Below are positions 1 through 64,000 of a stretch of 64,000 bases of DNA, piece by piece. The notes beneath the pieces are model-generated. The model was not told the origin of the DNA. It did not search any database and saw only the letters and a program-made list of their open reading frames with translations. The translations under genes were made by a program, and so were the position numbers. The stretch comes from Williamsia serinedens (lineage in GTDB: Bacteria > Actinomycetota > Actinomycetes > Mycobacteriales > Mycobacteriaceae): the NCBI RefSeq assembly GCF_024171725.1, contig NZ_JAMTCG010000003.1:62001-126000 (forward strand). Direction: 5' to 3'. How positions within the stretch are numbered: the stretch's first letter is position 1; each line of letters begins with the position of its first letter.

Positions 1-270
1 ACCGGCCGTCGCGACGAAGTTCTCGACCATCAGGTGCAACGGGCCGATCGGGAGCGGAACACCGATCTCCTCCATCAGCTCGCGCTCGCAGGCGTGGAAC
101 GCGCTCTCCGCCGACCGGACGCGACCGCCCGGCAGGAACTCCGGCGAGAGCGAGCCGTGCGCCAGGGTAAGCAGCGCGTCACCGGAGCGGACGACCGCGG
201 CCGACCGGACGCGGAACACCCCGTCCCCGATGACGGGGGTGTCCGGGACATGGTCGGCGGCGTCGGTCAT
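1..270 (-). CDS. NUDIX hydrolase (partial, C-terminus outside window)
   Basis: The first 90 residues of a NUDIX hydrolase; the gene runs off the left edge. The Nudix box is complete: G, five residues, E, seven residues, then REL-M-EE-I-G (about residues 49-70), matching GX5EX7REUXEEXGU, so the metal-binding glutamates are present. The family hydrolyses nucleoside diphosphates linked to another moiety; the substrate cannot be told from this fragment. The ATG overlaps the stop codon of upp by four bases (ATGA), so the two genes are translationally coupled, and a nucleotide or sugar-nucleotide housekeeping role next to uracil salvage is plausible. The family is certain, the substrate unknown. 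Confidence 0.85.
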
Positions 271-935
271 CGGGGCCCGAACTGACGATCGCCGGCGTCC
301 CCGAGACCCGGGACGATGTAGGCGTTCTCGTCCAGGCCGTCGTCGACGGCTGCCGTGACCAGACGCACCGGCGGGCTGCACGTCGCCAGCGCCGCGATGC
401 CCTCCGGTGCGGCCACCACGCACACCGCGGTGACGTCGACCGCGCCGCGGCCGGCGAGGAGCCCGATGGTGTGCACCATCGACCCGCCGGTCGCGAGCAT
501 GGGGTCGAGCACGAAGACGGGTGTCCGTGACAGGTCGGTGGGCAGGGACTCCAGGTACGGCACGGGCTCGTGGGTCTCCTCGTCGCGGGCGATGCCGACG
601 AAACCCACGTTCGACTCGGGGATCATCGCGTGCGCCTGCTCCACCATCCCCAGGCCCGCGCGCAGCACCGGCACCAGCAGTGGCGGCGTCGCCAGCCTCG
701 ATCCCGTCGTCGTGACGAGCGGCGTCTCGATGCCGACCGGGTCCTCCGCCGCACCGCACAGGGCCTCGTAGATCAGCATCTGGGTGAGGTCGGCGAGAGC
801 CCCACGGAAGGCGGCGTTGTCGGTCCGGCGATCCCGCAGCGTGGTCAGTCGCGCGTGCGCCAACGGATGGTCGACGACGATCACCGCATCCGACGTGTGA
901 GGGTCGGTCGCCGCCGGGGTCGCGTCTGCGTCCAT
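267..935 (-). CDS. upp: Uracil phosphoribosyltransferase
   Basis: Converts uracil and PRPP to UMP in pyrimidine salvage; cytosolic. The 222-residue product shows the PRPP-binding stretch [12 protein letters not shown] and the C-terminal uracil-binding segment [11 protein letters not shown], and has the normal family length with a short N-terminal extension. I chose the ATG at 935 because a TACGAT hexamer lies six bases upstream, as in other apparently leaderless genes here; the upstream ATG at 1034 would add an arginine-rich segment unlike the family. Its stop overlaps the start of the NUDIX gene. The add-deoA-cdd salvage genes lie a few kilobases away, as they do near upp in M. tuberculosis. 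Confidence 0.95.
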
Positions 936-941
936 CGGTGC

Positions 942-947
942 ATCGTA
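942..947 (-). promoter_or_regulatory. -10 element of a leaderless upp promoter
   Basis: TACGAT on the minus strand, ending six bases before the upp ATG. The spacing implies transcription starting at or next to the A of the ATG. No -35 element is evident. Confidence 0.5.
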
Positions 948-1040
948 GGTCCGTCCGGTCCTGCGCACCGAACCCGCGCCGCGGGCGGGCTGGTCGATCG
1001 CGAGGGGAACCGGGCGACGGTGCCGCGCGTCCAATCGAGC

Positions 1041-1364
1041 ATGGACAGCACCCCGCTCTCGGTCCGCAGCGCCCCGCTCGCCGACCTCTCCGCCGGTCTC
1101 GACGACACCGGTGCGACCCTCGCCGCGACCCCCGCCGTCACGGCACTCGGCGCGGCCGACTCAACCTCCCTCGCCCTCGGCCTGATCGCCGGCGACCTCG
1201 TCGCCGTGCTCCTCCGCCTCGCCGTGGAGAACCACCGCGCGACCGCCGACGCGGGCGCCGCGCTCCGACGGATCGCCGAGGCCACGGCGACCTCGGCGAG
1301 GGCGTACCGGGCCACCGACGACGACGCCGCCGGCCGTCTCCGCGACGTCGGTACCGCGGCATGA
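1041..1364 (+). CDS. EspC-like type VII secretion target
   Basis: A 107-residue, Ala/Leu/Thr-rich, mostly helical protein without signal peptide or membrane segment. Near its end (about residues 92-96) it has YRATD, matching the YxxxD/E general signal of type VII (ESX) substrates, followed by DDAAGRL, which resembles the C-terminus of EspC/DUF2580 proteins. The size fits that family (about 100 residues). Its stop overlaps the start of the next gene by four bases, and that gene encodes a helical-domain NlpC/P60 hydrolase, so the two products probably form a co-secreted helical pair. No ESX machinery genes are in the window, so the secretion system must be encoded elsewhere. The assignment rests on motif, size and context. 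Confidence 0.7.
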
Positions 1365-2380
1365 GCGGGATGGTCACGGCGTTGGCGGCGCCGCTGCGGG
1401 CCCTGCTCGACACCGTCGGGACCGGGAGTCCCCCCGGTGGCGGGCCGCTCGCCGGCCTCCGCGACACGGCGGGTGCGCTCGACCGCGCCGCCGACGACGT
1501 CGGCCGTTTCGCCGATTCGACCGGCGCCGTCTGGGACTCGGTCGGTGCCGACGCCGCGCGTGCGACGGTCGACGCGCATCGCGGCCACCTCACGGGTCTC
1601 GCCGACGACGCCCGGTCCGTCGCGGACATCGGCGACGAGGCCGGCGTCGTGGTCGCCGAGGCCGCCACCGGATTGCGCGGAGTGCTCGACTCCTTCACCG
1701 CCGCGGCCGACGCACTCGGCCCGACGATCAGCCAGCCACCGGGGTTGATGGCCCTCGTGGGACTCGCCGCGACGCACCTCGCCCACGCACTCGTCATCGT
1801 CGGCCGCACCCGGGCGCAGCTGGAGGGGCTCCGGCGGCGTGCCGAGGCGATCGGTCGCCGACGGGCGCCCGCTCTGCCCGACCCCGGCCGGCTCCGGCAC
1901 GACGTCGGCGCGTCGACGACGGGCGCCGCACCCGGCCGCGCGGAACCGGCGCATCCGGGCGCGAGCACATCGCCGTCGTCGGCGGGGAGGGTGGCCGTCA
2001 CCCTGCCCGACGGCTCGGTCGCCTACGCCCCGAACGAGCGGGCGGCGACGGCGGTGCGTGCCGCGCTGTCGCAACGCGGGGTCCCCTACGCCTGGGGCGG
2101 GACCACACCGGGCCGCGGACTCGACTGCAGCGCACTGACGCAGTACGCCTACCGGCAGGCGGGCGTGGAGCTGCCCCGACTCGCACAGGACCAGGACACG
2201 GCGGGCTATCGGGTGGACCGCGGTGAGCTCCTCCCCGGCGATCTGGCCGTCTGGTCCGGCCACGTCGCGATGGTCGTGGGGAACGGTCAGATGATCGAGG
2301 CGGGTGACCCGGTCGGCATCTCGCCGATCCGCACCAGCAACGCCGGGCAGGCGTTCGAGGGCTTCTTCCGACCCCGCTGA
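1361..2380 (+). CDS. NlpC/P60 (C40) peptidoglycan hydrolase with N-terminal ESX-like helical domain
   Basis: A 339-residue protein. The first 165 residues are Ala-rich helices with no signal peptide, including a WDSVGA element reminiscent of WXG turns. A Pro/Ala-rich linker follows (about 166-215), then an NlpC/P60 domain: catalytic Cys256 in GLDCSALTQ and His301 in SGHVAMVV. C40 peptidases cleave the peptide stems of peptidoglycan between D-Glu and diamino acid. Without a Sec signal, export must be by another route; the coupled upstream gene encodes an EspC-like protein with a YxxxD signal, so type VII co-secretion is the simplest reading. It differs from the classical RipA/RipB hydrolases, which carry signal peptides. 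The peptidase domain is certain, the export route inferred. Confidence 0.85.
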   Translation: MSGMVTALAAPLRALLDTVGTGSPPGGGPLAGLRDTAGALDRAADDVGRFADSTGAVWDSVGADAARATVDAHRGHLTGLADDARSVADIGDEAGVVVAEAATGLRGVLDSFTAAADALGPTISQPPGLMALVGLAATHLAHALVIVGRTRAQLEGLRRRAEAIGRRRAPALPDPGRLRHDVGASTTGAAPGRAEPAHPGASTSPSSAGRVAVTLPDGSVAYAPNERAATAVRAALSQRGVPYAWGGTTPGRGLDCSALTQYAYRQAGVELPRLAQDQDTAGYRVDRGELLPGDLAVWSGHVAMVVGNGQMIEAGDPVGISPIRTSNAGQAFEGFFRPR

Positions 2381-2434
2381 GAGACATCCGCGCCGGTCAG
2401 CGGGCCACCTGCGGTGGTCCACAGCCGGCCCCGC

Positions 2435-2440
2435 TAGGGT
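2435..2440 (+). promoter_or_regulatory. -10 element of a leaderless promoter
   Basis: TAGGGT, followed by exactly eight bases and the ATG at 2449. The same arrangement occurs before the genes at 27430, 48117 and 53106. Confidence 0.5.
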
Positions 2441-2448
2441 TGCGAGCC

Positions 2449-3714
2449 ATGGCCGGAGACATCGTCCCGATCGAGCTCGGACTGACCGACGGAAACGTGG
2501 TCACGCTGTGGGCGCCGCGGTGGCGTGAGGGTGACGACGAGTGGGAGGCGTTCCTCGGTCTCGACGAGGACCTCTACGGCTTCCCCGGTGTCGCCCAACT
2601 CGTCGCGTTCGTCCGATCCGACGAGGACAACGACCTCGTCGAACACCCTGCGTGGGAGACCATCTCCGGCGTCCAGGCCGAGGAACTCGTCCCGGCCAAG
2701 GACAAGACGTACGACCTGATCGGCGTCCCGGAACTCGCGGCGGAGGACCCGACACCCGAGGTGGTGGCCGAGCTCGAGGACGCGCTGGAGATCGTGCGCA
2801 TCATCGGCGAGGTCTGCGAGCTGTCCACCGTCACACGGTTCTTCAACGGCAATCCGATCCTCGGCGCGGTGACCGTCGGCACGACGAACTTCGTCGGCAA
2901 GGAGGGCCTCGAGCTCTGGGGCCGGATCGGCACCCTCATCGACAAGCACTGGGACGATGTCGTCGACGCCATCGACGAGGTCATCTCCACGCCGGACGTC
3001 GACGCGACCGCGGTGGCCACCGCGGAGGCCGAGCTCGAGGCTGCGTCGAGCGCCGAGGACGAGGACGAGCCCGACGACGAGGACGTCGAGATCGTCGCCG
3101 GTGCCGGTGCGGTCGACGAGGCGGACGCCGAGGACGACACCGACGACGAGGACGACCTCGAGGACGACTTCTGGTCGTCGGTCGGCATCGATCCCATCCG
3201 GATCGTCACCGACGCGGCCGAGTACCTCACGCTGCGGTGCTATCTCGGCGACGACCCGGTGTTCCTCGGCAAGGACGGGAAGATCTTCGTCTTCACCTCC
3301 GAGCGGGCACTGTCCCGCTTCGTCGCCCAGTCCGACGACCACGACCTCGCCGACGTCAGCACCTTCGACGAGGTGCGCGTCGCCGCGACCGACGGGTCGC
3401 TCGAGGTCGACGTCTACGACGAGAACGTCTACGTCCTCCCCGGAATCGCGACCGACATCCTCGACGGACCACGCCGGATGGACCGCAAGCAGGTGGAACT
3501 CGCCGTCGAACTCCTCACCGACGCCGCCGATTTCGCCGACGACGACTCCGTCGCCGAGGCACTGGCGTCCACCACGCCGCTCGGCTGGTTCGTGAACTAC
3601 ACGGTGAACCCGGACCCGAAGCGACTCGCCCCGAGCGGTCCGTTCGAGAACGAGTCCGAGGAGTTCCGGGCGCTCGTGCACGAGTTCGAGGCACGGCTGG
3701 TCAAGAAGGCCTGA
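2449..3714 (+). CDS. Conserved acidic actinobacterial protein, function unknown
   Basis: A 421-residue, very acidic soluble protein. Residues about 180-245 are an almost continuous Asp/Glu stretch, probably a disordered linker between two conserved halves. The N-terminal half (AGDIVPIELGLTDG, then LWAPRW and DEWEAFLGL) and the C-terminal half (FWSSVGIDPIRIV, then CYLGDDPVFLG) are what I associate with a family often labelled "primosomal protein" in Gordonia and Rhodococcus genomes; I see nothing to support a role in primosome assembly. No signal peptide or membrane segment. The TTG at 2440 would add three residues; the ATG fits the TAGGGT-N8-ATG pattern. It stands alone and converges on add. 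The gene is real; its function is unknown. Confidence 0.8.
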   Translation: MAGDIVPIELGLTDGNVVTLWAPRWREGDDEWEAFLGLDEDLYGFPGVAQLVAFVRSDEDNDLVEHPAWETISGVQAEELVPAKDKTYDLIGVPELAAEDPTPEVVAELEDALEIVRIIGEVCELSTVTRFFNGNPILGAVTVGTTNFVGKEGLELWGRIGTLIDKHWDDVVDAIDEVISTPDVDATAVATAEAELEAASSAEDEDEPDDEDVEIVAGAGAVDEADAEDDTDDEDDLEDDFWSSVGIDPIRIVTDAAEYLTLRCYLGDDPVFLGKDGKIFVFTSERALSRFVAQSDDHDLADVSTFDEVRVAATDGSLEVDVYDENVYVLPGIATDILDGPRRMDRKQVELAVELLTDAADFADDDSVAEALASTTPLGWFVNYTVNPDPKRLAPSGPFENESEEFRALVHEFEARLVKKA

Positions 3715-3774
3715 GGCACTCACGACCCAGCCGGTCAGGACGGCAACCGCTGAGCCGGTCAGGATCGCCTCGGC

Positions 3775-4911
3775 TCAGCCGATCAGGACGGCGTAGCCGG
3801 GCTTGATGATCTCGTCGATGAACCGCAGCCGTTCGTCGAAGTGGATGAACGCCGACTTCATCGCGTTGACGGTGAACCGCTCGAAATCGGCCCAGCCGTA
3901 ACCGAACTGGTCGGCGAGCACACCGAACTCCTTGCTCATCGTGGTGTCGCTCATGAGCCGGTTGTCGGTGTTGACCGTCACGCGGAACCGCAGACGGGCG
4001 AGCACGTCGAACGGGTGCTCGGCGATGCTCGCGACCGCGCCGGTCTGGACGTTCGAGCTGGGGCACATCTCCAGGGGGATCCGCTTGTCCCGCACGTAGT
4101 TCGCGACACGACCGAGCTGGGCACCCCGTACGTCGCGGCCGGACGGGCCGGTGCCGCTGGGCAGCTCGATGTCGTCCATGACCCGGACGCCGTGCCCGAG
4201 GCGGTCCGTCCCGCAGAAGCTGATGGCCTCGTGGATCGACGGCAGGCCGAACGCCTCTCCGGCGTGGATCGTGAACGGCGCGTTGTTCGCCCGCATGTAC
4301 TCGAACGCGTCGAGGTGACGGCTCGGCGGGTGACCGGCCTCCGCGCCGGCGATGTCGAACCCGACCACGCCGCGGTCGCGGAACCGCACCGCCAGTTCGG
4401 CGATCTCCCGGGAGCGGGCGGCGTGCCGCATCGCGGTCACCAGGCACCGCACGAGGATCGGCCTGCCGGTCGCCTGTGCCGCCGCCGATCCCTCGTCGAA
4501 GCCCCTGAGCACCGCCTCGACCACCTCGTCGAGCGACAGCCCGGTCGTGAGGTGCTGTTCCGGGGCGAACCGCACCTCGGCGTACACCACGCCGTCGGCG
4601 GCCAGGTCCTCGGCGCACTCCCGCGCGACCCGACGCAGCGCGGGTGCGGTCTGCATGACGGCGACCGTGTGGGTGAACGTCTCGAGGTAGCGCACCAGGG
4701 AGCCGCTGTCGGCGCTGTCTCGGAACCACCGGGCGAGACCGTCGACGTCACCGGCGGGCAGCTCGTCGTACCCGTTCTCCCGGGCGAGGTCGAGGACGGT
4801 GGCCGGCCGCAATCCACCGTCGAGGTGGTCGTGCAGGAGCACCTTGGGGGCGAGGACCGCCGACGCGCGGTCGACGGCGGAGGGCCGGGGCTCGGACGCG
4901 GGGAGGCTCAT
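3775..4911 (-). CDS. add: Adenosine deaminase
   Basis: Deaminates adenosine and deoxyadenosine to (deoxy)inosine in purine salvage. The 378-residue product has the zinc-binding HxH near the N-terminus ([11 protein letters not shown], where Leu-rich sequence precedes H-D-H), the TIHAGE segment with metal-ligand His and catalytic Glu, the RLGHG segment, and VNTDNR, where the family normally has a SxDDP-type metal ligand motif. Length is normal for the family. It is the last gene of a cdd-deoA-add operon; the gap to deoA is three bases. Downstream, 60 bases separate it from the convergent gene at 2449. In M. tuberculosis, add, deoA and cdd lie in the same order beside sdhC. Confidence 0.95.
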
Positions 4912-4914
4912 CTC

Positions 4915-6219
4915 TCAGACGGTAATACGCTCGCGCACCAGATCCCGGGCGGCGGGAGGAGCGTCACCGACGGTGACCGCCGCGTCGAGCGCGACCCGGG
5001 CGGCGTCGAACCGCTCCGGAGTCCGGGTGTGCATCGTCATGATCGGCTGTCCGCGGCGGACACGGTCGCCGGGTCGCACGTGCCACACCACACCGGCCTC
5101 CGACTGCACGGCGTCGCCGGGCCGGGCCCGGCCGGCGCCCAGACGCCAGGCCGCGAGACCGACCGCGCGGGCGTCGAGCGCGGTGACGATCCCGTCCGCC
5201 GACGCGGTGATCACGTCGGTGTGTTCCGCGCTCGGCAGCGGGGCGTCCGGATCGCCGCCCTGGGCGGTGATCATCGCGCGCCAGGTGTCCATGGCCTGAC
5301 CCCCCGACAGGTGGTCGGCGGGGTCGTCGTCGATCCCGACCGCGGCCAGCATCTCGCGGGCCAGCGCCAGGGTGAGCTCGACGACGTCGGGCGGTCCGCC
5401 GCCGGCGAGCACCTCCAGCGACTCGGCCACCTCCACGGCGTTGCCGGCCGACCGACCCAGCGGCGTCGACATGTCGGTGACGAGGGCGACCGTGTCGACG
5501 CCGGCGTCCGTGCCGAGCGCGACCATGGTCCGGGCGAGTTGGCGGGCGTCGTCGGGATCGGCGAGGAACGCACCGCTGCCGACCTTCACGTCGAGCACCA
5601 GCGCGCCGGTCCCCTCGGCGATCTTCTTGCTCATGATCGACGAGGCGAGCAGCGGTATCGCCTCGACGGTGCCGGTCACGTCACGCAGCGCGTACAGCTT
5701 CTTGTCGGCCGGCGCGAGGCCCGAACCGGCCGCGCAGATCACGGCCCCGACGTCGCGCAGCTGCGCGGTCATCGCCTCGACGGTCAGGTCGGCGCGCCAT
5801 CCCGGTATCGACTCCAGCTTGTCCAGGGTGCCGCCGGTCAGGCCCAGTCCACGGCCGGACAGCTGCGGCACCGCGACCCCGTACGAGGCGACGAGCGGCG
5901 TGAGCGGCAGGGTGATCTTGTCGCCCACACCGCCCGTGGAGTGCTTGTCGACGGTCCGCAGCAGGCGGCCGTCGCGGCGGAGGTCGGAGAAGTCCAGACG
6001 CGCGCCGGTGGCGACCATCGCGGCCGTCCACCGCGCGATCTCCCGCCGGTCCATGCCCCGCAGCAGGACGGCCATCGCCAGCGCCGACATCTGCTCGGGT
6101 GCCATCTCACCGTCGGTGAAGGCGCGGATCGCCCAGTCGATCTGTGCGTCGTCGAGGGCGCCCCCGTCGCGCTTGGTGGTGATCACCGACACCGCGTCCG
6201 GTGTGACCCCCGGGTTCAC
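4915..6219 (-). CDS. deoA: Thymidine phosphorylase
   Basis: Phosphorolyses thymidine to thymine and 2-deoxyribose 1-phosphate. The 434-residue protein has the phosphate-binding KHSTGGVGDK and the family signature SGRGLGLTGGTLDKLE, followed by the usual C-terminal alpha/beta lid with RPGD turns. The GTG start overlaps the stop of cdd by four bases (GTGA), and add follows three bases after its stop, so the three form one operon. Together with cdd it takes deoxycytidine to deoxyuridine and then to uracil plus deoxyribose 1-phosphate; upp nearby recovers the uracil. Confidence 0.96.
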   Translation of the reverse strand: MNPGVTPDAVSVITTKRDGGALDDAQIDWAIRAFTDGEMAPEQMSALAMAVLLRGMDRREIARWTAAMVATGARLDFSDLRRDGRLLRTVDKHSTGGVGDKITLPLTPLVASYGVAVPQLSGRGLGLTGGTLDKLESIPGWRADLTVEAMTAQLRDVGAVICAAGSGLAPADKKLYALRDVTGTVEAIPLLASSIMSKKIAEGTGALVLDVKVGSGAFLADPDDARQLARTMVALGTDAGVDTVALVTDMSTPLGRSAGNAVEVAESLEVLAGGGPPDVVELTLALAREMLAAVGIDDDPADHLSGGQAMDTWRAMITAQGGDPDAPLPSAEHTDVITASADGIVTALDARAVGLAAWRLGAGRARPGDAVQSEAGVVWHVRPGDRVRRGQPIMTMHTRTPERFDAARVALDAAVTVGDAPPAARDLVRERITV

Positions 6220-6620
6220 GGGCGTCCCGCGGCGAGGTCGTCGGGGCCGAACGCGTCGGGCAGCAGGTCACCGAGACGGCGCGGGCCGCGCGGGTGGTCG
6301 ACGAGCAGCTCCGGACCCCCGTGCTCGAGCAGCACCTGCCGGCAGCGGCCGCAGGGCATGATCACGTCGCCCGCCCGATTGGTCACCGACACCGCGCTCA
6401 GACGGCCCCCGCCACCGCGGAACAGGTCCGTGACCAGCGCGACCTCCGCGCAGACGCCGAGTCCATATGAGACATTCTCCACATTGCATCCGGACACGAG
6501 GCGGCCCTCGTCCGTCACCCCGGCGGCCCCCACGGGGTGGTCGGAGTAGGGCGCATAGGCGGTGGAACACGCGTGTGCGGCCCTGTCGCGCAACGCATCC
6601 CACGTCGTGTCACTCACCAT
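6216..6620 (-). CDS. cdd: Cytidine deaminase
   Basis: Zinc-dependent deamination of cytidine and deoxycytidine. The 134-residue protein is of the homotetrameric short type: CAEV supplies the first zinc Cys and the catalytic Glu, and PCGRCRQ supplies the other two cysteines; GCNVENVSYG binds the nucleoside. I chose the ATG at 6620 because GGGGAGGT lies just upstream and 134 residues is normal; the longer reading to 6740 would translate through the iron-box-like site. First gene of cdd-deoA-add, divergent from sdhC. Confidence 0.95.
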   Translation of the reverse strand: MVSDTTWDALRDRAAHACSTAYAPYSDHPVGAAGVTDEGRLVSGCNVENVSYGLGVCAEVALVTDLFRGGGGRLSAVSVTNRAGDVIMPCGRCRQVLLEHGGPELLVDHPRGPRRLGDLLPDAFGPDDLAAGRP

Positions 6621-6679
6621 CGACGGCACCTCCCCGGCCGACGCGGCCCCGGTCGGCGACCGCTCGCCCACAAGTCGAG

Positions 6680-6698
6680 TCATGTTAGGCAAACCTAA
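6680..6698. promoter_or_regulatory. IdeR/DtxR iron-box-like site
   Basis: TCATGTTAGGCAAACCTAA matches the mycobacterial IdeR consensus TTAGGTTAGGCTAACCTAA at 16 of 19 positions by eye and contains the inverted repeat TTAGG-N4-CCTAA (6685-6698). It lies 60 bp before cdd and about 140 bp before sdhC. On the cdd side it overlaps a possible -10 (TAACAT, 6687-6682). Control of the iron-rich succinate dehydrogenase by iron is known in corynebacteria, there through DtxR and RipA; a direct site here is inference. Confidence 0.55.
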
Positions 6699-6758
6699 AT
6701 CCAAATGATCTGCCCGCGAGCAGAACTCAGCTGATTCCAAGGCTTGTCTGGAGTGGGT

Positions 6759-6776
6759 CTACTCTCGAGAGAGTAG
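6759..6776. promoter_or_regulatory. 18-bp palindrome in the sdhC upstream region
   Basis: CTACTCTC-GA-GAGAGTAG is a perfect inverted repeat with 8-bp arms and a 2-bp centre, ending 63 bp before the sdhC ATG. It includes TACTCT (6760-6765), which could serve as a -10 hexamer, so a dimeric repressor bound here would cover the promoter. No matching regulator is identified in the window. Confidence 0.45.
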
Positions 6777-6839
6777 GTCGCCGGACCGGGCCGCACCGAT
6801 CTGGCGCTCGCATCATCGACGATGTTGGAGGCCCAAGGG

Positions 6840-7244
6840 ATGACAGCTCAGACCGAGGTCGCGCCGGAGCCGGTCCGCCGCCGCTCCCTCTACCGCGGAG
6901 ACCCCGGCATGTGGTCGTGGGTGCTGCACCGCATCACCGGTGTGTCGATCTTCTTCTTCCTGTTCGTGCACGTGCTGGACACCGCGATGATCCGCGTGAA
7001 CCCGAACACGTACGACCAGATCATCGACACCTACAAGAACCCGGTCATCGGTCTCATGGAGATCGGCCTGGTCGCGTGCGTGCTCTACCACGCGCTGAAC
7101 GGTGTGCGCATCATCCTCGTCGACTTCTGGTCGAAGGGTCCCAAGTACCAGCGGCAGATGCTCTGGGTGATCTCGGCGATCTTCGTCGTCGTGTTCGCCG
7201 CGGGCGCCATCCGCATGCTGGCCATCCTCGTCGACAACCTCTGA
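6840..7244 (+). CDS. sdhC: Succinate dehydrogenase cytochrome b556 subunit
   Basis: Membrane anchor of complex II. The 134-residue product has three hydrophobic segments (about 25-50, 65-90 and 105-130). SWVLHRITGVSIF with its histidine and arginine is the quinone/haem region of SdhC, and LYHALNGVRIILVD carries the conserved SdhC histidine. GGAGG lies eight bases before the ATG at 6840; an in-frame ATG at 6822 precedes this ribosome site and is unlikely to be used. First gene of sdhCDAB; sdhD starts 14 bases after its stop. Confidence 0.93.
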   Translation: MTAQTEVAPEPVRRRSLYRGDPGMWSWVLHRITGVSIFFFLFVHVLDTAMIRVNPNTYDQIIDTYKNPVIGLMEIGLVACVLYHALNGVRIILVDFWSKGPKYQRQMLWVISAIFVVVFAAGAIRMLAILVDNL

Positions 7245-7258
7245 GAGGCGAGTTCTCG

Positions 7259-7714
7259 ATGACAACCTCCGAAGCCCCCAAGCTCGCGAAGACGGTCGGC
7301 ACCGATCACGACCGTCCGGCGAGCCTCGACAACCCGCGGTCGCCGCGTCGCCCCAAGGGTGGCAACTTCGAGAAGAACGCGTGGATGTTCATGCGCTTCT
7401 CGGGCATCGCGCTGATCTTCCTGACGCTCGGCCACATGACGATCATGTTGACCTTCGACAACGGTGTGCACCGCATCGACTCGGCGTTCGTCGCCCAGCG
7501 GTGGGGCCAGCCGTTCTGGCAGGTGTGGGACCTCGCGATGCTGTGGCTGGCCCAGCTGCACGGCGGCAACGGCGTCCGCACGGTCATCGCCGACTACTCG
7601 CGCAAGGACTCGACGCGCTTCTGGCTGAACGTCGTCCTCGCGCTCTCGATGATCCTGACGGTCGGCCTGGGCACCTACGCCATCCTCACGTTCGACGTGA
7701 ACTCCGTCAGCTAG
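7259..7714 (+). CDS. sdhD: Succinate dehydrogenase hydrophobic membrane anchor subunit
   Basis: Second membrane anchor of succinate:quinone oxidoreductase. The 151-residue protein has a basic, Pro-rich cytoplasmic N-terminus of about 45 residues and three hydrophobic segments (about 45-67, 88-110 and 122-145). FMRFSGIALIFLTLGHM holds a conserved histidine that probably helps bind haem, and LHGGNGVRTVIADY resembles the SdhC/SdhD quinone-site loop. GAGAGGCGAG precedes the ATG. sdhA follows after 22 bases. Confidence 0.92.
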   Translation: MTTSEAPKLAKTVGTDHDRPASLDNPRSPRRPKGGNFEKNAWMFMRFSGIALIFLTLGHMTIMLTFDNGVHRIDSAFVAQRWGQPFWQVWDLAMLWLAQLHGGNGVRTVIADYSRKDSTRFWLNVVLALSMILTVGLGTYAILTFDVNSVS

Positions 7715-7736
7715 CGCTCACAAGGAGAGAAGATCC

Positions 7737-9491
7737 ATGCAAGAGCATCGCTATGACGTCCTCATCGTCGGCGCCGGTGGCGCCGGCATGCGTGCCGCGA
7801 TCGAGGCGGGGCCTCGAGCGCGCACCGCTGTGCTGACGAAGCTCTACCCGACGCGCAGCCACACCGGCGCCGCGCAGGGCGGCATGTGCGCCGCCCTCGC
7901 GAACGTCGAGGAGGACAACTGGGAGTGGCACACCTTCGACACCGTCAAGGGCGGCGACTACATCGTCGACCAGGACGCGGCCGAGGTCATGTGCAAGGAG
8001 GCGATCGACGCCGTCCTCGACCTGGAGAAGATGGGCCTGCCCTTCAACCGCACGCCGGAGGGCAAGATCGACCAGCGCCGCTTCGGCGGCCACACCCGTG
8101 ACCACGGCAAGAGCCCGGTGCGCCGGTCCTGCTACGCCGCGGACCGCACGGGCCACATGATCCTGCAGACGCTGTACCAGAACTGCGTCAAGAACGACGT
8201 CGAGTTCTTCAACGAGTTCTACGCACTGGACCTGTGCCTCTCGGAGAACGAGGCCGGCGAGCAGGTCGCGACCGGCGTCGTCGCCTACGAGCTGGCGACC
8301 GGTGAGATCCACGTCTTCCACGCGAAGTCCATCGTGCTCGCCACCGGCGGCTCGGGACGCATGTACAAGACGACGTCGAACGCCCACACCCTCACCGGTG
8401 ACGGCATGGGCATCGTCTTCCGCAAGGGTCTGCCGCTGGAGGACATGGAGTTCCACCAGTTCCACCCGACGGGTCTGGCCGGGCTGGGCATCCTCATCTC
8501 CGAGGCCGTCCGCGGTGAGGGTGGCATCCTGCGCAACGCCGACGGCGAGCGTTTCATGGAGCGCTACGCCCCCACCATCAAGGATCTCGCGCCGCGCGAC
8601 ATCGTCGCCCGCTCGATGGTGCTCGAGGTGCTCGAGGGACGTGGCGCCGGTCCGAACAAGGACTACGTCTACATCGACGTGACCCACCTCGGGGAGGACG
8701 TCCTCAACGAGAAGCTGCCGGACATCACCGAGTTCGCCCGCACCTACCTCGGCGTCGACCCGGTGACCGAGTACGTGCCGGTGTTCCCGACGTGCCACTA
8801 CGCCATGGGCGGCATCCCGACGAACATCAAGGGTGAGGTCCTCGCCGATCCCGACACCGTCGTCAAGGGTCTGTACGCGGCCGGCGAGTGCGCGTGCGTC
8901 TCGGTGCACGGCGCGAACCGTCTCGGCACCAACTCGTTGCTCGACATCAATGTGTTCGGGCGCCGCGCGGGCATCTACGCGTCGGAGTACGCCGCCTCGG
9001 CCGATCTCGTCCCGCTGCCGGAGAACCCGACCGGCATGGTCGACGAGTGGCTCGAGCTCATCCTGTCCGAGCACGGACACGAGCGTGTCGCCGACATCCG
9101 CACGGAGATGCAGGCCTCGATGGACGCCAACGCGTCGGTGTTCCGCACCGAGGAGACGCTGAAGCAGGCGCTCACCGACATCCACGCGCTCAAGGAGCGG
9201 TACAACCACATCCGTGTGCAGGACAAGGGGACCCGCTACAACAGCGACCTGCTCGAGGCCATCGAGCTGGGCTTCCTGCTGGAGATGGCGGAGGTCACCG
9301 TCGTCGGCGCGTTGAACCGCAAGGAGACCCGCGGCGGTCACGCCCGCGAGGACTACCCCGACCGCGACGACACCAACTACATGCGCCACACCATGGCGTA
9401 CAAGAAGGGGACCGGCCTGCTCTCCGACATCGAGTTGGGCTGGAAGCCGGTGGTGCAGACCCGATACGAGCCGATGGAGCGCAAGTACTGA
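7737..9491 (+). CDS. sdhA: Succinate dehydrogenase flavoprotein subunit
   Basis: Oxidises succinate to fumarate with covalently bound FAD. The 584-residue protein begins with the dinucleotide fold VLIVGAGGAGMRAA; RSHTGAAQGG contains the histidine that carries the 8-alpha-histidyl FAD link. HTRDHGKSPVRRSCYA and the HQFHPTG segment supply active-site residues, and CHYAMGGI near residue 350 is the usual dicarboxylate-binding region. Length is normal. A strong AAGGAGAG site lies nine bases before the ATG. Its stop shares one base with the sdhB start (TGATG), ensuring matched synthesis. Confidence 0.97.
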   Translation: MQEHRYDVLIVGAGGAGMRAAIEAGPRARTAVLTKLYPTRSHTGAAQGGMCAALANVEEDNWEWHTFDTVKGGDYIVDQDAAEVMCKEAIDAVLDLEKMGLPFNRTPEGKIDQRRFGGHTRDHGKSPVRRSCYAADRTGHMILQTLYQNCVKNDVEFFNEFYALDLCLSENEAGEQVATGVVAYELATGEIHVFHAKSIVLATGGSGRMYKTTSNAHTLTGDGMGIVFRKGLPLEDMEFHQFHPTGLAGLGILISEAVRGEGGILRNADGERFMERYAPTIKDLAPRDIVARSMVLEVLEGRGAGPNKDYVYIDVTHLGEDVLNEKLPDITEFARTYLGVDPVTEYVPVFPTCHYAMGGIPTNIKGEVLADPDTVVKGLYAAGECACVSVHGANRLGTNSLLDINVFGRRAGIYASEYAASADLVPLPENPTGMVDEWLELILSEHGHERVADIRTEMQASMDANASVFRTEETLKQALTDIHALKERYNHIRVQDKGTRYNSDLLEAIELGFLLEMAEVTVVGALNRKETRGGHAREDYPDRDDTNYMRHTMAYKKGTGLLSDIELGWKPVVQTRYEPMERKY

Positions 9492-10282
9492 TGACCGCCA
9501 CGCCCGACATCGCGTCCGACCCGCGGACCGACGAGCCGCCGTTGCCGCCCGTCCCCGACGAGGCGACGATGGTCACCCTGAAGATCGCCCGGTTCGACCC
9601 CGAGAACCCGGACGCGCAGGGCTGGGAGAGCTTCCGGGTGCCGGCACTGCCGACCGACCGCATGCTCAACCTGCTGCTGTACGTGAAGGGCTACCTCGAC
9701 GGCAGTCTCACGTTCCGTCGCAGCTGCGCGCACGGTGTCTGCGGGTCCGACGCGATGCGGATCAACGGCGTGAACCGTCTGGCCTGCAAGCTCCTCATGA
9801 AGGACCTGCTGCCGAAGGACAAGAACAAGGAGATCACCATCACCGTCGAGCCCATCCGTGGGCTGCCGGTGGAGAAGGATCTCGTCGTCGACATGGAGCC
9901 CTTCTTCGACGCGTACCGCGCGGTGAAGCCGTTCCTCATGACGAGCGGCAACGAGCCGACCCGCGAGCGCATCCAGAGTCAGAGCGACCGCCACCGGTTC
10001 GACGACACCACCAAGTGCATCCTGTGTGCCTGCTGCACCACGAGCTGCCCGGTGTACTGGAACGAGGGCAGCTACTTCGGTCCGGCCGCCATCGTGAACG
10101 CACACCGGTTCATCTTCGACAGCCGTGACGAGGGTGCTGCCGAGCGTCTCGACATCCTCAACGGGGTCGACGGCGTGTGGCGCTGCCGCACCACGTTCAA
10201 CTGCACCGACGCCTGCCCGCGTGGCATCCAGGTGACGCAGGCGATCCAGGAGGTCAAGCGCGCGCTGATGTTCTCGCGCTGA
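9491..10282 (+). CDS. sdhB: Succinate dehydrogenase iron-sulfur subunit
   Basis: Carries electrons from FAD to quinone through three clusters. The 263-residue product has the [2Fe-2S] ligands in SCAHGVCGSD plus a downstream Cys (RLACKL), the [4Fe-4S] motif CILCACCTTSCP, and the [3Fe-4S] motif ending in FNCTDACPRGI. A Pro/Asp-rich N-terminal tail of about 25 residues precedes the ferredoxin domain. The ATG overlaps the sdhA stop by one base. Last gene of the operon; a weak inverted repeat follows. Three clusters plus haem and FAD make this operon a logical target of iron control. Confidence 0.97.
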   Translation: MTATPDIASDPRTDEPPLPPVPDEATMVTLKIARFDPENPDAQGWESFRVPALPTDRMLNLLLYVKGYLDGSLTFRRSCAHGVCGSDAMRINGVNRLACKLLMKDLLPKDKNKEITITVEPIRGLPVEKDLVVDMEPFFDAYRAVKPFLMTSGNEPTRERIQSQSDRHRFDDTTKCILCACCTTSCPVYWNEGSYFGPAAIVNAHRFIFDSRDEGAAERLDILNGVDGVWRCRTTFNCTDACPRGIQVTQAIQEVKRALMFSR

Positions 10283-10301
10283 CCTCACCGACCCACAGCA
10301 C

Positions 10302-10325
10302 CGTCACAGCGCCCGCGCAGTGACG
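10302..10325 (+). terminator. Possible terminator hairpin after sdhB
   Basis: CGTCAC (10302-10307) and GTGACG (10320-10325) form a 6-bp stem with a 12-base GC-rich loop, 20 bases after the sdhB stop and without a T tract. It is only weak evidence of a terminator. Confidence 0.3.
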
Positions 10326-10330
10326 ACGCC

Positions 10331-10336
10331 TACCGT
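10331..10336 (+). promoter_or_regulatory. -10 element before the alpha-galactosidase gene
   Basis: TACCGT, with exactly eight bases to the ATG at 10345. Transcription would start near 10345, and the resulting mRNA would begin with the GGAGG site (10347-10351) that serves the preferred ATG at 10360. Confidence 0.4.
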
Positions 10337-10359
10337 GTCTCGACATGGAGGCCTCGTCG

Positions 10360-11613
10360 ATGCGCGGGCGTCTGTGTGTCCGGGTGACCTCCCTGCTGAT
10401 GGTGCTCGTCGTCGCCGGCTGTGGAGGGTCCGTGGGACATGAGGTGAGTGAGGACGCGGTCGCGATTCCCGGGGTTGCCGCCACTCCCCCGATGGGATGG
10501 AACAGCTGGAACACCTTCGGGTGCGGCGTGACCGAGCAGATCGTGCGCGCACAGGCCGACGCGCTCGTGTCGTCGGGGCTCGCGGCCGCCGGGTACCGCT
10601 ACGTCGTCGTCGACGACTGCTGGCAGGCGCCGTCCCGGGACCCGTCCGGACGTCTCGTGGCCGCACCCGACCGTTTCCCGTCGGGCATGGACGCGCTCGG
10701 TGACTACCTCCACGCGCGGGGTCTGCGGTTCGGGATCTACACCGGCGCCGGGGCCCGGACGTGCGCGCAGCTCAACGGCACCTACCCCGGCGACACGGGC
10801 AGTCGGGAACACGAGACGGTCGACGCGCAGACGTTCGCGGCGTGGGGTGTCGACTACGTCAAGGACGACTGGTGCTCCTCCGATGCCGATCCGAGTGCCC
10901 AGCGGTCGGCGTTCGTCGCGATGCGCGACGCGATCCGCGCGACCGGACGGCCGATGGTGTTGGCGATCAATCCCAACAGCGGGATCACCGCGACCGACGG
11001 CGTCCCGGGAGCCGTGCACGACTGGGGTGGCGTGGCGACGACGACTCGCCTGACCAACGACATCGAATCCGTGTGGCGGTCAGGACAGGACGCCTCGGGT
11101 TATCAGGGCATTGCGGACATCGCCGACGCTGCCCGCGATGCCGACGTGACGGTCGGGGCGGGGCGATGGCTCGACCTCGACATGCTGGAGATCGGCGTCG
11201 GCGACTCGCTGACCGCTGCCGAGCAGCGCAGCCACCTCGCCCTCTGGGCGATGGCGGCGTCGCCTCTGATCGCCGGCAACGACCTGACCCGGATGAGCAC
11301 CACGACACGAGATCTGTTGGCGTCGACCGGGATCGTCGCGATCGATCAGGATCCCGCGGGCGCGATGGCCCGCGCGGTCACCTCGGACGGCTGGACCCGT
11401 GCCCGCCGACTGGCCGACGGCTCCGTCGCGGTGTCGGTGACGAACCCCGGCGACCAGACGGAGACGATCCCGGTGGACCGTTCGGTCGTCGGCGCGGACG
11501 GGACCACGATCGACGTGTGGACGGGCCGCGAGGTCGCCGCCGCCGGGCAGTCCATCACGGTGACGGTGGCCCCACACGACACCGCGGTCCTCCGGATCAG
11601 CAGGACGGTCTGA
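10360..11613 (+). CDS. GH27 alpha-galactosidase, secreted lipoprotein
   Basis: A 417-residue lipoprotein: a basic n-region, hydrophobic core and lipobox LVVAGC near residue 20, so it is probably anchored outside the membrane. The catalytic domain starts with TPPMGWNSWNTFGC, typical of GH27. YVKDDWC holds the likely nucleophile (about Asp170) and RWLDLDMLEIG the acid/base (about Asp274, equivalent to the second Asp of the usual DPDML). A C-terminal beta domain follows. The family hydrolyses terminal alpha-1,6-galactose from oligosaccharides and galactomannan-type chains. I preferred the ATG at 10360 (GGAGG eight bases upstream, no acidic residue in the signal peptide) to 10345. It stands alone, without sugar transport genes. 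Confidence 0.88.
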   Translation: MRGRLCVRVTSLLMVLVVAGCGGSVGHEVSEDAVAIPGVAATPPMGWNSWNTFGCGVTEQIVRAQADALVSSGLAAAGYRYVVVDDCWQAPSRDPSGRLVAAPDRFPSGMDALGDYLHARGLRFGIYTGAGARTCAQLNGTYPGDTGSREHETVDAQTFAAWGVDYVKDDWCSSDADPSAQRSAFVAMRDAIRATGRPMVLAINPNSGITATDGVPGAVHDWGGVATTTRLTNDIESVWRSGQDASGYQGIADIADAARDADVTVGAGRWLDLDMLEIGVGDSLTAAEQRSHLALWAMAASPLIAGNDLTRMSTTTRDLLASTGIVAIDQDPAGAMARAVTSDGWTRARRLADGSVAVSVTNPGDQTETIPVDRSVVGADGTTIDVWTGREVAAAGQSITVTVAPHDTAVLRISRTV

Positions 11614-13123
11614 CCGGTGCGCGGTAGTCGATGACGCGGATGATCACCGGGTCGGGTGGTGTGGGCGCCGAGGTGTGTTCGGTGAGGATCAGTTCGAGCG
11701 AGTGCTCGATATCCGACCATTCCGGTTCGGGTGGTGAGGTGTCGTCGAGGATGCGGTCTGGTCGGTGGAGGTGGTTGGTTCGGGGTGGGTCGGTGGTGCC
11801 GTTGGCGACCCACCCGTACTTCCCGCGGTCGGGTCCGTCGAGGATCTTCTCGGTTCGCCAGCCGCCGGGCCCGTCGTGCACGGCGCGGTTGTGTGGCCCG
11901 CAGGCCGGGGCGAGATCAGTGATGTCCGTGTTCCCGCCGTCGGCCCAGTCTTGTTCGGCGTGGTGGGCTTCGGTGTGGGAGAACGGCCGCGGGCAGCCGG
12001 GTTTGGAGCAGCCGCCGTACTCGGCGAATTTCACGAACCGCTGCGACTCCGACGCGAGCCGCTTGGCCCGCCCGAAGTACAGCGCCTCGCCGGTGTGATC
12101 GTCGAACACCGCCAGGTACATCTGCGCCTGTGCGGCGAGCTTCACGACCTCCGACATCGGGAGATCCGTGCCCGTCGTGGTGTGCCCGATCCCCGCCCGC
12201 TCGCGGAGTTGGGCTTCGGTGATGGAGACGATGATGTGCGGCGGCAGCCCGCGGTGCGAGGCGCCGTAGAGCCCGCCGTCGGATGCGGCCTGCAGCAGGG
12301 CGTGGAAGGCGTCGTGACTGCGTTGCGCTTGAGTCCGGCAATCGCGTGACGCGGCGTCGCGCAACTGATCCTGGTCGATGCCCTCGTCGTGGGCGCCACC
12401 CCTGGGTGACTGCTCGTCGTCGGGATTGTTCATGCCCGGTTTGGCCCAGGCCGCGAGCAGAACCTCGAACAGCGCTCGGGTGGTGGGATCGAGGGTGCCC
12501 ATCAGTGTCGACATGCCCAACGTGTCCTGCGCACCCAGCGACAGGCTGCGGTTGCGGGCGCGATCGCGGTCGTCCGGGAGGTCCCCGTCGGGGTCGAGGT
12601 GCGACAAGATCCGGGCGCCGGCGCGGGTGATCTCCCGCGGCGAGTGGTGCCGCGCGATCTCGGCCAGCTGCTCCTCGGCCAGATCCCGCATCTCCGGCGG
12701 GGTCGCCGACGGCACCTTGGCCATCACGTCCAGTACGGCGTCGACGTGCTCGTGGCCGAGCGCTCCGTCGGCCATCGCGTCCGCGGTCTCCGGGCAGCGC
12801 GGCGGCAGCTTCTCACCGGTCAACGCGTGCATCGCGGCGAGCTGCGTGACCTGCCGCAGCCGCTTGCGCGGATTGGTGATGCGCAGGCGTTGCCCGACGA
12901 ACTCGTCCAGCTTCACGCACTGCACCGACCGAAAGGCTTCCCGATCCGAGACGTCCAGAATGCGCTGCAGCCCAATCGAACCCATCTTGCGGACTGCGTG
13001 CTCATGGGTGATCGCCAACCCGGCGACCTCGAGCTCCGTGCAGGAATCCGACGGCGCTTCGGCGATCTCCTCCAGCAGGGCGTGCAGCGCCGCGTAGTCG
13101 TCGATCAGGCTGTTGCTCACCAT
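11597..13123 (-). CDS. DUF222 / HNH endonuclease domain protein (13E12-repeat family)
   Basis: A 508-residue protein of the abundant actinobacterial DUF222-HNH family. The N-terminal two thirds are the helical DUF222 domain; the C-terminal HNH nuclease reads GCSKPGCPRPFSHTEAHH, then a DWADGGNTDITDLAPACGPHN segment in which the second Cys and the His-Asn pair complete the zinc/HNH fold. M. tuberculosis 13E12 genes of this family are largely LexA-regulated, and a near-perfect LexA box lies 33 bp upstream here. GGGGAGGA precedes the ATG. The 3' end overlaps the convergent alpha-galactosidase gene by 17 bp. The molecular role is unproven; nuclease activity is predicted. Confidence 0.9.
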   Translation of the reverse strand: MVSNSLIDDYAALHALLEEIAEAPSDSCTELEVAGLAITHEHAVRKMGSIGLQRILDVSDREAFRSVQCVKLDEFVGQRLRITNPRKRLRQVTQLAAMHALTGEKLPPRCPETADAMADGALGHEHVDAVLDVMAKVPSATPPEMRDLAEEQLAEIARHHSPREITRAGARILSHLDPDGDLPDDRDRARNRSLSLGAQDTLGMSTLMGTLDPTTRALFEVLLAAWAKPGMNNPDDEQSPRGGAHDEGIDQDQLRDAASRDCRTQAQRSHDAFHALLQAASDGGLYGASHRGLPPHIIVSITEAQLRERAGIGHTTTGTDLPMSEVVKLAAQAQMYLAVFDDHTGEALYFGRAKRLASESQRFVKFAEYGGCSKPGCPRPFSHTEAHHAEQDWADGGNTDITDLAPACGPHNRAVHDGPGGWRTEKILDGPDRGKYGWVANGTTDPPRTNHLHRPDRILDDTSPPEPEWSDIEHSLELILTEHTSAPTPPDPVIIRVIDYRAPVRPSC

Positions 13124-13155
13124 GCTCCTCCCCGGGGAAAGCTGTACACACATCA

Positions 13156-13171
13156 TAGAACGTGTGTTCGA
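13156..13171. promoter_or_regulatory. LexA (SOS) box upstream of the DUF222/HNH gene
   Basis: TAGAAC-GTGT-GTTCGA matches the actinobacterial LexA box TCGAAC-N4-GTTCGA at 11 of 12 defined positions. It ends 33 bp upstream of the minus-strand HNH gene. The plus-strand gene glpK starts 145 bp away on the other side and has its own ribosome site. Confidence 0.75.
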
Positions 13172-13315
13172 TAGCGGCATTGGTCCGAACAGATGAACTC
13201 CGGTAACTCGGTCGTCGTCGACCCGTCCACGATCTGCCGATGCATGCTCCCGCCGAAAGTGGGTCGGACAGGGCAAGATCGTCCCCGACCACCTCGTGAC
13301 GGCGGAAGGACACGC

Positions 13316-14830
13316 GTGGCCAGGTACGTCGGCGCGATCGACCAGGGCACCACCAGCACCCGGTTCATGATCTTCGATCACGAGGGCGCCGAGGTGGCGC
13401 GTCACCAGCTCGAACACCAGCAGGTGATGCCCCGGGCCGGCTGGGTCGAACACGATCCGGTCGAGATCTGGGAACGCACCTCGTCGGTCCTGCAGACCGC
13501 GCTGCGGCGGGCGGGGATCGCCGCCGACGACCTCGCCGCACTGGGCATCACCAACCAGCGCGAGACGACGGTCGTGTGGAACCGTCACACCGGGCGGCCC
13601 TACTACAACGCGATCGTCTGGCAGGACACCCGCACCGACCGCATCGCGAAGCAACTCGACAGCGACGGCCACGGTGATCTGATCCGTCGCAGAGCGGGTA
13701 TCCCGCCGGCGACGTACTTCGCCGCGGGGAAGGTGCAGTGGATCCTCGAGAACGTCGACGGTGTGCGTGCCGACGCCGAGGCGGGGAACGCGATCTTCGG
13801 CACCATCGACAGCTGGCTCATCTGGCATCTCACCGGCGGGATCGACGGCGGGGTGCACGTCACCGACGTCACGAACGCCAGCCGCACCATGCTGATGGAC
13901 CTCGAGACCCTCGACTGGGACGACGAGCTCGTCGCTCTCTTCGACATCCCGCGAGACATGTTGCCGCGCATCGTGTCGTCGTCCCCGACCGAACCGTACG
14001 GGCACACCACGCGTACGGGCCCGCTGGCCGCCGAGGTGCCCATCGCGGCCGCGCTGGGCGACCAGCAGGCCGCGATGGTGGGCCAGGTGTGCTTCTCCCC
14101 CGGTCAGGCCAAGAACACCTACGGCACCGGCAACTTCCTGCTGCTGAACACCGGTGAGGAGCTCGTCCGCTCCGACAACGGTCTGCTCACGACGGTCTGT
14201 TACCGGTTCGGGGACGACAGGCCCGTCTACGCCCTCGAGGGCTCGATCGCCGTCACCGGCTCGGCCGTGCAGTGGCTGCGCGACCAGCTCGGCATCATCT
14301 CCGGTGCGGCGCAGAGCGAGTCGCTGGCCCGCGAGGTCCCGGACAACGGTGGCGTGTACTTCGTACCCGCGTTCTCCGGCCTCTTCGCGCCCTACTGGCG
14401 GTCGGACGCCCGCGGCGCGATCGTCGGGCTGTCGCGGTTCAACAACAACGCCCACATCGCCCGCGCCACACTGGAGTCGATCTGCTTCCAGAGCCGAGAC
14501 GTCGCCGACGCCATGTGCAAGGACTCGGGCGTCGAGCTCGAGGTCCTCCGCGTCGACGGTGGCGTCACAGCGAACTCCCTGTGCATGCAGATCCAGTCCG
14601 ACGTTCTCGGCATCCCGGTGAGCCGACCGGTCGTCGCGGAGACCACCGCTCTCGGCGCCGCCTACGCAGCGGGCCTGTCGGTCGGGTTCTTCTCCGACAC
14701 CGCGGAACTCGAGTCGCAGTGGCAGGAGGACCGACGGTGGGAGCCCCGGTGGGACGACGACCAGCGCGCCGAGCAGTACGCCCGCTGGCAGAAGGCGGTC
14801 ACCCGCACCCTGGACTGGGTCGACGTCTGA
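13316..14830 (+). CDS. glpK: Glycerol kinase
   Basis: Phosphorylates glycerol to sn-glycerol 3-phosphate. The 504-residue FGGY-family product begins [13 protein letters not shown] (phosphate-1 loop), contains [11 protein letters not shown] (substrate region) and the family segment QDTRTDR, and later KNTYGTGNF and DGGVTANSL (adenosine region). The GTG at 13316 has GGAAGGA about seven bases upstream and gives the normal length; the longer reading from 13193 would include the region near the LexA box and has no homology-like sequence. No glycerol facilitator or glycerol-3-phosphate dehydrogenase gene accompanies it, so it looks like a stand-alone unit. Confidence 0.96.
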
Positions 14831-14837
14831 TCCGCCG

Positions 14838-15839
14838 TCAGCGGGACTCCGCGGGCGGGTCGTCGGTGTCGTCGGCGCGGCGCGCGTCGAGGTCGAACGT
14901 GACGTCGATCTGTTCGAACCCCTTGGCGCGCTGCGCCTGCGCCTGCGCGGTGTAGGTCCGGCGGTCGCCCTGGGTCATGACGACGTCGTCGGTGAACGGC
15001 GTGAGCAACGCGCGGGGATAGAGCTTTTGCACACGCACGCTGTTGATCTCGGCCGTGAAGACGACCGCGATGGACGTCAGGTACAGGAACGCGAGCAGAC
15101 CCAGGACCACGGCGAAGACACTGTTGGTCGCGCTCGCGTGGCGGACGACCTGACCGACGTAGACCGCACCGAACGTCTGCAGCAGCTGCCAGATCACCGC
15201 CATGACAGCCGCTCCCGGCAACACCTGGCGCAGCCCGAGGTGCCGCGCGGTGCCGATGCGATACCCCAGCGAGAATACGAAGGCGTTGATGACGACCGCC
15301 GCGATCGCGAGACCCAGCGTGGAGAACGTCCCGAACCCGTCGACGAAGTTGCCCAGCAGCGACAGGGCGGTGGTCCCCGCCAGCGCGAGCGCCAGGACCG
15401 TGAGGAGGCGCAGGCTGCGCCACCGGGAGACGATCGGGTTGCCGCGCTCGTTGCGCGGCACCGACCACATCACGTTCATCGCGTTCTGGGTCGCCTGCCC
15501 GACACCGGACCCGCCGTAGAGCGCACCGACGACACCGATGACGACGCCGGCGACGCCCCCGCTCAGCCGCCGCGGCTCTCCGAGCTGGTCGCCGATGATG
15601 GGGAACTCGCCGAGCGCCGAGTCGACCAGACGCTGCTGCAGCGACGGGTGGTCGGCGAGGACGACGCCGAGGCCGGTGGTCAGCAGAAGCAGCAGTGGGA
15701 ACAGCGAGATGAACGCGTAGTACGCGATCAACGCCGCGAGGTACCCGCCCTGGTCGTCGATGAACTTGTAGACGACGGCGACCACGAAGCCCACCCCGCG
15801 ATTGCGACGCTGCAGCGCGTCGAGGCGTCGGATGACCAC
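14838..15839 (-). CDS. YihY/BrkB family membrane protein
   Basis: A 333-residue integral membrane protein with about six hydrophobic segments. GGYLAALIAYYAFISLFPLLL is the typical start of the YihY/UPF0761 family, and a tail of about 60 hydrophilic residues ends the protein. These proteins were once called ribonuclease BN; that activity belongs to another gene, and their transport or envelope role is unknown. I chose the GTG at 15839, 20 bases after the stop of the CitE-like gene, because no other start lies between. The longer frame to 16040 only shadows the neighbour. It converges on glpK with a 7-base gap. A paralogue lies at 31071-32114. Confidence 0.85.
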   Translation of the reverse strand: MVIRRLDALQRRNRGVGFVVAVVYKFIDDQGGYLAALIAYYAFISLFPLLLLLTTGLGVVLADHPSLQQRLVDSALGEFPIIGDQLGEPRRLSGGVAGVVIGVVGALYGGSGVGQATQNAMNVMWSVPRNERGNPIVSRWRSLRLLTVLALALAGTTALSLLGNFVDGFGTFSTLGLAIAAVVINAFVFSLGYRIGTARHLGLRQVLPGAAVMAVIWQLLQTFGAVYVGQVVRHASATNSVFAVVLGLLAFLYLTSIAVVFTAEINSVRVQKLYPRALLTPFTDDVVMTQGDRRTYTAQAQAQRAKGFEQIDVTFDLDARRADDTDDPPAESR

Positions 15840-15858
15840 GGGACGGGGGACGTCGTTC

Positions 15859-16788
15859 TCAGTAGTGGTACGTGTCCGACGGCGCCGGCACGTGGTCCGG
15901 ATCGTCGTAGTCGGCGGCCTGCACCTCGATGCCGTAGGAGCGCGCGAGGTCGATGATCTTCGTCGCGCGGGCGATGCGCGGCAGGTCGGACCCGTTGCGC
16001 ATCTCACCGCCGTCGCGCTCGAACTCGGCGAAGAACTCACGCGCCCAGGCGATCTCCTCCTGCGACGGGGACAGACCCTCGTTGACGGCGGCGCACTGGT
16101 CGGGGGTGAGGCAGATCTTGCCGGTCATGCCGAACTCGCGGCTGACCGCGGTCGCCTCCGACAGGCGCAGCGCCGACGACCCGACGGTCGGGCCGTCGAT
16201 GGCGCTGGGCAGGTGGGCCGCCTTGGCGGCGATGGTGAACCGCGACCGGGCGTAGGCCAGCGTCGTCGGGTTCTCGCCGAAACCGGTGTCGCGACGGAAG
16301 TCGCCGATGCCGAACGCCAGTCGGAACGTCCCCTTCGCCGAGGCGATCTCGCCGATCCGCTCGAGGCCGCGGGCAGTCTCCACCAACGCGACGATGGGCA
16401 CGCCCGGCAGTCGCTTGGCGGTCTCGGTGACGTGGTCGACGGACTCGACCATCGCCAGCATCACGCCGCCGACGCCCGGTCCCAGCTCCCGCAGGGCGTC
16501 GAGATCACCCTCCCACCACTGCGTGCCGAACCCGTTGACGCGGACCCAGTCGGCGTTGCCGTCGGAGATCCATCGCACGACGTTGTCGCGGGCGGCGGCC
16601 TTGTCCTTCGGGGCGACGGCGTCCTCGATGTCGAGCACGACGATGTCGGCGCGGGAGTGCGCGGCCGCCTGGAACCGGTCGGGGCCCGCGCCGTTGACCA
16701 GCAGCCAGCTGCGGGCGAGGACGGGATCGATACGCGAGCCGATATCGTCGGGCTCGACGTCGGTGTCGGTGATCGGTGGCGGGTTCAT
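15859..16788 (-). CDS. HpcH/HpaI aldolase / citrate lyase beta (CitE-like) protein
   Basis: A 309-residue TIM-barrel protein of the CitE-like group. SRADIVVLDIEDAVAPKDK carries the metal-binding Asp/Glu pair, WVRVNGF the substrate Arg, and MVESVDHV and ALVETARGLE later strands including the conserved Glu; LAFGIGDFRRD supplies the second metal Asp. Stand-alone CitE-like proteins cleave or form C-C bonds with acyl-CoA partners such as malyl- or citramalyl-CoA. No citrate lyase alpha or gamma subunit is nearby, so a citrate lyase role is unlikely. It probably forms a pair with the YihY gene downstream and is divergent from the thioesterase gene, which would suit an acyl-CoA context. Confidence 0.8.
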   Translation of the reverse strand: MNPPPITDTDVEPDDIGSRIDPVLARSWLLVNGAGPDRFQAAAHSRADIVVLDIEDAVAPKDKAAARDNVVRWISDGNADWVRVNGFGTQWWEGDLDALRELGPGVGGVMLAMVESVDHVTETAKRLPGVPIVALVETARGLERIGEIASAKGTFRLAFGIGDFRRDTGFGENPTTLAYARSRFTIAAKAAHLPSAIDGPTVGSSALRLSEATAVSREFGMTGKICLTPDQCAAVNEGLSPSQEEIAWAREFFAEFERDGGEMRNGSDLPRIARATKIIDLARSYGIEVQAADYDDPDHVPAPSDTYHY

Positions 16789-16867
16789 CACCCCATATAG
16801 TCGCCCACCCGCCACGTGTGAGCAAAAACGCCCGCCGGCACGTGCGGGCCGGCGACGAGAGGCGGCG

Positions 16868-17365
16868 ATGACCAGCGACCAGGATCTGCGGCTCACGGAC
16901 TTCGCGGTGCACCGACCGATGACGACCCGCTGGGCCGACAACGACATGTACGGCCACCTCAACAACGCCGTGTACTACCAACTCTTCGACACCGCCATCA
17001 ACGGCTGGCTGGCGGAGACGCTGGCCGCGGCGGGCTCCCCCCTTGACCCCGCCCGCGACACCGTCAACAACGTCGTCGTCGAGTCGGGCTGCCGATTCCT
17101 CGCCTCCGTGGCGTTCCCGGAACCGATCGTGGTCGCCCTGGCCGTCGACCGGCTCGGGACCTCGAGCGTCACCTACGACCTCGCGGTGTTCAGCGGCGCC
17201 GACGCCCCGCCCGCGGCGCGCGGGCGGTGGGTGCACGTCTACGTCGACACCGAGACCCGCCGACCCGTGCCGATCCCCGACCCCGTGCGCGGCGTCCTCA
17301 CCCGGGCGATCCGCCCAGCCGACCACCACGACACCGACTCCGACCGAACGGGAGAACGACAGTGA
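16868..17365 (+). CDS. Acyl-CoA thioesterase, 4HBT hotdog family
   Basis: A 165-residue hotdog-fold protein. TTRWADNDMYGHLNNAVYYQLFD is the 4HBT/YbgC-type signature region, with the catalytic Asp (WADND) and the HLNNAVY helix start. Such enzymes hydrolyse acyl-CoA or related thioesters; the substrate is unknown. A GAGAGGCGG site precedes the ATG. Its stop overlaps the GTG start of the alcohol dehydrogenase gene by four bases (GTGA), so the two are co-translated. The divergent CitE-like gene starts 79 bases away. The C-terminal 20 residues are hydrophilic and probably disordered. Confidence 0.88.
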   Translation: MTSDQDLRLTDFAVHRPMTTRWADNDMYGHLNNAVYYQLFDTAINGWLAETLAAAGSPLDPARDTVNNVVVESGCRFLASVAFPEPIVVALAVDRLGTSSVTYDLAVFSGADAPPAARGRWVHVYVDTETRRPVPIPDPVRGVLTRAIRPADHHDTDSDRTGERQ

Positions 17366-18480
17366 AGATCCGCGCAGCGGTGCTCCAGGAGTCCGGACGC
17401 CCGCGTCCGTACGCCGACTCGCGACCGATCGTCGTGGAGGACCTCGACCTCGACGAGCCCGGCCCCCACGAGGTGACGGTTCGTATCGAGGCGGCCGGCG
17501 TGTGCCACTCGGACCTGTCCGTCGTCGACGGCAACCGGCCACGCCCGTTGCCGATGGCGCTGGGCCACGAGGCCGCGGGGCGCGTCGTCGCGGTCGGTTC
17601 CGACGTCGACGACCTCGAGATCGGCACCCGCGTCGTCATGGCGTTCCTCCCCCGCTGCGGTGACTGCCCGCAGTGCGCCACCGACGGCCGCCTGCCCTGC
17701 GGCCCGGGATCGGTCGCGAACAACGCGGGCACCCTCCTCGACGGTGACCGCCGCCTGCATCCCGCCGATCCCGGCGACGACCACGTCGTCCACCACCACC
17801 TCGGCGTGTCGGGCTTCGCCGACCACGCCGTCGTCGACCGCCGGTCGGTCACCCCCGTCGGCGACGACGTCCCCCCGGAGGTGGCCGCCGTGCTCGGGTG
17901 CGCGGTCCTCACCGGCGGCGGCGCGGTGCTCAACGCGGGCAAGCCCACCGACGGCCAGTCGGTGATGGTCGTCGGACTCGGCGGCGTCGGGATGGCCGCG
18001 GTGCTCACCGCACTGTCGCTGCGCACCGGCGACGTCATCGGCGTCGACGCCGTCGACGACAAGCTCGCCACCGCCCGCGACCTCGGTGCGACCGCGACGT
18101 ACACGCCCGCCGAGGTGGCCGAGCAGGGCATCACCGCGGACGTGGTGATCGAGGCCGCGGGCAACGCCCGGGCGTTCGAGACCGCGGTCGCGGCCACGGC
18201 ACCCGGCGGCATCTGCGTCACCGTCGGACTGCCCGCGCCCGACGCGCGGTCCTCCATCTCGCCGCTGGCCCTCGTCGCGGGTGCGCGCACGATCGTCGGC
18301 AGCTACCTCGGGTCGGCGGTCCCGTCCCGCGACATCCCCGTCTACGCCGACCTGTGGCGCCAGGGGCGGCTGCCCGTCGAGAAGCTGGTGTCCGCGCGGA
18401 TCGGGCTCGACGACGTCAACGCCGCGATGGACTCACTCGCCGACGGGGCGGCGATCCGCCAGGTGATCCTCTTCGACTGA
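17362..18480 (+). CDS. Zinc-dependent alcohol dehydrogenase (MDR family)
   Basis: A 372-residue class-III-like alcohol dehydrogenase. GVCHSDLSV and LGHEAAGRV supply the catalytic zinc Cys and His-Glu. The structural zinc loop is CGDCPQCATDGRLPC, with the usual four cysteines. VMVVGLGGVGMAA is the NAD(P)-binding turn, followed by GVDAVDDK, whose Asp suggests NAD preference. It has the length and the extra loop (HPADPGDD, then VVHHHLGVSGFADH) of formaldehyde/mycothiol-type dehydrogenases. Coupled to the thioesterase gene. The 3' end overlaps the convergent DedA gene by 48 bases, an unusually long tail overlap. Confidence 0.9.
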   Translation: MKIRAAVLQESGRPRPYADSRPIVVEDLDLDEPGPHEVTVRIEAAGVCHSDLSVVDGNRPRPLPMALGHEAAGRVVAVGSDVDDLEIGTRVVMAFLPRCGDCPQCATDGRLPCGPGSVANNAGTLLDGDRRLHPADPGDDHVVHHHLGVSGFADHAVVDRRSVTPVGDDVPPEVAAVLGCAVLTGGGAVLNAGKPTDGQSVMVVGLGGVGMAAVLTALSLRTGDVIGVDAVDDKLATARDLGATATYTPAEVAEQGITADVVIEAAGNARAFETAVAATAPGGICVTVGLPAPDARSSISPLALVAGARTIVGSYLGSAVPSRDIPVYADLWRQGRLPVEKLVSARIGLDDVNAAMDSLADGAAIRQVILFD

Positions 18481-19122
18481 CCCCGCCTCGGACGGGGTGG
18501 ACCCGGGGGTCGCCTGCCGCTTGTGCAGACGGCTGCGGACGACCAGCGCCACGATCGCCAGCACGACGACGCCGATGAGGATCTCCGAGGCGTACCCCAG
18601 GCTGCTCTCGACGGTCTTGTACGACGACCCCGCCACGTAGCCGAGGCTCGCGACAGCGCTCGCCCAGATGGCGCCACCGATCGCGTTGGCGATGACGAAG
18701 GTGCGCAACCGCATCCCCGACATCCCCGCCAGACCCGGCATGAGGGCCCGCAACGCCGCGATCCACCGGCCGACGAGGACGGCGATCGCACCGCGCTTGC
18801 GCAGTTCCTCGCGACCGCGGTCGACGTGCTCGGGCTTGACGAGCCGTTCGGGCAGCTTCGCGAGCAGGACCGTCCCCCAGCGTCGACCCACCTCGAAGCC
18901 GACGAAGTCACCGATGACCGCGCCGGCGATGGCCACGACGAGCACCTCCCAGAGCTCGAGTCGGCCGCCGCTGGCGATCACGCCCGCGATGAGCACGGCG
19001 ATCTCGCCCGGGATCACCACGCCGACGAAGATCGACGCCTCCAGCGCGGGGAACAGGAACGCCATCACCAGGGCCACCCACGGGGGCAGGCCGAGCAGCC
19101 ACTGGACCAGTGCATCGATCAC
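18433..19122 (-). CDS. DedA family membrane protein
   Basis: A 229-residue DedA/SNARE-associated protein. FPALEASIFVGVVIPGE is the conserved entrance with the acidic residue, and GDFVGFEVGRRWG plus GRWIAALRALMPGLAGMSGM carry the G-x-x-x-G/R-R features of the family; four to five hydrophobic segments. DedA proteins are flippases for undecaprenyl phosphate or phospholipid; the substrate is not readable here. I chose the GTG at 19122 (IDALVQWLLGLPPW), since upstream residues are basic and family members start here. The last 16 codons run into the convergent alcohol dehydrogenase gene. Confidence 0.85.
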   Translation of the reverse strand: MIDALVQWLLGLPPWVALVMAFLFPALEASIFVGVVIPGEIAVLIAGVIASGGRLELWEVLVVAIAGAVIGDFVGFEVGRRWGTVLLAKLPERLVKPEHVDRGREELRKRGAIAVLVGRWIAALRALMPGLAGMSGMRLRTFVIANAIGGAIWASAVASLGYVAGSSYKTVESSLGYASEILIGVVVLAIVALVVRSRLHKRQATPGSTPSEAGSVEEDHLADRRPVGE

Positions 19123-19167
19123 GCGTGAACGATAGTCGCGTGATCGACGCACTCGGCGTGGGCAACT

Positions 19168-19210
19168 GATTTCGTCGTCGTGTTACCGACAGGCAAACAA
19201 TTTCGTCATC
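19168..19210 (+). promoter_or_regulatory. Paired GATTTCGTCGTC motif upstream of the APC permease
   Basis: GATTTCGTCGTC (19168-19179) and AATTTCGTCATC (19199-19210) are direct repeats matching 10 of 12 bases, separated by 19 bases (31-bp repeat distance, three helical turns). The same pair with the same 19-base spacer lies before the aldehyde dehydrogenase gene (24627-24669). The repeats end 26 bp before a -10-like TATCTT (19237-19242), which is 7 bases before the ATG. Lrp/AsnC proteins bind phased sites of this spacing, and an Lrp-family gene is in the cluster. Confidence 0.6.
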
Positions 19211-19249
19211 GATCGGCGCAGAGACAGCAGAAAACGTATCTTCACTGCC

Positions 19250-20755
19250 ATGGCCGTATCGGTGCACACGCAGACCTCCCCGGGGGACAAGGGGCTGCAG
19301 GCCGGCGCGCTCGGGCTCGTCGGGAACGTGGTCATCGGGCTGTCCGCGGTGGCGCCGGCCTACAGCCTCGCCGCGACTCTCGGCTACGTGGTCGCGCAGG
19401 TCCACACCAAGGCACCTGCGATGTTCGTCATCGCGTTCATCCCTATGCTCCTCATCGCCTTCGCCTACCGCGAGCTCGGCCGGGACACCCCGGACTGCGG
19501 CACCACCTTCACCTGGGCGACCAAGGCCTTCGGCCCCTGGATCGGGTGGATGGGCGGCTGGGGGCTCGCCGTCTCGGCCATCATCGTGCTCGCCAACGTG
19601 GCCGAGATCGCCGCCGTCTACCTGTTCGAGTTCCTCCACCTCGACGGTCTCGCGGAGAACCTCTGGGTCAAGGTGGCCGTCGGCAGCCTGCTCATCGTCG
19701 CGATGACGTGGGTGTCGATCCGCGGGATCGTCATCAGCGAGCGGATGCAGAACGTCCTCATCGCCGTGCAGTTCGGCGTGCTGATCGTCGCGAGCGTGGT
19801 CGCCCTGGTGAAGGTCGCCACCGACACCGCGGGGCCGCAGGCGATCTCGCCCAGCTGGAGCTGGCTGTGGCCGAGCGGTGTCTCGTCGTCGGAACTGGCC
19901 GCCGCGGTGATCCTCTGCATCTTCATCTACTGGGGCTGGGACGCCTGCCTCGCGGTCGGCGAGGAGACCCGCGACGCCGAACGCACGCCCGGGCGGGCCG
20001 CGGTGCTGACCACCCTGATCCTGGTGTGCACCTACGTGCTGGTCGCCTACGCCGTGCAGTCGTTCGCCGGGTTCGGTGACACCGGTATCGGGTTGAACAA
20101 TCCGGACAACGCCGACGACGTGCTGACGATCCTCGGCGGGCCCGTCGGGGGGATCGTGATGTCGTCGGCGCTGCTGCTCACCGTGAGCATCTCCGCGCTC
20201 TCCTCGACCCAGTCGACGATCCTTCCGACCGCACGCGGCACCCTCTCGATGGCCGTATACGAGGCCCTTCCCCGCCGCTTCGCCCGCATCCACCCGCGCT
20301 ACATGACACCCGCGTTCGGGACGGCGGTGATGGGCGGTGCGGCGCTGATGTTCTACCTCGTCCTGTCGCTGGTCAGCCAGAACACCCTCGGCGACTCGGT
20401 GGCCTCGCTGGGCCTGGCGGTCGCCTTCTACTACGGCGTGACCGCCTATGCGTGCGTCTGGTACTTCCGCCGCACGCTCCTGCACTCCGCGCGGAACCTG
20501 TTCATGCGCGGCGTCTTCCCGCTGCTCGGCGGGATCGCGATGACGTGGGCGTTCATCCAGAGCGCCACCGACATGATCGCCCCCGACTACGGCTCGACCT
20601 CGGTCGGCGGGGTCGGCGGGGTGTTCATCATGGGCGTCGGCATGCTGGTGCTCGGGATCCCGCTGATGCTGCTGTGCGTCGCCGGGGGCCGCGACTTCTT
20701 CCGGGGGCGGACCCTGACCGCGACGACCGAGGTGAAGGTGCCCGATGTCCCCTGA
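19250..20755 (+). CDS. APC-superfamily amino acid/polyamine permease
   Basis: A 501-residue permease with about twelve hydrophobic segments. The first, GLVGNVVIGLSAVAPAYSLA, has the unwound Gly-rich segment typical of APC transporters, and CGTTFTWATKAFGPWIGWMGGW is the TM3 region of the amino-acid/polyamine-specific subgroup. Probable substrates are amines or amino acids; the shared promoter motif and the downstream amine oxidase, aldehyde dehydrogenase and aminotransferase genes suggest putrescine- or GABA-type compounds. The universal stress gene starts 11 bases before its stop. Start chosen from TATCTT-N7-ATG and normal length. Confidence 0.88.
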   Translation: MAVSVHTQTSPGDKGLQAGALGLVGNVVIGLSAVAPAYSLAATLGYVVAQVHTKAPAMFVIAFIPMLLIAFAYRELGRDTPDCGTTFTWATKAFGPWIGWMGGWGLAVSAIIVLANVAEIAAVYLFEFLHLDGLAENLWVKVAVGSLLIVAMTWVSIRGIVISERMQNVLIAVQFGVLIVASVVALVKVATDTAGPQAISPSWSWLWPSGVSSSELAAAVILCIFIYWGWDACLAVGEETRDAERTPGRAAVLTTLILVCTYVLVAYAVQSFAGFGDTGIGLNNPDNADDVLTILGGPVGGIVMSSALLLTVSISALSSTQSTILPTARGTLSMAVYEALPRRFARIHPRYMTPAFGTAVMGGAALMFYLVLSLVSQNTLGDSVASLGLAVAFYYGVTAYACVWYFRRTLLHSARNLFMRGVFPLLGGIAMTWAFIQSATDMIAPDYGSTSVGGVGGVFIMGVGMLVLGIPLMLLCVAGGRDFFRGRTLTATTEVKVPDVP

Positions 20756-21674
20756 CACCACCGGCGACCGTCCCCGCATCGTCGTCGGGTACCTGGCGAC
20801 CCCGTCGGGCGCCGACGGCGTCGAGCTGGGCGTCTCGCTCGCCCGGGCGGTCGGCGGCACCCTCGACCTCGTGTGCGTCGTCCGCGAGGAGGAACCCGAC
20901 GGCACCCCGGGTCGCGCGCCGTACCAGCGACTCCTCGTCGACCGCGCGCACCGGTGGCTCGCCGACGGCGAGCGGATCGTGGACGGGCGCGTGCCGGTGA
21001 CGACCCATGCGCCGGTCGCGGACTCCTTCACCGGCGGTCTCCTCGAGACGGCCACGACGCTCGACGCGGCGATGATCGTGGTCGGCGCGACCCGTGACGG
21101 GATCATCGGCCGTCACTCGTTGGGGTCGATCAGTTCCGAACTGCTGCACTGCGCCACGCTGCCCGTCGCGCTCGCACCGCGTGGTCACGCCGAGCGGGCG
21201 GACACCCGTCTCGACACGGTGACCGTCGCCGTGCCCGCCGCCCCGCGCGGCGACGACCCGCTGCCCGTCGCCGCCGACCTGGCCCGTCGAGCCGGTCTAG
21301 CGATGCGACTGGTCTGCCTGGTCTCCGCCGACGAGCACGGCGACATCGACGCCGTGGAGTCGGCGCAGACGCGACGCCGTCAGATCGCCGCGGCCCGGGC
21401 GGCTCTCGAGGACGCCCGTGACCGGCTCGGTGCGTCCGCCGACATCGACGCACTCGTCGGCGACGGTGACACGCTCGAGGACGCGGTGACGAGTCTGCGG
21501 TTCGGTGACGGCGACCTGCTGGTGGTGGGGTCGTCCCGTCTGGGTCCACCGAGCCGGGTCTTCCTCGGCTCCACGGCATCCCGGATCCTGCGCAGCACCA
21601 CCGCGCCGATCCTCGTGGTGCCCAAGTCCGACGGGGCGGGGTCCGATGAGGCGGGGTCCGACGGGGGCGCCTGA
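20745..21674 (+). CDS. Tandem universal stress protein (two UspA domains)
   Basis: A 309-residue cytosolic protein with two UspA-like domains. Domain 1 (about 8-150) begins RIVVGYLATPSGADGVELG and ends IIVVGATRDGIIGRHSLGSIS, resembling the ATP-binding G-2x-G-9x-G(S/T) motif. Domain 2 (about 160-300) ends LLVVGSSRLGPPSRVFLGSTA, again close to that motif. Both may therefore bind ATP. The gene overlaps the permease gene by 11 bases and is surely co-transcribed; UspA proteins are often paired with transporters, possibly as nucleotide-sensing regulators. It is convergent with the FAD oxidase gene. Confidence 0.88.
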   Translation: MSPDTTGDRPRIVVGYLATPSGADGVELGVSLARAVGGTLDLVCVVREEEPDGTPGRAPYQRLLVDRAHRWLADGERIVDGRVPVTTHAPVADSFTGGLLETATTLDAAMIVVGATRDGIIGRHSLGSISSELLHCATLPVALAPRGHAERADTRLDTVTVAVPAAPRGDDPLPVAADLARRAGLAMRLVCLVSADEHGDIDAVESAQTRRRQIAAARAALEDARDRLGASADIDALVGDGDTLEDAVTSLRFGDGDLLVVGSSRLGPPSRVFLGSTASRILRSTTAPILVVPKSDGAGSDEAGSDGGA

Positions 21675-21675
21675 C

Positions 21676-23124
21676 TCAGCTGTCGAAGCCGAGTCCGACC
21701 GCGTCCATCGCCCGCAGCCACACCCCGCGACGTCCGCGGTCCCGGTCCGCGCGGGCGAACGCCCGCCGCGTGAGCGTGATCCCGATCCAGCGCAGCGGCT
21801 CCGGCGGGAACGGCAACGGCCGGGTCCGGACCATCGACAGGCGCGTGCGCTCGGTGTCCCTGCCGTCGACGAGGTCCAGCGCCACCCGGGCACCGAAGTG
21901 CGAGGCCCCCACGCCGAGTCCGGTGAACCCGAGCACGGACACGACCCGCCCACCGAGGGCCCGGTCCCAGAACGCGCAGAACCGCGAACACGTGTCGATG
22001 GCCCCACCCCAGGCGTGGCTGATCCCGACGCCGTCGAGCGCCGGGAACATCTCCACGAGATGGTCGGCGAGCAGGGCGAACTCGTCGTCGGCGACGTGGT
22101 GGCGCGGGTCGTCGTCGGATCCGAAGTGGTACACCGCGTCCCACCCGCCGAACAGCACCCTGTCGTCGACGGTGCGCCGGATGTAGTGGAAGCGGTTGCC
22201 GACGTCGGCGAGTCCCTCCCGACCCGACCACCCGATCGCGGTGAGCTGCTCGGGGGTCAGCGGCTCGGTCATCAGGGCGTAGTCGAACACGGGGACCACC
22301 GAGAGGCGGTTCCGTCGCAGGAGCGGCCGCGCCGCGGCGGTGGCGAGCACGACACGGTCCGCGGTGACGACGCCGCCGTCGCAGACCGCGCGGACCCCGC
22401 GCCGCCGGTCGCGGCGGACCCGAGAGACGGGTGTGTGTTCGTGCACGGTCACGCCCAGGCGTTCCGCCGCGTCCGCGAGCCCCCACGCGAGCTTCGCGGG
22501 GTCGACGAGGGCGACCGTCGGATCGTGGGACGAGGCCACCACCATCGGCGACCGGATGTCCGCGGCGGTGTCGCCGGCACGGCGGACCGTCACGTCGATC
22601 CCGAGTTCGCGCGCGGTCCGCGCCTGGTCCTCGAGATCGGCGACCTGCCAGTCGAAGGTCGCGACGTCGAGTTCTCCGACCCGCTCGAACGCGGCGTCGA
22701 TCGCCAGCCGGTCCAGCGCCGCCTCGATGGCGTCGAGCGTCTCGACGCCCAACCGCACCAGCGTCGGCATCTCGTCGGCGAAGCGCGCCACGCCGTTCGC
22801 GAGGCCGTGGGTGATGCTCGCCGCGCAGAACCCGCCGTTGCGGCCGCTCGCACCGTCGGCGATCTGGCCGCCCTCGAGCAGGACCACACGCCGCGACGGA
22901 TCCTCCTCCGCCGCCTGCACGGCCGTCCACAACCCGGTGAACCCGCCCCCGACGACGAGGAGGTCACAGTCGAGGTCGCCGGCGAGGGACGGTCGCGCCG
23001 ACGGTCTCTCCGGGCGGTCGAGCCAGTACGGCTCGCGGCGGGCACCGGCGACCATCGCCTGCCCACGCTCGGTCGGCCGCTCGATCCACACGGGGGCGTC
23101 GACGGCCGGACTCCGGACGGTCAT
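21676..23124 (-). CDS. FAD-dependent amine oxidase (DAO / gamma-glutamylputrescine oxidase-like)
   Basis: A 482-residue flavoprotein of the D-amino-acid-oxidase fold. The N-terminal dinucleotide motif is LLVVGGGFTGLWTA (about residues 50-65); EGGQIADGASGRNGG is typical of PuuB/glycine-oxidase-type enzymes. FGGWDAVYHF and the C-terminal FTGLGVGASHFGA fit the same group. It probably oxidises an amine such as (gamma-glutamyl)putrescine to the aldehyde. Its ATG overlaps the stop of the aldehyde dehydrogenase gene by four bases (ATGA), so the aldehyde would be passed on for oxidation. No gamma-glutamylputrescine synthetase gene is in the window, so free putrescine or another amine is equally possible. 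Confidence 0.83.
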   Translation of the reverse strand: MTVRSPAVDAPVWIERPTERGQAMVAGARREPYWLDRPERPSARPSLAGDLDCDLLVVGGGFTGLWTAVQAAEEDPSRRVVLLEGGQIADGASGRNGGFCAASITHGLANGVARFADEMPTLVRLGVETLDAIEAALDRLAIDAAFERVGELDVATFDWQVADLEDQARTARELGIDVTVRRAGDTAADIRSPMVVASSHDPTVALVDPAKLAWGLADAAERLGVTVHEHTPVSRVRRDRRRGVRAVCDGGVVTADRVVLATAAARPLLRRNRLSVVPVFDYALMTEPLTPEQLTAIGWSGREGLADVGNRFHYIRRTVDDRVLFGGWDAVYHFGSDDDPRHHVADDEFALLADHLVEMFPALDGVGISHAWGGAIDTCSRFCAFWDRALGGRVVSVLGFTGLGVGASHFGARVALDLVDGRDTERTRLSMVRTRPLPFPPEPLRWIGITLTRRAFARADRDRGRRGVWLRAMDAVGLGFDS

Positions 23125-24608
23125 CGCCCGGGCAGCGTGAACACCGAGCGGTGCCATTCCTTCGCGGCCACCCCGGTGATGTCGCTCATCACGTGCTTGA
23201 TCGACAGGTACTCCTCGAGCGAGTACGCCGACATGTCCTTGCCGAAGCCCGATGCGCCGAACCCGCCGTGGGGCATCTCGCTGATGATCGGGATGTGGTC
23301 GTTGATCCACACGCAGCCGGCGTGGATCTCACGAGACGCCCGTTGGGCGAGATAGACGTCCCGGGTCCACGCCGACGCCGCGAGCCCGTAGTCGGTGTCG
23401 TTGGCGCGGCGCAGGGCGTCGTCGACATCGGTGAAGGTCGACACCGTGAGCACCGGTCCGAACACCTCGTCGCGGTAGATCTCGCTGTGCTCGTCGACGC
23501 CGTCGATCAGGGTCGGCGGGTAGAACGCGCCGGGGCCGTCGGGAACCGTTCCGCCGGTGACGATCCGGGCGCCGGCCGCGGCAGCACGGTCGACCATCCC
23601 GGCGATCTTGTCCCGGTGCCGGTGCGACACCACCGGACCCATGTCGGTGGCGGGGTCGGTCGGGTCCCCGACCCGGACGGCCGCCATGAGTTCGGCGACG
23701 CCGGCGACGAAGTCGTCGTGCAGCTCGGGCGCCACGATCGCCCGCGTCGCAGCCGTGCAGTCCTGGCCGGAGTTGATCAGGGCCCCAGCGACGGCACCGT
23801 GCACCGCGGCGTCGAGATCGGCGTCGGCGAAGACGACGAAGGGCGCCTTGCCGCCGAGTTCGAGCTGTACGCGTGTGCCCCGGGCCGCGGCATTCGCCAT
23901 GACCTGGCGGCCGACGGCGGTCGACCCGGTGAACGTGACGACATCCGCGCCCGGGTGCCCCGAGATCGCCGCGCCCACCTCCGGTCCGGTCCCGGTCAGC
24001 ACGGAGAACACGCCGTCCGGGATGCCCGCCTCGGTCGCCAGCCGGGCCAGGGTGAGCGTGGTCAGCGGTGTGATCTCGGCCGGTTTCAGCACGACCGCAC
24101 ACCCGGCCGCCAGCGCGGGCATCACCTTCCAGATCGCCATGCCCAGCGGGTAGTTCCACGGTGTCACGGTGCCGACCACCCCGGCCGCCTCCCGACGGAT
24201 CGACGACGTGTGGTCGGCCGAGTACTCCGCGGTCGCCTTGCCCTCGAGCAGCCGCGCCGCGCCCGCGAAGAACGCCGTCGTGTCCACCGCACCGGGTACG
24301 TCGAAATCGGTCGCCAGGCGCGTCGTCTTGCCGGTCTGCGCGACCTCGTCGGCGACGAGTTCGGAGGTGGCTCCCTCGATGCGACGGGCGAGTTCGGCGA
24401 GCACCCCCGCCCGCTCCGCGGGCGTGACACCGCCCCACCCCGGTTGCGCGGCGCGCGCCTGCGCCATCGCCTCGTCCACGTCGGCGGCGGTGGCAAGGCG
24501 CATGGTCGCCACGACCTCGTCGGTCGCGGGGTTCACCACCTGGTGTTCGGGCCCGTCGGTGCTGCGGGAGGCCCCGGACATCCAACTGGAGGCAACGGTG
24601 TTCGGCAT
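23121..24608 (-). CDS. Aldehyde dehydrogenase, gamma-aminobutyraldehyde type
   Basis: A 495-residue NAD(P)-dependent aldehyde dehydrogenase. TPWNYPLGM, the coenzyme-fold FTGSTAVGRQVM, the catalytic glutamate region LELGGKAPFVVF, and the catalytic cysteine in NSGQDCTAATR (about residue 290) are all present; EVFGPVL closes the site. Sequence style and context fit gamma-aminobutyraldehyde or aminoaldehyde dehydrogenases, which make GABA from putrescine-derived aldehyde. First gene of a two-gene unit with the FAD oxidase. TACACT six bases before the ATG indicates a leaderless promoter whose -35 region is covered by the GATTTCGTCGTC motif. Divergent from the Lrp regulator. Confidence 0.9.
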   Translation of the reverse strand: MPNTVASSWMSGASRSTDGPEHQVVNPATDEVVATMRLATAADVDEAMAQARAAQPGWGGVTPAERAGVLAELARRIEGATSELVADEVAQTGKTTRLATDFDVPGAVDTTAFFAGAARLLEGKATAEYSADHTSSIRREAAGVVGTVTPWNYPLGMAIWKVMPALAAGCAVVLKPAEITPLTTLTLARLATEAGIPDGVFSVLTGTGPEVGAAISGHPGADVVTFTGSTAVGRQVMANAAARGTRVQLELGGKAPFVVFADADLDAAVHGAVAGALINSGQDCTAATRAIVAPELHDDFVAGVAELMAAVRVGDPTDPATDMGPVVSHRHRDKIAGMVDRAAAAGARIVTGGTVPDGPGAFYPPTLIDGVDEHSEIYRDEVFGPVLTVSTFTDVDDALRRANDTDYGLAASAWTRDVYLAQRASREIHAGCVWINDHIPIISEMPHGGFGASGFGKDMSAYSLEEYLSIKHVMSDITGVAAKEWHRSVFTLPGR

Positions 24609-24614
24609 GGGCCG

Positions 24615-24620
24615 AGTGTA
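24615..24620 (-). promoter_or_regulatory. -10 element of the aldehyde dehydrogenase promoter
   Basis: TACACT on the minus strand, six bases from the ATG at 24608. The proximal GATTTCGTCGTC motif ends six bases upstream of it and thus occupies the -35 region. Confidence 0.5.
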
Positions 24621-24626
24621 GGTGAT

Positions 24627-24669
24627 GACGACGAAATCCTCTCGATATCGACCGCTCGACGACGGAATC
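24627..24669 (-). promoter_or_regulatory. Paired GATTTCGTCGTC motif in the aldehyde dehydrogenase/Lrp intergenic region
   Basis: On the minus strand GATTCCGTCGTC (24669-24658) and GATTTCGTCGTC (24638-24627) are direct repeats with a 19-base spacer, oriented toward the aldehyde dehydrogenase gene. The second is identical over all 12 bases to the motif before the APC permease. A partial third copy on the plus strand (GATTCCGT, 24696-24703) faces the Lrp gene. Probable binding sites of the adjacent Lrp-family regulator, which would control both its own region and the permease. Confidence 0.6.
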
Positions 24670-24715
24670 GGCATCTCGGCTTGCTTCCGTTCGCTGATTC
24701 CGTGACACTCGACGG

Positions 24716-25168
24716 GTGACCAAAGACCTCGACGAGGTGTCCAAGCGCATCATCGAGGAGCTGCAGGCCGACGGGCGCCGGTCCTACGCGTCGGTCGGCA
24801 AGTCGGTGGGTCTGTCCGAGGCCGCGGTGCGGAACCGGGTGCAGAAGCTCAGCGACAGCGGGCTCCTGCAGATCGTCGCGGTCACCGATCCGTTGCGCGT
24901 CGGGTTCGCCCGACAGGCCATGATCGGGATCCGCTGCACCGGCGACTCGGTGGCCGTCGCGAACGCACTGGCCGAGATCGACGAGATCGACTACGTGGTG
25001 CTCACCGCGGGCTCGTTCGACGTCGTCGTCGAGGTGGTGTGCGAGGACGACTCCCGCCTGCTCGAACTGCTCAACCAGAAGATCCGCGCCCAGCCGGGCG
25101 TGACCACGACCGAGACGCTCGTCTACCTGAAACTCGTCAAACAGCAATACAACTGGGGTACACGATGA
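24716..25168 (+). CDS. Lrp/AsnC family transcriptional regulator
   Basis: A 150-residue regulator. The N-terminal AsnC-type HTH reads RIIEELQADGRRSYASVGKS, then GLSEAAVRNRVQKL as recognition helix (about residues 10-55). The RAM effector domain follows (about 70-145), including TAGSFDVVVEVVCED, the effector pocket and oligomer interface. Such proteins sense amino acids or related amines. It starts with GTG at 24716, with GACACT six bases upstream. Its stop overlaps the aminotransferase start (ATGA), so regulator and enzyme are made together. It is divergent from the aldehyde dehydrogenase-oxidase pair, the classic position of a local regulator. Confidence 0.9.
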   Translation: MTKDLDEVSKRIIEELQADGRRSYASVGKSVGLSEAAVRNRVQKLSDSGLLQIVAVTDPLRVGFARQAMIGIRCTGDSVAVANALAEIDEIDYVVLTAGSFDVVVEVVCEDDSRLLELLNQKIRAQPGVTTTETLVYLKLVKQQYNWGTR

Positions 25169-26565
25169 CCACGACACCGATCGAGCCGGCGCACGGCTCC
25201 ATCACCGATCCCACCTCCGACGTCGGATCCCGCAGCGCGCGACATCTGTGGGGTCACTTCGCCCGTCACGGGGCGGAGATCGTCCCGCCCGTGATCACCC
25301 GCGGCGAGGGCGTCCGGATCTTCGACGACCGCGGTCGGAGCTACCTCGACGGGCTGTCGGGGCTGTTCGTCGTGCAGCTCGGGCACGGACGCGAGGAACT
25401 CGCCCGTGCCGCCGCCGCACAGGCCTCGACCCTCGCCTACTTCCCGCTCTGGTCCTACACCACGCCGCCGGCGGTCGAGCTCGCCGAGCGCCTCGCGGCG
25501 TACGCCCCGGGCGACCTCAACCGCGTCTTCTTCACCACCGGCGGCGGTGAGGCCGTCGAGAGCGCCTGGAAGCTCGCGAAGAAGTACTTCAAGCTCACCG
25601 GCAAACCGTTGAAGCACAAGGTGATCTCGCGCTCGGTGGCCTACCACGGCACACCGCAGGGGGCACTCGCGATCACCGGCATCCCGGCCATGAAGCAGGA
25701 TTTCGAACCGCTGACCCCGGGTGCGTTCCGTGCGCCGAACACGAACTTCTACCGCGCACCCGAGCACGGCGACGACGAGAAGGCGTTCGGCCGCTGGGCC
25801 GCCGACCGCATCGCCGAGGCCATCGAGTTCGAGGGCCCCGACACGGTGGCCGCGGTGTTCCTCGAGCCCGTCCAGAACGCCGGGGGCTGCTTCCCGCCCC
25901 CGCCCGGCTACTTCGAGCGGGTCCGCGAGATCTGCGACGAGTACGACGTGCTGCTCGTCTCCGACGAGGTGATCTGCGCGTTCGGACGCATCGGGTCGAT
26001 GTTCGCCTGCGACGACTTCGGCTACGTCCCCGACATCATCACCTGCGCCAAGGGTATGACCTCGGGCTACTCCCCCATCGGTGCCATGATCGCGAGCGAT
26101 CGTCTGTTCGAGCCGTTCTCCGACGGCATGACGTCGTTCGCGCACGGCTACACGTTCGGTGGTCACCCGGTGTCGGCGGCCGTCGCGCTGGCCAACCTCG
26201 ACATCTTCGACGCCGAGGGGATCACCGACCACGTGAAGGAGACCGCGCCGGCGTTCCGCGCGACGCTCGAGCGGCTGCACGACCTGCCGATCGTCGGTGA
26301 CGTCCGGGGTGAGGGGTTCTTCTACGGGATCGAGCTCGTGAAGGACAAGGCGACGAAGGAGACGTTCACCGACGAGGAGTCGGAGCGGGTGCTGCGCGGG
26401 TTCCTCTCGCACGCCCTGTTCGACGCGGGTCTGTACTGCCGCGCCGACGACCGGGGCGACCCGGTGGTCCAGCTGGCCCCGCCGCTCATCAGCGGTCAGG
26501 CCGAGTTCGACGAGATCGAGTCGATCCTGCGGTCGGTGCTCACCGAGGCGTACACGAAGATCTGA
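25165..26565 (+). CDS. Class-III aminotransferase (putrescine/GABA/beta-alanine type)
   Basis: A 466-residue PLP-dependent omega-aminotransferase. FFTTGGGEAVESAWKLAKKY binds the cofactor phosphate; VAAVFLEPVQNAGGC and VLLVSDEVICAFGR hold the ring-binding Asp; the PLP lysine is Lys296 in ITCAKGMTSGYSPIGA. The closest relatives I recall are putrescine- or beta-alanine-pyruvate transaminases and Rv3329 of M. tuberculosis. With the aldehyde dehydrogenase it would convert a diamine to an amino acid in two steps. Coupled to the Lrp gene by an ATGA overlap; a gap of 46 bases follows before the chosen start of the hydrolase gene. Confidence 0.9.
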   Translation: MTTTPIEPAHGSITDPTSDVGSRSARHLWGHFARHGAEIVPPVITRGEGVRIFDDRGRSYLDGLSGLFVVQLGHGREELARAAAAQASTLAYFPLWSYTTPPAVELAERLAAYAPGDLNRVFFTTGGGEAVESAWKLAKKYFKLTGKPLKHKVISRSVAYHGTPQGALAITGIPAMKQDFEPLTPGAFRAPNTNFYRAPEHGDDEKAFGRWAADRIAEAIEFEGPDTVAAVFLEPVQNAGGCFPPPPGYFERVREICDEYDVLLVSDEVICAFGRIGSMFACDDFGYVPDIITCAKGMTSGYSPIGAMIASDRLFEPFSDGMTSFAHGYTFGGHPVSAAVALANLDIFDAEGITDHVKETAPAFRATLERLHDLPIVGDVRGEGFFYGIELVKDKATKETFTDEESERVLRGFLSHALFDAGLYCRADDRGDPVVQLAPPLISGQAEFDEIESILRSVLTEAYTKI

Positions 26566-26611
26566 GCACCCCGCGGTGCACCGATCGTTCGCATCGGTGA
26601 TGATCGGATCC

Positions 26612-27406
26612 GTGCCCGATCTCGAGATCACCCGCCCCGGCGCCGTGCTCGCCTGTGACCCGCCCTCGGCGGGCACCCCGATCACCGTCGTCGCGCACGG
26701 CATGTCGTCGAGCCGGGAGGCCATGGACGGCGACGGTGTCTTCGACTGGAGTCCCGTCGGCGAGGACGGTCGTGGCCTCGTGCGCTACGACGCGCGCGGG
26801 CACGGCCGCTCGACCGGCGGCACCGACCCCGTCGACTTCACGTGGACGTGGCTCGCCGAGGACCTGCTCGCCGTGATCGAGACGGTCTCCCCCGACGGGC
26901 CCGTCGACGTGATCGGCATGTCGATGGGCACCGCGAGTGCGCTGTACGCCGCCCTGCGCGCCCCCGACCGCATCCGACGACTCGTCCTGGCGATCCCGCC
27001 GACGGCCTGGGACACCCGCGCATCGCACGTCGCGGGATATCGCGACGGCGCCGACATCGTCGACGAGGCCGGGATCGACGCGTTCCTCGCCGCCGCGGCC
27101 GAGCAACCGCAGCCACCGATCCTGGAGACGCTCCAGCGACGGCCGTACACCGCCGACGTGCGTGCGGAGTGCTTCGCCGCGCTGCTGCGCGGGGCCGCCG
27201 ACTCCGATCTCCCCGACCCCGCCGAGCTCACCCGCGTCACGCACCCGACGCTGCTGCTGCCGTGGGACACCGATCCCGGCCATCCCGTCAGCACCGCCGA
27301 GCGACTCGCCGACGCGCTGCCGAACGCGACCCTGCAGATCGCCCGGACACCCGACGAGGTGCGCGGATGGGGACGCGACGCGGCGCGGTTCCTCACGCAG
27401 GCCTGA
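26612..27406 (+). CDS. Alpha/beta hydrolase
   Basis: A protein of about 264 residues with an alpha/beta hydrolase fold: the oxyanion-region HG in VVAHGMSSSRE, RYDARGHGRS, and the nucleophile elbow GMSMGTAS with the catalytic serine; WDTDPGHPVS near the C-terminus supplies the acidic residue. A clear catalytic histidine after the last strand is not obvious, since the usual site reads IARTPDEVRGW. The start is uncertain: GTG 26612 fits the leaderless pattern (GATGAT seven bases upstream), ATG 26600 and GTG 26576 are in-frame alternatives. Substrate unknown. Confidence 0.75.
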   Translation: MPDLEITRPGAVLACDPPSAGTPITVVAHGMSSSREAMDGDGVFDWSPVGEDGRGLVRYDARGHGRSTGGTDPVDFTWTWLAEDLLAVIETVSPDGPVDVIGMSMGTASALYAALRAPDRIRRLVLAIPPTAWDTRASHVAGYRDGADIVDEAGIDAFLAAAAEQPQPPILETLQRRPYTADVRAECFAALLRGAADSDLPDPAELTRVTHPTLLLPWDTDPGHPVSTAERLADALPNATLQIARTPDEVRGWGRDAARFLTQA

Positions 27407-27415
27407 TCCGCCCGG

Positions 27416-27421
27416 TAGGTT
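27416..27421 (+). promoter_or_regulatory. -10 element of a leaderless dacB promoter
   Basis: TAGGTT, then exactly eight bases to the ATG at 27430. Confidence 0.5.
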
Positions 27422-27429
27422 CGGCGCTC

Positions 27430-28734
27430 ATGCGAGGTGTGTCCCGGGCGATGCGGGTGACGGTCGCCGCGGGTCTGATCGCGGGGTCGACCCTGCTCCC
27501 GGTCGCCGTCGCCGGTGCGGCCCCGGCCGCCGCCGAGCCCACAGCCCCGGTCGTCGCGCCGTCGACCCCCGACACCGAGGCGTGCCCCTACCGGGTGTCC
27601 CCGGCACCCCCGGTCGACAACTCCGAGGTCCCGCCGTCGGGACAGCAGGCCCCGTCGCCGCTGCCGGTGCCGCAGCCACCGGTCGGCGGTGAACGGCTCG
27701 CCGCGTGCGGCGTGGTGACGCCGTCGTCGACGGCGCCGGTGCCGGGAGGTCTGACATCCGCCGGATGGCTGGTCGCCGACGCCACGAACGGCACCGTCGT
27801 CGCCGCGAAGGACCCGCACGGTCGGTACCGTCCGGCGTCGACGATCAAGACGCTCCTGGCGCTCGTCGCCCTGCGCGACCTCGACCTGGACACCGTGGTG
27901 ACCGGCACCCGCGAGGACTACGGCATGGAGGGCGACTCCGCGGGGATCGGCCCGGGCGGCCGGTACACGGTGCGACAGCTGCTCCAGGGCCTGCTGATGG
28001 TGTCGGGCAACGACTGCGCCAACGCACTGGCCCGCGAACTCGGTGGGTACGAGGCCGCCGTCGGGAAGATGAACGACCTCGCGCACTCGCTCGGCGCCGA
28101 GGACACCCGGGCGGCGTCGCCGTCGGGACTCGACGCGCCCGGGATGAGCACCTCGCCCTACGACCTCGCGCTGATCTTCCGTGCGGGACTGCGGAACCCG
28201 ACGTTCCGCGACCTCATCTCCCACGTCGACGCACCCTTCCCCGGCTACCCCCCGCTTCCCGAGGTCCCCGGCGACAAACCGCACGTCGGGTACCAGATGC
28301 AGAGCCAGAACCGGCTGCTCGTCGACGGCTTCCCCGGCGTGATCGGCGGCAAGACCGGATACACCGACGACGCCCGCAAGACCTACGTGGGCGCCGTCGA
28401 CCGCGACGGCCGCACCCTCGTCGTGGTCCAGATGTACGGCCTGAACGAGGCGGGCGACCTGTACTGGGACCAGTCGAAGGCGCTCCTGGACTGGGGCTTC
28501 GCGACGCCCCGCACCGCGTCGGTGGGCACCCTCGTCGACGGGCCCGCGTCGGAGTCGGCGACGACCACCTCGCCGCGACGGTCGAACTCCGGCCCCGCCC
28601 TCGCCCAGAACGTCTCCGACGAGGGGCCGTCGGACAGTGGCGTCAGCTACCGCCTCGTCGTCGGCGGGATCGGGACCGTCGTCGTGCTCGGCCTGGTCGT
28701 CGCCGCGGTGAGGATCAACCGCCGCACGCGTTAG
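27430..28734 (+). CDS. dacB: D-alanyl-D-alanine carboxypeptidase (S11 family)
   Basis: Trims the terminal D-Ala of peptidoglycan stem peptides. The 434-residue protein has a signal peptide (MRGVSRAMR plus a hydrophobic core to about residue 35), a Pro-rich spacer, then the penicillin-binding motifs SxxK in PASTIKTL, SxN in VSGNDCAN and KTG in GGKTGYTD. A hydrophobic segment near the C-terminus (about 405-428) followed by RINRRTR anchors it in the membrane, as in the M. tuberculosis DacB1 (Rv3330), which occupies the equivalent chromosomal position. The last codon TAG doubles as the start of the next gene's -10. Confidence 0.93.
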   Translation: MRGVSRAMRVTVAAGLIAGSTLLPVAVAGAAPAAAEPTAPVVAPSTPDTEACPYRVSPAPPVDNSEVPPSGQQAPSPLPVPQPPVGGERLAACGVVTPSSTAPVPGGLTSAGWLVADATNGTVVAAKDPHGRYRPASTIKTLLALVALRDLDLDTVVTGTREDYGMEGDSAGIGPGGRYTVRQLLQGLLMVSGNDCANALARELGGYEAAVGKMNDLAHSLGAEDTRAASPSGLDAPGMSTSPYDLALIFRAGLRNPTFRDLISHVDAPFPGYPPLPEVPGDKPHVGYQMQSQNRLLVDGFPGVIGGKTGYTDDARKTYVGAVDRDGRTLVVVQMYGLNEAGDLYWDQSKALLDWGFATPRTASVGTLVDGPASESATTTSPRRSNSGPALAQNVSDEGPSDSGVSYRLVVGGIGTVVVLGLVVAAVRINRRTR

Positions 28735-28737
28735 ATT
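28732..28737 (+). promoter_or_regulatory. -10 element overlapping the dacB stop codon
   Basis: TAGATT begins with the TAG stop of dacB and ends six bases before the GTG at 28744, giving the next gene a possible leaderless promoter of its own. Confidence 0.4.
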
Positions 28738-28743
28738 GACCCG

Positions 28744-29424
28744 GTGACGACGACCCCGACGGCCGCGCCGCGGCCGTCCGGGAGACCGGTCGCCCGCGGG
28801 GTGCGATGTCTGGCTGTCGCCGCGACCGCGTCGTCGATGAGCGTCGCCGCCCACGCCGCCGGCGGGGCGAGCCCGTCGATGTCCGCCGCGACCGCCGTCG
28901 TCGTGGCGACGACCGCGATCAGCGCCCTCGTGCTGGGGCGCGCGTCGTCGCCGGCGACCCACCGTGTCGGTGCGGCCACACCGATCGGGGCGGTGGTCCT
29001 GCTCGATCAGGTGGTCGCCCACGTCCTGCTCCACCTCGAGCACGTCCTGTCGGGCGGGCACGAAGCGATGTCCGGTGCCGTCTCCCCCGGGATGCCGACC
29101 GACGCTCACGCCGGGCACGCCATGCTCTCGGCCACCCCTGGCGATCACGCGATGGGAACGGCGCCGTCCGTCTCGATGCTGCTGCCCTCACCGGCGATGC
29201 TCGCGGCGCATGTGATCGGTGCCGTCGTCGCGGGGATGGTGCTCGCCGCGGCGTTCGTCCTGGCCGACCGGGTGACCGCGGCGCGGCATCGCGTCCTGTC
29301 CCGCCCCCGTCCCCCCGCGACCGTCGGTCGGCCGTCTCTACGGCGGACAGGTGTCATCGGCGCAGCGACGCCGGGTCACGTCCGACTCGACCGCTCCCGC
29401 GGCCCACCGCCGCAGCTCGTCTGA
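28744..29424 (+). CDS. His/Met-rich membrane protein, possible metal handling
   Basis: I do not recognise a named family. The 226-residue product has hydrophobic segments at about 20-40, 44-60, 75-95 and 150-175 and a basic, disordered C-terminus. Between the third and fourth segments (about residues 98-140) is a loop with at least seven histidines and seven methionines, including HLEHVLSGGHEAM, DAHAGHAM and GDHAMG. Such His/Met clusters bind copper or other soft/borderline metals in exported proteins. The gene follows dacB by nine bases and precedes a PepSY-domain membrane protein by 78, a combination I associate with copper/iron handling. Metal binding is an inference from composition. Confidence 0.65.
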   Translation: MTTTPTAAPRPSGRPVARGVRCLAVAATASSMSVAAHAAGGASPSMSAATAVVVATTAISALVLGRASSPATHRVGAATPIGAVVLLDQVVAHVLLHLEHVLSGGHEAMSGAVSPGMPTDAHAGHAMLSATPGDHAMGTAPSVSMLLPSPAMLAAHVIGAVVAGMVLAAAFVLADRVTAARHRVLSRPRPPATVGRPSLRRTGVIGAATPGHVRLDRSRGPPPQLV

Positions 29425-29502
29425 CGATCCCCCTCCCCACCCGGATGCGCCCTCGCGCGTCCGGGCAGCGCCGCGTGCGCACCTCACAGAGAGCTGACAA
29501 CC

Positions 29503-31074
29503 ATGTCCGTGGACACACCCGTGCCCGGGTCCGGCGCCGCCGCGCCCCCGGCCGACCGAGAACCCGACCCGCGGCCGAGGCGCCGCACCGACCCGGGCCG
29601 CACCGCACGCGGGCGGTTCCTGCGCCGCGTCTGGCGATTGCACTTCTACGCCGGCATGATCGCCGGCCCCGTGCTCCTCCTGCTGGCGCTGACCGGGGTG
29701 GTGATCCTGTACACCGACCCGATCCAGTCGGTGCTGCACCGCGACCTGTTCTCGGTGTCCGAGCGGGCCTCCACCGTCGACCTCGACCGGCAGGTCGCGT
29801 CGGCGGTCGCGTCCATCGGCGACGGTGCCGAGGTGGTGTCGGTGACACCCCCGCAGGCCGCGGACCGCTCGACGCGCGTCGACGTGCTGCGCGACGGATG
29901 GGACACCGCGCGCTCGGTCTACGTCGACCCCTACACCGGGACAGTCCTCGGGTCGATGAAGGAGGGTGACGACCTCGTCGGACTCGTCAACCGCCTGCAC
30001 GGTTTCCTCAACAACGACGCCGTGACGGTCCCGTTGCCGTCGCTGGCCCACCTCGTGGACCCGACGAACCACCCGTCGGCCGTCGTCGACATCCCGCTCG
30101 GGTCGCTCGTCATCGAGATCGTCACCGTCTGGACCCTCGTCCTCGCGATCAGCGGCATCTACCTGTGGTGGCCGCGTCGGTCGGAGAAGGGCAAACGACT
30201 GTTCTCCGTGCGGTGGTCGAAGGGCGGCCGTGTGCGGTGGCGCGACCTGCACGCGGTGAGCGGGGTCGGGTTGGCCGGGATCCTGGTCGCGTTCGTGGTC
30301 AGCGGGATGCCGTGGTCGGACTACTGGGGTGAGGACTGGCGCGCGGTCGCGTCCACCGTCACGCCATCGGCCGAGCCGGAGTACACGTCGTCACCGGTGA
30401 CGATCGGCGAGCTCGACCGCTTCGGCAGACAGATCGTGTGGTCCGACCGCGACCGCGCGGTCGCGGCGTCGGACCCGACCTGGACGGAGGGGCCGGCCAC
30501 GATCGACTGGGACGCGGTCGCCCGCATCGGCCGCGAGGAGGGCATGGTCCCCGGCTACTCGATCTTCCCGCCGGCGACGTCGTCGCAGGGCGGCTCGGCG
30601 CTCGGCGCGGTGACCCTGGTGAACCACTGGCCGCAGCGTCTCGACGAGCAGCGGACCGTGTTCCTGGACCGGTTCTCCGGGCGCACGCTCGGCGAGACCA
30701 CCGCCGCCGACAGCGGGATCCTCGCCCGGGCAACCGACTTCGGCGTCAACATGCACATGGGCACCCAGTACGGGGTCGTGACACGGGTGGCCGCGACGCT
30801 CGGGTGCCTGCTCGTCGTCGCGAGTCTGGTCACGTCGTACGCGATGTGGTGGCGGCGACGTCCGACGGGTACCGCGGGCCTCCCCCGGACGTCGGCCCGG
30901 CGGGACACGACACACACCCGGGGGTCGATCGGTCTCGTCGTGATCGCCGCACTGCTCGCGGTGGTGTACCCGTCGTTCGGGTTGTCGGTGGTGGCGATCC
31001 TCGTCCTCGACGCCGGGCGTCAGTACTTCGTCGCGCGTCGACGCAGTCGCGCCGCCGGGGAGGTGTTGATCTAG
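29503..31074 (+). CDS. PepSY-associated transmembrane protein (iron/copper-regulated type)
   Basis: A 523-residue integral membrane protein of the PepSY_TM family. The first segment LHFYAGMIAGPVLLLLALTGVVILYTD has the conserved His, and further blocks RLHGFLN, TVWTLVLAISGIYLWWPRR, DLHAVSGVGLAGILVAFVVSG and VNMHMGTQYG repeat the pattern of helices entered by histidines, which could carry haem or metal. A final pair of helices ends about residue 515. Members include the "iron-regulated" membrane proteins, thought to act in siderophore or metal reduction. Paired with the His/Met-rich gene upstream. Its stop TAG overlaps the opposing YihY stop within CTAG. Confidence 0.85.
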   Translation: MSVDTPVPGSGAAAPPADREPDPRPRRRTDPGRTARGRFLRRVWRLHFYAGMIAGPVLLLLALTGVVILYTDPIQSVLHRDLFSVSERASTVDLDRQVASAVASIGDGAEVVSVTPPQAADRSTRVDVLRDGWDTARSVYVDPYTGTVLGSMKEGDDLVGLVNRLHGFLNNDAVTVPLPSLAHLVDPTNHPSAVVDIPLGSLVIEIVTVWTLVLAISGIYLWWPRRSEKGKRLFSVRWSKGGRVRWRDLHAVSGVGLAGILVAFVVSGMPWSDYWGEDWRAVASTVTPSAEPEYTSSPVTIGELDRFGRQIVWSDRDRAVAASDPTWTEGPATIDWDAVARIGREEGMVPGYSIFPPATSSQGGSALGAVTLVNHWPQRLDEQRTVFLDRFSGRTLGETTAADSGILARATDFGVNMHMGTQYGVVTRVAATLGCLLVVASLVTSYAMWWRRRPTGTAGLPRTSARRDTTHTRGSIGLVVIAALLAVVYPSFGLSVVAILVLDAGRQYFVARRRSRAAGEVLI

Positions 31075-32114
31075 CCGCGCCCGCCGCGCCGCAGTCGCAG
31101 CCACCCGGCGGCGACTGCGGCGCCGGCGGCGATTGCCGTCACCACACGGACGGATCCCGCGCCGGGCGCGACGGCGACCCGCGGTTCGATGAGCACGGGA
31201 TCGGGCACGGCGGCCGTCGCGAAGCGGAGGTTCTGCGGATCCGTGGCCGCCCACGCCGTCGCGAACAGCACGATGCGCGTGGTGAAGAACGCGAACACCA
31301 TGATCCCGATGATGGGACCGAACGTGGCTCCGGCCGGCCCCGACAGCACGCTCTTGAGGTAGAAGGTCGCGATGCCCTTGAAGATCTCGAACACGACCGC
31401 GGTGAGCAGGCCCGCCTTGACGGCGTTGCGGTACGGCAGCGGGATCCGCGGCAGCCGCGCGATGGCCCAGGTGAACAACAGGGTGGACGCGGCCAGCGAC
31501 ACCACGATGGACACGACACGGACCACGATGAACATCCCGGGGACGTCGCCGAGCCCGATGTGGTCCAGGATCCACTGCGTGAGTCCGCTGCCGGCCAGTG
31601 CCGACAACCCGAACGACACCGCGAGCGCGACGAACAGCCCGATCAGGGCGCCGAGGTCGCCGATCTTGGTGCGCACGAACGACTGCGACGGCGGCTCCGG
31701 ACCCCACTGCACCGTCAGGGCGTTGCGCAGGTTGGCCATCCACCCCAGGCCCGAGTACACGGCGAGCAGCAGACCGATGATGCCGATGGACGTCCGCGAC
31801 GCGATGGCCTGGTCGATGAGGTCGTTGAGCTGGTTGCCCATGTCGCCGGAGACCGAGTCGGTGATCTGCTGCTTGGCCTGGTCGAGCAGATCGGGACTGT
31901 AGACGAAGACGAAGCCCGCGATCGCGAACGCGACCATGAGCACCGGGAACAGCGCCAGCACGCTGAAGTAGGTCGCACCCGCCGCGAAGAAGTCACCCTT
32001 CGAGCCCTGGTACCGGGACCCGGCCGCGACGAGGTGGTCGAGCCAGGCGTGCTTCGCCCGGAGGTCGTCGAGGCGGGAGGGCTTCTCGTCCTGCTCGGTC
32101 GTCGTGTCCGCCAT
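31071..32114 (-). CDS. YihY/BrkB family membrane protein
   Basis: A 347-residue membrane protein of the same family as the gene at 14838, with about six hydrophobic segments. GDFFAAGATYFSVLALFPVLMV is the family entrance; a Thr/Glu-rich cytoplasmic N-terminus of about 30 residues and a basic C-terminus follow the usual plan. Its counterpart in M. tuberculosis is Rv3335c, next to trpS as here. ATG at 32114 chosen over GTG 32120 for its spacing to GAGGGACGGG. The trpS stop lies 20 bases upstream, so it is probably co-transcribed with trpS. Confidence 0.85.
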   Translation of the reverse strand: MADTTTEQDEKPSRLDDLRAKHAWLDHLVAAGSRYQGSKGDFFAAGATYFSVLALFPVLMVAFAIAGFVFVYSPDLLDQAKQQITDSVSGDMGNQLNDLIDQAIASRTSIGIIGLLLAVYSGLGWMANLRNALTVQWGPEPPSQSFVRTKIGDLGALIGLFVALAVSFGLSALAGSGLTQWILDHIGLGDVPGMFIVVRVVSIVVSLAASTLLFTWAIARLPRIPLPYRNAVKAGLLTAVVFEIFKGIATFYLKSVLSGPAGATFGPIIGIMVFAFFTTRIVLFATAWAATDPQNLRFATAAVPDPVLIEPRVAVAPGAGSVRVVTAIAAGAAVAAGWLRLRRGGRG

Positions 32115-32134
32115 CGTCACCCGTCCCTCGTGCC

Positions 32135-33151
<1,017 letters not shown>

Positions 33152-33171
33152 TCAGATTGTCTCAGAACGGC

Positions 33172-33999
33172 TCAATCGAATTCGACGGTGACCGGTGCGT
33201 GGTCGGACCAGCGACGGTCGTAGGCACTCGGGCGTTCGACGTGCGCGGTGCGCGCACGCTGCGCCATCAGCGGATCGGCCAGGTGGTAGTCGATGCGCCA
33301 CCCCGCGTCGGTGTCGAACGCCTTGCCGCGCCACGACCACCACGAGTAGGGCCCGTCGACGTCACCGACGACGTCTCGGAGGACGTCGCGCCAGCGCCCG
33401 GCCAGCACCTCGTCGACCCAGGCCCGCTCCTCCGGCAGGAAGCCGGGGCTCTTCTGGTTGCCCTTCCAGTTCTTGATGTCCCGGGTGTCGTGGGCGATGT
33501 TCCAGTCCCCCGCCACGACGACCCCGCGACGCCTTCGGCCGAGCGCGGACAGATGGTCGCCGAACGCGTCGAGGAACCGGAACTTCTCGTCTCGCTTCTC
33601 CCCGTCGGCGGCACCCTTCGGGAGGTACAGCGAGCCGAGGGTGAGGGCCGGATCATCGCCGTCCGCGGGGACGTCGACCTCGAGATAGCGCCCGGTGTCG
33701 TCGAATTCGTCGCTGCCGAACCCGACACGGACCGCGTCGACGTCGACCGTGGAGAGCACCCCGACGCCCGCGTGCCCCTTCTTCACCGACTCGCACATCG
33801 ACAGGTGCCACCCGGCGTCGAGGGCGGGAGCCAACGCCTCGCGCGCCTGGTCCTCGCTCGCCCGGATCTCCTGGATCAGCACGAAACGACGACCGGTCGG
33901 GTCACCGAGCCACGGCAGGATCCCGGGGTTGTCGGGGTTGCGCTCCTTCACCGCCGCGCGGATCCCGTTGACGTTGGCCGTGGTGACGATGGTGGACAC
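33172..33999 (-). CDS. xth: Exodeoxyribonuclease III (AP endonuclease)
   Basis: A 275-residue EEP-fold nuclease for abasic sites and 3' blocks in base-excision repair. TTANVNGIRAA carries the first active-site Asn, LIQEIRA the metal-binding Glu, GDWNIAH the Asp-x-Asn pair, and WSDHAPV the terminal Asp-His. Start GTG 33999 gives TIVTTANVNGIR, the family start, and has TAGACT exactly eight bases upstream. The preceding MFS gene stops only 11 bases away, so the promoter overlaps that gene's stop codon and xth may be transcribed both alone and by read-through. Confidence 0.93.
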   Translation of the reverse strand: MSTIVTTANVNGIRAAVKERNPDNPGILPWLGDPTGRRFVLIQEIRASEDQAREALAPALDAGWHLSMCESVKKGHAGVGVLSTVDVDAVRVGFGSDEFDDTGRYLEVDVPADGDDPALTLGSLYLPKGAADGEKRDEKFRFLDAFGDHLSALGRRRRGVVVAGDWNIAHDTRDIKNWKGNQKSPGFLPEERAWVDEVLAGRWRDVLRDVVGDVDGPYSWWSWRGKAFDTDAGWRIDYHLADPLMAQRARTAHVERPSAYDRRWSDHAPVTVEFD

Positions 34000-34007
34000 G
34001 GGCAGCG

Positions 34008-34013
34008 AGTCTA
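34008..34013 (-). promoter_or_regulatory. -10 element of a leaderless xth promoter
   Basis: TAGACT on the minus strand, eight bases before the xth GTG; its first three bases are the stop codon of the MFS gene. Confidence 0.5.
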
Positions 34014-35318
34014 GGCAGCGGCGCCGACACGGCCGCGCCGGGAGGCGACCACCGCGCGGCGGCGGGCCGCCACGGTTGCCGCCACCAGCACGACGAGACC
34101 GGCTATCGCGAGACCCGCACCGAGCACCGACGGCGCCCGGTAGCCGAGACCGGCACCGATGACCACGCCGCCGAGCCACGCACCCGCGGCGTTGGCCACG
34201 TTGAGCGCCGAGTGGTTCAGGGCCGCGGCGAGTGTCTGGGCGTCCTCCGCGGTGTCCATCAGCCGGGTCTGCAGCGCGGGCACGAGCGCCGAGCCGGTGA
34301 CGCCGACGGCGAACACCAGCGGCACGGCGACCCACACGGTGCCGGCGAACGCGGCGAACGCCAGGAGGACGCCGGCGATGGCGGCGAGACCGACCGCGAG
34401 GGTGAGGGTCACCGACCGGTCGGCCAGGGCACCGCCGACGATGTTGCCGGCCACCATGCCCAGACCGAACAGCATGAGAGCGATGGGGACGAGACCTCCG
34501 GGCAGGCCGGAGACGTCCGTCAGCGTCGTGTGGATGTAGGTGTAGAAGGCGAACATCCCGCCGAAGCCGACGATGCCGATGAGCACGGTGAACAGCACCT
34601 GCGGCCGACGCAGCGCGCCCAGCTCGGTGAGCGGGTTGGTCACGGTCATCGACCCCAGGGTCGGCAGGAACCGCAGCAGCGCGACGAGGGTCGCGAGCCC
34701 GATCACGACGACGAGCGCGAACGCCGACCGCCAGCCGAGGTGCTCGCCCAGCCACGTCGCGACGGGCACGCCGACCACGTTCGCGACGGACAGCCCGAGC
34801 ATCACCTGACCGACGGCCTTGGCGCGGCTACCGGGACCGGCGAGGTGCGAGGCGACCAACGCCGCGACGCCGAAGAAGGCGCCGTGCGGGAGACCGGAGA
34901 CGAACCGGGCGATCATCAACGTCGTCTGGTCCGGCGCGAGCACGCTGGCCAGGTTGCCGACGGTGAAGGCGACCATCAGCCCGACGAGCAACCTGCGGCG
35001 GGACATCCGCGCGGTGAGCGCCGCGATCACCGGCGCCCCGACGACGACACCCAGCGCGTACGCCGAGATCACATGTCCTGCAGAGGGTTCCGACACCCCC
35101 AGCGACGACGCGATGTCGGGCAGGAGCCCCATCGCGACGAACTCGGTCGTGCCGATGCCGAAACCGCCGAGCGCCAGTGCGAGGATCGCCCAGCGCCGCA
35201 CCGACCGCGACACCGGCGCACCGAGCGGCACCGCGTCGGTGGTCGCGGTGCCGGTGCGGTCGGTGAGGTTCTGGTCGGTGCTCTGATGGACGACGGTCAC
35301 GAGGGAATCGAACCGCAC
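34011..35318 (-). CDS. MFS transporter, DHA1-type exporter
   Basis: A 435-residue major-facilitator protein with twelve hydrophobic segments. LALGGFGIGTTEFVAMGLLPDIA is the start typical of the AraJ/sugar-efflux-like DHA1 group; TARMSRRRLLVG is the conserved loop 2-3 (GxxxDRxGRR-like), and the second half repeats it as ALADRSVT. Substrates of this group are sugars or drugs; none can be read. The start is uncertain: GTG 35318 opens the frame, but a GTG at 35300 and other later codons are possible because the first 30 residues are hydrophilic and unremarkable. Confidence 0.85.
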   Translation of the reverse strand: MRFDSLVTVVHQSTDQNLTDRTGTATTDAVPLGAPVSRSVRRWAILALALGGFGIGTTEFVAMGLLPDIASSLGVSEPSAGHVISAYALGVVVGAPVIAALTARMSRRRLLVGLMVAFTVGNLASVLAPDQTTLMIARFVSGLPHGAFFGVAALVASHLAGPGSRAKAVGQVMLGLSVANVVGVPVATWLGEHLGWRSAFALVVVIGLATLVALLRFLPTLGSMTVTNPLTELGALRRPQVLFTVLIGIVGFGGMFAFYTYIHTTLTDVSGLPGGLVPIALMLFGLGMVAGNIVGGALADRSVTLTLAVGLAAIAGVLLAFAAFAGTVWVAVPLVFAVGVTGSALVPALQTRLMDTAEDAQTLAAALNHSALNVANAAGAWLGGVVIGAGLGYRAPSVLGAGLAIAGLVVLVAATVAARRRAVVASRRGRVGAAA

Positions 35319-35383
35319 ACCGGCCCGTGGGCATCCCTCACGAGGCGGTGAGACTGTTCACACCGCTTCGGACCGCTCGGCGG

Positions 35384-36607
35384 TCAGCTGTCGCGACGTG
35401 CCGCGGCCAGGTTGTCGTCGATCGCGGCGAGGAACTCCTCGGTGGTGAGGTAGGACTGGTCGCCGCCGACGAGCAGCGCGAGGTCCTTCGTCATCTTGCC
35501 GCTCTCGACGGTGTTGATGACGACGTCCTCGAGCTGATGGGCGAACTCGATGACCTCGGGGGTGTTGTCGAGCTTGCCGCGGTGGTCGAGTCCACGGGTC
35601 CAGGCGAAGATCGACGCGATCGGGTTGGTCGAGGTCGGCTTGCCCTGCTGGTGCTGGCGGAAGTGCCGCGTGACGGTGCCGTGCGCGGCCTCCGCCTCAC
35701 AGATGCCGCCGTCCGGGGTGAGGAGCACCGACGTCATGAGGCCCAGCGAGCCGTAGCCCTGCGCGACCGTGTCCGACTGGACATCGCCGTCGTAGTTCTT
35801 GCACGCCCAGACGTAGCCACCCTCCCACTTCAGGGAGGACGCGACCATGTCGTCGATGAGCCGGTGCTCGTAGTGGATCCCGGCCGCGTCGAACTCGGAC
35901 TTGAACTCCTTCTCGAAGACGTCGGCGAAGATGTCCTTGAACGCGCCGTCGTACGCCTTGAGGATCGTGTTCTTGGTCGAGAGGTAGACGGGGTAGTTGC
36001 GCTGCAGGCCGTAGTTGAACGAGGCGCGCGCGAAGTCCTCGATGGACTTGTTGAAGTTGTACATGCCCATCACGACGCCGCCCTCCTCCGGCATCTGCAC
36101 GACCTCGTGCTCGATGGGGTCGGAGCCGTCCTCGGGGGTGTAGGTGATGGTGACCGTGCCGGCGCCGGGGACCTTGAAGTCGGTGGCGCGGTACTGGTCA
36201 CCGAACGCGTGACGGCCGACGACGACCGGCTTCGTCCAGCCGGGCACCAGACGCGGGACGTTCGAGATGATGATGGGCGCGCGGAAGATGGTGCCGCCGA
36301 GGATGTTGCGGATGGTGCCGTTGGGCGACCGCCACATCTTCTTCAGGCCGAACTCCTCGACGCGGGCCTCGTCGGGGGTGATGGTGGCGCACTTGACGCC
36401 GACACCGTGCTTCTGGATGGCGTGCGCGGCATCGACCGTGACCTGGTCGTCGGTCTCGTCGCGGTACTCGATGCCGAGGTCGTAATAGTCCAGGTCGACG
36501 TCGAGGTAGGGGTGGATCAGCTTCTCTTTGATGAACTGCCAGATGATCCGGGTCATCTCGTCGCCGTCGAGTTCGACGACCGTGCCCTCTACCTTGATCT
36601 TGCCCAT
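35384..36607 (-). CDS. icd: NADP-dependent isocitrate dehydrogenase
   Basis: Oxidative decarboxylation of isocitrate to 2-oxoglutarate in the TCA cycle. The 407-residue homodimeric type II (eukaryote-like) enzyme has [17 protein letters not shown]-like start ([18 protein letters not shown]), [13 protein letters not shown]-like substrate helix ([14 protein letters not shown]), and [21 protein letters not shown] with the metal aspartates; [11 protein letters not shown] follows. This matches Icd1 (Rv3339c), which likewise lies next to the metY-metX genes. The ATG is preceded by GAGGAGGAC about ten bases away. The strand is opposite to metY, with the SAM-IV riboswitch between. Confidence 0.96.
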
Positions 36608-36807
36608 GTGACTGAACGTCCTCCTCGGCGTGGTGGCCGGCCCCCGGCGGGCACCTCGTGAGTGCCGGTGTGGAGCCGAGTCCACCGTAGTCCGCTCCCT
36701 CGACGCCGTCCGCACCGAGTGCTCGGTCGGGGAACGGGGCGGGTTGCGATCACCGCGATCCGGAAGGCTGCCCGGGCGGAATTCGCGATGCTATATCCTT
36801 GGCGCCA
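36608..36807. other. Intergenic region between icd and the SAM-IV aptamer
   Basis: About 200 bases without a gene. On the minus strand it holds the icd ribosome site and a possible -10 TACGGT (36684-36689). On the plus strand a TATATC (36792-36797 region) just before the aptamer could be the metY promoter -10. Nothing else is evident. Confidence 0.4.
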
Positions 36808-36929
36808 GGTCATGAGTGTCAGCGACAAGCCCCGGCTCGGCTGACCGGCAACCCTCCAACCGCGGTGGGGTGCTCCGGGTGAAAGACCAGGTTGTGGGAC
36901 CGGACCGGTCCCCACGGCAAGCGCGGGTC
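36808..36929 (+). promoter_or_regulatory. SAM-IV riboswitch controlling metY-metX
   Basis: The sequence carries the SAM-IV consensus elements in order: GGTCATGAGTGTCAGCGAC, AAGCCCCGGCT, CCGGCAACCCTCCAACCGCG, GTGGGGTGC, CCGGGTGAAAGACCAGG, a variable hairpin (GTGGGACCGGACCGGTCCCCAC), and the pseudoknot strand GGCAAGCGCGGGTC. It closely resembles the Mycobacterium SAM-IV aptamer I remember. These RNAs bind S-adenosylmethionine in actinobacteria and turn off methionine synthesis genes. After the aptamer, a GC-rich inverted segment (GGTCGGACCCCCCGGGC) near 36934-36950 could be the expression platform, 40-55 bases before the metY ATG. Confidence 0.93.
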
Positions 36930-36988
36930 CGATGGTCGGACCCCCCGGGCGGCGATGCCCGGTGCGACCACAAGGAAGCCCTCTCACG

Positions 36989-38326
36989 ATGAGCGATCTC
37001 CCCTACGACGGCACCCTCGAGCCCGACGACCCCACCGCGAACTGGAGCTTCGAGACGAAGCAGATCCACGCCGGCCAGACGGCGGACGCGGCCACCTCCG
37101 CACGGGCCCTGCCGATCTACCAGACGACCTCGTACACCTTCCGCGACACGAAGCACGCCGCGGACCTGTTCGGCCTCGCCGAGCCGGGCAACATCTACAC
37201 CCGCATCATGAACCCGACGCAGGATGCGGTCGAGCAGCGCATCGCCGCGCTCGAGGGGGGCGTGGCCGCGCTCCTCGTCGCGTCGGGCCAGGCCGCGGAG
37301 ACCTACGCGATCCTGAACGTCGTCGAGACGGGCGGGCACGTCGTCTCCAGCCCGCGGCTCTACGGCGGCACGTACAACCTCTTCCACTACACGCTGCCCA
37401 AGCTCGGCATCGAGGTCTCGTTCGTCGAGAACCCCGACGACATCGAGTCGTGGCGTGCGGCGGTGCGTCCGACCACCCGGGCGTTCTACGGCGAGACCAT
37501 CGCCAACCCGAACAACGAGATCCTCGACATCCCCGCGGTGTCGGCGCTGGCACACGAGAACGGCGTGCCGCTCATCGTCGACAACACCGTCGCGACGCCG
37601 TACCTGATCCAGCCGCTGTCGCACGGTGCCGACATCGTCGTGCACTCGGCGACGAAGTACATCGGTGGCCACGGCACCGCGGTGGGCGGAGTGATCGTCG
37701 ACGGCGGGACGTTCGACTGGCGTGTGCAGCGCGACGGTCAGGACCTGTTCCCCGGTTTCACCACCCCGGATCCCAGCTATCACGGGGCGGTGTTCGCCGA
37801 TCTCGGCGCGCCGGCCTTCGCGTTGAAGGCCCGCGTGCAGTGGCTGCGCGACACCGGTTCCGCGATCGCGCCGTTCAACGCGTTCCTCATCTCGCAGGGT
37901 CTGGAGACGCTCAGCCTGCGCATCGAGCGTCACGTCGAGAACGCCCGCAAGGTCGCCGAGTTCCTGGAGAGGCACGACCAGGTCGAGTCGGTCGCCTACG
38001 CCGGGCTCCCGTCGTCGCCGTGGTACGAGCGCGGCCAGAAGCTGGCGCCGCGCGGTCAGGGTGCCATCGTCGCGTTCGAGATCGTCGGTGGGGTCGACGC
38101 CGGCAAGAAGTTCGTCGACGCCCTCACACTGCACAGTCACGTCGCCAACATCGGTGACGTGCGGTCGCTGGTGATCCACCCGGCCTCGACCACCCACTCC
38201 CAGCTCGTGCCCGAGGAGCAGTTGGCGGCCGGCGTGACACCCGGCCTGGTCCGCCTCGCGGTGGGACTCGAGGGGGTCGACGACATCATCGCCGACCTCG
38301 AGCAGGGATTCCGAGCGGCCCACTGA
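36989..38326 (+). CDS. metY: O-acetylhomoserine aminocarboxypropyltransferase (sulfhydrylase)
   Basis: A 445-residue Cys/Met-metabolism PLP enzyme that makes homocysteine from O-acetylhomoserine and sulfide. [20 protein letters not shown] and [11 protein letters not shown] bind substrate and phosphate; [11 protein letters not shown] is the cofactor loop; [15 protein letters not shown] contains the PLP lysine. The long-form length (about 430-445) distinguishes it from cystathionine synthases. AAGGA lies about 12 bases before the ATG. It sits directly behind the SAM-IV riboswitch, and metX, which makes its substrate, follows after two bases. Equivalent to Rv3340. Confidence 0.95.
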
Positions 38327-38328
38327 CG

Positions 38329-39465
38329 GTGGCGATCGACCCCCGGACACACATCGAGACCGACTGGGAGACACTCCCCGACGGGCAGCTGACCCGTGTT
38401 TCCGTGGGGTCGATCGCGCTCGACAACGGCGACGTCATCGACGACGTGACGATCGCCTTCCAGCGGTGGGGTCGCCTCTCGCCCGCCCGCGACAACGTCG
38501 TCATCACGCTGCACGCCCTGACGGGCGACTCGCACGTCATCGGCCCCCCGGGGCCCGGTCATCCGCTCCCCGGCTGGTGGGACGGACTGATCGGACCCGG
38601 CTGCGCCGTCGACACCGACGAGTGGTGTGTGATCTCCGCGAACGTGCTCGGGGGGTGCGGTGGGTCCACGGGCCCGGCGTCGCCCGGCCCGGACGGTCGC
38701 GCGTGGGGGTCCCGCTTCCCGCACATCACCGTGCTCGACCAGGTGCGCGCCGAGGTCGCCCTGATGGACGTCCTCGGGATCGATTCCGTCGCATCGGTTC
38801 TCGGTGGATCGATGGGTGGTGCGCGCTCGCTGGAGTGGATGATCGGATTCCCCGATCGGGTCCGCAGCGCCCTGGTGCTCGCCGTCGGTCCCCGCGCCAC
38901 CGCGGACCAGATCGGCACGCAGACCACGCAGATCGCCGCGATCACCGCCGACCCGGCGTGGCAGGGCGGCGACTACCACGGCACCGGTCAGGTGCCGAGG
39001 GCCGGACTCGGCGTCGCCCGTCGCGTCGCGCACATGTATTACCGCTCGGAGATCGAGCTGGACAACCGGTTCCAGAACCAGCATCAGGGCGACGAGGACC
39101 CGTTGGCCGGCGGCCGGTACGCGGTGCAGAGCTACCTCGAGCACCAGGCCGACAAGCTGATCGCCCGGTTCGACCCGGGCAGCTACGTCGTGCTCAGCGA
39201 GGTGCTGAACAACCACGACGTCGGGCGCAACCGCGGCGGGACCCGCGTCGCCCTCGAGTCGTGCCACGTCCCCTGCATCGTCGGGGGCATCTCGTCGGAT
39301 CGTCTGTATCCGTTGCGGACTCAGGCCGAGCTCGCCGAGCAGCTCGCCGGCTGCGTCGGCGGACTGCACGTCGTCCAGTCCGACAGCGGCCACGACGGCT
39401 TCCTCACCGAGTTCGACGCCGTCGCCGATCTCCTCAAGCGCACCATGGAACTCGCGCGCACCTGA
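38329..39465 (+). CDS. metX: Homoserine O-acetyltransferase
   Basis: First step of methionine branch: acetyl transfer from acetyl-CoA to homoserine. The 378-residue alpha/beta hydrolase-fold protein has [11 protein letters not shown], the nucleophile elbow [15 protein letters not shown] with the catalytic serine, and SDSGHDGFL with the catalytic histidine; the catalytic Asp is in the [10 protein letters not shown] strand. The GTG start follows the metY stop by two bases, so the pair is co-translated under SAM control. Matches Rv3341. A hairpin follows the gene. Confidence 0.95.
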
Positions 39466-39535
39466 GGTTCGCTTCTCGCCCGCGTCTTTCCCGCCTCGCC
39501 TGCGGTCTCCGCGTCTCGCGTCCGCGTAACGGGCT

Positions 39536-39559
39536 TCGCCCGCCGAATTGCGCGGGCGA
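39536..39559. terminator. Terminator-like hairpin between metX and the convergent Hsp70-like gene
   Basis: TCGCCCGC (39536-39543) and GCGGGCGA (39552-39559) form a perfect 8-bp GC-rich stem with an 8-base loop, 70 bases after metX and 30 bases after the end of the opposing gene. No T tract; actinobacterial hairpin terminators often lack one. It could serve both strands. Confidence 0.5.
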
Positions 39560-39588
39560 GCCTTGTGTCCCGTGGCGAGACCCTCAAG

Positions 39589-41028
39589 TCAGGGCGCGGG
39601 CGGGGTCTCCGTGGTCGGTCGGGTCTGCGCCGAGAAGCCCTGCACCCCTGAGGAATCGGGGTTCACCGACTCGGGCGCCGTGGTCGGTCCGGGGATCGGG
39701 GTGAACGGGTAGGGCGTGAGCGACGGGGAATCTGTCACCGACGACTCCAACGGCGCGGTGGTCGACGGCGGCGTGATGGTGGAGGTCGGGACGTCGCGGC
39801 CCTCGGTGGTGGGCAGCTGCGTCGTCGCCCACGGACGCGGGGTGCGTGGCGGGTCCACGGCGTCGTCGTCGACGGGGGACGTGGTCGTCACCGGATCGTC
39901 GGTCGGCGCGGTCCGGGTCGAGGTCGGCCTCGACGTCGACGACGCGGTCGCTCGCTGGCTGACCGTCGCGGTGGCGGTCGCGGGCGCGGTCGCCGACGTC
40001 GACGGGTTGTCGTCGTCACCGATGACGGACGCCCCCTGGACACGCACCCCGACGACGACCGCGGTGAGCATGGCCGCGACCAGGACGGCACCCATCACGG
40101 CGACCGGCACGACCGACAACAGGTCGCGGTGTCGGCGACCGCCGAGGAACTCGAGTGCCGTCGGAGCGCCCTGACCGGGGCGGGCGGCCAGGGCCGCACC
40201 GACGGCGCCGACGAGCTCCGGCGCCTCGGGGACGACGGGCTCCTCGGCCAGCACCCGGGCGAATGCCGCCCGCACCGATGCCATGGTGGCCAGTCCGCCG
40301 ACCAGGACGACCGGTGTGTGCAGGAGTGCGAGGTCCCCCGCGCGTATGCCCGCGACGACGTCGGCGACCGCCGTGACGCCGTCGGCGACGAGATCGTCCA
40401 CCATCGACGCGGTGATGGTGAACCGTTGGCCCGCAACGCTGACGATCGTCGAGTCTGATTCCGCCAGCTCCTCTTTCGCGGTCCGACAGGCGCTGCGCAA
40501 CTCGGCGCGCCGCCGCCTCCCGAGGTCGGTCATGGTCGCGGCGGCACGCTCGGCGAGGGCGGTGTCGATAGCGGCACCCGACAATGCGGTGGTGCGCTCG
40601 GGGACGGTGGCGGTGCCGTCGCCGGTGTCGATGACGAACACCGAGGTGCCGCTGTCGCCGGCGTCGACGACGATGACGCGGGGATGCGCGGCCACCGCCC
40701 CGGACTGCGCCAGGGCACGGCCGATCGCCTCGGGATCGTCGACGACGTGGACCTGCCGTCGCGACCCGGCGCCGCCGGTGGGGATCGTCCCGCCGCGGGC
40801 GGCGACGCCGATCGCGGCGACCGTGAGATCGGCGGCCGCGGCGCGGTCGAGCATCAGATCGATGCCGGAGTTGAGGCGACCGGCGCGGTCGAGTCGGTCG
40901 GTGGGGTCGACGTCGATGACGCGGGAGTCGACCCGGGTGCGGTCGTGATCGTCCACCGTGACCAGCGCGCAGTGGACCATGCCGCTGCCGGCCGACAGGC
41001 CGAGGGTCGTCGTGGTGGGGTGCGTCAT
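39589..41028 (-). CDS. Membrane-anchored Hsp70/actin-like ATPase-fold protein with Ser/Thr/Pro-rich tail
   Basis: A 479-residue protein. The cytoplasmic half (about 1-300) has the actin/Hsp70 nucleotide-fold motifs: LGLSAGSGMVHCAL (phosphate 1), VVDAGDSGTSVFVID (phosphate 2) and PVVLVGGLATMASVRAAF (adenosine motif). No peptide-binding domain follows; instead a single membrane helix (about 325-345, VVPVAVMGAVLVAAMLTAVVVG) leads into an outside tail of about 130 residues rich in Thr, Ser and Pro. The arrangement resembles actinobacterial "Hsp70 family" membrane proteins of unknown role. GGAAG precedes the ATG. Single gene, convergent with metX. Confidence 0.78.
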   Translation of the reverse strand: MTHPTTTTLGLSAGSGMVHCALVTVDDHDRTRVDSRVIDVDPTDRLDRAGRLNSGIDLMLDRAAAADLTVAAIGVAARGGTIPTGGAGSRRQVHVVDDPEAIGRALAQSGAVAAHPRVIVVDAGDSGTSVFVIDTGDGTATVPERTTALSGAAIDTALAERAAATMTDLGRRRRAELRSACRTAKEELAESDSTIVSVAGQRFTITASMVDDLVADGVTAVADVVAGIRAGDLALLHTPVVLVGGLATMASVRAAFARVLAEEPVVPEAPELVGAVGAALAARPGQGAPTALEFLGGRRHRDLLSVVPVAVMGAVLVAAMLTAVVVGVRVQGASVIGDDDNPSTSATAPATATATVSQRATASSTSRPTSTRTAPTDDPVTTTSPVDDDAVDPPRTPRPWATTQLPTTEGRDVPTSTITPPSTTAPLESSVTDSPSLTPYPFTPIPGPTTAPESVNPDSSGVQGFSAQTRPTTETPPAP

Positions 41029-41094
41029 CGTCTTCCGGAGTCGGGCCCGGCGCGGGCTGCTCACGCGCCGATCTGGTCGTCGAACCCGTCAAGG

Positions 41095-41129
41095 ATAGTG
41101 GGTCCACGACGTCCCCGGCGACCCACTAT
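41095..41129. terminator. Hairpin at the end of folD-DUF3017
   Basis: ATAGTGGGTC (41095-41104) and GACCCACTAT (41120-41129) are perfectly complementary 10-base arms with a 15-base loop. The right arm contains the DUF3017 stop codon, so the hairpin forms at the very 3' end of that operon. No T tract. A terminator is likeliest; an operator for the downstream Hsp70-like gene, which starts 67 bases away, is an alternative. Confidence 0.5.
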
Positions 41130-41482
41130 TGATCGATACCGGTGCCCAGGGCGTCGATGGAGGCGGCCATCCAGATGATGATGCCGCCGGCGACAGCGGT
41201 CGCGACGACGTCGGAGATTCTCCCTCTGACCTGCAACAACCCGACACGGGAGCTGGGCAGGAGGGCGCGCAGGACCGAGGCGAGCAACGACGCCGCGCCG
41301 AAGACGAACGCGCCGCGGCGCCAGCGGTCGACGATGACGAACACGAACGCCACGACGATCAGCGTCGCGACCAGCAGGAACGGGATCTGGACGAGGATCC
41401 AGCGGATGCGCCGCGCCCGGTGGACCGAGGCGGCGGTGCGTCCCCCGGGCGGGATGGCCTGCGGGGTCCGCGACCGTGTCAC
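41126..41482 (-). CDS. DUF3017 membrane protein
   Basis: A 118-residue protein of the actinobacterial DUF3017 family, function unknown. Three hydrophobic segments: about 30-50 ([20 protein letters not shown]), 58-75 ([17 protein letters not shown]) and 90-107. [17 protein letters not shown] between the second and third is the conserved basic loop. The GTG start overlaps the folD stop by four bases (GTGA). The gene next to folD in M. tuberculosis (Rv3355c) is of the same kind, so the pairing is old. Confidence 0.85.
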
Positions 41483-42351
41483 ACCGGCGCCCCGGCGCTC
41501 GCGGCCACCTCGGACTCGGCCTGCTCCACCACGTTGACCAGCAGGAACGCTCGGGTGAGCGGTCCGACGCCACCCGGGTTGGGCGAGACGTGCCCCGCGA
41601 CCTCCCAGACGTCGGGGTGGACGTCGCCGACGAGGCCGGCGTCGGTGCGGCTGACACCCACGTCGACGACGGCCGCTCCCGGCGCCACCATGTCCGGGGT
41701 GATCAGGTGCGGGGACCCCGCCGCGGCCACCACGATGTCGGCGCGGGAGACCTCGGCGGCCAGGTCACGTGTACCGGTGTGACACAACGTCACCGTCGCG
41801 TTCTCGCTGCGGCGGGTCAGCAGCAGTCCGATGGTGCGTCCGATGGTCACGCCGCGTCCGACGACCACGACGCGGGCACCGTCGAGCGGGATGTCATAGC
41901 GGCGCAGCAGGTGGATGACGCCGCGCGGGGTGCACGGCAGCGGTGCGGGCGCCCCCAGCACCAGGCGACCCAGGTTGACCGGGTGCAGGCCGTCGGCGTC
42001 CTTACGCGGGTCGATGCGCTCGAGAGCCGCGGTCGCGTCGACGTGGTTCGGCAGCGGGAGCTGCACGATGTATCCGGTGCAGGCGGGGTCGGCGTTGAGG
42101 TCGTCGATGGCGGCGTCGATGTCCGCGCTGGTCGCGTCGGCGGGCAGGTCACGCCGGATGGACGCGATGCCCAGCTTCGCGCAGTCGGCGTGCTTGCCGC
42201 GGACGTAGGCCTGCGAGCCGGGGTCGTCGCCGACGAGGATGGTGCCCAGGCCGGGAGTCCGACCGGCGGCGGTGAGTGCCTCGACCCGGCCACGCAGGTC
42301 GGAGAAGATCTCGTCGCGCGTGGCCTTGCCGTCCAGTGCTGTCGCCGTCAC
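41479..42351 (-). CDS. folD: Bifunctional methylenetetrahydrofolate dehydrogenase/cyclohydrolase
   Basis: Interconverts 5,10-methylene- and 10-formyl-tetrahydrofolate with NADP. The 290-residue protein has [21 protein letters not shown] (catalytic Lys in YxxxK), [13 protein letters not shown], and [16 protein letters not shown]; the NADP fold [18 protein letters not shown] and the C-terminal [17 protein letters not shown] complete the family. GTG start at 42351 with GACAAT six bases upstream. First gene of folD-DUF3017. Confidence 0.95.
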
Positions 42352-42388
42352 GCGACCATTGTCGCCGATCGCGCGCCGACCGCCGGGA

Positions 42389-43273
42389 TCAGGCCCGCCG
42401 CGCCCGTCCGGCGCGCACCGTCGAGACCGCCCACGCGCTCGCCCGGGTCCGCAGCGCGGTCGCCGGCCGCAGGTGGGGCAGGGCGGGGATCAGCGGTTCG
42501 GCGACCAGTTCCGACTCGGGGACCCGTTCGACGATGTGCGGCGACACCGGCGGCAGGTCGGCGTCGAGTCGTTCGACGATGTGCGGCGAGACCGGCGGGA
42601 GCTCGGCCCGCACCCGTGGCACGCGGCGGCCCGCCTGGATGATCGGGTAGCACCCGAGGCCGATCAGCGCGGCACAGAGGTGGCCGATGTCGGTGAACGT
42701 CGGATGGCCGCCGTCGAGGAACGGTCCGACGACCGGTGTCAGACAAAGCGCGAGCAGCGCGGCGGCCCACACGAACCGCCACCTCCACGCGAGCCGGAAG
42801 GTCATGATGCCCGCGACACCGGCGAGGCCGTAGCTGACGCCGATGTCGATGACGTTGATGTCCGCCTGGGGCGCGCGACCGGAGTCGATGGCCCACAACA
42901 GCACGCTCTGGCTGATGTACGTCGCCCCGACGTGGGCGACGACGACCACGATGAACCAGCGCATCGTGCCGAGCCATCGCTCGACCGTGGCGTGGATGGC
43001 GGCGTAGGCGATCGCGTACAGGAACCACCCGTCGCCGTCGATCCAGAGGGCGCTGCGGACGAGGCTTGGCAGGGGGTCGTGCATGAGGTGTCGCAGGTTG
43101 GTCGAGCGGCTGCGCAGGATGTCGGTGAGCTCGGTGGCGCCGACGCGGTGCGCCACGATCGTCGTCACGAAGAGGATGCCCAGCCAGATGAAGGTGCCGG
43201 GGGCCGACCGCACGTACCGACCGACCGCGCCGCCGAGGCGGCGGACGGTGTCGCGGGTGAACGCTGTGGCCAT
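42389..43273 (-). CDS. Rhomboid-like membrane protein
   Basis: A 294-residue protein with about six hydrophobic segments, the last ending near residue 215, then a Pro/Val/Ala-rich cytoplasmic tail. [13 protein letters not shown] fits the rhomboid GxSx segment with the nucleophile serine in a helix, and [13 protein letters not shown] fits the helix with the partner histidine (usually HxxG). Activity is plausible but unproven. The tail holds two copies of [11 protein letters not shown], 15 residues apart (45-bp tandem repeat in the DNA, starting 42526 and 42571). The ATG at 43273 was chosen from the membrane-topology start; AGAGAG lies upstream. Divergent from trmL. Confidence 0.7.
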
Positions 43274-43350
43274 CGGATCTCTCTCGTGTGCTCTCGCGGG
43301 GGCGACGTCCGGTGGTCGTCGGCCGCCCGCATCCGGCACAGTGAGCGTCC

Positions 43351-43815
43351 GTGTTCCGCATTTTGTTCCACGAGCCGTGCATACCGCCCAATACGGGCAA
43401 CGCCATCCGCCTGGCGGCCAACACGGGATCGGAGCTGCACCTCGTCGAGCCCCTCGGGTTCGACCTCGACGAGGCGAAGGTCCGCCGCGCGGGCCTGGAC
43501 TACCACGACATGGCGTCGGTCACGGTGCACCCGGATCTGGAGACGGCATGGACCGCGCTGTCGCCGGAACGGGTGTTCGCGTTCACCGCGCACGCGTCCG
43601 ACAACTTCGCGGCCGTCGACTATCGCCCGGGCGACGTGCTGCTGTTCGGGCCGGAGCCGACAGGCCTGTCGCAGGAGGTCCTCGCCGACCCGCACGTCAC
43701 GGCCCGGCTGCGCATCCCGATGCTCCCCGGTCGGCGATCGCTCAACCTCGCGAACGCGGCGAGCATCGTCGTCTACGAGGCGTGGCGGCAGAACGGGTTC
43801 GACGGCGCGGTGTGA
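43351..43815 (+). CDS. trmL: tRNA (cytidine/uridine-2'-O-)-methyltransferase TrmL
   Basis: SPOUT-class methyltransferase that modifies position 34 of certain tRNAs using SAM. The 154-residue size is that of TrmL rather than of larger SpoU enzymes. PPNTGNAIRLAANTGSELHLVEPLGFDL is the N-terminal motif 1, LLFGPEPTGLSQEVL the motif 2, and RIPMLPGRRSLNLANAASIVVYEAWRQ the knot region. GTG start at 43351; a weak CACAGT hexamer lies eight bases before. Matches Rv3366 (spoU) in the equivalent chromosomal position. The dnaE2 stop lies five bases beyond its own. Confidence 0.92.
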   Translation: MFRILFHEPCIPPNTGNAIRLAANTGSELHLVEPLGFDLDEAKVRRAGLDYHDMASVTVHPDLETAWTALSPERVFAFTAHASDNFAAVDYRPGDVLLFGPEPTGLSQEVLADPHVTARLRIPMLPGRRSLNLANAASIVVYEAWRQNGFDGAV

Positions 43816-43819
43816 GCGC

Positions 43820-46800
43820 TCACCGCCAGTCCCGTGATCGTGTCCCGACCCGGAGGTCCATGCGTTCGAGGTGTTCGGCGACGACGGTGACCGCGCCCTC
43901 GGCGTTCTGCACCGTGCCGCGGATGATCAGCGCCGACGCGGTGGACGCCAGGCGGCGGTAGCGCTTCCACAGCCCGACCGAACAGACGACGTTCACCATG
44001 CCGGTCTCGTCCTCGAGGTTGATGAACGTGACCCCCGACGCGGTCGCCGGGCGCTGCCGGTGGGTGACCGCTCCCCCGACCACCACGCGCGAGCCGTCGG
44101 GCACCGACAGCAGCCCGTCCGCGGGCACGACGCCCATCGCGTCGAGTCGGGGCCGGAGGAACTGTGTCGGATAGGAGTTCGGGGTGACGCCGGTCGCCCA
44201 CGCGTCGGCGGCGGCCAGTTCCACGTCACCCAGTCCGGGCAACACCGGCGCCTGCGACGCGGCCACCAGCTCCAGCTGGTCGTCGCGCTCGAGGGCGGCG
44301 GCGCCGGCGTCCCAGAGCGCCTGTCGTCGACTGCCGCCGAAGCAGTCGAACGCACCCGCGGTCGCCAGCGCCTCCAGCTGGCGCTCGGTGAGTCGGGTAC
44401 GTCGGGCCAGGTCGGCGGGGCTGCGGTACGGGCCGTCGGCGTCCCGCCGGTCGACGATGAGCTGCGCGACGTCGTCGCCGATGTGCCGGACAGACCCCAG
44501 CGCCATCCGCACCTCGAGGCCGTCGTTCTCGAGGTTCGCGTACGCCAGCGAGATGTTGATGTCGGGACCGTGCACCCGCACCCCGTGCCGACGGGCGTCG
44601 GCCACGAGCGACTGCGGCGAGTAGAAGCCCATGGGCTGCGCCCGCAGCAGCGCGGCGCAGAACGCGGCCGGGTGGTGCAGCTTGAACCAGGACGAGTAGT
44701 AGACCAGCGCGGCAAAGCTCTGCGAATGACTCTCCGGGAAGCCGAAGTTGGCGAACGCGGCCATCTTCTCGAAGACGCGGTCGGCGACGTCGCCGACGAT
44801 GCCGTGGGTGGTCCGCATCCCGTCGTAGAACCGCTGCTTGAGGCGTTCCATCTTCTCCGGCGACCGCTTGCTGCCCATCGCGCGACGCAGCTGGTCGGCC
44901 TCGGCCGCGTCGAACCCGGCGACGTCGACGGCGAGCTGCATCAGCTGTTCCTGGAACAGCGGCACCCCGAGCGTGCGTTCGAGCGCCGGACGCATCGACG
45001 GGTGTTCGAAGAGGACCGGTTCGAGTCCGTTGCGCCGCCGGACGTACGGATGCACCGACCCGCCCTGGATGGGCCCGGGCCGGATGAGTGCGACCTCCAC
45101 GACGAGGTCGTAGAACTCGCGCGGTTTCAGTCGCGGCAAGGTGGCCATCTGGGCCCGGGACTCCACCTGGAACACACCGACCGAGTCGGCGGCGCAGAGC
45201 ATCTCGTAGACCGGGGACTCGCCGAGGTCGATGCGGGCGAGGTCGACGTGGAGGCCCTTGTGCTCGGCGACGAGGTCGATCGCGTAGTGCAGCGCCGACA
45301 GCATGCCGAGGCCGAGGAGGTCGAACTTCACCAGGCCGATCGCGGCGCAGTCGTCCTTGTCCCACTGCAGCACACTGCGTCCGGGCATCCGCGCCCATTC
45401 GGTGGGGCACACGTCGGCGATGGGGCGGTCGCAGATGACCATGCCGCCGGAGTGGATCCCCATGTGCCGGGGGAGGTCCTCGATCTGCTCGGCGAGTTCC
45501 AGCACCTCGGCGGGGATGTCGTGTTCGGGGTTGCGCTTCTCGTCGACGGTCCGCCCGAACCGACTGACCTGCGAGCTCCACGCGTCCTGCTGACCCAGCG
45601 AATAGCCCAGTGCGCGGGCCATGTCCCGCACCGACGACCGCCCGCGGTAGGTGATGACGTTGGCGACCTGGGCGCTGTGGGTGCGACCGTATTTCTCGTA
45701 GACGTGCTGGATGGCCTCCTCACGTCGGTCGGACTCGATGTCGACGTCGATGTCGGGCGGGCCGTCGCGCTCCGGGGACAGGAACCGCTCGAAGAGCAGC
45801 GCGTTGCGCACCGGGTCGACGTTGGTGATCCCCAGGGCGTAGCAGACCGCGGAGTTGGCGGCGCTGCCGCGGCCCTGGCACAGGATGGTGCTGCGCTTGC
45901 AGAAGTCGACGATGTCGTGGACGACGAGGAAGTAGCCGGGAAAGTTGAGGGTGGCGATGATGGCGAGCTCGTGCTCGATCTGGCTGTACGCCTTCGGATG
46001 TGACTCCGGCGTCCCGTAGCGGTCGAGCGCACCGCGCATCGTGAGCTCCCGCAGCCAGGTGTTCTCGGTGTGGCCGGCCGGCACGTCGAACGGCGGCAGC
46101 TCCGGGGCGATGAGCCGCAGCTCGAAGGCACAGTCGCGGCCGAGCTGCGCGGCGGTGTCGATGGCCTCGGGGTGGGCCGAGAGCAGTCGCGCCATCTCGT
46201 CGCCGCTGCGCAGGTGTGCCCCGCCGAGTGGCCCGAGCCAGCCGGCGATCTCGTCGAGCGTGGACCGTGCGCGCACCGCGGCCATCGCCATGGCCAGCCG
46301 TCGGCGGTCGGGGGCGGCGAAGTGGGCACCGGTGGTCGCGACCGTCGCGACGCGGTGGGCGGCGGCGATGTCGGCGAGGACGGCGTTGCGCTCGTCGTCG
46401 GTCGGCATCGACTGCGCGGTCAATTCCACGACCACGTTGTCGCGGCCGAACAGGTCGATCAGCGAGCGTAGTTCGCGCTCGGCACCCGATCGCCCCTCGG
46501 CGTCGAGGGCGGCGCGGACGGCACCCTTGCGGCAGCCGGTGAGGATCATCAGGTTCCCGTCGGCGGCGTCGGCGAGGGCGTCGACGTCGTGGCGGACCAG
46601 ACCCTTCTCCCCCGCGGCCATCTGCGCGACCGCGATCCGCCGCGACAGGGTGCGATACCCCTCCTGCCCGCGGGCGAGGACCAGCAGGTGGTGACCCTCG
46701 GGGTCGGGGACACCGGTGCGCGCGATGTCGTGAGCGAGGGACAGCTCCGCACCGAACACCGTCGGCAGGCCCCACTCGCGGGCCGCCTCGGCGAACCGGA

Positions 46801-47119
46801 CGACGCCGTAGAGACCGTCGTGGTCGGTGACGGCGAGCGCCTCGAGCCCGAGCCGGTGCGCCTCGGTGACCATGTCCTCCGGAGAGCTGGCGCCGTCGAG
46901 GAAGCTGTACGAGGTGTGCGCGTGCAGTTCGGCGTACGGGACGGTGCTGCGGACCCGTTCGACGTCGGAGGCCTGGTAGGGCTCCCGTTTGCGGGACCAG
47001 GCGGGGCTGTCACCGCCGTCGCCGAGGTACCCCTCCCCGGGGCGACCACCGGCGGGGGCGCGGCCCGAGAGGACCCGCTCCATCTCCGCCCAGGTCGGCG
47101 GACCCTCGTTCCAGCCCAC
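43820..47119 (-). CDS. dnaE2: Error-prone DNA polymerase DnaE2 (ImuC)
   Basis: C-family polymerase that performs SOS translesion synthesis and mutagenesis with ImuA' and ImuB. The 1099-residue protein has the PHP domain (ELHAHTSYSFLDGASSPEDM, TDHDGLYG), the palm with catalytic aspartates in GPPDIDVDIESDRREE, the CQGRGSAANSAVCYALG fingers start, and a C-terminal OB-fold. GTG 47119 gives MGWNEGPPTWAEMERVL, the known DnaE2 start, with TATCGT six bases upstream, so the mRNA is probably leaderless. A LexA box lies just upstream. It converges on trmL. Confidence 0.96.
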   Translation of the reverse strand: MGWNEGPPTWAEMERVLSGRAPAGGRPGEGYLGDGGDSPAWSRKREPYQASDVERVRSTVPYAELHAHTSYSFLDGASSPEDMVTEAHRLGLEALAVTDHDGLYGVVRFAEAAREWGLPTVFGAELSLAHDIARTGVPDPEGHHLLVLARGQEGYRTLSRRIAVAQMAAGEKGLVRHDVDALADAADGNLMILTGCRKGAVRAALDAEGRSGAERELRSLIDLFGRDNVVVELTAQSMPTDDERNAVLADIAAAHRVATVATTGAHFAAPDRRRLAMAMAAVRARSTLDEIAGWLGPLGGAHLRSGDEMARLLSAHPEAIDTAAQLGRDCAFELRLIAPELPPFDVPAGHTENTWLRELTMRGALDRYGTPESHPKAYSQIEHELAIIATLNFPGYFLVVHDIVDFCKRSTILCQGRGSAANSAVCYALGITNVDPVRNALLFERFLSPERDGPPDIDVDIESDRREEAIQHVYEKYGRTHSAQVANVITYRGRSSVRDMARALGYSLGQQDAWSSQVSRFGRTVDEKRNPEHDIPAEVLELAEQIEDLPRHMGIHSGGMVICDRPIADVCPTEWARMPGRSVLQWDKDDCAAIGLVKFDLLGLGMLSALHYAIDLVAEHKGLHVDLARIDLGESPVYEMLCAADSVGVFQVESRAQMATLPRLKPREFYDLVVEVALIRPGPIQGGSVHPYVRRRNGLEPVLFEHPSMRPALERTLGVPLFQEQLMQLAVDVAGFDAAEADQLRRAMGSKRSPEKMERLKQRFYDGMRTTHGIVGDVADRVFEKMAAFANFGFPESHSQSFAALVYYSSWFKLHHPAAFCAALLRAQPMGFYSPQSLVADARRHGVRVHGPDINISLAYANLENDGLEVRMALGSVRHIGDDVAQLIVDRRDADGPYRSPADLARRTRLTERQLEALATAGAFDCFGGSRRQALWDAGAAALERDDQLELVAASQAPVLPGLGDVELAAADAWATGVTPNSYPTQFLRPRLDAMGVVPADGLLSVPDGSRVVVGGAVTHRQRPATASGVTFINLEDETGMVNVVCSVGLWKRYRRLASTASALIIRGTVQNAEGAVTVVAEHLERMDLRVGTRSRDWR

Positions 47120-47139
47120 CACCCGACGATACCGCGTCG

Positions 47140-47155
47140 TCGAACATGTTTTCGA
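47140..47155. promoter_or_regulatory. LexA (SOS) box of dnaE2
   Basis: TCGAAC-ATGT-TTTCGA matches TCGAAC-N4-GTTCGA at 11 of 12 positions. It ends eight bases before the TATCGT -10 of dnaE2, so LexA would cover the -35 region. The half-sites are identical to those of the imuA' box. Confidence 0.85.
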
Positions 47156-47172
47156 ACAACGGGGTGCCGGGC

Positions 47173-47601
47173 TCAGCCGAGTGCTGCGCCGTAGACGTGC
47201 TCGACGGTCATCGTCATGAGGACCCGACGGTCGTCGACCATGACCTGCCGGTACTCCTCCCAGTCGGGGTGCTCGCCGCCGCTGCCGCGCCGGTAGTACT
47301 CGACGAGAGCGTCGACCTCCGCACTGTGCGGGTCCGTGCTCGGGCCCTGCAGCGTGACGGGCCCCTGCGCCGTCGCCCAGGACCGGCCGTCGGACGACGT
47401 GAACTCGATCGCCGCCCGCGGGTCACGCCGCAGGTTCGCGGTCTTGGCCCGGCCCTCGGTCATCGACACACGGATGGTGTCGGAGTCCCGGTCGTACACC
47501 GCGGTGACCGGTGACAGCTGCGGCAGACCGTCGGATCGGATGGTGGCCAGCACGCCCAGGCTCGACGTCGCGATGAGGTCCCGGGGATCGAAGTCGCTCA
47601 T
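47173..47601 (-). CDS. PPOX-class F420/FMN-dependent oxidoreductase
   Basis: A 142-residue split-barrel protein of the pyridoxamine 5'-phosphate oxidase-like (PPOX) class. GVLATIRSDGLPQLSPVTAVYD, SMTEGRAKTANLRRDPRAAIEF and the ending EHVYG are typical of actinobacterial members, several of which use F420 or FMN. The substrate is unknown. The stop lies about 20 bases from the dnaE2 LexA box; the gene itself starts 79 bases from the VOC gene. The equivalent Rv3369 precedes dnaE2 (Rv3370c) in M. tuberculosis, so the pairing is conserved. Confidence 0.85.
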   Translation of the reverse strand: MSDFDPRDLIATSSLGVLATIRSDGLPQLSPVTAVYDRDSDTIRVSMTEGRAKTANLRRDPRAAIEFTSSDGRSWATAQGPVTLQGPSTDPHSAEVDALVEYYRRGSGGEHPDWEEYRQVMVDDRRVLMTMTVEHVYGAALG

Positions 47602-47680
47602 GCGGTGACCAACCCGCGGCCGGGTGCCGGTGTTCCGGTGCGAGATGGTGTCGCCGAGCGATACCGGACAGCACCGGAGA

Positions 47681-48034
47681 TCAGTCGGCGTGGCCCACGA
47701 CATTGACGATCGTGCCGTCGGGTGCGCGGACGAAGAACCGGCGGACACCCCACTCCTCGGTCGTCAGCGGGTGCACGATCTCGAGGCCTCGTCGCTGCGC
47801 GTCGGCATACGCCTCCTCGACACCGTCGACCTCCACCGAGATGTGCGAGTCCTCCGCGGAGGACGCGTCCCGGGTGACGAGCTGGACCTGAGCCCGCCCA
47901 TCCGGGGTGGCCAGCCGCGCGACCCATCCGTGATCCATCAGGACCTCACCCAGCCCGAGGAAGTCGGTGTAGAAGTCGCGAGCCTCCTCGCTGTCCGGAA
48001 CCGAGATGTTGACGACGATGCCGGTCGGTCGCAT
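47681..48034 (-). CDS. Glyoxalase/bleomycin-resistance (VOC) family protein
   Basis: A 117-residue single-domain vicinal-oxygen-chelate protein with two beta-alpha-beta-beta-beta modules. VVNISVPDSEEARDFYTDFLGLGEVLMDHGW is the first, HISVEVDGVEEAYADAQRRGLEIVHPL the second, and FFVRAPDGTIVNVVGH the closing strand; candidate metal residues include the His of DSHISVEV and a Glu/His at the end. Substrate unknown; could be an isomerase, dioxygenase or drug-binding protein. Follows the plus-strand D-threonine-aldolase-like gene divergently. Confidence 0.85.
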   Translation of the reverse strand: MRPTGIVVNISVPDSEEARDFYTDFLGLGEVLMDHGWVARLATPDGRAQVQLVTRDASSAEDSHISVEVDGVEEAYADAQRRGLEIVHPLTTEEWGVRRFFVRAPDGTIVNVVGHAD

Positions 48035-48102
48035 GACACTCCTCTGCAGACGATGCCGGGTACATCTCGTCTGTCGTCACCGGGCGCGGGAACCCGTCGG
48101 TC

Positions 48103-48108
48103 TAGGGT
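48103..48108 (+). promoter_or_regulatory. -10 element of a leaderless promoter
   Basis: TAGGGT, exactly eight bases before the ATG at 48117; same sequence and spacing as at 2435-2449. Confidence 0.5.
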
Positions 48109-48116
48109 GGCGCTCG

Positions 48117-49172
48117 ATGGACACCCCCTACGTCGCGGTCGACCTCGCCGTGCTGCGAGCGAACATCACCGCGATGGCGGAGGCGACGAGCGCCACGGGG
48201 TTGGCGCTCCGCCCGCACGCCAAGACCCACAAGTGCGCCCAGATCGCCGGGATGCAGCGCGACGCGGGGGCCGTCGGGCTGACCGTCGCGACGATCGGCG
48301 AGGCGGAGGCGTTCGCCGCGGCCGGGTTCGACGACCTCTTCATCGCCTACCCGCTGTACCTCTCGGACACGAAGGCCCGCCGTCTCGCCGACGTCGCCAC
48401 GACGGCGAGTGTGCGCGTCGCCGTCGACTCCGTCGAGGGCGCGGTCGCGATGGCGAGTGCGCTCGGGGAGAACCGCGGTCGCGTCGAGGTGCTCGTCGAG
48501 ATCGACAGCGGACACCACCGGACCGGGGGCGATCCCGCCGCCGCGGGCGAGGTCGCGCAGGCCGCGCGCGATCACGGCCTGCGGGTGGTCGGGGTCTTCA
48601 CGTTCCCCGGCCACGGGTACTCCCCCGACGCACGCCTCGCCGCGGCGCGCCAGGAGCGCGACGCGATCGCGGTCGCGGCCGACGCCCTGGCGGCCCGGGG
48701 CATCGATGCGACGATCCGCAGCGGTGGGTCCACACCGACGGTCGAGGCCGCCACCGGCGACGTCCTCACCGAGGTGCGTCCTGGCGTCTACCCGTTCAAC
48801 GACGCCCAGCAGTTCCACCTCGGGCGGATCGGCGTGGACGACATCGCGCTGAGCGTGACGGCCACGGTCGTCCGCCGATCCGGCGACCGGTTCGTCCTCG
48901 ACGCCGGGAGCAAGGTGCTGGGAACCGAGAAGCCCGCATACGTCGACGGTTTCGCCCTCCTCCCCGACCGCCTCGACGCCCGCGTCGTCGCCCTCTCGGA
49001 GCACCATGCGACGGTCGAGACGTCCGGCGTCGTCCCCGACCTCGGCGCACAGGTCCGGGTGGTGCCGAACCACGTCTGCATCACCGTCAACCTCGTCGAC
49101 GAGCTGATCGTCGTCGACGGCGGGGACGTGGTCGATCGATGGCCGGTCATCGCGCGCGGGGCCAACGCGTGA
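48117..49172 (+). CDS. D-threonine aldolase / D-serine dehydratase family PLP enzyme
   Basis: A 351-residue fold-type III PLP enzyme. The N-terminal alanine-racemase-like barrel has the PLP lysine in LALRPHAKTHKC. VLVEIDSGHHRTG and SGGSTPTVEAA contact the cofactor phosphate. The C-terminal beta domain ends PNHVCITVNLVDEL, where the His-x-Cys pair is a metal site in eukaryotic-type D-serine dehydratases and D-threonine aldolases. It probably degrades a D-amino acid with a beta-hydroxyl. The serpin gene overlaps its stop by four bases (GTGA), so they share a message. Confidence 0.85.
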   Translation: MDTPYVAVDLAVLRANITAMAEATSATGLALRPHAKTHKCAQIAGMQRDAGAVGLTVATIGEAEAFAAAGFDDLFIAYPLYLSDTKARRLADVATTASVRVAVDSVEGAVAMASALGENRGRVEVLVEIDSGHHRTGGDPAAAGEVAQAARDHGLRVVGVFTFPGHGYSPDARLAAARQERDAIAVAADALAARGIDATIRSGGSTPTVEAATGDVLTEVRPGVYPFNDAQQFHLGRIGVDDIALSVTATVVRRSGDRFVLDAGSKVLGTEKPAYVDGFALLPDRLDARVVALSEHHATVETSGVVPDLGAQVRVVPNHVCITVNLVDELIVVDGGDVVDRWPVIARGANA

Positions 49173-50452
49173 GGTGGACCCTGCGGTCGGCGCTCTGCCT
49201 GGTGGTGGTCGGCGTGTCGGGATGCGCTGTGGCACAGCCACCTCCGGACACCGCACAGCTCAGCCGCGCACCGAGCGTCACCTTCACCCAACGTGGCATC
49301 GACTCGGTCCGGGACGCGAGCGTCCTCGTCGTCGACGGCACCCGTCGCCTCGGGGTCGCGCTCGCCCGCTCCGACGGGTCGGCCGGACGGTCCCCGAACG
49401 TGCTCGTCGCACCGTTCAGCGCGATGACCGCGCTGCAGACGGTGCGCGCCGGGGCGTCCGGCCGTGCGGCCGACGAGATCGACCGCGCCGTCGGCGCCTA
49501 TCGCCCGGCGGCGGTCGCGGCGCTGCTCGGGCAGCTCGCCGTGGTCGCCGGCGACCCGGGCACCGTCGACACCGGCAACCCGCCGCCGGTGCCGCTGTAC
49601 CACCAGGGCACCGGCGTCTTCCTGCGCACCGGGACACCGCCGCGGCGGCCCTACCTCGACGAGGTGAGCCGATACGTCGACACCGGCGTCTACCCGCTCG
49701 CCTTCGGGACCGAGCAGGCCGATCGGGCCCTGGACGAGTGGACCACGGTGAACACCGGCAGTCAGCAGACACGGCCGCCGATCACCACGGACCGCTCCAC
49801 CGCGCTCGCCGTCGCCGCCACCGCGTTCCTGGCGGGGTCGTGGACGCAGCCGTTCCTGCCGAACGACACCGTCGACGGCACCTTCACCACCGACTCGGGA
49901 CGAACGGTGCAGACGCCGATCATGCGGGGGTCCACGACGGCACGCCTGGCACGCGGCAGCGGCTGGTCGGCGCTGGAGCTCCCGTTCGCGGGCGCCGATC
50001 TCGCGCTGCAGATCGTGCTCCCCGACCGCCCCGGCGACGTGGCCGCCGCACTCGACGACGGCGTTCTCGCCGACGTCGCGACCGCACTGCGTCAGGCCCC
50101 GACAGGGCCCGACGTCGCGGTGAGCCTGCCGCGGTGGACGACCTCGACGTCGACGGACATGCGACCCGCGCTGACCGATCTCGGTGTGCGGTCGATGTTC
50201 TCGGGTGGTCTCGACGCGATCGCGCAGGACGCGTCCGTCGGGTCGATCGGCGTGTCGGGCGCACTGACGATCGCCGAACGCGGCACCGCCGGCTTCGCCG
50301 ACACGACGACCACCGGTCCGTCTACCGCCCCGACGACACCGTCGACAGGCGACGGTTTCACCGCCGACCGCCCGTTCGTCTACCAGGTGGTGGACACCTC
50401 GACGTCGCTGCCGCTGCTCGTCGGGGTGCTGCGCGACCCGAGTGTGTCGTGA
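49169..50452 (+). CDS. Serpin-family lipoprotein
   Basis: A 427-residue protein with signal peptide and lipobox GVSGC (about residue 19). The body is a serpin: SPNVLVAPFSAMTALQTVRAGASG is strand/helix B, TTVNTGSQ with AVAATAFLAGSWTQPF the helix F/strand 3A region, FAGADLALQIVLPD sheet B, and RPFVYQVVDTSTSLPLLVGVLRDPS the C-terminal signature. The reactive-loop hinge reads ERGTAGFAD: E, R, G, T at P17-P14 fit, but Phe and Asp in P12-P9 are not the small residues expected of an inhibitor. Its function may be protease binding or something else. It converges on imuB and is coupled to the upstream PLP enzyme. Confidence 0.83.
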   Translation: MRWTLRSALCLVVVGVSGCAVAQPPPDTAQLSRAPSVTFTQRGIDSVRDASVLVVDGTRRLGVALARSDGSAGRSPNVLVAPFSAMTALQTVRAGASGRAADEIDRAVGAYRPAAVAALLGQLAVVAGDPGTVDTGNPPPVPLYHQGTGVFLRTGTPPRRPYLDEVSRYVDTGVYPLAFGTEQADRALDEWTTVNTGSQQTRPPITTDRSTALAVAATAFLAGSWTQPFLPNDTVDGTFTTDSGRTVQTPIMRGSTTARLARGSGWSALELPFAGADLALQIVLPDRPGDVAAALDDGVLADVATALRQAPTGPDVAVSLPRWTTSTSTDMRPALTDLGVRSMFSGGLDAIAQDASVGSIGVSGALTIAERGTAGFADTTTTGPSTAPTTPSTGDGFTADRPFVYQVVDTSTSLPLLVGVLRDPSVS

Positions 50453-50456
50453 TCCC

Positions 50457-52031
50457 TCACTCGTAGACGCCCTCGACCGTCCATCGCTGGTGGCTGTAGC
50501 GCAGCAGCAGAGCCCGCGAGTCCTCGAGGAGGACCTGCGCGCGGGCATGGGCGCCCACCCGTTCCTCCGGTGCACCCCACCACCGTTCGTCGGCCGGCCA
50601 CGGCCCGGCCCACCACCGCAGGACCCACCGTCGGGAACCCCAGGTCACGCTGGCCGGTTCGGCGCTGAAACCGCCCCGGGAGGTCACCTGCACCGGTTCC
50701 TCCTCGTCGTCGAGGACGGTGACAGGGGTGTCGAGCACGACCGCCGGCGCGGGGTCGGGGACGCGACCGGGCCAGGGCGCGGACGGGTCGGCGGCGGGGA
50801 CGAGCTCGTCGCCGAGGGGCACCAGCGTGACCCGTTCGGCCACACCGCGTCCCCCGCTGGCCACCGGCACCCGCACCGCGTCGCCACCGAGCAGACCCTG
50901 CACCCGCACCAGCGCCCGCCGTGCCCGCTCGGCGACCTCCCCGTCGCCGCCGGGGATGCCGGCGCCGCGGAAACCGAACTGCAGCGCACCGGAGTCGACG
51001 AGTTCCACCGGCTCGAGGCGCAGGGTGGCGATCGGCGAGTCGGGCCGCTCGCCGGCCCGCCCGGTGAGCCACCCGTCGAGCTGCCAGCGGATCCGGTCGG
51101 CGGTGGCCTCCGGGGTCAGCGGTTCGGCGCACCGCCACGTCCGCGACGACTGCTGTCCTCCGGTGGTGGTGGCGTGCACGGTGAGCCGGGTGCACGCGAC
51201 CGCCGCGGACATCAGCGCCCGGTGCAGTTCGTCGGCGAGACGGCGTCCGACGAACGCCGCCGCGTCGACGCGGTCGATCGGGGGGTCGCACCGGTGCTCG
51301 ATGACGACGTCGGTCGACGGCAACCGTCCCGACGGTCGACGGCCGGGTTCGGCCCGGGCGGCACGGTGCGCGATCACCGCGTCGGTGCCGAACCGGTTGG
51401 CGACATCGGTCGGCGACAGCTGCGCGAACGCACCGACGGTGCGGATCCCCAACCGCCACAACAGGTCGACGAGTTGCTCGCGGTCGTCGGTGACGAGGCT
51501 CGGCTCGGCGTTCAACTCACCGATCGGCAGGGCGGCGAGGAACTCCGCGTCTCCCCTGGGCGCGACGATGCGGCCGTGGCGTGCCGCGGCGGCGCAGGTG
51601 AACAGCTCGTCGGCGATGCCGGTCTGCGACTCCACCCCGTGGGCGGCGATCACGTCGATGAGCTTCTCCGCGGCCACCTCCTCCCCACCGAAGTACCGGG
51701 CCGCCCCGTCGGCCGGCAGCACCATGAGACCCGGGCGCAGCACCTCGACGGTGGGGATCACCTCGGCCACCGACGCCACCAACGGCTCGAAGAAGCGGGC
51801 GTCACGCCCGGGGTCGGCGATGACCACGTGCAGGTCGGGGCAGCGCGCCTGCGACTCCCGCTTCTTCATGCCGCGGCGGACACCGACGGCGCGGGCCGTG
51901 GCCGAGCAGGTGATCACACGGTTCGCCGAGATCACGGCGACCGGGCGGTCCGGGGAGAGGTCGGCGTCGGCCGCGGCGGCCGCGGCGGGCCAGTCGGGGC
52001 ACCACACGCCCAGGGTGCGTCGTGTCGACAT
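50457..52031 (-). CDS. imuB: ImuB, inactive Y-family polymerase hub of the mutasome
   Basis: A 524-residue Y-family-like protein that connects DnaE2 and the beta clamp in SOS mutagenesis. The fold is recognisable (ATARAVGVRRGMKKRESQARCPDL; FGGEE), but the catalytic acid residues are absent: the strand that holds the first Asp in DinB reads LGVWCPDWP. The C-terminal region resembles mycobacterial ImuB. At the place of its beta-clamp motif QLPLWG (352-357) this protein reads QFGFRG (about 351-356). The gene follows imuA' by 12 bases. Convergent with the serpin. Confidence 0.93.
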   Translation of the reverse strand: MSTRRTLGVWCPDWPAAAAAADADLSPDRPVAVISANRVITCSATARAVGVRRGMKKRESQARCPDLHVVIADPGRDARFFEPLVASVAEVIPTVEVLRPGLMVLPADGAARYFGGEEVAAEKLIDVIAAHGVESQTGIADELFTCAAAARHGRIVAPRGDAEFLAALPIGELNAEPSLVTDDREQLVDLLWRLGIRTVGAFAQLSPTDVANRFGTDAVIAHRAARAEPGRRPSGRLPSTDVVIEHRCDPPIDRVDAAAFVGRRLADELHRALMSAAVACTRLTVHATTTGGQQSSRTWRCAEPLTPEATADRIRWQLDGWLTGRAGERPDSPIATLRLEPVELVDSGALQFGFRGAGIPGGDGEVAERARRALVRVQGLLGGDAVRVPVASGGRGVAERVTLVPLGDELVPAADPSAPWPGRVPDPAPAVVLDTPVTVLDDEEEPVQVTSRGGFSAEPASVTWGSRRWVLRWWAGPWPADERWWGAPEERVGAHARAQVLLEDSRALLLRYSHQRWTVEGVYE

Positions 52032-52043
52032 CGTCCGGCCCGA

Positions 52044-52889
52044 TCAGTTCGCGACCGACAGCGGCGACGTGCGCGACGGTGTCTCGGGCGCGGCGGCGGC
52101 GACCACCTGCACCCGACCGTCGAGGCGGGTCACGTCGACGCGGGTGTGGGTACCGGGGGCGCCACGATCGCTCACGTGCACCGTCAGCGACAGACCCGCG
52201 ATGCGTCCGTGGCCGAGATGCCGGAACGGGGTGTGCCGGTAGTCGTCGACGCGCGCGGTCACCGTCGCCCGGGATCCCGGCCAGCGGCCGTCGGTGACGA
52301 CGAGGGCCGACCCCTTGGCCCGCGCCCGGGCCGTCACCGCCCGCGACCGCGACGGCGCCACGCTGGCCCCGCCGAGGCCGACGATCACCAGGTCCAGTCC
52401 GTCCAGCAGGACGGCCGCGACCTCCACCGGGTCGAACGCGGGGGTGCCCGTCCGTCCCGGCGTCGACGGACCGGGCACCGTCGCGACGCGCGACAGGTCC
52501 GCACCCATCTCCGCCGCGGCGTGCAGGCTCAGGTGCGGGTGTCCGACCACCGCGACGTAGCCGCCGGCGGCGGTGACCGACGCGATCATCGACACCAGCA
52601 CCGACCGCGCGCCGTCGACCGTCGTCACCGCCCCGCGCGCGATCCCGCCGCCCGGCATCACCCCGGCCAGCGCCTGCGGCACGGGCAGCACCTCCCGCCG
52701 CCGCTGCTGGGAGGCGACCACCGCGACCGACTGCTGGTCGTCGGGGACGACGGATGCCGTCCGCTTCGCCGACACCGTCGCCAGACGGGCCCGCAGCCGC
52801 GCGACGGTGTCGGCCACGTCCGCCCGGTCGGTCCCGTCCGGGTCCACCGGGTCCTGTGATCCCCGGTGTCTCGATCCCACCGACGTCAT
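52044..52889 (-). CDS. imuA': ImuA' (RecA-like mutasome protein)
   Basis: A 281-residue member of the actinobacterial ImuA' family, distantly RecA-like. The would-be Walker A segment reads VDGARSVLVSMI, without the GK(S/T), so ATP binding is doubtful; VVGHPHLSLHAAAEMGADL and DLVIVGLGGA are conserved RecA-fold strands. The C-terminus is thought to contact ImuB. GAGGAGG lies four bases before the ATG at 52889; longer frames to 53075 cross the LexA box and are unlikely. First gene of imuA'-imuB. Confidence 0.9.
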   Translation of the reverse strand: MTSVGSRHRGSQDPVDPDGTDRADVADTVARLRARLATVSAKRTASVVPDDQQSVAVVASQQRRREVLPVPQALAGVMPGGGIARGAVTTVDGARSVLVSMIASVTAAGGYVAVVGHPHLSLHAAAEMGADLSRVATVPGPSTPGRTGTPAFDPVEVAAVLLDGLDLVIVGLGGASVAPSRSRAVTARARAKGSALVVTDGRWPGSRATVTARVDDYRHTPFRHLGHGRIAGLSLTVHVSDRGAPGTHTRVDVTRLDGRVQVVAAAAPETPSRTSPLSVAN

Positions 52890-52986
52890 GACGCCTCCTC
52901 GCCCGACCCGCGTTTGCACACGGGTCGGCAGCTCTCGGGCCGCGGGGAAGGTGCCCACACACGGGGTGTGACCACGCACGACGTTG

Positions 52987-53002
52987 TCGAACATGCTTTC
53001 GA
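52987..53002. promoter_or_regulatory. LexA (SOS) box of imuA'-imuB
   Basis: TCGAAC-ATGC-TTTCGA matches TCGAAC-N4-GTTCGA at 11 of 12 positions and shares both half-sites with the dnaE2 box, 98 bases before imuA'. The same box is 103 bases from the kinase gene start on the other side. Confidence 0.85.
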
Positions 53003-53091
53003 AACCCGATGCTAGGGCGGGGGTCCGACAGCCGTCAATCGCCTCGTCGGAGCACCGGACAGACATGCGAACCACTGGGGCAGGAGTCCAC

Positions 53092-53097
53092 TAACCT
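53092..53097 (+). promoter_or_regulatory. -10 element of a leaderless kinase promoter
   Basis: TAACCT, exactly eight bases before the GTG at 53106. Confidence 0.5.
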
Positions 53098-53105
53098 TGC
53101 TCATT

Positions 53106-54380
53106 GTGACACCTCCCTCCCGCCCCCGACACGTCCCCGGACCGGGCTCACTGGTCGCCGGACGCTATCGGCTGACGTCGAAACTGGGCGGCGGCGGCAT
53201 GGGTGCCGTGTGGCTCGCCACCGACCAACTGCTCGACCGTGAGGTCGCGGTGAAGCAGGTCGTCTCCACCGACGGCATGTCCGACGAGGGCGCCGACGAC
53301 GTGCGCACCCGCGCCCTGCGGGAGGGCCGCATGGCCGCACGGCTGTCGCACACCAACGCGATCGCCATGCACGACATCGCCGTCGACGGCGGCGAGCCGT
53401 GGCTGGTGATGGAGTACGTGCCCTCGCGCAGCGTCGCGCAGATCCTGCACTCCACCGGCACGCTGCCGGTGGTCCACTCCGCGCAGATCGGCGCCCAGGT
53501 GGCCGCGGCGATGGCCGCCGCCCACGCGGAGGGGATCGTCCACCGCGACATCAAGCCCGGCAACATCCTCGTCGCCACCACCGGACGCGACGCCGGGCTG
53601 GTGAAGATCTCCGACTTCGGCATCTCCCGCGCCAAGGACGAGACCCAGGTCGCCGAGAACGGCGTGATCACCGGCACCCCCGCCTACTTCGCGCCGGAGG
53701 TGGCCCGCGGCGCCGAGCCGACCGAGGCGTCGGACGTCTACTCGCTGGGCGCGACGGTCTACACCGCCGTCGAGGGCACACCCCCGTTCGGTGTCGACGA
53801 GGACTCGCTGGTGCTGCTGCACCGGGTCGCCCGCGGTGAGATCACCCCGCCGACCCGTGCCGGCGACCTGTCCCCCGTGCTGCTCGCGATGCTGGAGCCG
53901 AGTCCGACCCGTCGCCCCACCATGGCGCAGGCCCGCGACATGCTCGCCAGCGTCGCCGCCGGTCCCGGCGGCAACCCGTCGACCGTCCTGTCCGCTCCGT
54001 TGCCGCGCAGCGAGGGCGGCATGCCCATCTGGGGTGGACGTCCCCGCGAGCGCTCCGGACGCGACCGGACCGGCGTGTCCGCCCGCACCGAGACCGGTCT
54101 GCCCGCCGCCCGGGTGCGTCCGGCCACCGCGCACGCCGCGCAGCCGGGTCCGGCGGCGACACCCCCGCCGCGCGACTCCGCGCCGGCGGGACCCACGCCG
54201 GCGCCGTCGGAGCCGACCCCACCGTCGACGACACCGCCGGGGCCGTCCGTCGCCTCGCGCCTGCTGCCGGGTGCACCCACTCCGCCGGATTCCGCCGACC
54301 GCACCATCCCGCTGCGCCTGATCATCATCGGCGCCGGGATCGTCGTGCTCCTCGTGGTGCTGCTGCTCCTGGTGCTCTGA
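53106..54380 (+). CDS. Membrane-anchored Ser/Thr protein kinase (PknB-like)
   Basis: A 424-residue Hanks-type kinase. About 15-275 is the kinase domain: GGGGMGAVW (Gly loop), VAVKQV (ATP Lys), HRDIKPGN (catalytic Asp), SDFGIS (DFG). An activation segment with GTPAYFAPEVA and the DVYSLG helix follow. A Pro/Ser/Thr/Ala-rich juxtamembrane of about 130 residues leads to a single hydrophobic segment at the very C-terminus (about 402-424), so the kinase lacks an outside sensor domain. GTG start with TAACCT eight bases upstream; TTG 53097 is less likely. The substrate is unknown. Confidence 0.92.
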   Translation: MTPPSRPRHVPGPGSLVAGRYRLTSKLGGGGMGAVWLATDQLLDREVAVKQVVSTDGMSDEGADDVRTRALREGRMAARLSHTNAIAMHDIAVDGGEPWLVMEYVPSRSVAQILHSTGTLPVVHSAQIGAQVAAAMAAAHAEGIVHRDIKPGNILVATTGRDAGLVKISDFGISRAKDETQVAENGVITGTPAYFAPEVARGAEPTEASDVYSLGATVYTAVEGTPPFGVDEDSLVLLHRVARGEITPPTRAGDLSPVLLAMLEPSPTRRPTMAQARDMLASVAAGPGGNPSTVLSAPLPRSEGGMPIWGGRPRERSGRDRTGVSARTETGLPAARVRPATAHAAQPGPAATPPPRDSAPAGPTPAPSEPTPPSTTPPGPSVASRLLPGAPTPPDSADRTIPLRLIIIGAGIVVLLVVLLLLVL

Positions 54381-54389
54381 CGGTCCCGC

Positions 54390-55079
54390 TCACCCGATGT
54401 GACGCGTCGCGGCCCATCGGGTCAGGGCGTTGCGGTTCGACTGCTGGGTCTTGCGCAGGACGTTCGACGCGTGGGTCTCGACGGTCTTGACCGAGATGAA
54501 CAGTTCCTCGGCGATCTCCCGATAGGTGTAGCCGCGGGCGAGCAGTCGCAGCACCTCGAGCTCCCGCGGTGTCAGGGAGTCGAGGTCGGGATCGAGATGC
54601 GGCTCGGGCACCGGCGATCGTCCCGTGAACGAGTCGAGCACGAACCCGGCCAGGCGCGGGCTGAACACCGCGTCACCGTCGGCGACACGGCGCACGGCGT
54701 CGGCGAGGTCGGACCCGGCGATGGTCTTGGTGACGTACCCGCGCGCGCCGGCGCGGATGGTCGCGATGACGTCCTCGGCGGCGTCGGACACGCTGAGCGC
54801 CAGGTACACCGGCTCGACGCCGCGCCGGGTGTCGGCCACGCCTCGGATCACCGCGACGCCACCGCCGGACGGCATGTGGACGTCGAGCAGCACGACATCG
54901 GGTGCGGTGGCGACGATCCCGGCGACCGCCTCGGCGACACCACCTGCCTCGCCCACGATCTCGAGGCCGTCCTCGCGCGACAGCTCCGCGCGCACCCCCG
55001 AGCGGAACACGGCGTGGTCGTCGACGAGGTAGACCGTGCGGACCGTCCCTGGGGTCGCGGTCCCCGCGTTCGTCGTCAC
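54390..55079 (-). CDS. LuxR-type response regulator
   Basis: A 229-residue NarL/FixJ regulator. The receiver domain has the acidic pair VDDHAVF, the phospho-acceptor Asp in VLLDVHMPSG and the conserved Lys in YVTKTIAG. The C-terminal HTH reads SLTPRELEVLRLLARGYTYREIAEELFISVKTVETHASNVLRK. The GTG start overlaps the stop of the sensor kinase by four bases (GTGA), so they form a two-component pair. Together with the PspC kinase and the divergent PspC/LiaF-like gene, it looks like an envelope-stress system. Confidence 0.93.
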   Translation of the reverse strand: MTTNAGTATPGTVRTVYLVDDHAVFRSGVRAELSREDGLEIVGEAGGVAEAVAGIVATAPDVVLLDVHMPSGGGVAVIRGVADTRRGVEPVYLALSVSDAAEDVIATIRAGARGYVTKTIAGSDLADAVRRVADGDAVFSPRLAGFVLDSFTGRSPVPEPHLDPDLDSLTPRELEVLRLLARGYTYREIAEELFISVKTVETHASNVLRKTQQSNRNALTRWAATRHIG

Positions 55080-56299
55080 TGTGTGGCCCCTTCCGCCGCG
55101 TCGGATCCCGATGCGGGACTGTCGAAGTGGACGCGCAGCGTCACCTCGGTCCCGCGCTCCGCGCTCGACCGGATGTCGACGGTGCCGCCGTGCCGCTCGA
55201 TGCGGGCGCGGATGGACCGGGCGATGCCCTGCCGGTCGGCGGCCACCGTGTCCGGGTCGAAACCGCGGCCCCGGTCGCGGACGAACACCTGCGCGTCGGT
55301 GTCCGACAGCTCGGCGTAGACGTCGACGCGCTTCTGCCCGGAGTGCTTGGCGGCGTTGACCAACGCCTCCCGGGCGGCGCCGACGAGGGCGTCGCACCGG
55401 TGGTCGGTCTCGCCGACGGTCACGAGGTCGACCTCGATGCCGTAGCCGTCCTCGACCTCGGCGGCGACGGTCGCCAACGCCGCCGACACCGACGTCTCCT
55501 CACCACGGGGGCCGTCGAACAGCCACCGGCGCAGTTCCCGTTCCTGGCTGCGCGCCAGGCGGGCGACCTCGTCGGGGCTGTCGGAACGCTTCTGGATGAG
55601 GGCGAGGGTCTGCAGCACCGAGTCGTGCAGGTGCACTGCGATCTCCTCGCGCTCGGCGGTGCGGATCCGGGCCGACCGTTCGGCGTCGGCGGTGCGCACC
55701 AGGCGCATCCACAGCGGGATGGTCAGCACCACGACGCCGACGAGGGTCGCCGCGACGGCGAGCAGGGTCGAGTTCAGCCCGCCGAACGAGCGGTTGCCGG
55801 CGACCACCACGACGACCAGACCGACGACCACCAGGGCCGCCCCGCCGACGAGACGCAGCCAGGTGAGGACCGAGGTGCGTCGCCGGTCGCCGAGGTCGAC
55901 CTCGCGCCACACCACTGCCGCACCGATCGCGATGACCGCGATCGGGATGAGGTAGCCGGCGGGCGTCCCCGACGCCGTCGACCCCACGACCAGCAACCCG
56001 ACCGCACCGAGGACGGCGAGACCGATCGCCTGCGAACGCTCGCCGGGCGCGGGTGGGTCGGTGTCGTCGCCGGGCGGACAGAAGAACCAGAGCAGGGCGT
56101 AGGCCATCACGCCGGCGCCGGCGAGCACGGTGAGGGCGACGAACACCAGACGCACCACCACCGGGCGGACACCGAGATGGTCGGCGACACCACCGGCGAC
56201 ACCACCCACGACCCGACCGCCGTCGCGGCGGGCGATCCGGGGCGTCGACCCCTCGTCCCGCGGCGACGGCGCGTCCGCGCGCGTGTACCGGGTGGTCAT
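55076..56299 (-). CDS. PspC-domain sensor histidine kinase
   Basis: A 407-residue HisKA_3-type kinase. The N-terminal PspC domain (GGRVVGGVAGGVADHLGVRPVVVRLVFV, about 28-70) is followed by several hydrophobic segments to about residue 200. The dimerisation/phospho-acceptor helix reads EIAVHLHDSVLQTL; the ATPase domain has REALVNAAKHSG (N box) and VRDRGRGFDP (G1). PspC domains sense membrane or cell-wall stress. The ATG at 56299 is divergent from the PspC/LiaF-like gene, 130 bases away. CACGAT lies six bases upstream. Confidence 0.92.
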   Translation of the reverse strand: MTTRYTRADAPSPRDEGSTPRIARRDGGRVVGGVAGGVADHLGVRPVVVRLVFVALTVLAGAGVMAYALLWFFCPPGDDTDPPAPGERSQAIGLAVLGAVGLLVVGSTASGTPAGYLIPIAVIAIGAAVVWREVDLGDRRRTSVLTWLRLVGGAALVVVGLVVVVVAGNRSFGGLNSTLLAVAATLVGVVVLTIPLWMRLVRTADAERSARIRTAEREEIAVHLHDSVLQTLALIQKRSDSPDEVARLARSQERELRRWLFDGPRGEETSVSAALATVAAEVEDGYGIEVDLVTVGETDHRCDALVGAAREALVNAAKHSGQKRVDVYAELSDTDAQVFVRDRGRGFDPDTVAADRQGIARSIRARIERHGGTVDIRSSAERGTEVTLRVHFDSPASGSDAAEGATQ

Positions 56300-56429
56300 G
56301 CACCGATCGTGACACGCAGGGGCGGGGTGCGACATCGGGGAGCACCCCGACACGACCGTGGCGTGGACCGCCGCGATATCAGGGTTGATCCCGATTCACC
56401 TCGGCGGCGTCGCAGCCGACGATGAGTGC

Positions 56430-57641
56430 ATGAGTCCGACAGTGGCACCCCCCACGACCGACGAGCTGCACGACATCTGGCGGACCCGCCCCGTGCGCTC
56501 GGGTGGCGACGCCATGGCCGCCGGCGTGTGCAGCGGCATCGCCCGCCGCTACGACGTCGACCCGACCCTGGTGCGAGTGGCGCTGGTGGTCGCGGCCACG
56601 TTCGGCGGCAGCGGCGTGCTCGCCTACATCGCGTGCTGGTTCCTGCTCCCCTCCGACGGTGTCGAGAACCCCCGTCGCCGAGGGCCTCTCGGCACGCACG
56701 GGCTGTCTCGTGGTCTCCACCGGCCGGGGACCGTCGGGCTCGTCGTGGTGGCGATCATCGCGCTCGCCGCCCTGCCCAGCCCCGCGTGGGGATCCAGCGG
56801 GCTCGTCGGGGCGGCGTTGCTGGTGGTCGGCGTGTGGGCCCTGCACCGTCGGACGCCGCAGCCGCCGCCGGGCACGTCCGTCGACACCGTCGGGGCGGTC
56901 TCGCTGACCAAGTCCCGGCCCGCGTCGGCCGACGCCCCGACCGGTGCCGACCCCACGACCGAGCGCGTGGTGCCACCGGCGTGGGATCCGCTCGGTGCGG
57001 CCCCGTTCGCCTGGGACCTGCCCGAGCCGCCGGAGAAGAGCGTCCCCGACCGGCGCCCGGCCCGCGACACCGCCCTGGCCGCGACCGTGGTGGGACTCGC
57101 GCTCGTCGTCGCGGCGGTGGGGGTGGCGCTGTGGGCCGGTGCGGGCGTGTCGGTCGTGACCCCGGTGCGCGTCGCCGGCGCGGTGCTCGCGGTGCTCGCC
57201 GTCGGGGTGGTCGCCGGCGCTCTGCGCGGTCGACGCACCGGGCTGACCGGTCTCGCCGTCCTGGTGGCGCTGGTGGTCGTCGTGCTCGGTGTGGGCGACC
57301 GTGGGCCGGACTTCCCGTCCGGCGGTGTGGGCGAACGCAACTGGACCCCGATGACCGAACGCGACATCGCGTCGGAGTACTCGGTCACCGTCGGCAAGGC
57401 CACCCTCGACCTGCGGTCGGTGTCGCTGAACGCCGACCGCACCGTGCGTGTGGAGGCCGGTGTCGGCCAGGTCGTCGTCGACGTCCCCCGCGACATGACC
57501 ATCCGGACCGTCTGTCACACAACCGTCGGCAAGCAGGACTGCGCGTCGGGGATCCAGCGTGGGGGCGACGGCACCGCCGGACCGGTGCTCACCGTCGACG
57601 CCTCGACCATCGCCGGCGACATAGAGGTGCGTCGTGGCTGA
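56430..57641 (+). CDS. PspC-domain membrane protein with LiaF-like C-terminus
   Basis: A 403-residue protein. PspC domain at about 23-75 (SGGDAMAAGVCSGIARRYDVDPTLVRVALVVAA), then a second block of membrane segments (about 92-130 and 215-300). The C-terminal ectodomain has short repeated beta strands (VGKATLDLRSVSLNA, VGQVVVDVPRDM, IAGDIEVR) as in the LiaF/toastrack domain. Such proteins restrain the paired LiaS-like kinase until cell-wall stress. Position, divergent from the PspC kinase, and shared domain support a role as its partner. ATG at 56430; GACGAT six bases upstream. Confidence 0.82.
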   Translation: MSPTVAPPTTDELHDIWRTRPVRSGGDAMAAGVCSGIARRYDVDPTLVRVALVVAATFGGSGVLAYIACWFLLPSDGVENPRRRGPLGTHGLSRGLHRPGTVGLVVVAIIALAALPSPAWGSSGLVGAALLVVGVWALHRRTPQPPPGTSVDTVGAVSLTKSRPASADAPTGADPTTERVVPPAWDPLGAAPFAWDLPEPPEKSVPDRRPARDTALAATVVGLALVVAAVGVALWAGAGVSVVTPVRVAGAVLAVLAVGVVAGALRGRRTGLTGLAVLVALVVVVLGVGDRGPDFPSGGVGERNWTPMTERDIASEYSVTVGKATLDLRSVSLNADRTVRVEAGVGQVVVDVPRDMTIRTVCHTTVGKQDCASGIQRGGDGTAGPVLTVDASTIAGDIEVRRG

Positions 57642-57837
57642 GCGGGATGTCCGTGGGCCGGTGGACCTCGGTCAGGTGGTGGTCGGTGTGATCGCGTTCG
57701 TGGTGGCGGTGTGGGGGCTGCTCGGTGCCCCGTCGCTCGAGGAGGTGTCGGTGCTGCCGTGGATCGCCGTGGGCGTCGCAGGAGTCGTCGGTGTGGGCCT
57801 CATCGTCGGCGGCAGTCTCCGCTCCCGACGCCGCTGA
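57634..57837 (+). CDS. Small two-helix membrane protein
   Basis: A 67-residue protein with two hydrophobic segments (about 13-32 and 42-60) and a basic C-terminus (SLRSRRR). The GTG start lies eight bases inside the end of the PspC/LiaF-like gene, so it is co-translated. Not assigned to a family; likely a membrane accessory of the PspC system. Its 3' end is followed by the convergent repeat array. Confidence 0.6.
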   Translation: MAERDVRGPVDLGQVVVGVIAFVVAVWGLLGAPSLEEVSVLPWIAVGVAGVVGVGLIVGGSLRSRRR

Positions 57838-57865
57838 CGCCCGGCTCTCGCCCCGGATCCACCCC

Positions 57866-58109
57866 CGCCGAGCGTGCCGATACCCCCCGCCGAGCGGGCA
57901 GTAGACCCCGCCGAGCGGGCACTAGATCGCGTCGAGCGGGCAGTAGATCGCGTCGAGCGGGCAGTCGGTGCGACGACATCATCCGATGTGCACGATCGGT
58001 GCGATCTGCTGCACGCTCGCGGCGATCGAGTGCACGGTCGACGGGGAGTCTCTGCACAGTCGACGGCGAGTTTCGGCACGGTCGACGGGCCGTATTGGCA
58101 CGCTCGACG
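57866..58109. repeat. Convergent array of eleven ~21-bp repeats between two convergent genes
   Basis: Five units of core CGYCGAGCGGGC start at 57866, 57888, 57909, 57930 and 57951 (spacing 22, 21, 21, 21). Six units of the opposite orientation, core GCACGNTCGACG (roughly the reverse complement), start at 57990, 58011, 58032, 58054, 58076 and 58098 (21, 21, 22, 22, 22). The first unit of the second set is the most diverged. RNA from either strand could fold left units against right units into a long imperfect hairpin. The array lies between the 67-residue membrane gene and guaA, both ending toward it, and fills nearly the whole 291-base gap. Confidence 0.75.
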
Positions 58110-58128
58110 GCTTGTCACCGGGGCTGGG

Positions 58129-59709
58129 TCACTCCCACTCGATGGTGCCCGGCGGCTTGCTGGTGACGTCGAGGACGACGCGGTTCACGTCCGACACCTC
58201 GTTGGTGATGCGGGTGGAGATGAGTTCGAGCGTCTCGTAGGGCACCCGGGTCCAGTCCGCGGTCATCGCGTCCTCGCTCGACACCGGGCGCAGCACGATC
58301 GGGTGACCGTAGGTGCGTCCGTCACCCTGGACACCGACGCTGCGGACGTCGGCGAGCAGGACGACGGGGCACTGCCAGATGGTGGAGTCGAGTCCGGCGG
58401 CCGTGAGCTCCTCGCGGGCGATGCGGTCGGCCGCGCGCAACGTCTCCAGACGCTCGGCGGTCACCTCGCCGACGATGCGGATCGCCAGACCCGGCCCCGG
58501 GAACGGTTGGCGCGCAACGATCTCCTCGGGCAGACCGAGCTCGCGTCCGACGGCCCGCACCTCGTCCTTGAACAGCAGCCGCAGCGGCTCGACGAGCGTG
58601 AACTCGAGATCCTCGGGCAGCCCGCCGACATTGTGGTGGCTCTTGATGTTCGCGGTCCCGCTGCCACCGCCGGACTCGACGACGTCCGGGTACAGCGTTC
58701 CCTGCACCAGGAAGTCCACGGTCCCCTCGCTGCCGTCGAGCACCTCGGTGACGGCGCCCTCGAACGACCGGATGAACTCGCGGCCGATGATCTTGCGCTT
58801 GGTCTCCGGGTCCGTCTGTCCCGACAGCTCGCGCAGGAACGTCTCCTCGGCGTCGACGGTGACCAGTCGCGCGCCGGTGGCGGCGACGAAGTCGGTCTGA
58901 ACCTGCTCGCGCTCGCCGGCGCGCAGCAGACCGTGGTCGACGAAGACGCAGGTCAGTCGGTCCCCGATCGCTCGTTGGACCAGCGCGGCGGCCACCGCGG
59001 AGTCGACGCCACCGGACAGCCCGCAGATCGCCTGGCCGTCGCCGACCTGCTCACGCACCTGCTCGATCAGCGACTCGGCGATGTTGGCCGGCGTCCAGCT
59101 CGGTTCGAGACCGGCGATCTCGTACAGGAACCGGGTGAGCACCTGCTGACCGTGCGGGGTGTGCATCACCTCGGGGTGGTACTGCACGCCCGCCATGTGC
59201 CGCTCGAGGTTCTCGAACGCCGCCACAGGCGCACCCGGCGTCGACGCGGTGACGGTGAATCCCTCCGGCGGCTGCTGGACGGCGTCGTTGTGGCTCATCC
59301 AGACCGGTTGTGTCCCCGGCAGTCCCGCGTGCAGAACCGATTCACCCGTCACCGACAGCGTCGTCCTGCCGAACTCCCGCCCGCCGGTGTTGGCGACGAC
59401 ACCGCCGAGCCCGGCCGCCATCGCCTGGTAGCCGTAGCAGATGCCGAACGCCGGCAGGCCGAGCGTCAGCATGGCCGGGTCCAACCCCGGGGCGTCGTCG
59501 GCGTAGACCGACGCCGGCCCACCCGAGAGGATGAGCGCGACAGGGTTTTTGGCCTGGATCTCCTCGATCGTCGCGGTGTGCGGGATCACCTCGGAGTAGA
59601 TGCGGGCCTCACGCACGCGACGGGCGATCAGCTGCGCGTACTGGGCACCGAAGTCGACGACCAGGACCGGTCGGGGGGCGGCTGCGGCGATCGGATCGTC
59701 GTGCGTCAC
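58129..59709 (-). CDS. guaA: GMP synthase (glutamine-hydrolysing)
   Basis: Converts XMP, glutamine and ATP to GMP. The 526-residue protein has the class I glutamine amidotransferase with the catalytic Cys in [10 protein letters not shown] and the His/Glu in [11 protein letters not shown]; the ATP pyrophosphatase P-loop [12 protein letters not shown]; and C-terminal XMP-binding [14 protein letters not shown] at 59709 gives the usual length; TAGACT lies seven bases upstream, overlapping the choD stop codon. The choD gene is upstream on the same strand with a 10-base gap. The 3' end abuts the repeat array. Confidence 0.97.
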
Positions 59710-59716
59710 CCGCGTG

Positions 59717-59722
59717 AGTCTA
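59717..59722 (-). promoter_or_regulatory. -10 element of a leaderless guaA promoter
   Basis: TAGACT on the minus strand, seven bases before the guaA GTG; its first three bases are the choD stop codon. The xth promoter has the same hexamer and the same overlap with an upstream stop. Confidence 0.5.
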
Positions 59723-61519
59723 GGCGCTGACGTCGGCGCGTCCCGCATCCGCGGCGACCGGCGGGAACAGCGACTCCGACGTGCCGTGGTTCACAGCGAC
59801 GATCGGCAGCCGCAGCGCACCCGGGGCGTCGGCGGGCACCACCGGCGCGACGGGTGCGATCGGATCGAGGCGACGGTACGGCTCGCCCTGCGACGGACGG
59901 AGGTCGGCCTCACCCTTGTTGGGCCACAGCGCGATCGCCCGCTCGGCCTGCGCGCTGATGCTCAGCGACGGGTTGACGCCGAGGTTCGCACTGATGGCCG
60001 CGCCGTCGGTGATGTGCAGCGTCGGGTAGTTCCACACGCGGTGGTAGGGGTCGATGACACCGGTCGACGGGTCGTCGGCGATGACGCATCCGCCCAGGTA
60101 GTGGGCGGTCAGCGGCATGTTGAACACGTCGCCCCAGGTGCCGCCCGCGAGCCCGTCGAGCTTCTCGGCGGCCCGTTGCGTGGCCTCGTTGCCGGCCGGG
60201 ATCCACGTCGGGTTCGGCTCCCCGTGACCCTGACGGCTGTTCACGAAGCGGTACTTGCCGATCTTCTGGACGAACGTCGTCAGCGAGTTGTCCTTGTTCT
60301 GCATCACCAGCATGATCACGGTCCGCTGCGACCAGTCCTTGACCCAGAACAGGCGACGCAGCGCACCGGGGTTCTTGCGCAGCTCGTCGAGCCACTTGAG
60401 CACGCGCGGCCGCCCGGGGGCGCCGTCGGTGAGCAGCGTCTGCAACAGCGCCATCGCGTTCGACCCCTTGCCGTAGCGGCAGGGTTCGATGTGTGTGTCG
60501 GGCGCTGGGTGGATCGACGACGTGATGGCGACACCCTCGGAGAAGTCCTCCGACGGGTCGACCTTGTGCCGCATCGCCCCGAGAATCGACTCGGAGTTGG
60601 TGCGCGTCAGCCGGCCCATGGTGTCCGACAGCTCCGGCAATGACCCGTCGTCCTTGGCGAGGTGCAGCAGCCGCTGCGTGTTGTACGTGCCGGCCGCGAC
60701 GATGACGTGCGATGCCGTGAGGGTCTTCGGCTTCCGGCCCAGTCGGGTCCACGCACCGGTGCGCGCGGTCTCCACCCACCAGGTGTCCTTGTCGCGGTTG
60801 GTGCGCAGGCCGGTCACCGTCGTGCGGTCGAGGATGACGGCTCCGGCGCGCTCCGCCAGGCCCAGGTAGTTCTTCATCAGCGTGTTCTTCGCCCCGACGC
60901 GGCAGCCGGTCATGCACGAGCCGCACTCGGTGCAGGCGACGCGGTCGGGGCCGACACCGCCGAAGTACGGGTCGGGCACGGTCTCACCCGGGGCGCCCTG
61001 GCCGCCGGTCTTGGCGCCGAAGAACACGCCGACGGGCGTCGGGCCGAAGGTGTCACCGACGCCCATGTCGTCGGCGATGTCCTTGAGCACCCGGTCGGAC
61101 GGGGTGAAGGTGGGGTTCGACACCACGCCGAGCATGCGACGGGCCTGCTCGTAGTGCGGGGTGAGCTCGGCCTCCCAGTCGGTGATGTGACCCCACTGCG
61201 GGTCGGTGAAGAACGGCGTCGGCGGCTTGTACAGCGTGTTCGCGTAGTTCAGCGATCCGCCACCGACGCCGGCACCGGCGAGCACCATGACGTCGCGCAG
61301 CATGTGGATCCGCTGGATGCCGTAGAGGTGCAGCTTGGGCGCCCACAGGAACTTGTTGAGCCGCCAGCTCGTCTTCGCGAAGTCCTCGTCCTCGAACCGA
61401 CGACCGGCCTCGACGACCGCGACGCGGTACCCCTTCTCCACCAGACGCAGCGCGCTCACGCTGCCGCCGAAGCCCGATCCGATGATCAGGACGTCGTAGT
61501 CATGCCTGGGTTGGGACAC
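59720..61519 (-). CDS. choD: ChoD-type GMC oxidoreductase (putative cholesterol oxidase)
   Basis: A 599-residue flavoprotein of the actinobacterial ChoD family. It begins [19 protein letters not shown] (FAD fold) and has [35 protein letters not shown] (a Cys cluster), [14 protein letters not shown] (active-site His) and [21 protein letters not shown] (second FAD contact). It has no signal peptide and is likely cytoplasmic. M. tuberculosis ChoD (Rv3409c) lies next to guaB3 and is needed for full virulence; its substrate is disputed. GAGGTGG precedes the GTG. The promoter (TACGAT) overlaps a palindromic operator. Substrate here unknown. Confidence 0.9.
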
Positions 61520-61588
61520 CGTGCCACCTCGCGTTCCGTGCTGGTCGACGTCACGGGGCTGCGACGGGGTCGCTGTGACGCGCGCCCC

Positions 61589-61607
61589 ATCGTACAACGC
61601 GCGTTGT
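61589..61607 (-). promoter_or_regulatory. choD promoter with a 14-bp palindromic operator
   Basis: ACAACGCGCGTTGT (61594-61607) is a perfect palindrome. On the minus strand it is followed immediately by the -10 TACGAT (61594-61589), the last base being shared, so a bound repressor would block RNA polymerase. The -10 is about 70 bases before the choD GTG, which has its own GAGGTGG. The palindrome touches the stop codon of the SDR gene. The sequence is not the KstR or KstR2 consensus I remember. Confidence 0.55.
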
Positions 61608-62599
61608 CAGATTCCCGAACTCGCCGACGATCGCGCCGGCAGGGCCTCGGACACCTCCCACAGCCGTGCGGCGTTCACCGGGTCGAGCGCGAACGGGGCC
61701 ACCCCGTGACGGCCGTCCGCCTCTGCCCGCGCGCGGAGAACCGGCGCCGGCGCGCAGTCCTCGAGGTAGACGCCACCCACGCCCTCGAGGTCGGGGTGCA
61801 CCGCCGCGAGCACCGTCGTCGCCGCGCCCTGCTCGACCGACTTGAGGTCGTCGGATGCGCCGGCCGAGCGTCGGGCCGCCGCCAGCGCCTCCGGATCGAC
61901 GTGCCGCTGCAGACCGGTGGCGATCCCTCCGGGCATCACGGCGTTCACCCGGATCCCCTCACCCGCCCATCGCCGGTCGGCCTCCACGGCGAACAGCGTG
62001 GTCGCGCTCTTCGACTGGCCGTAGGCGAGGAACGGGTCGTACTCGACGAAGGAGAAGTCCAGATCGTCGAACAACACCGGGCACCGTTGATGCGCCGACG
62101 ACGTCACGACGACCACCCGCGCGCCGTGCGCATCGACGAGCGCGTCGTGCAGTCCGGTCACGAGCCGGAAGTGGCCGAGGTGGTTGACGGCGAACTGCAT
62201 CTCGACGCCGTCCGGGGTCAGGGTGCGCTCGGGCAGCGCCATCACACCGGCGTTGGCGATCAGCACGTGCAGCGGCCCGGACCACGCCTGCACGAACGCG
62301 TCGACGCTCCCGAGATCGGCCAGGTCGAGGTGACGCACCTCGACCTCGGCACCGGGGTGCGCCGACCGGATGTCCTCGCCGACCGCCGCGCCCGCCGCGA
62401 CGTCCCGCACCGCCATGACGACGTGCGCGCCGCGGGCTGCGAGGACGCGGGCGGTCGCGACGCCGATCCCCGACGACGCGCCGGTGACGACGACGATGCG
62501 ACCGGTCAGGTCGAGACCGTCGACGACCTCGTCGGCCGTGGTGGTGGCGTCGAATCGGGTCGGCACCGTGAGAGCGGCGGACTGCGGGGGGAAGGTCAT
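61607..62599 (-). CDS. Short-chain dehydrogenase/reductase
   Basis: A 330-residue classical SDR. VVVTGASSGIGVATARVL binds NAD(P), LIANAGVMALPE supplies the NAG motif, and SSAHQRCPVLFDDL with YGQSKSATTLF the Ser-Tyr-Lys triad. It is longer than the usual 250 residues, similar to retinol/WW-domain-type SDR enzymes of actinobacteria. GAGGAGA is five bases before the ATG. Divergent from a TetR gene, with two near-identical operator copies between, so it is almost certainly controlled by that repressor. It ends within the choD operator. Confidence 0.9.
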   Translation of the reverse strand: MTFPPQSAALTVPTRFDATTTADEVVDGLDLTGRIVVVTGASSGIGVATARVLAARGAHVVMAVRDVAAGAAVGEDIRSAHPGAEVEVRHLDLADLGSVDAFVQAWSGPLHVLIANAGVMALPERTLTPDGVEMQFAVNHLGHFRLVTGLHDALVDAHGARVVVVTSSAHQRCPVLFDDLDFSFVEYDPFLAYGQSKSATTLFAVEADRRWAGEGIRVNAVMPGGIATGLQRHVDPEALAAARRSAGASDDLKSVEQGAATTVLAAVHPDLEGVGGVYLEDCAPAPVLRARAEADGRHGVAPFALDPVNAARLWEVSEALPARSSASSGI

Positions 62600-62618
62600 G
62601 GCGTCTCCTCGATCAGAA

Positions 62619-62638
62619 AACGTAGGGTTACTACGCTT
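62619..62638. promoter_or_regulatory. TetR operator copy 1 (SDR side)
   Basis: AACGTAGGGTTACTACGCTT, 20 bases before the SDR ATG, contains CGTAG-N5-CTACG. It shares 17 of 20 bases with copy 2, 40 bp away. On the minus strand it includes TACGTT, a possible SDR -10. Confidence 0.65.
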
Positions 62639-62658
62639 CCTGGCGACTGTATCACCGA

Positions 62659-62678
62659 AACGAAGGGTGACTACGGTT
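62659..62678. promoter_or_regulatory. TetR operator copy 2 (TetR side)
   Basis: AACGAAGGGTGACTACGGTT, six bases before the TetR ATG. Its right half overlaps TACGGT (62672-62677), six bases before the ATG, so autorepression is expected. Confidence 0.65.
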
Positions 62679-62683
62679 GTGGG

Positions 62684-63232
62684 ATGTCCCCCGCTCGATC
62701 CGACGCCCGCGCCAACCGCGAGTCCCTCGTGACGGCTGCCGCGGACCTGTTCGCCGAGGCCGGTGCGGCCGTTCCGCTCGACGCGATCGCCCGCCGGGCC
62801 GGCGTGAGCATCGCGACGCTCTACCGCCACTTCCCGAGCCGCGAGGCGCTGGTGGTCGAGGTCTACCGCTCCGAGATCGAGCGGCTCGGCGAGACCGACG
62901 AGGTGCTCGCGCACAGCGCCACCGCAGCCGAGGCGATGGGCGTGTGGACACGGCGTTTCCTCGCCTACGCCGACACGAAACAGGTTCTCGGAGAGGTCAT
63001 CCACGCACTTCCCGACGACGAGCGTCCCTCGGCACGGGCGACGGTGACCGGCGCGATCGACCGACTGCTCGACGCCGGCCGACGCGACGGGTCGCTGCGG
63101 GCCGGCGTCGACGCCGACGACGTGCTGCTGCTGTTCAGTGGCGTGTGGACGCTGCCCGACGACGATCGCCGTCGTGCGCGGGTGGACCGCCTCGCGGCGT
63201 TCGTCCTCGACGGGCTGCGCGTCGACGGCTGA
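62684..63232 (+). CDS. TetR family transcriptional regulator
   Basis: A 182-residue repressor. The N-terminal HTH reads ESLVTAAADLFAEAGAAVPLDAIARRAGVSIATLYRHFPSREAL, the classical TetR/AcrR domain. The C-terminal helical half would bind the inducer. Divergent from the SDR gene with two 20-bp operator copies between. The ATG is six bases after TACGGT, indicating a leaderless mRNA. The substrate of the SDR is presumably the inducer. Confidence 0.92.
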   Translation: MSPARSDARANRESLVTAAADLFAEAGAAVPLDAIARRAGVSIATLYRHFPSREALVVEVYRSEIERLGETDEVLAHSATAAEAMGVWTRRFLAYADTKQVLGEVIHALPDDERPSARATVTGAIDRLLDAGRRDGSLRAGVDADDVLLLFSGVWTLPDDDRRRARVDRLAAFVLDGLRVDG

Positions 63233-63247
63233 TCGCCGCCGAAGCTC

Positions 63248-64000
63248 TCACGACCGCGCGGTCAGACCCACCTTCTGGAACTCCTTGAGGTCGGAGTAAC
63301 CGGCCTTGGCCATCGATCGGCGCAGGCCGCCGACGACGTTGCGGTCACCGAACGGCACCGACGACGGCCCGTGCAGCACGCACTCGAGGCTGGGGTTCTC
63401 GCCCTCGACCGCGACCTGCATCAGCGCGCCACGCGGCAGCGACGGGTGCGCAGCCGCGGCGGTCCAGAACCAGCCCCGACCGGGCGCCTCGGCGGCCGCG
63501 GCGAGCGGGGTGCCGAGCATGGCGGCGTCGGCGCCGCAGGCGATGGCCTTCGCGAGGTCACCGGAGGTGTGGATGTCGCCGTCGGCGATCACGTGCACGT
63601 AGCGGCCACCGGTCTCGTCGAGGTACTCCCGACGCGCTGCGGCGGCGTCGGCGATGGCGGTGGCCATCGGCACACCGATACCCAGCACCTCACCGGTCGT
63701 GGTCGAACCCTCGGTGGAGCCGTACCCGACGATGACGCCGGCCGCGCCGGTCCGCATGAGGTGCAGCGCGGTGCGGTGGTCGTGCACGCCGCCCGCCACG
63801 ACGGGGATGTCGAGCTCGGCGATGAACGTCTTGAGGTTCAACGGCTCTCGATCGCTCTTGCTGACGTGCTCGGCCGAGATGATCGTCCCGTGCACGACGA
63901 GCAGGTCGATGCCCGCCGACAGCAAGGTCGGCGTCAGCTCCTGCGCGTGCTGCGGGCTGACCCGCACCGCCGTGGTGACACCGGCGTCGCGGATACGCGC
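63248..64000 (-). CDS. guaB3: GuaB3 family IMP dehydrogenase-like protein (partial, N-terminus outside window)
   Basis: The C-terminal 250 residues of a GuaB3-family protein; the gene continues past the right edge. ADGDIHTSGDLAKAIACGADAAMLGTPLA is the IMPDH/GMPR phosphate-binding part, and NVVGGLRRSMAKAGYSDLKEFQKV the conserved end. At the place of the catalytic Cys loop of IMP dehydrogenase (GSxCTT) this protein has GYGSTEGSTTTGE, without cysteine, as I also recall for M. tuberculosis GuaB3. Its activity is therefore uncertain. In M. tuberculosis guaB2-guaB3-choD are contiguous; here the SDR and TetR genes lie between guaB3 and choD. Confidence 0.9.
   Translation of the reverse strand, partial: ARIRDAGVTTAVRVSPQHAQELTPTLLSAGIDLLVVHGTIISAEHVSKSDREPLNLKTFIAELDIPVVAGGVHDHRTALHLMRTGAAGVIVGYGSTEGSTTTGEVLGIGVPMATAIADAAAARREYLDETGGRYVHVIADGDIHTSGDLAKAIACGADAAMLGTPLAAAAEAPGRGWFWTAAAAHPSLPRGALMQVAVEGENPSLECVLHGPSSVPFGDRNVVGGLRRSMAKAGYSDLKEFQKVGLTARS

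Follow-up and report, generated by a model that had tools for sequence, protein, structure and literature searches.

In the genome of Williamsia serinedens an aldehyde dehydrogenase (ALDH) gene and a gene for an Lrp/AsnC regulator (lrp) diverge from an intergenic region that carries a repeated motif, and the question raised by this locus is whether the repeats serve as an operator for the regulator encoded beside them. The whole stretch of DNA analysed, 64,000 nucleotides long, is referred to here as the window. A sequence-only reading of it had proposed an Lrp-type operator made of two copies of a 12-bp motif, separated by a 19-base spacer on the minus strand before the ALDH gene, and this pair was confirmed at 24627-24669. 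The distal copy is GATTCCGTCGTC (minus strand, 24669-24658) and the proximal copy, 19 bases from it, is GATTTCGTCGTC (minus strand, 24638-24627); the hexamer TACACT (24620-24615, minus strand) does start six bases past the proximal 12-mer, as had been claimed.

The pair lies within a cluster of six genes that spans 19250 to 26565, from permease to aminotransferase:

19250 to 20755, plus strand: permease, amino acid/polyamine-type (AA_permease_2, PF13520)
20745 to 21674, plus strand: universal stress protein (Usp, PF00582), overlapping the permease end
21676 to 23310, minus strand: FAD-dependent oxidoreductase (DAO, PF01266, over residues 116-478)
23121 to 24608, minus strand: ALDH, aminobutyraldehyde dehydrogenase subfamily NF010000
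24716 to 25168, plus strand: Lrp/AsnC regulator (lrp), 150 aa, GTG start (PF13404 and PF01037)
25165 to 26565, plus strand: class III aminotransferase (NF005102), gapless after lrp

The amine-catabolic character that had been proposed for this cluster is supported. The ALDH scored 679.4 bits against NF010000 (cut-off 615) when read as the longer ORF. Its start is most likely ATG 24608, because the 517-aa ORF reads MPNTV from that codon and alignments with the closer orthologues start at residues 1-6. The true start of the FAD oxidoreductase ORF (21676-23310) is probably further in; 115 residues precede the DAO match and 93 precede the TIGR03329 match. The protein encoded next door was correctly recognized as Lrp-type, with an AsnC-type HTH (PF13404, 1.3e-14) and an Lrp/AsnC ligand-binding domain (PF01037, 1.2e-14) that together place it among the Lrp/AsnC transcription regulators; its PDB relatives are PH1519, LrpA, Lrp and AsnC, and it scored under the cut-offs of every NCBIfam equivalog listed. 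The closest solved chains to the aminotransferase (25165-26565) are 9gh9, 9qgh and 9qc2. Of 296 genomes sampled from the class, 181 have a relative of the window lrp (E 1e-40 or better). In 78 of the 80 named loci the gene after lrp is a related aminotransferase, the exceptions being L070, without one there, and L108, where it is upstream; an ALDH of 69-75% identity is divergent from lrp in most mycobacteria and their kin.

Single 12-mers are only mildly enriched in the 64-kb window, where five matches with at most one mismatch compare with 1.69 expected, and five or more were seen in 3 of 100 shuffles. Exact GATTYCGTCGTC occurs nine times in the 4.64-Mb genome, three of them within the amine cluster; the third cluster copy is at 19168 (plus strand), ahead of the permease gene, and has its partner, AATTTCGTCATC, at 19199-19210, exactly 19 bases on. 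The paired form RATTYCGTCRTC-N19-RATTYCGTCRTC is found twice in the 4.64-Mb genome, at 24627-24669 and at 19168-19210 before the permease, with no occurrence of the reversed control, so that the pair is beyond chance. A search of related genomes for the pair, which the sequence-only reading had advised, returned the strict letters in 0 of 60 other relatives. A conserved asymmetric 12-bp motif was therefore rejected and a degenerate palindrome taken in its place. The strict pair letters are unconserved, but the degenerate palindrome is conserved with the same spacing, 31/32 bp.

The unit of the array is thus not the 12-bp motif first described but a 15-bp palindrome, about CNACGGAWTCCGTNG. The palindromic matrix was built from 23 lrp upstreams of the family, in a search seeded with the core ACGGA-W-TCCGT; four of 27 loci (L029, L034, L036 and L037) were omitted from its training, and a leave-out matrix, additionally without L011 and L012 (the window genome and its nearest relative), was left with 21 upstreams and gave the consensus CnACGGAnTCCGTnG, palindromy being imposed in the model. 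On the 23 family lrp upstreams the first matrix found 22 site pairs at 31 bp and nine at 32 bp. Unseeded random starts, run without the window genome and its nearest relative, recovered the half site GATTCCGTnG. In the 12 best of these runs 31 bp ranked first among the distances once and second 11 times; the distances of 12, 14 or 17 bp seen beside it are attributed to a match of the palindrome with itself on the opposite strand. The leave-out consensus, together with the half site recovered by the free model, places the repeats with Lrp/AsnC operators that have short (13-15 bp) palindromic sites. The sites in the window are as follows, none with an assigned strand:

24629 to 24643: site A, centre 24636, 9.1 bits, the weakest of three; 15 window positions score higher
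24660 to 24674: site B, centre 24667, ranked third among single sites of the window (fourth by the leave-out matrix)
24691 to 24705: site C, centre 24698, ranked second among single sites of the window (third by the leave-out matrix)
19163 to 19177: permease site 1, centre 19170, ranked first among single sites of the window by both matrices
19194 to 19208: permease site 2, centre 19201, ranked fourth among single sites of the window (second by the leave-out matrix)

Between ALDH and lrp there are consequently three palindromes rather than a pair, with centres 31 bp apart at 24636, 24667 and 24698; site C had been missed, and the middle and third sites make up the best conserved pair of the array, the equivalent of site A being poorly conserved. 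Site A overlaps the proximal 12-mer and, as had been suggested for that repeat, the ALDH -35 position; site B overlaps the distal 12-mer. Relative to the ALDH start codon, B is at -59 and C at -90. The second array, before the permease (centres 19170 and 19201), has the same N19 spacer as at ALDH and is the strongest pair in the window. The four best single sites in the 64 kb are 19170, 24698, 24667 and 19201, the same four with the leave-out matrix, and the top four 31-bp pairs start at 19170, 24667, 24636 and 19201, the next pair scoring 9.4 bits. With the leave-out matrix a 56-bp pair at 19114 outscores the 24636/24667 pair. A third permease site at 19232 was considered and dropped (4.7 bits, 98 window positions higher). 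A lone palindrome of 12.6 bits was also observed at 24306, within the ALDH coding region and 330 bp from site A.

Conservation of the phase was assessed over 46 spacings in lrp upstreams of 350 bp, a strict pair being defined by both sites reaching at least 7 bits and their sum at least 22. The best spacing was 31/32 bp at 62 of 80 named lrp loci, 22 bp at five and 20 bp at three, which places the array among Lrp/AsnC operators with multiple sites two or three helical turns apart. Strict pairs stood upstream of lrp in 54 of the 80; the 26 without one are by title mostly Micrococcales, with four Mycobacteriaceae. Random 360-bp stretches of the same loci served as a control and gave a strict pair in 6 of 1797, with 31/32 bp best in 81, about as expected. 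Among the 30 class loci listed for their score, three of them from the window's family, 28 had 31/32 bp as best spacing and 27 a strict pair. Of 20 lrp loci selected from the class's other families, 19 had the same best spacing, among them every one of the 12 loci of family f33. Strict 31/32-bp pairs numbered 59 in 28.8 kb of lrp upstream and 19 in 6.75 kb of permease upstream, compared with four in 1.42 Mb of remaining sequence of these loci; when each of the 80 lrp upstreams was reshuffled 100 times under a first-order Markov model, none appeared, and a single reshuffle of whole loci produced one. The letters of the spacer vary while the 31/32-bp spacing is kept. Pairs at 31/32 bp outside lrp and permease upstreams were seen in L081 (about 5041, 5073 and 5104), L053 (about 7016) and L108 (about 4272).

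When 37 non-redundant loci of mycobacteria and kin were anchored on their best site, a second site stood at -31 in 78%, at +31 in 16%, at -22 in 19% and at -63 in 11%; the corresponding values for 39 other loci were 26% at -31 and 23% at +31. On these percentages the 22-bp step, close to two turns, is a minority variant. Three loci (L062, L080 and L025) have lrp-upstream sites 22 bp apart instead of 31 bp.

A like pair stands before permease orthologues and paralogues, and the permease upstreams, which lay outside matrix training (some were within the training of profile R1, below), had 31/32 bp as best spacing in 22 of 28, the window's own counted. With the leave-out matrix the best spacing before three permeases was 20 bp. 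Among the 30 permease loci listed, out of a longer set of matches, the leave-out matrix found the strict permease pair in 13 of 19 family genomes with lrp versus 0 of 11 without (P 0.0003). Under a rule of best spacing 31/32 bp and a sum of at least 18 this matrix gave 12 of 19 versus 0 of 11, and the first matrix gave 15 of 19 versus 0 of 11 at permease loci, two of the 11 (L136 and L142, on truncated contigs) being misplaced. The 11 lrp-negative permeases comprise five that are 68-70% identical to the window's and six distant ones at 44-50%. In L054, L063, L064 and L079 the 31/32-bp pair is upstream of a paralogous permease (46-48% identical), with a closer orthologue behind it that lacks a strong pair; the paired permeases of these loci may belong to a single operon headed by the operator.

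A profile of 48 positions, R1, was built from 34 of 45 pairs and run against whole genomes. In the window's genome the permease array at 19163-19207 was the sole significant match (E 0.0065), and the 24627-24669 pair was absent among the matches listed (150 of 566 candidates scored in both cases); within the window that pair scored 7.8 bits (E 0.36), and R1 is a weaker detector than the matrix for the window's ALDH-lrp array. Across 101 family genomes, 26 have lrp (E 1e-30 or better), at least 24 have an R1 hit (E 0.05, with 60 candidates per genome scored) and at least 20 have both (Fisher P 3e-12). Genomes with lrp account for 23 R1 hits, and by their coordinates 22 of these are immediately upstream of lrp or permease, the other being about 9 kb from lrp. 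Genomes G107, G032, G082 and G109 have R1 hits with no lrp at the cut used, which may reflect chance or a different Lrp paralogue. Because the genomes are related and not independent, the P values make the association look stronger than it is. Counts on some genomes are partly non-independent in a further sense, since the training loci of R1 and of the matrix came in part from species that were met again in later searches.

The conserved spacing, the recurrence at permeases and the co-occurrence with lrp fit an operator of the neighbouring Lrp, and on this sequence evidence we consider it very probable that the repeats serve the Lrp/AsnC protein encoded at 24716 as its operator. The original proposal of an Lrp-type operator is accordingly supported as regards helical phasing and the link to the neighbouring Lrp in an amine-catabolic cluster, but not as regards the motif unit or the number of sites; equally, the array does lie before ALDH, but its other end looks onto the lrp promoter, and the permease is preceded by a similar pair.

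It is improbable that a different polyamine regulator, for example one of GntR, TetR or GlnR type, binds the sites and that lrp is adjacent only incidentally. The four R1 hits in genomes lacking lrp would suit such a regulator, as would the Streptomyces coelicolor system described in PMC8998196, in which EpuRI shifts the sco5657 ALDH promoter and EpuRI and EpuRII both shift regulator promoters. Set against this, the permease pair tracks lrp (13 of 19 versus 0 of 11), nearly all R1 hits of lrp-bearing genomes (22 of 23) fall just upstream of lrp or permease, and palindromes two or three turns apart are a pattern on record for the Lrp family in PMC2995911 and PMC8707732.

How the sites lie relative to promoters bears on what such an operator might do. 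Two promoter elements were assigned by eye:

24681 to 24709, plus strand: predicted lrp promoter, TTGCTT (24681-24686), N17, GACACT (24704-24709)
24615 to 24620, minus strand: predicted ALDH -10 box TACACT, six bases before ATG 24608

Six bases separate GACACT from the GTG start, so the predicted lrp promoter would be leaderless. Site C falls in the spacer between its -35 and -10, a placement common to most of 30 non-redundant mycobacterial and kin loci, in which the majority letters, counted from the strongest site, spell TTGC over positions -17 to -14 and CACAAT over +7 to +12 (7 of the 30 rows of this column profile are anchored elsewhere). A scan with a strict sigma-70 consensus found no promoter in either the ALDH-lrp or the permease region; by eye, no clear -35 is seen at ALDH or permease, where the sites extend as far as the region from -49 to -59. 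In six sequences of family f33 (L206-L211) the array is upstream of a TTGCGG-like, -35-like element of lrp. The position of site C between -35 and -10 suggests lrp autorepression, and the f33 arrangement, with the array upstream of the -35-like element, indicates that autorepression by occlusion is not general.

Because most of the 30 loci have a site overlapping the spacer of the lrp promoter and come from related genomes, the motif could in principle be a by-product of shared lrp promoter ancestry with no operator function. We think this very unlikely, given the like pair before permeases, the other position in f33 and a spacing that is kept despite varied spacer letters. That these are chance repeats in a GC-rich genome is scarcely credible: single 12-mers are indeed only about threefold above expectation in the window, but the cross-species spacing statistics contradict it, reshuffled lrp upstreams yielded no strict pairs at 31/32 bp, and the two places in 4.64 Mb that carry the strict letter pair belong to one gene cluster.

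If the array is the operator of the neighbouring Lrp, one Lrp dimer would be expected to bind each 15-bp palindrome (about CNACGGAWTCCGTNG), and the 31-bp step, three helical turns, would align the dimers along one face of the helix, allowing a higher oligomer to bind the sites together and bend or wrap the DNA. Occupancy of site C would then repress lrp and the downstream aminotransferase. Site A lies over the ALDH -35, and B and C could repress or activate ALDH; the effect on ALDH and permease could be of either sign. An amine-derived ligand, probably an intermediate of amine breakdown, might reset occupancy, and the array is most likely a real switch for amine breakdown. More tentatively, and with considerable doubt, one may imagine a class-wide actinobacterial Lrp whose signal is an amine or aminoaldehyde and not one of the proteinogenic amino acids, in which a rigid 31-bp wrap represses lrp while setting the divergent ALDH and the distant permease, the array being kept while its position shifts between lineages.

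These results offer a candidate site of binding for a regulator with many relatives in the class, together with a small regulon predicted to comprise lrp-aminotransferase, ALDH and permease. They could also turn reported EpuRII gel shifts into defined sites, and a near-constant 31-bp phase over so wide a range lends itself to testing the three-turn wrapping model on bacterial Lrp proteins. The architecture of the array is already known for the Lrp family: sites two or three helical turns apart are described in PMC2995911, and periods of 7-8, 18 or 30-31 bp are given as usual for many Lrp homologues in PMC8707732, which bears out the earlier remark that sites three turns apart are usual for Lrp/AsnC proteins. 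The companion remark that no such operator was known needs qualifying, as 30-31 bp phased Lrp sites are in print; the specific site and its conservation may be new, in that searches of the open-licence literature by letters and by topic found no description of a CNACGGAWTCCGTNG operator or its conservation.

One close likeness, by neighbourhood, is EpuRII (SCO5656) of S. coelicolor, an Lrp/AsnC protein encoded, like that of the window, between an aminotransferase (SCO5655) and a gamma-aminobutyraldehyde dehydrogenase (SCO5657) according to PMC9397018. The window lrp likewise stands between aminotransferase and aminobutyraldehyde dehydrogenase genes, which puts it in the EpuRII group by neighbours, and gene order suggests that the two are orthologues. 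EpuRII shifts its own promoter in EMSA (PMC8998196); a word search of the main text of that paper found no site defined for it, and the targets reported for EpuRII are wider, namely glnA3, sco5676, sco5977 and sco6960. Other local Lrp/AsnC regulators divergent from their target, as in the window, are PA2577, BkdR, MdeR and PutR (PMC8707732); they differ in their targets, and one pseudopalindrome is named there for PA2577. Ss-LrpB of Sulfolobus solfataricus, as described in PMC2995911, offers a parallel to the arrangement predicted here, in that three of its dimers interact and wrap about 100 bp, with dual autoregulation, but it acts at an archaeal basal promoter, and that description, so far as seen, includes no amine cluster. 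The best model for the ALDH-lrp array, by analogy, is BarR. Ah-BarR of Acidianus hospitalis is, as here, an Lrp-type regulator divergent from an amino acid catabolic gene, with three regularly spaced 15-bp semi-palindromes in the intergenic region; in an E. coli reporter system it represses its own gene and activates the divergent aminotransferase, and its ligand is beta-alanine (PMC10201364). It differs in being archaeal, in the AT-rich centres of its sites and in having 17 and 27-29 bp between them (PMC10201364), whereas here a centre-to-centre step of 31/32 bp prevails, the divergent gene is ALDH, and the aminotransferase follows lrp.
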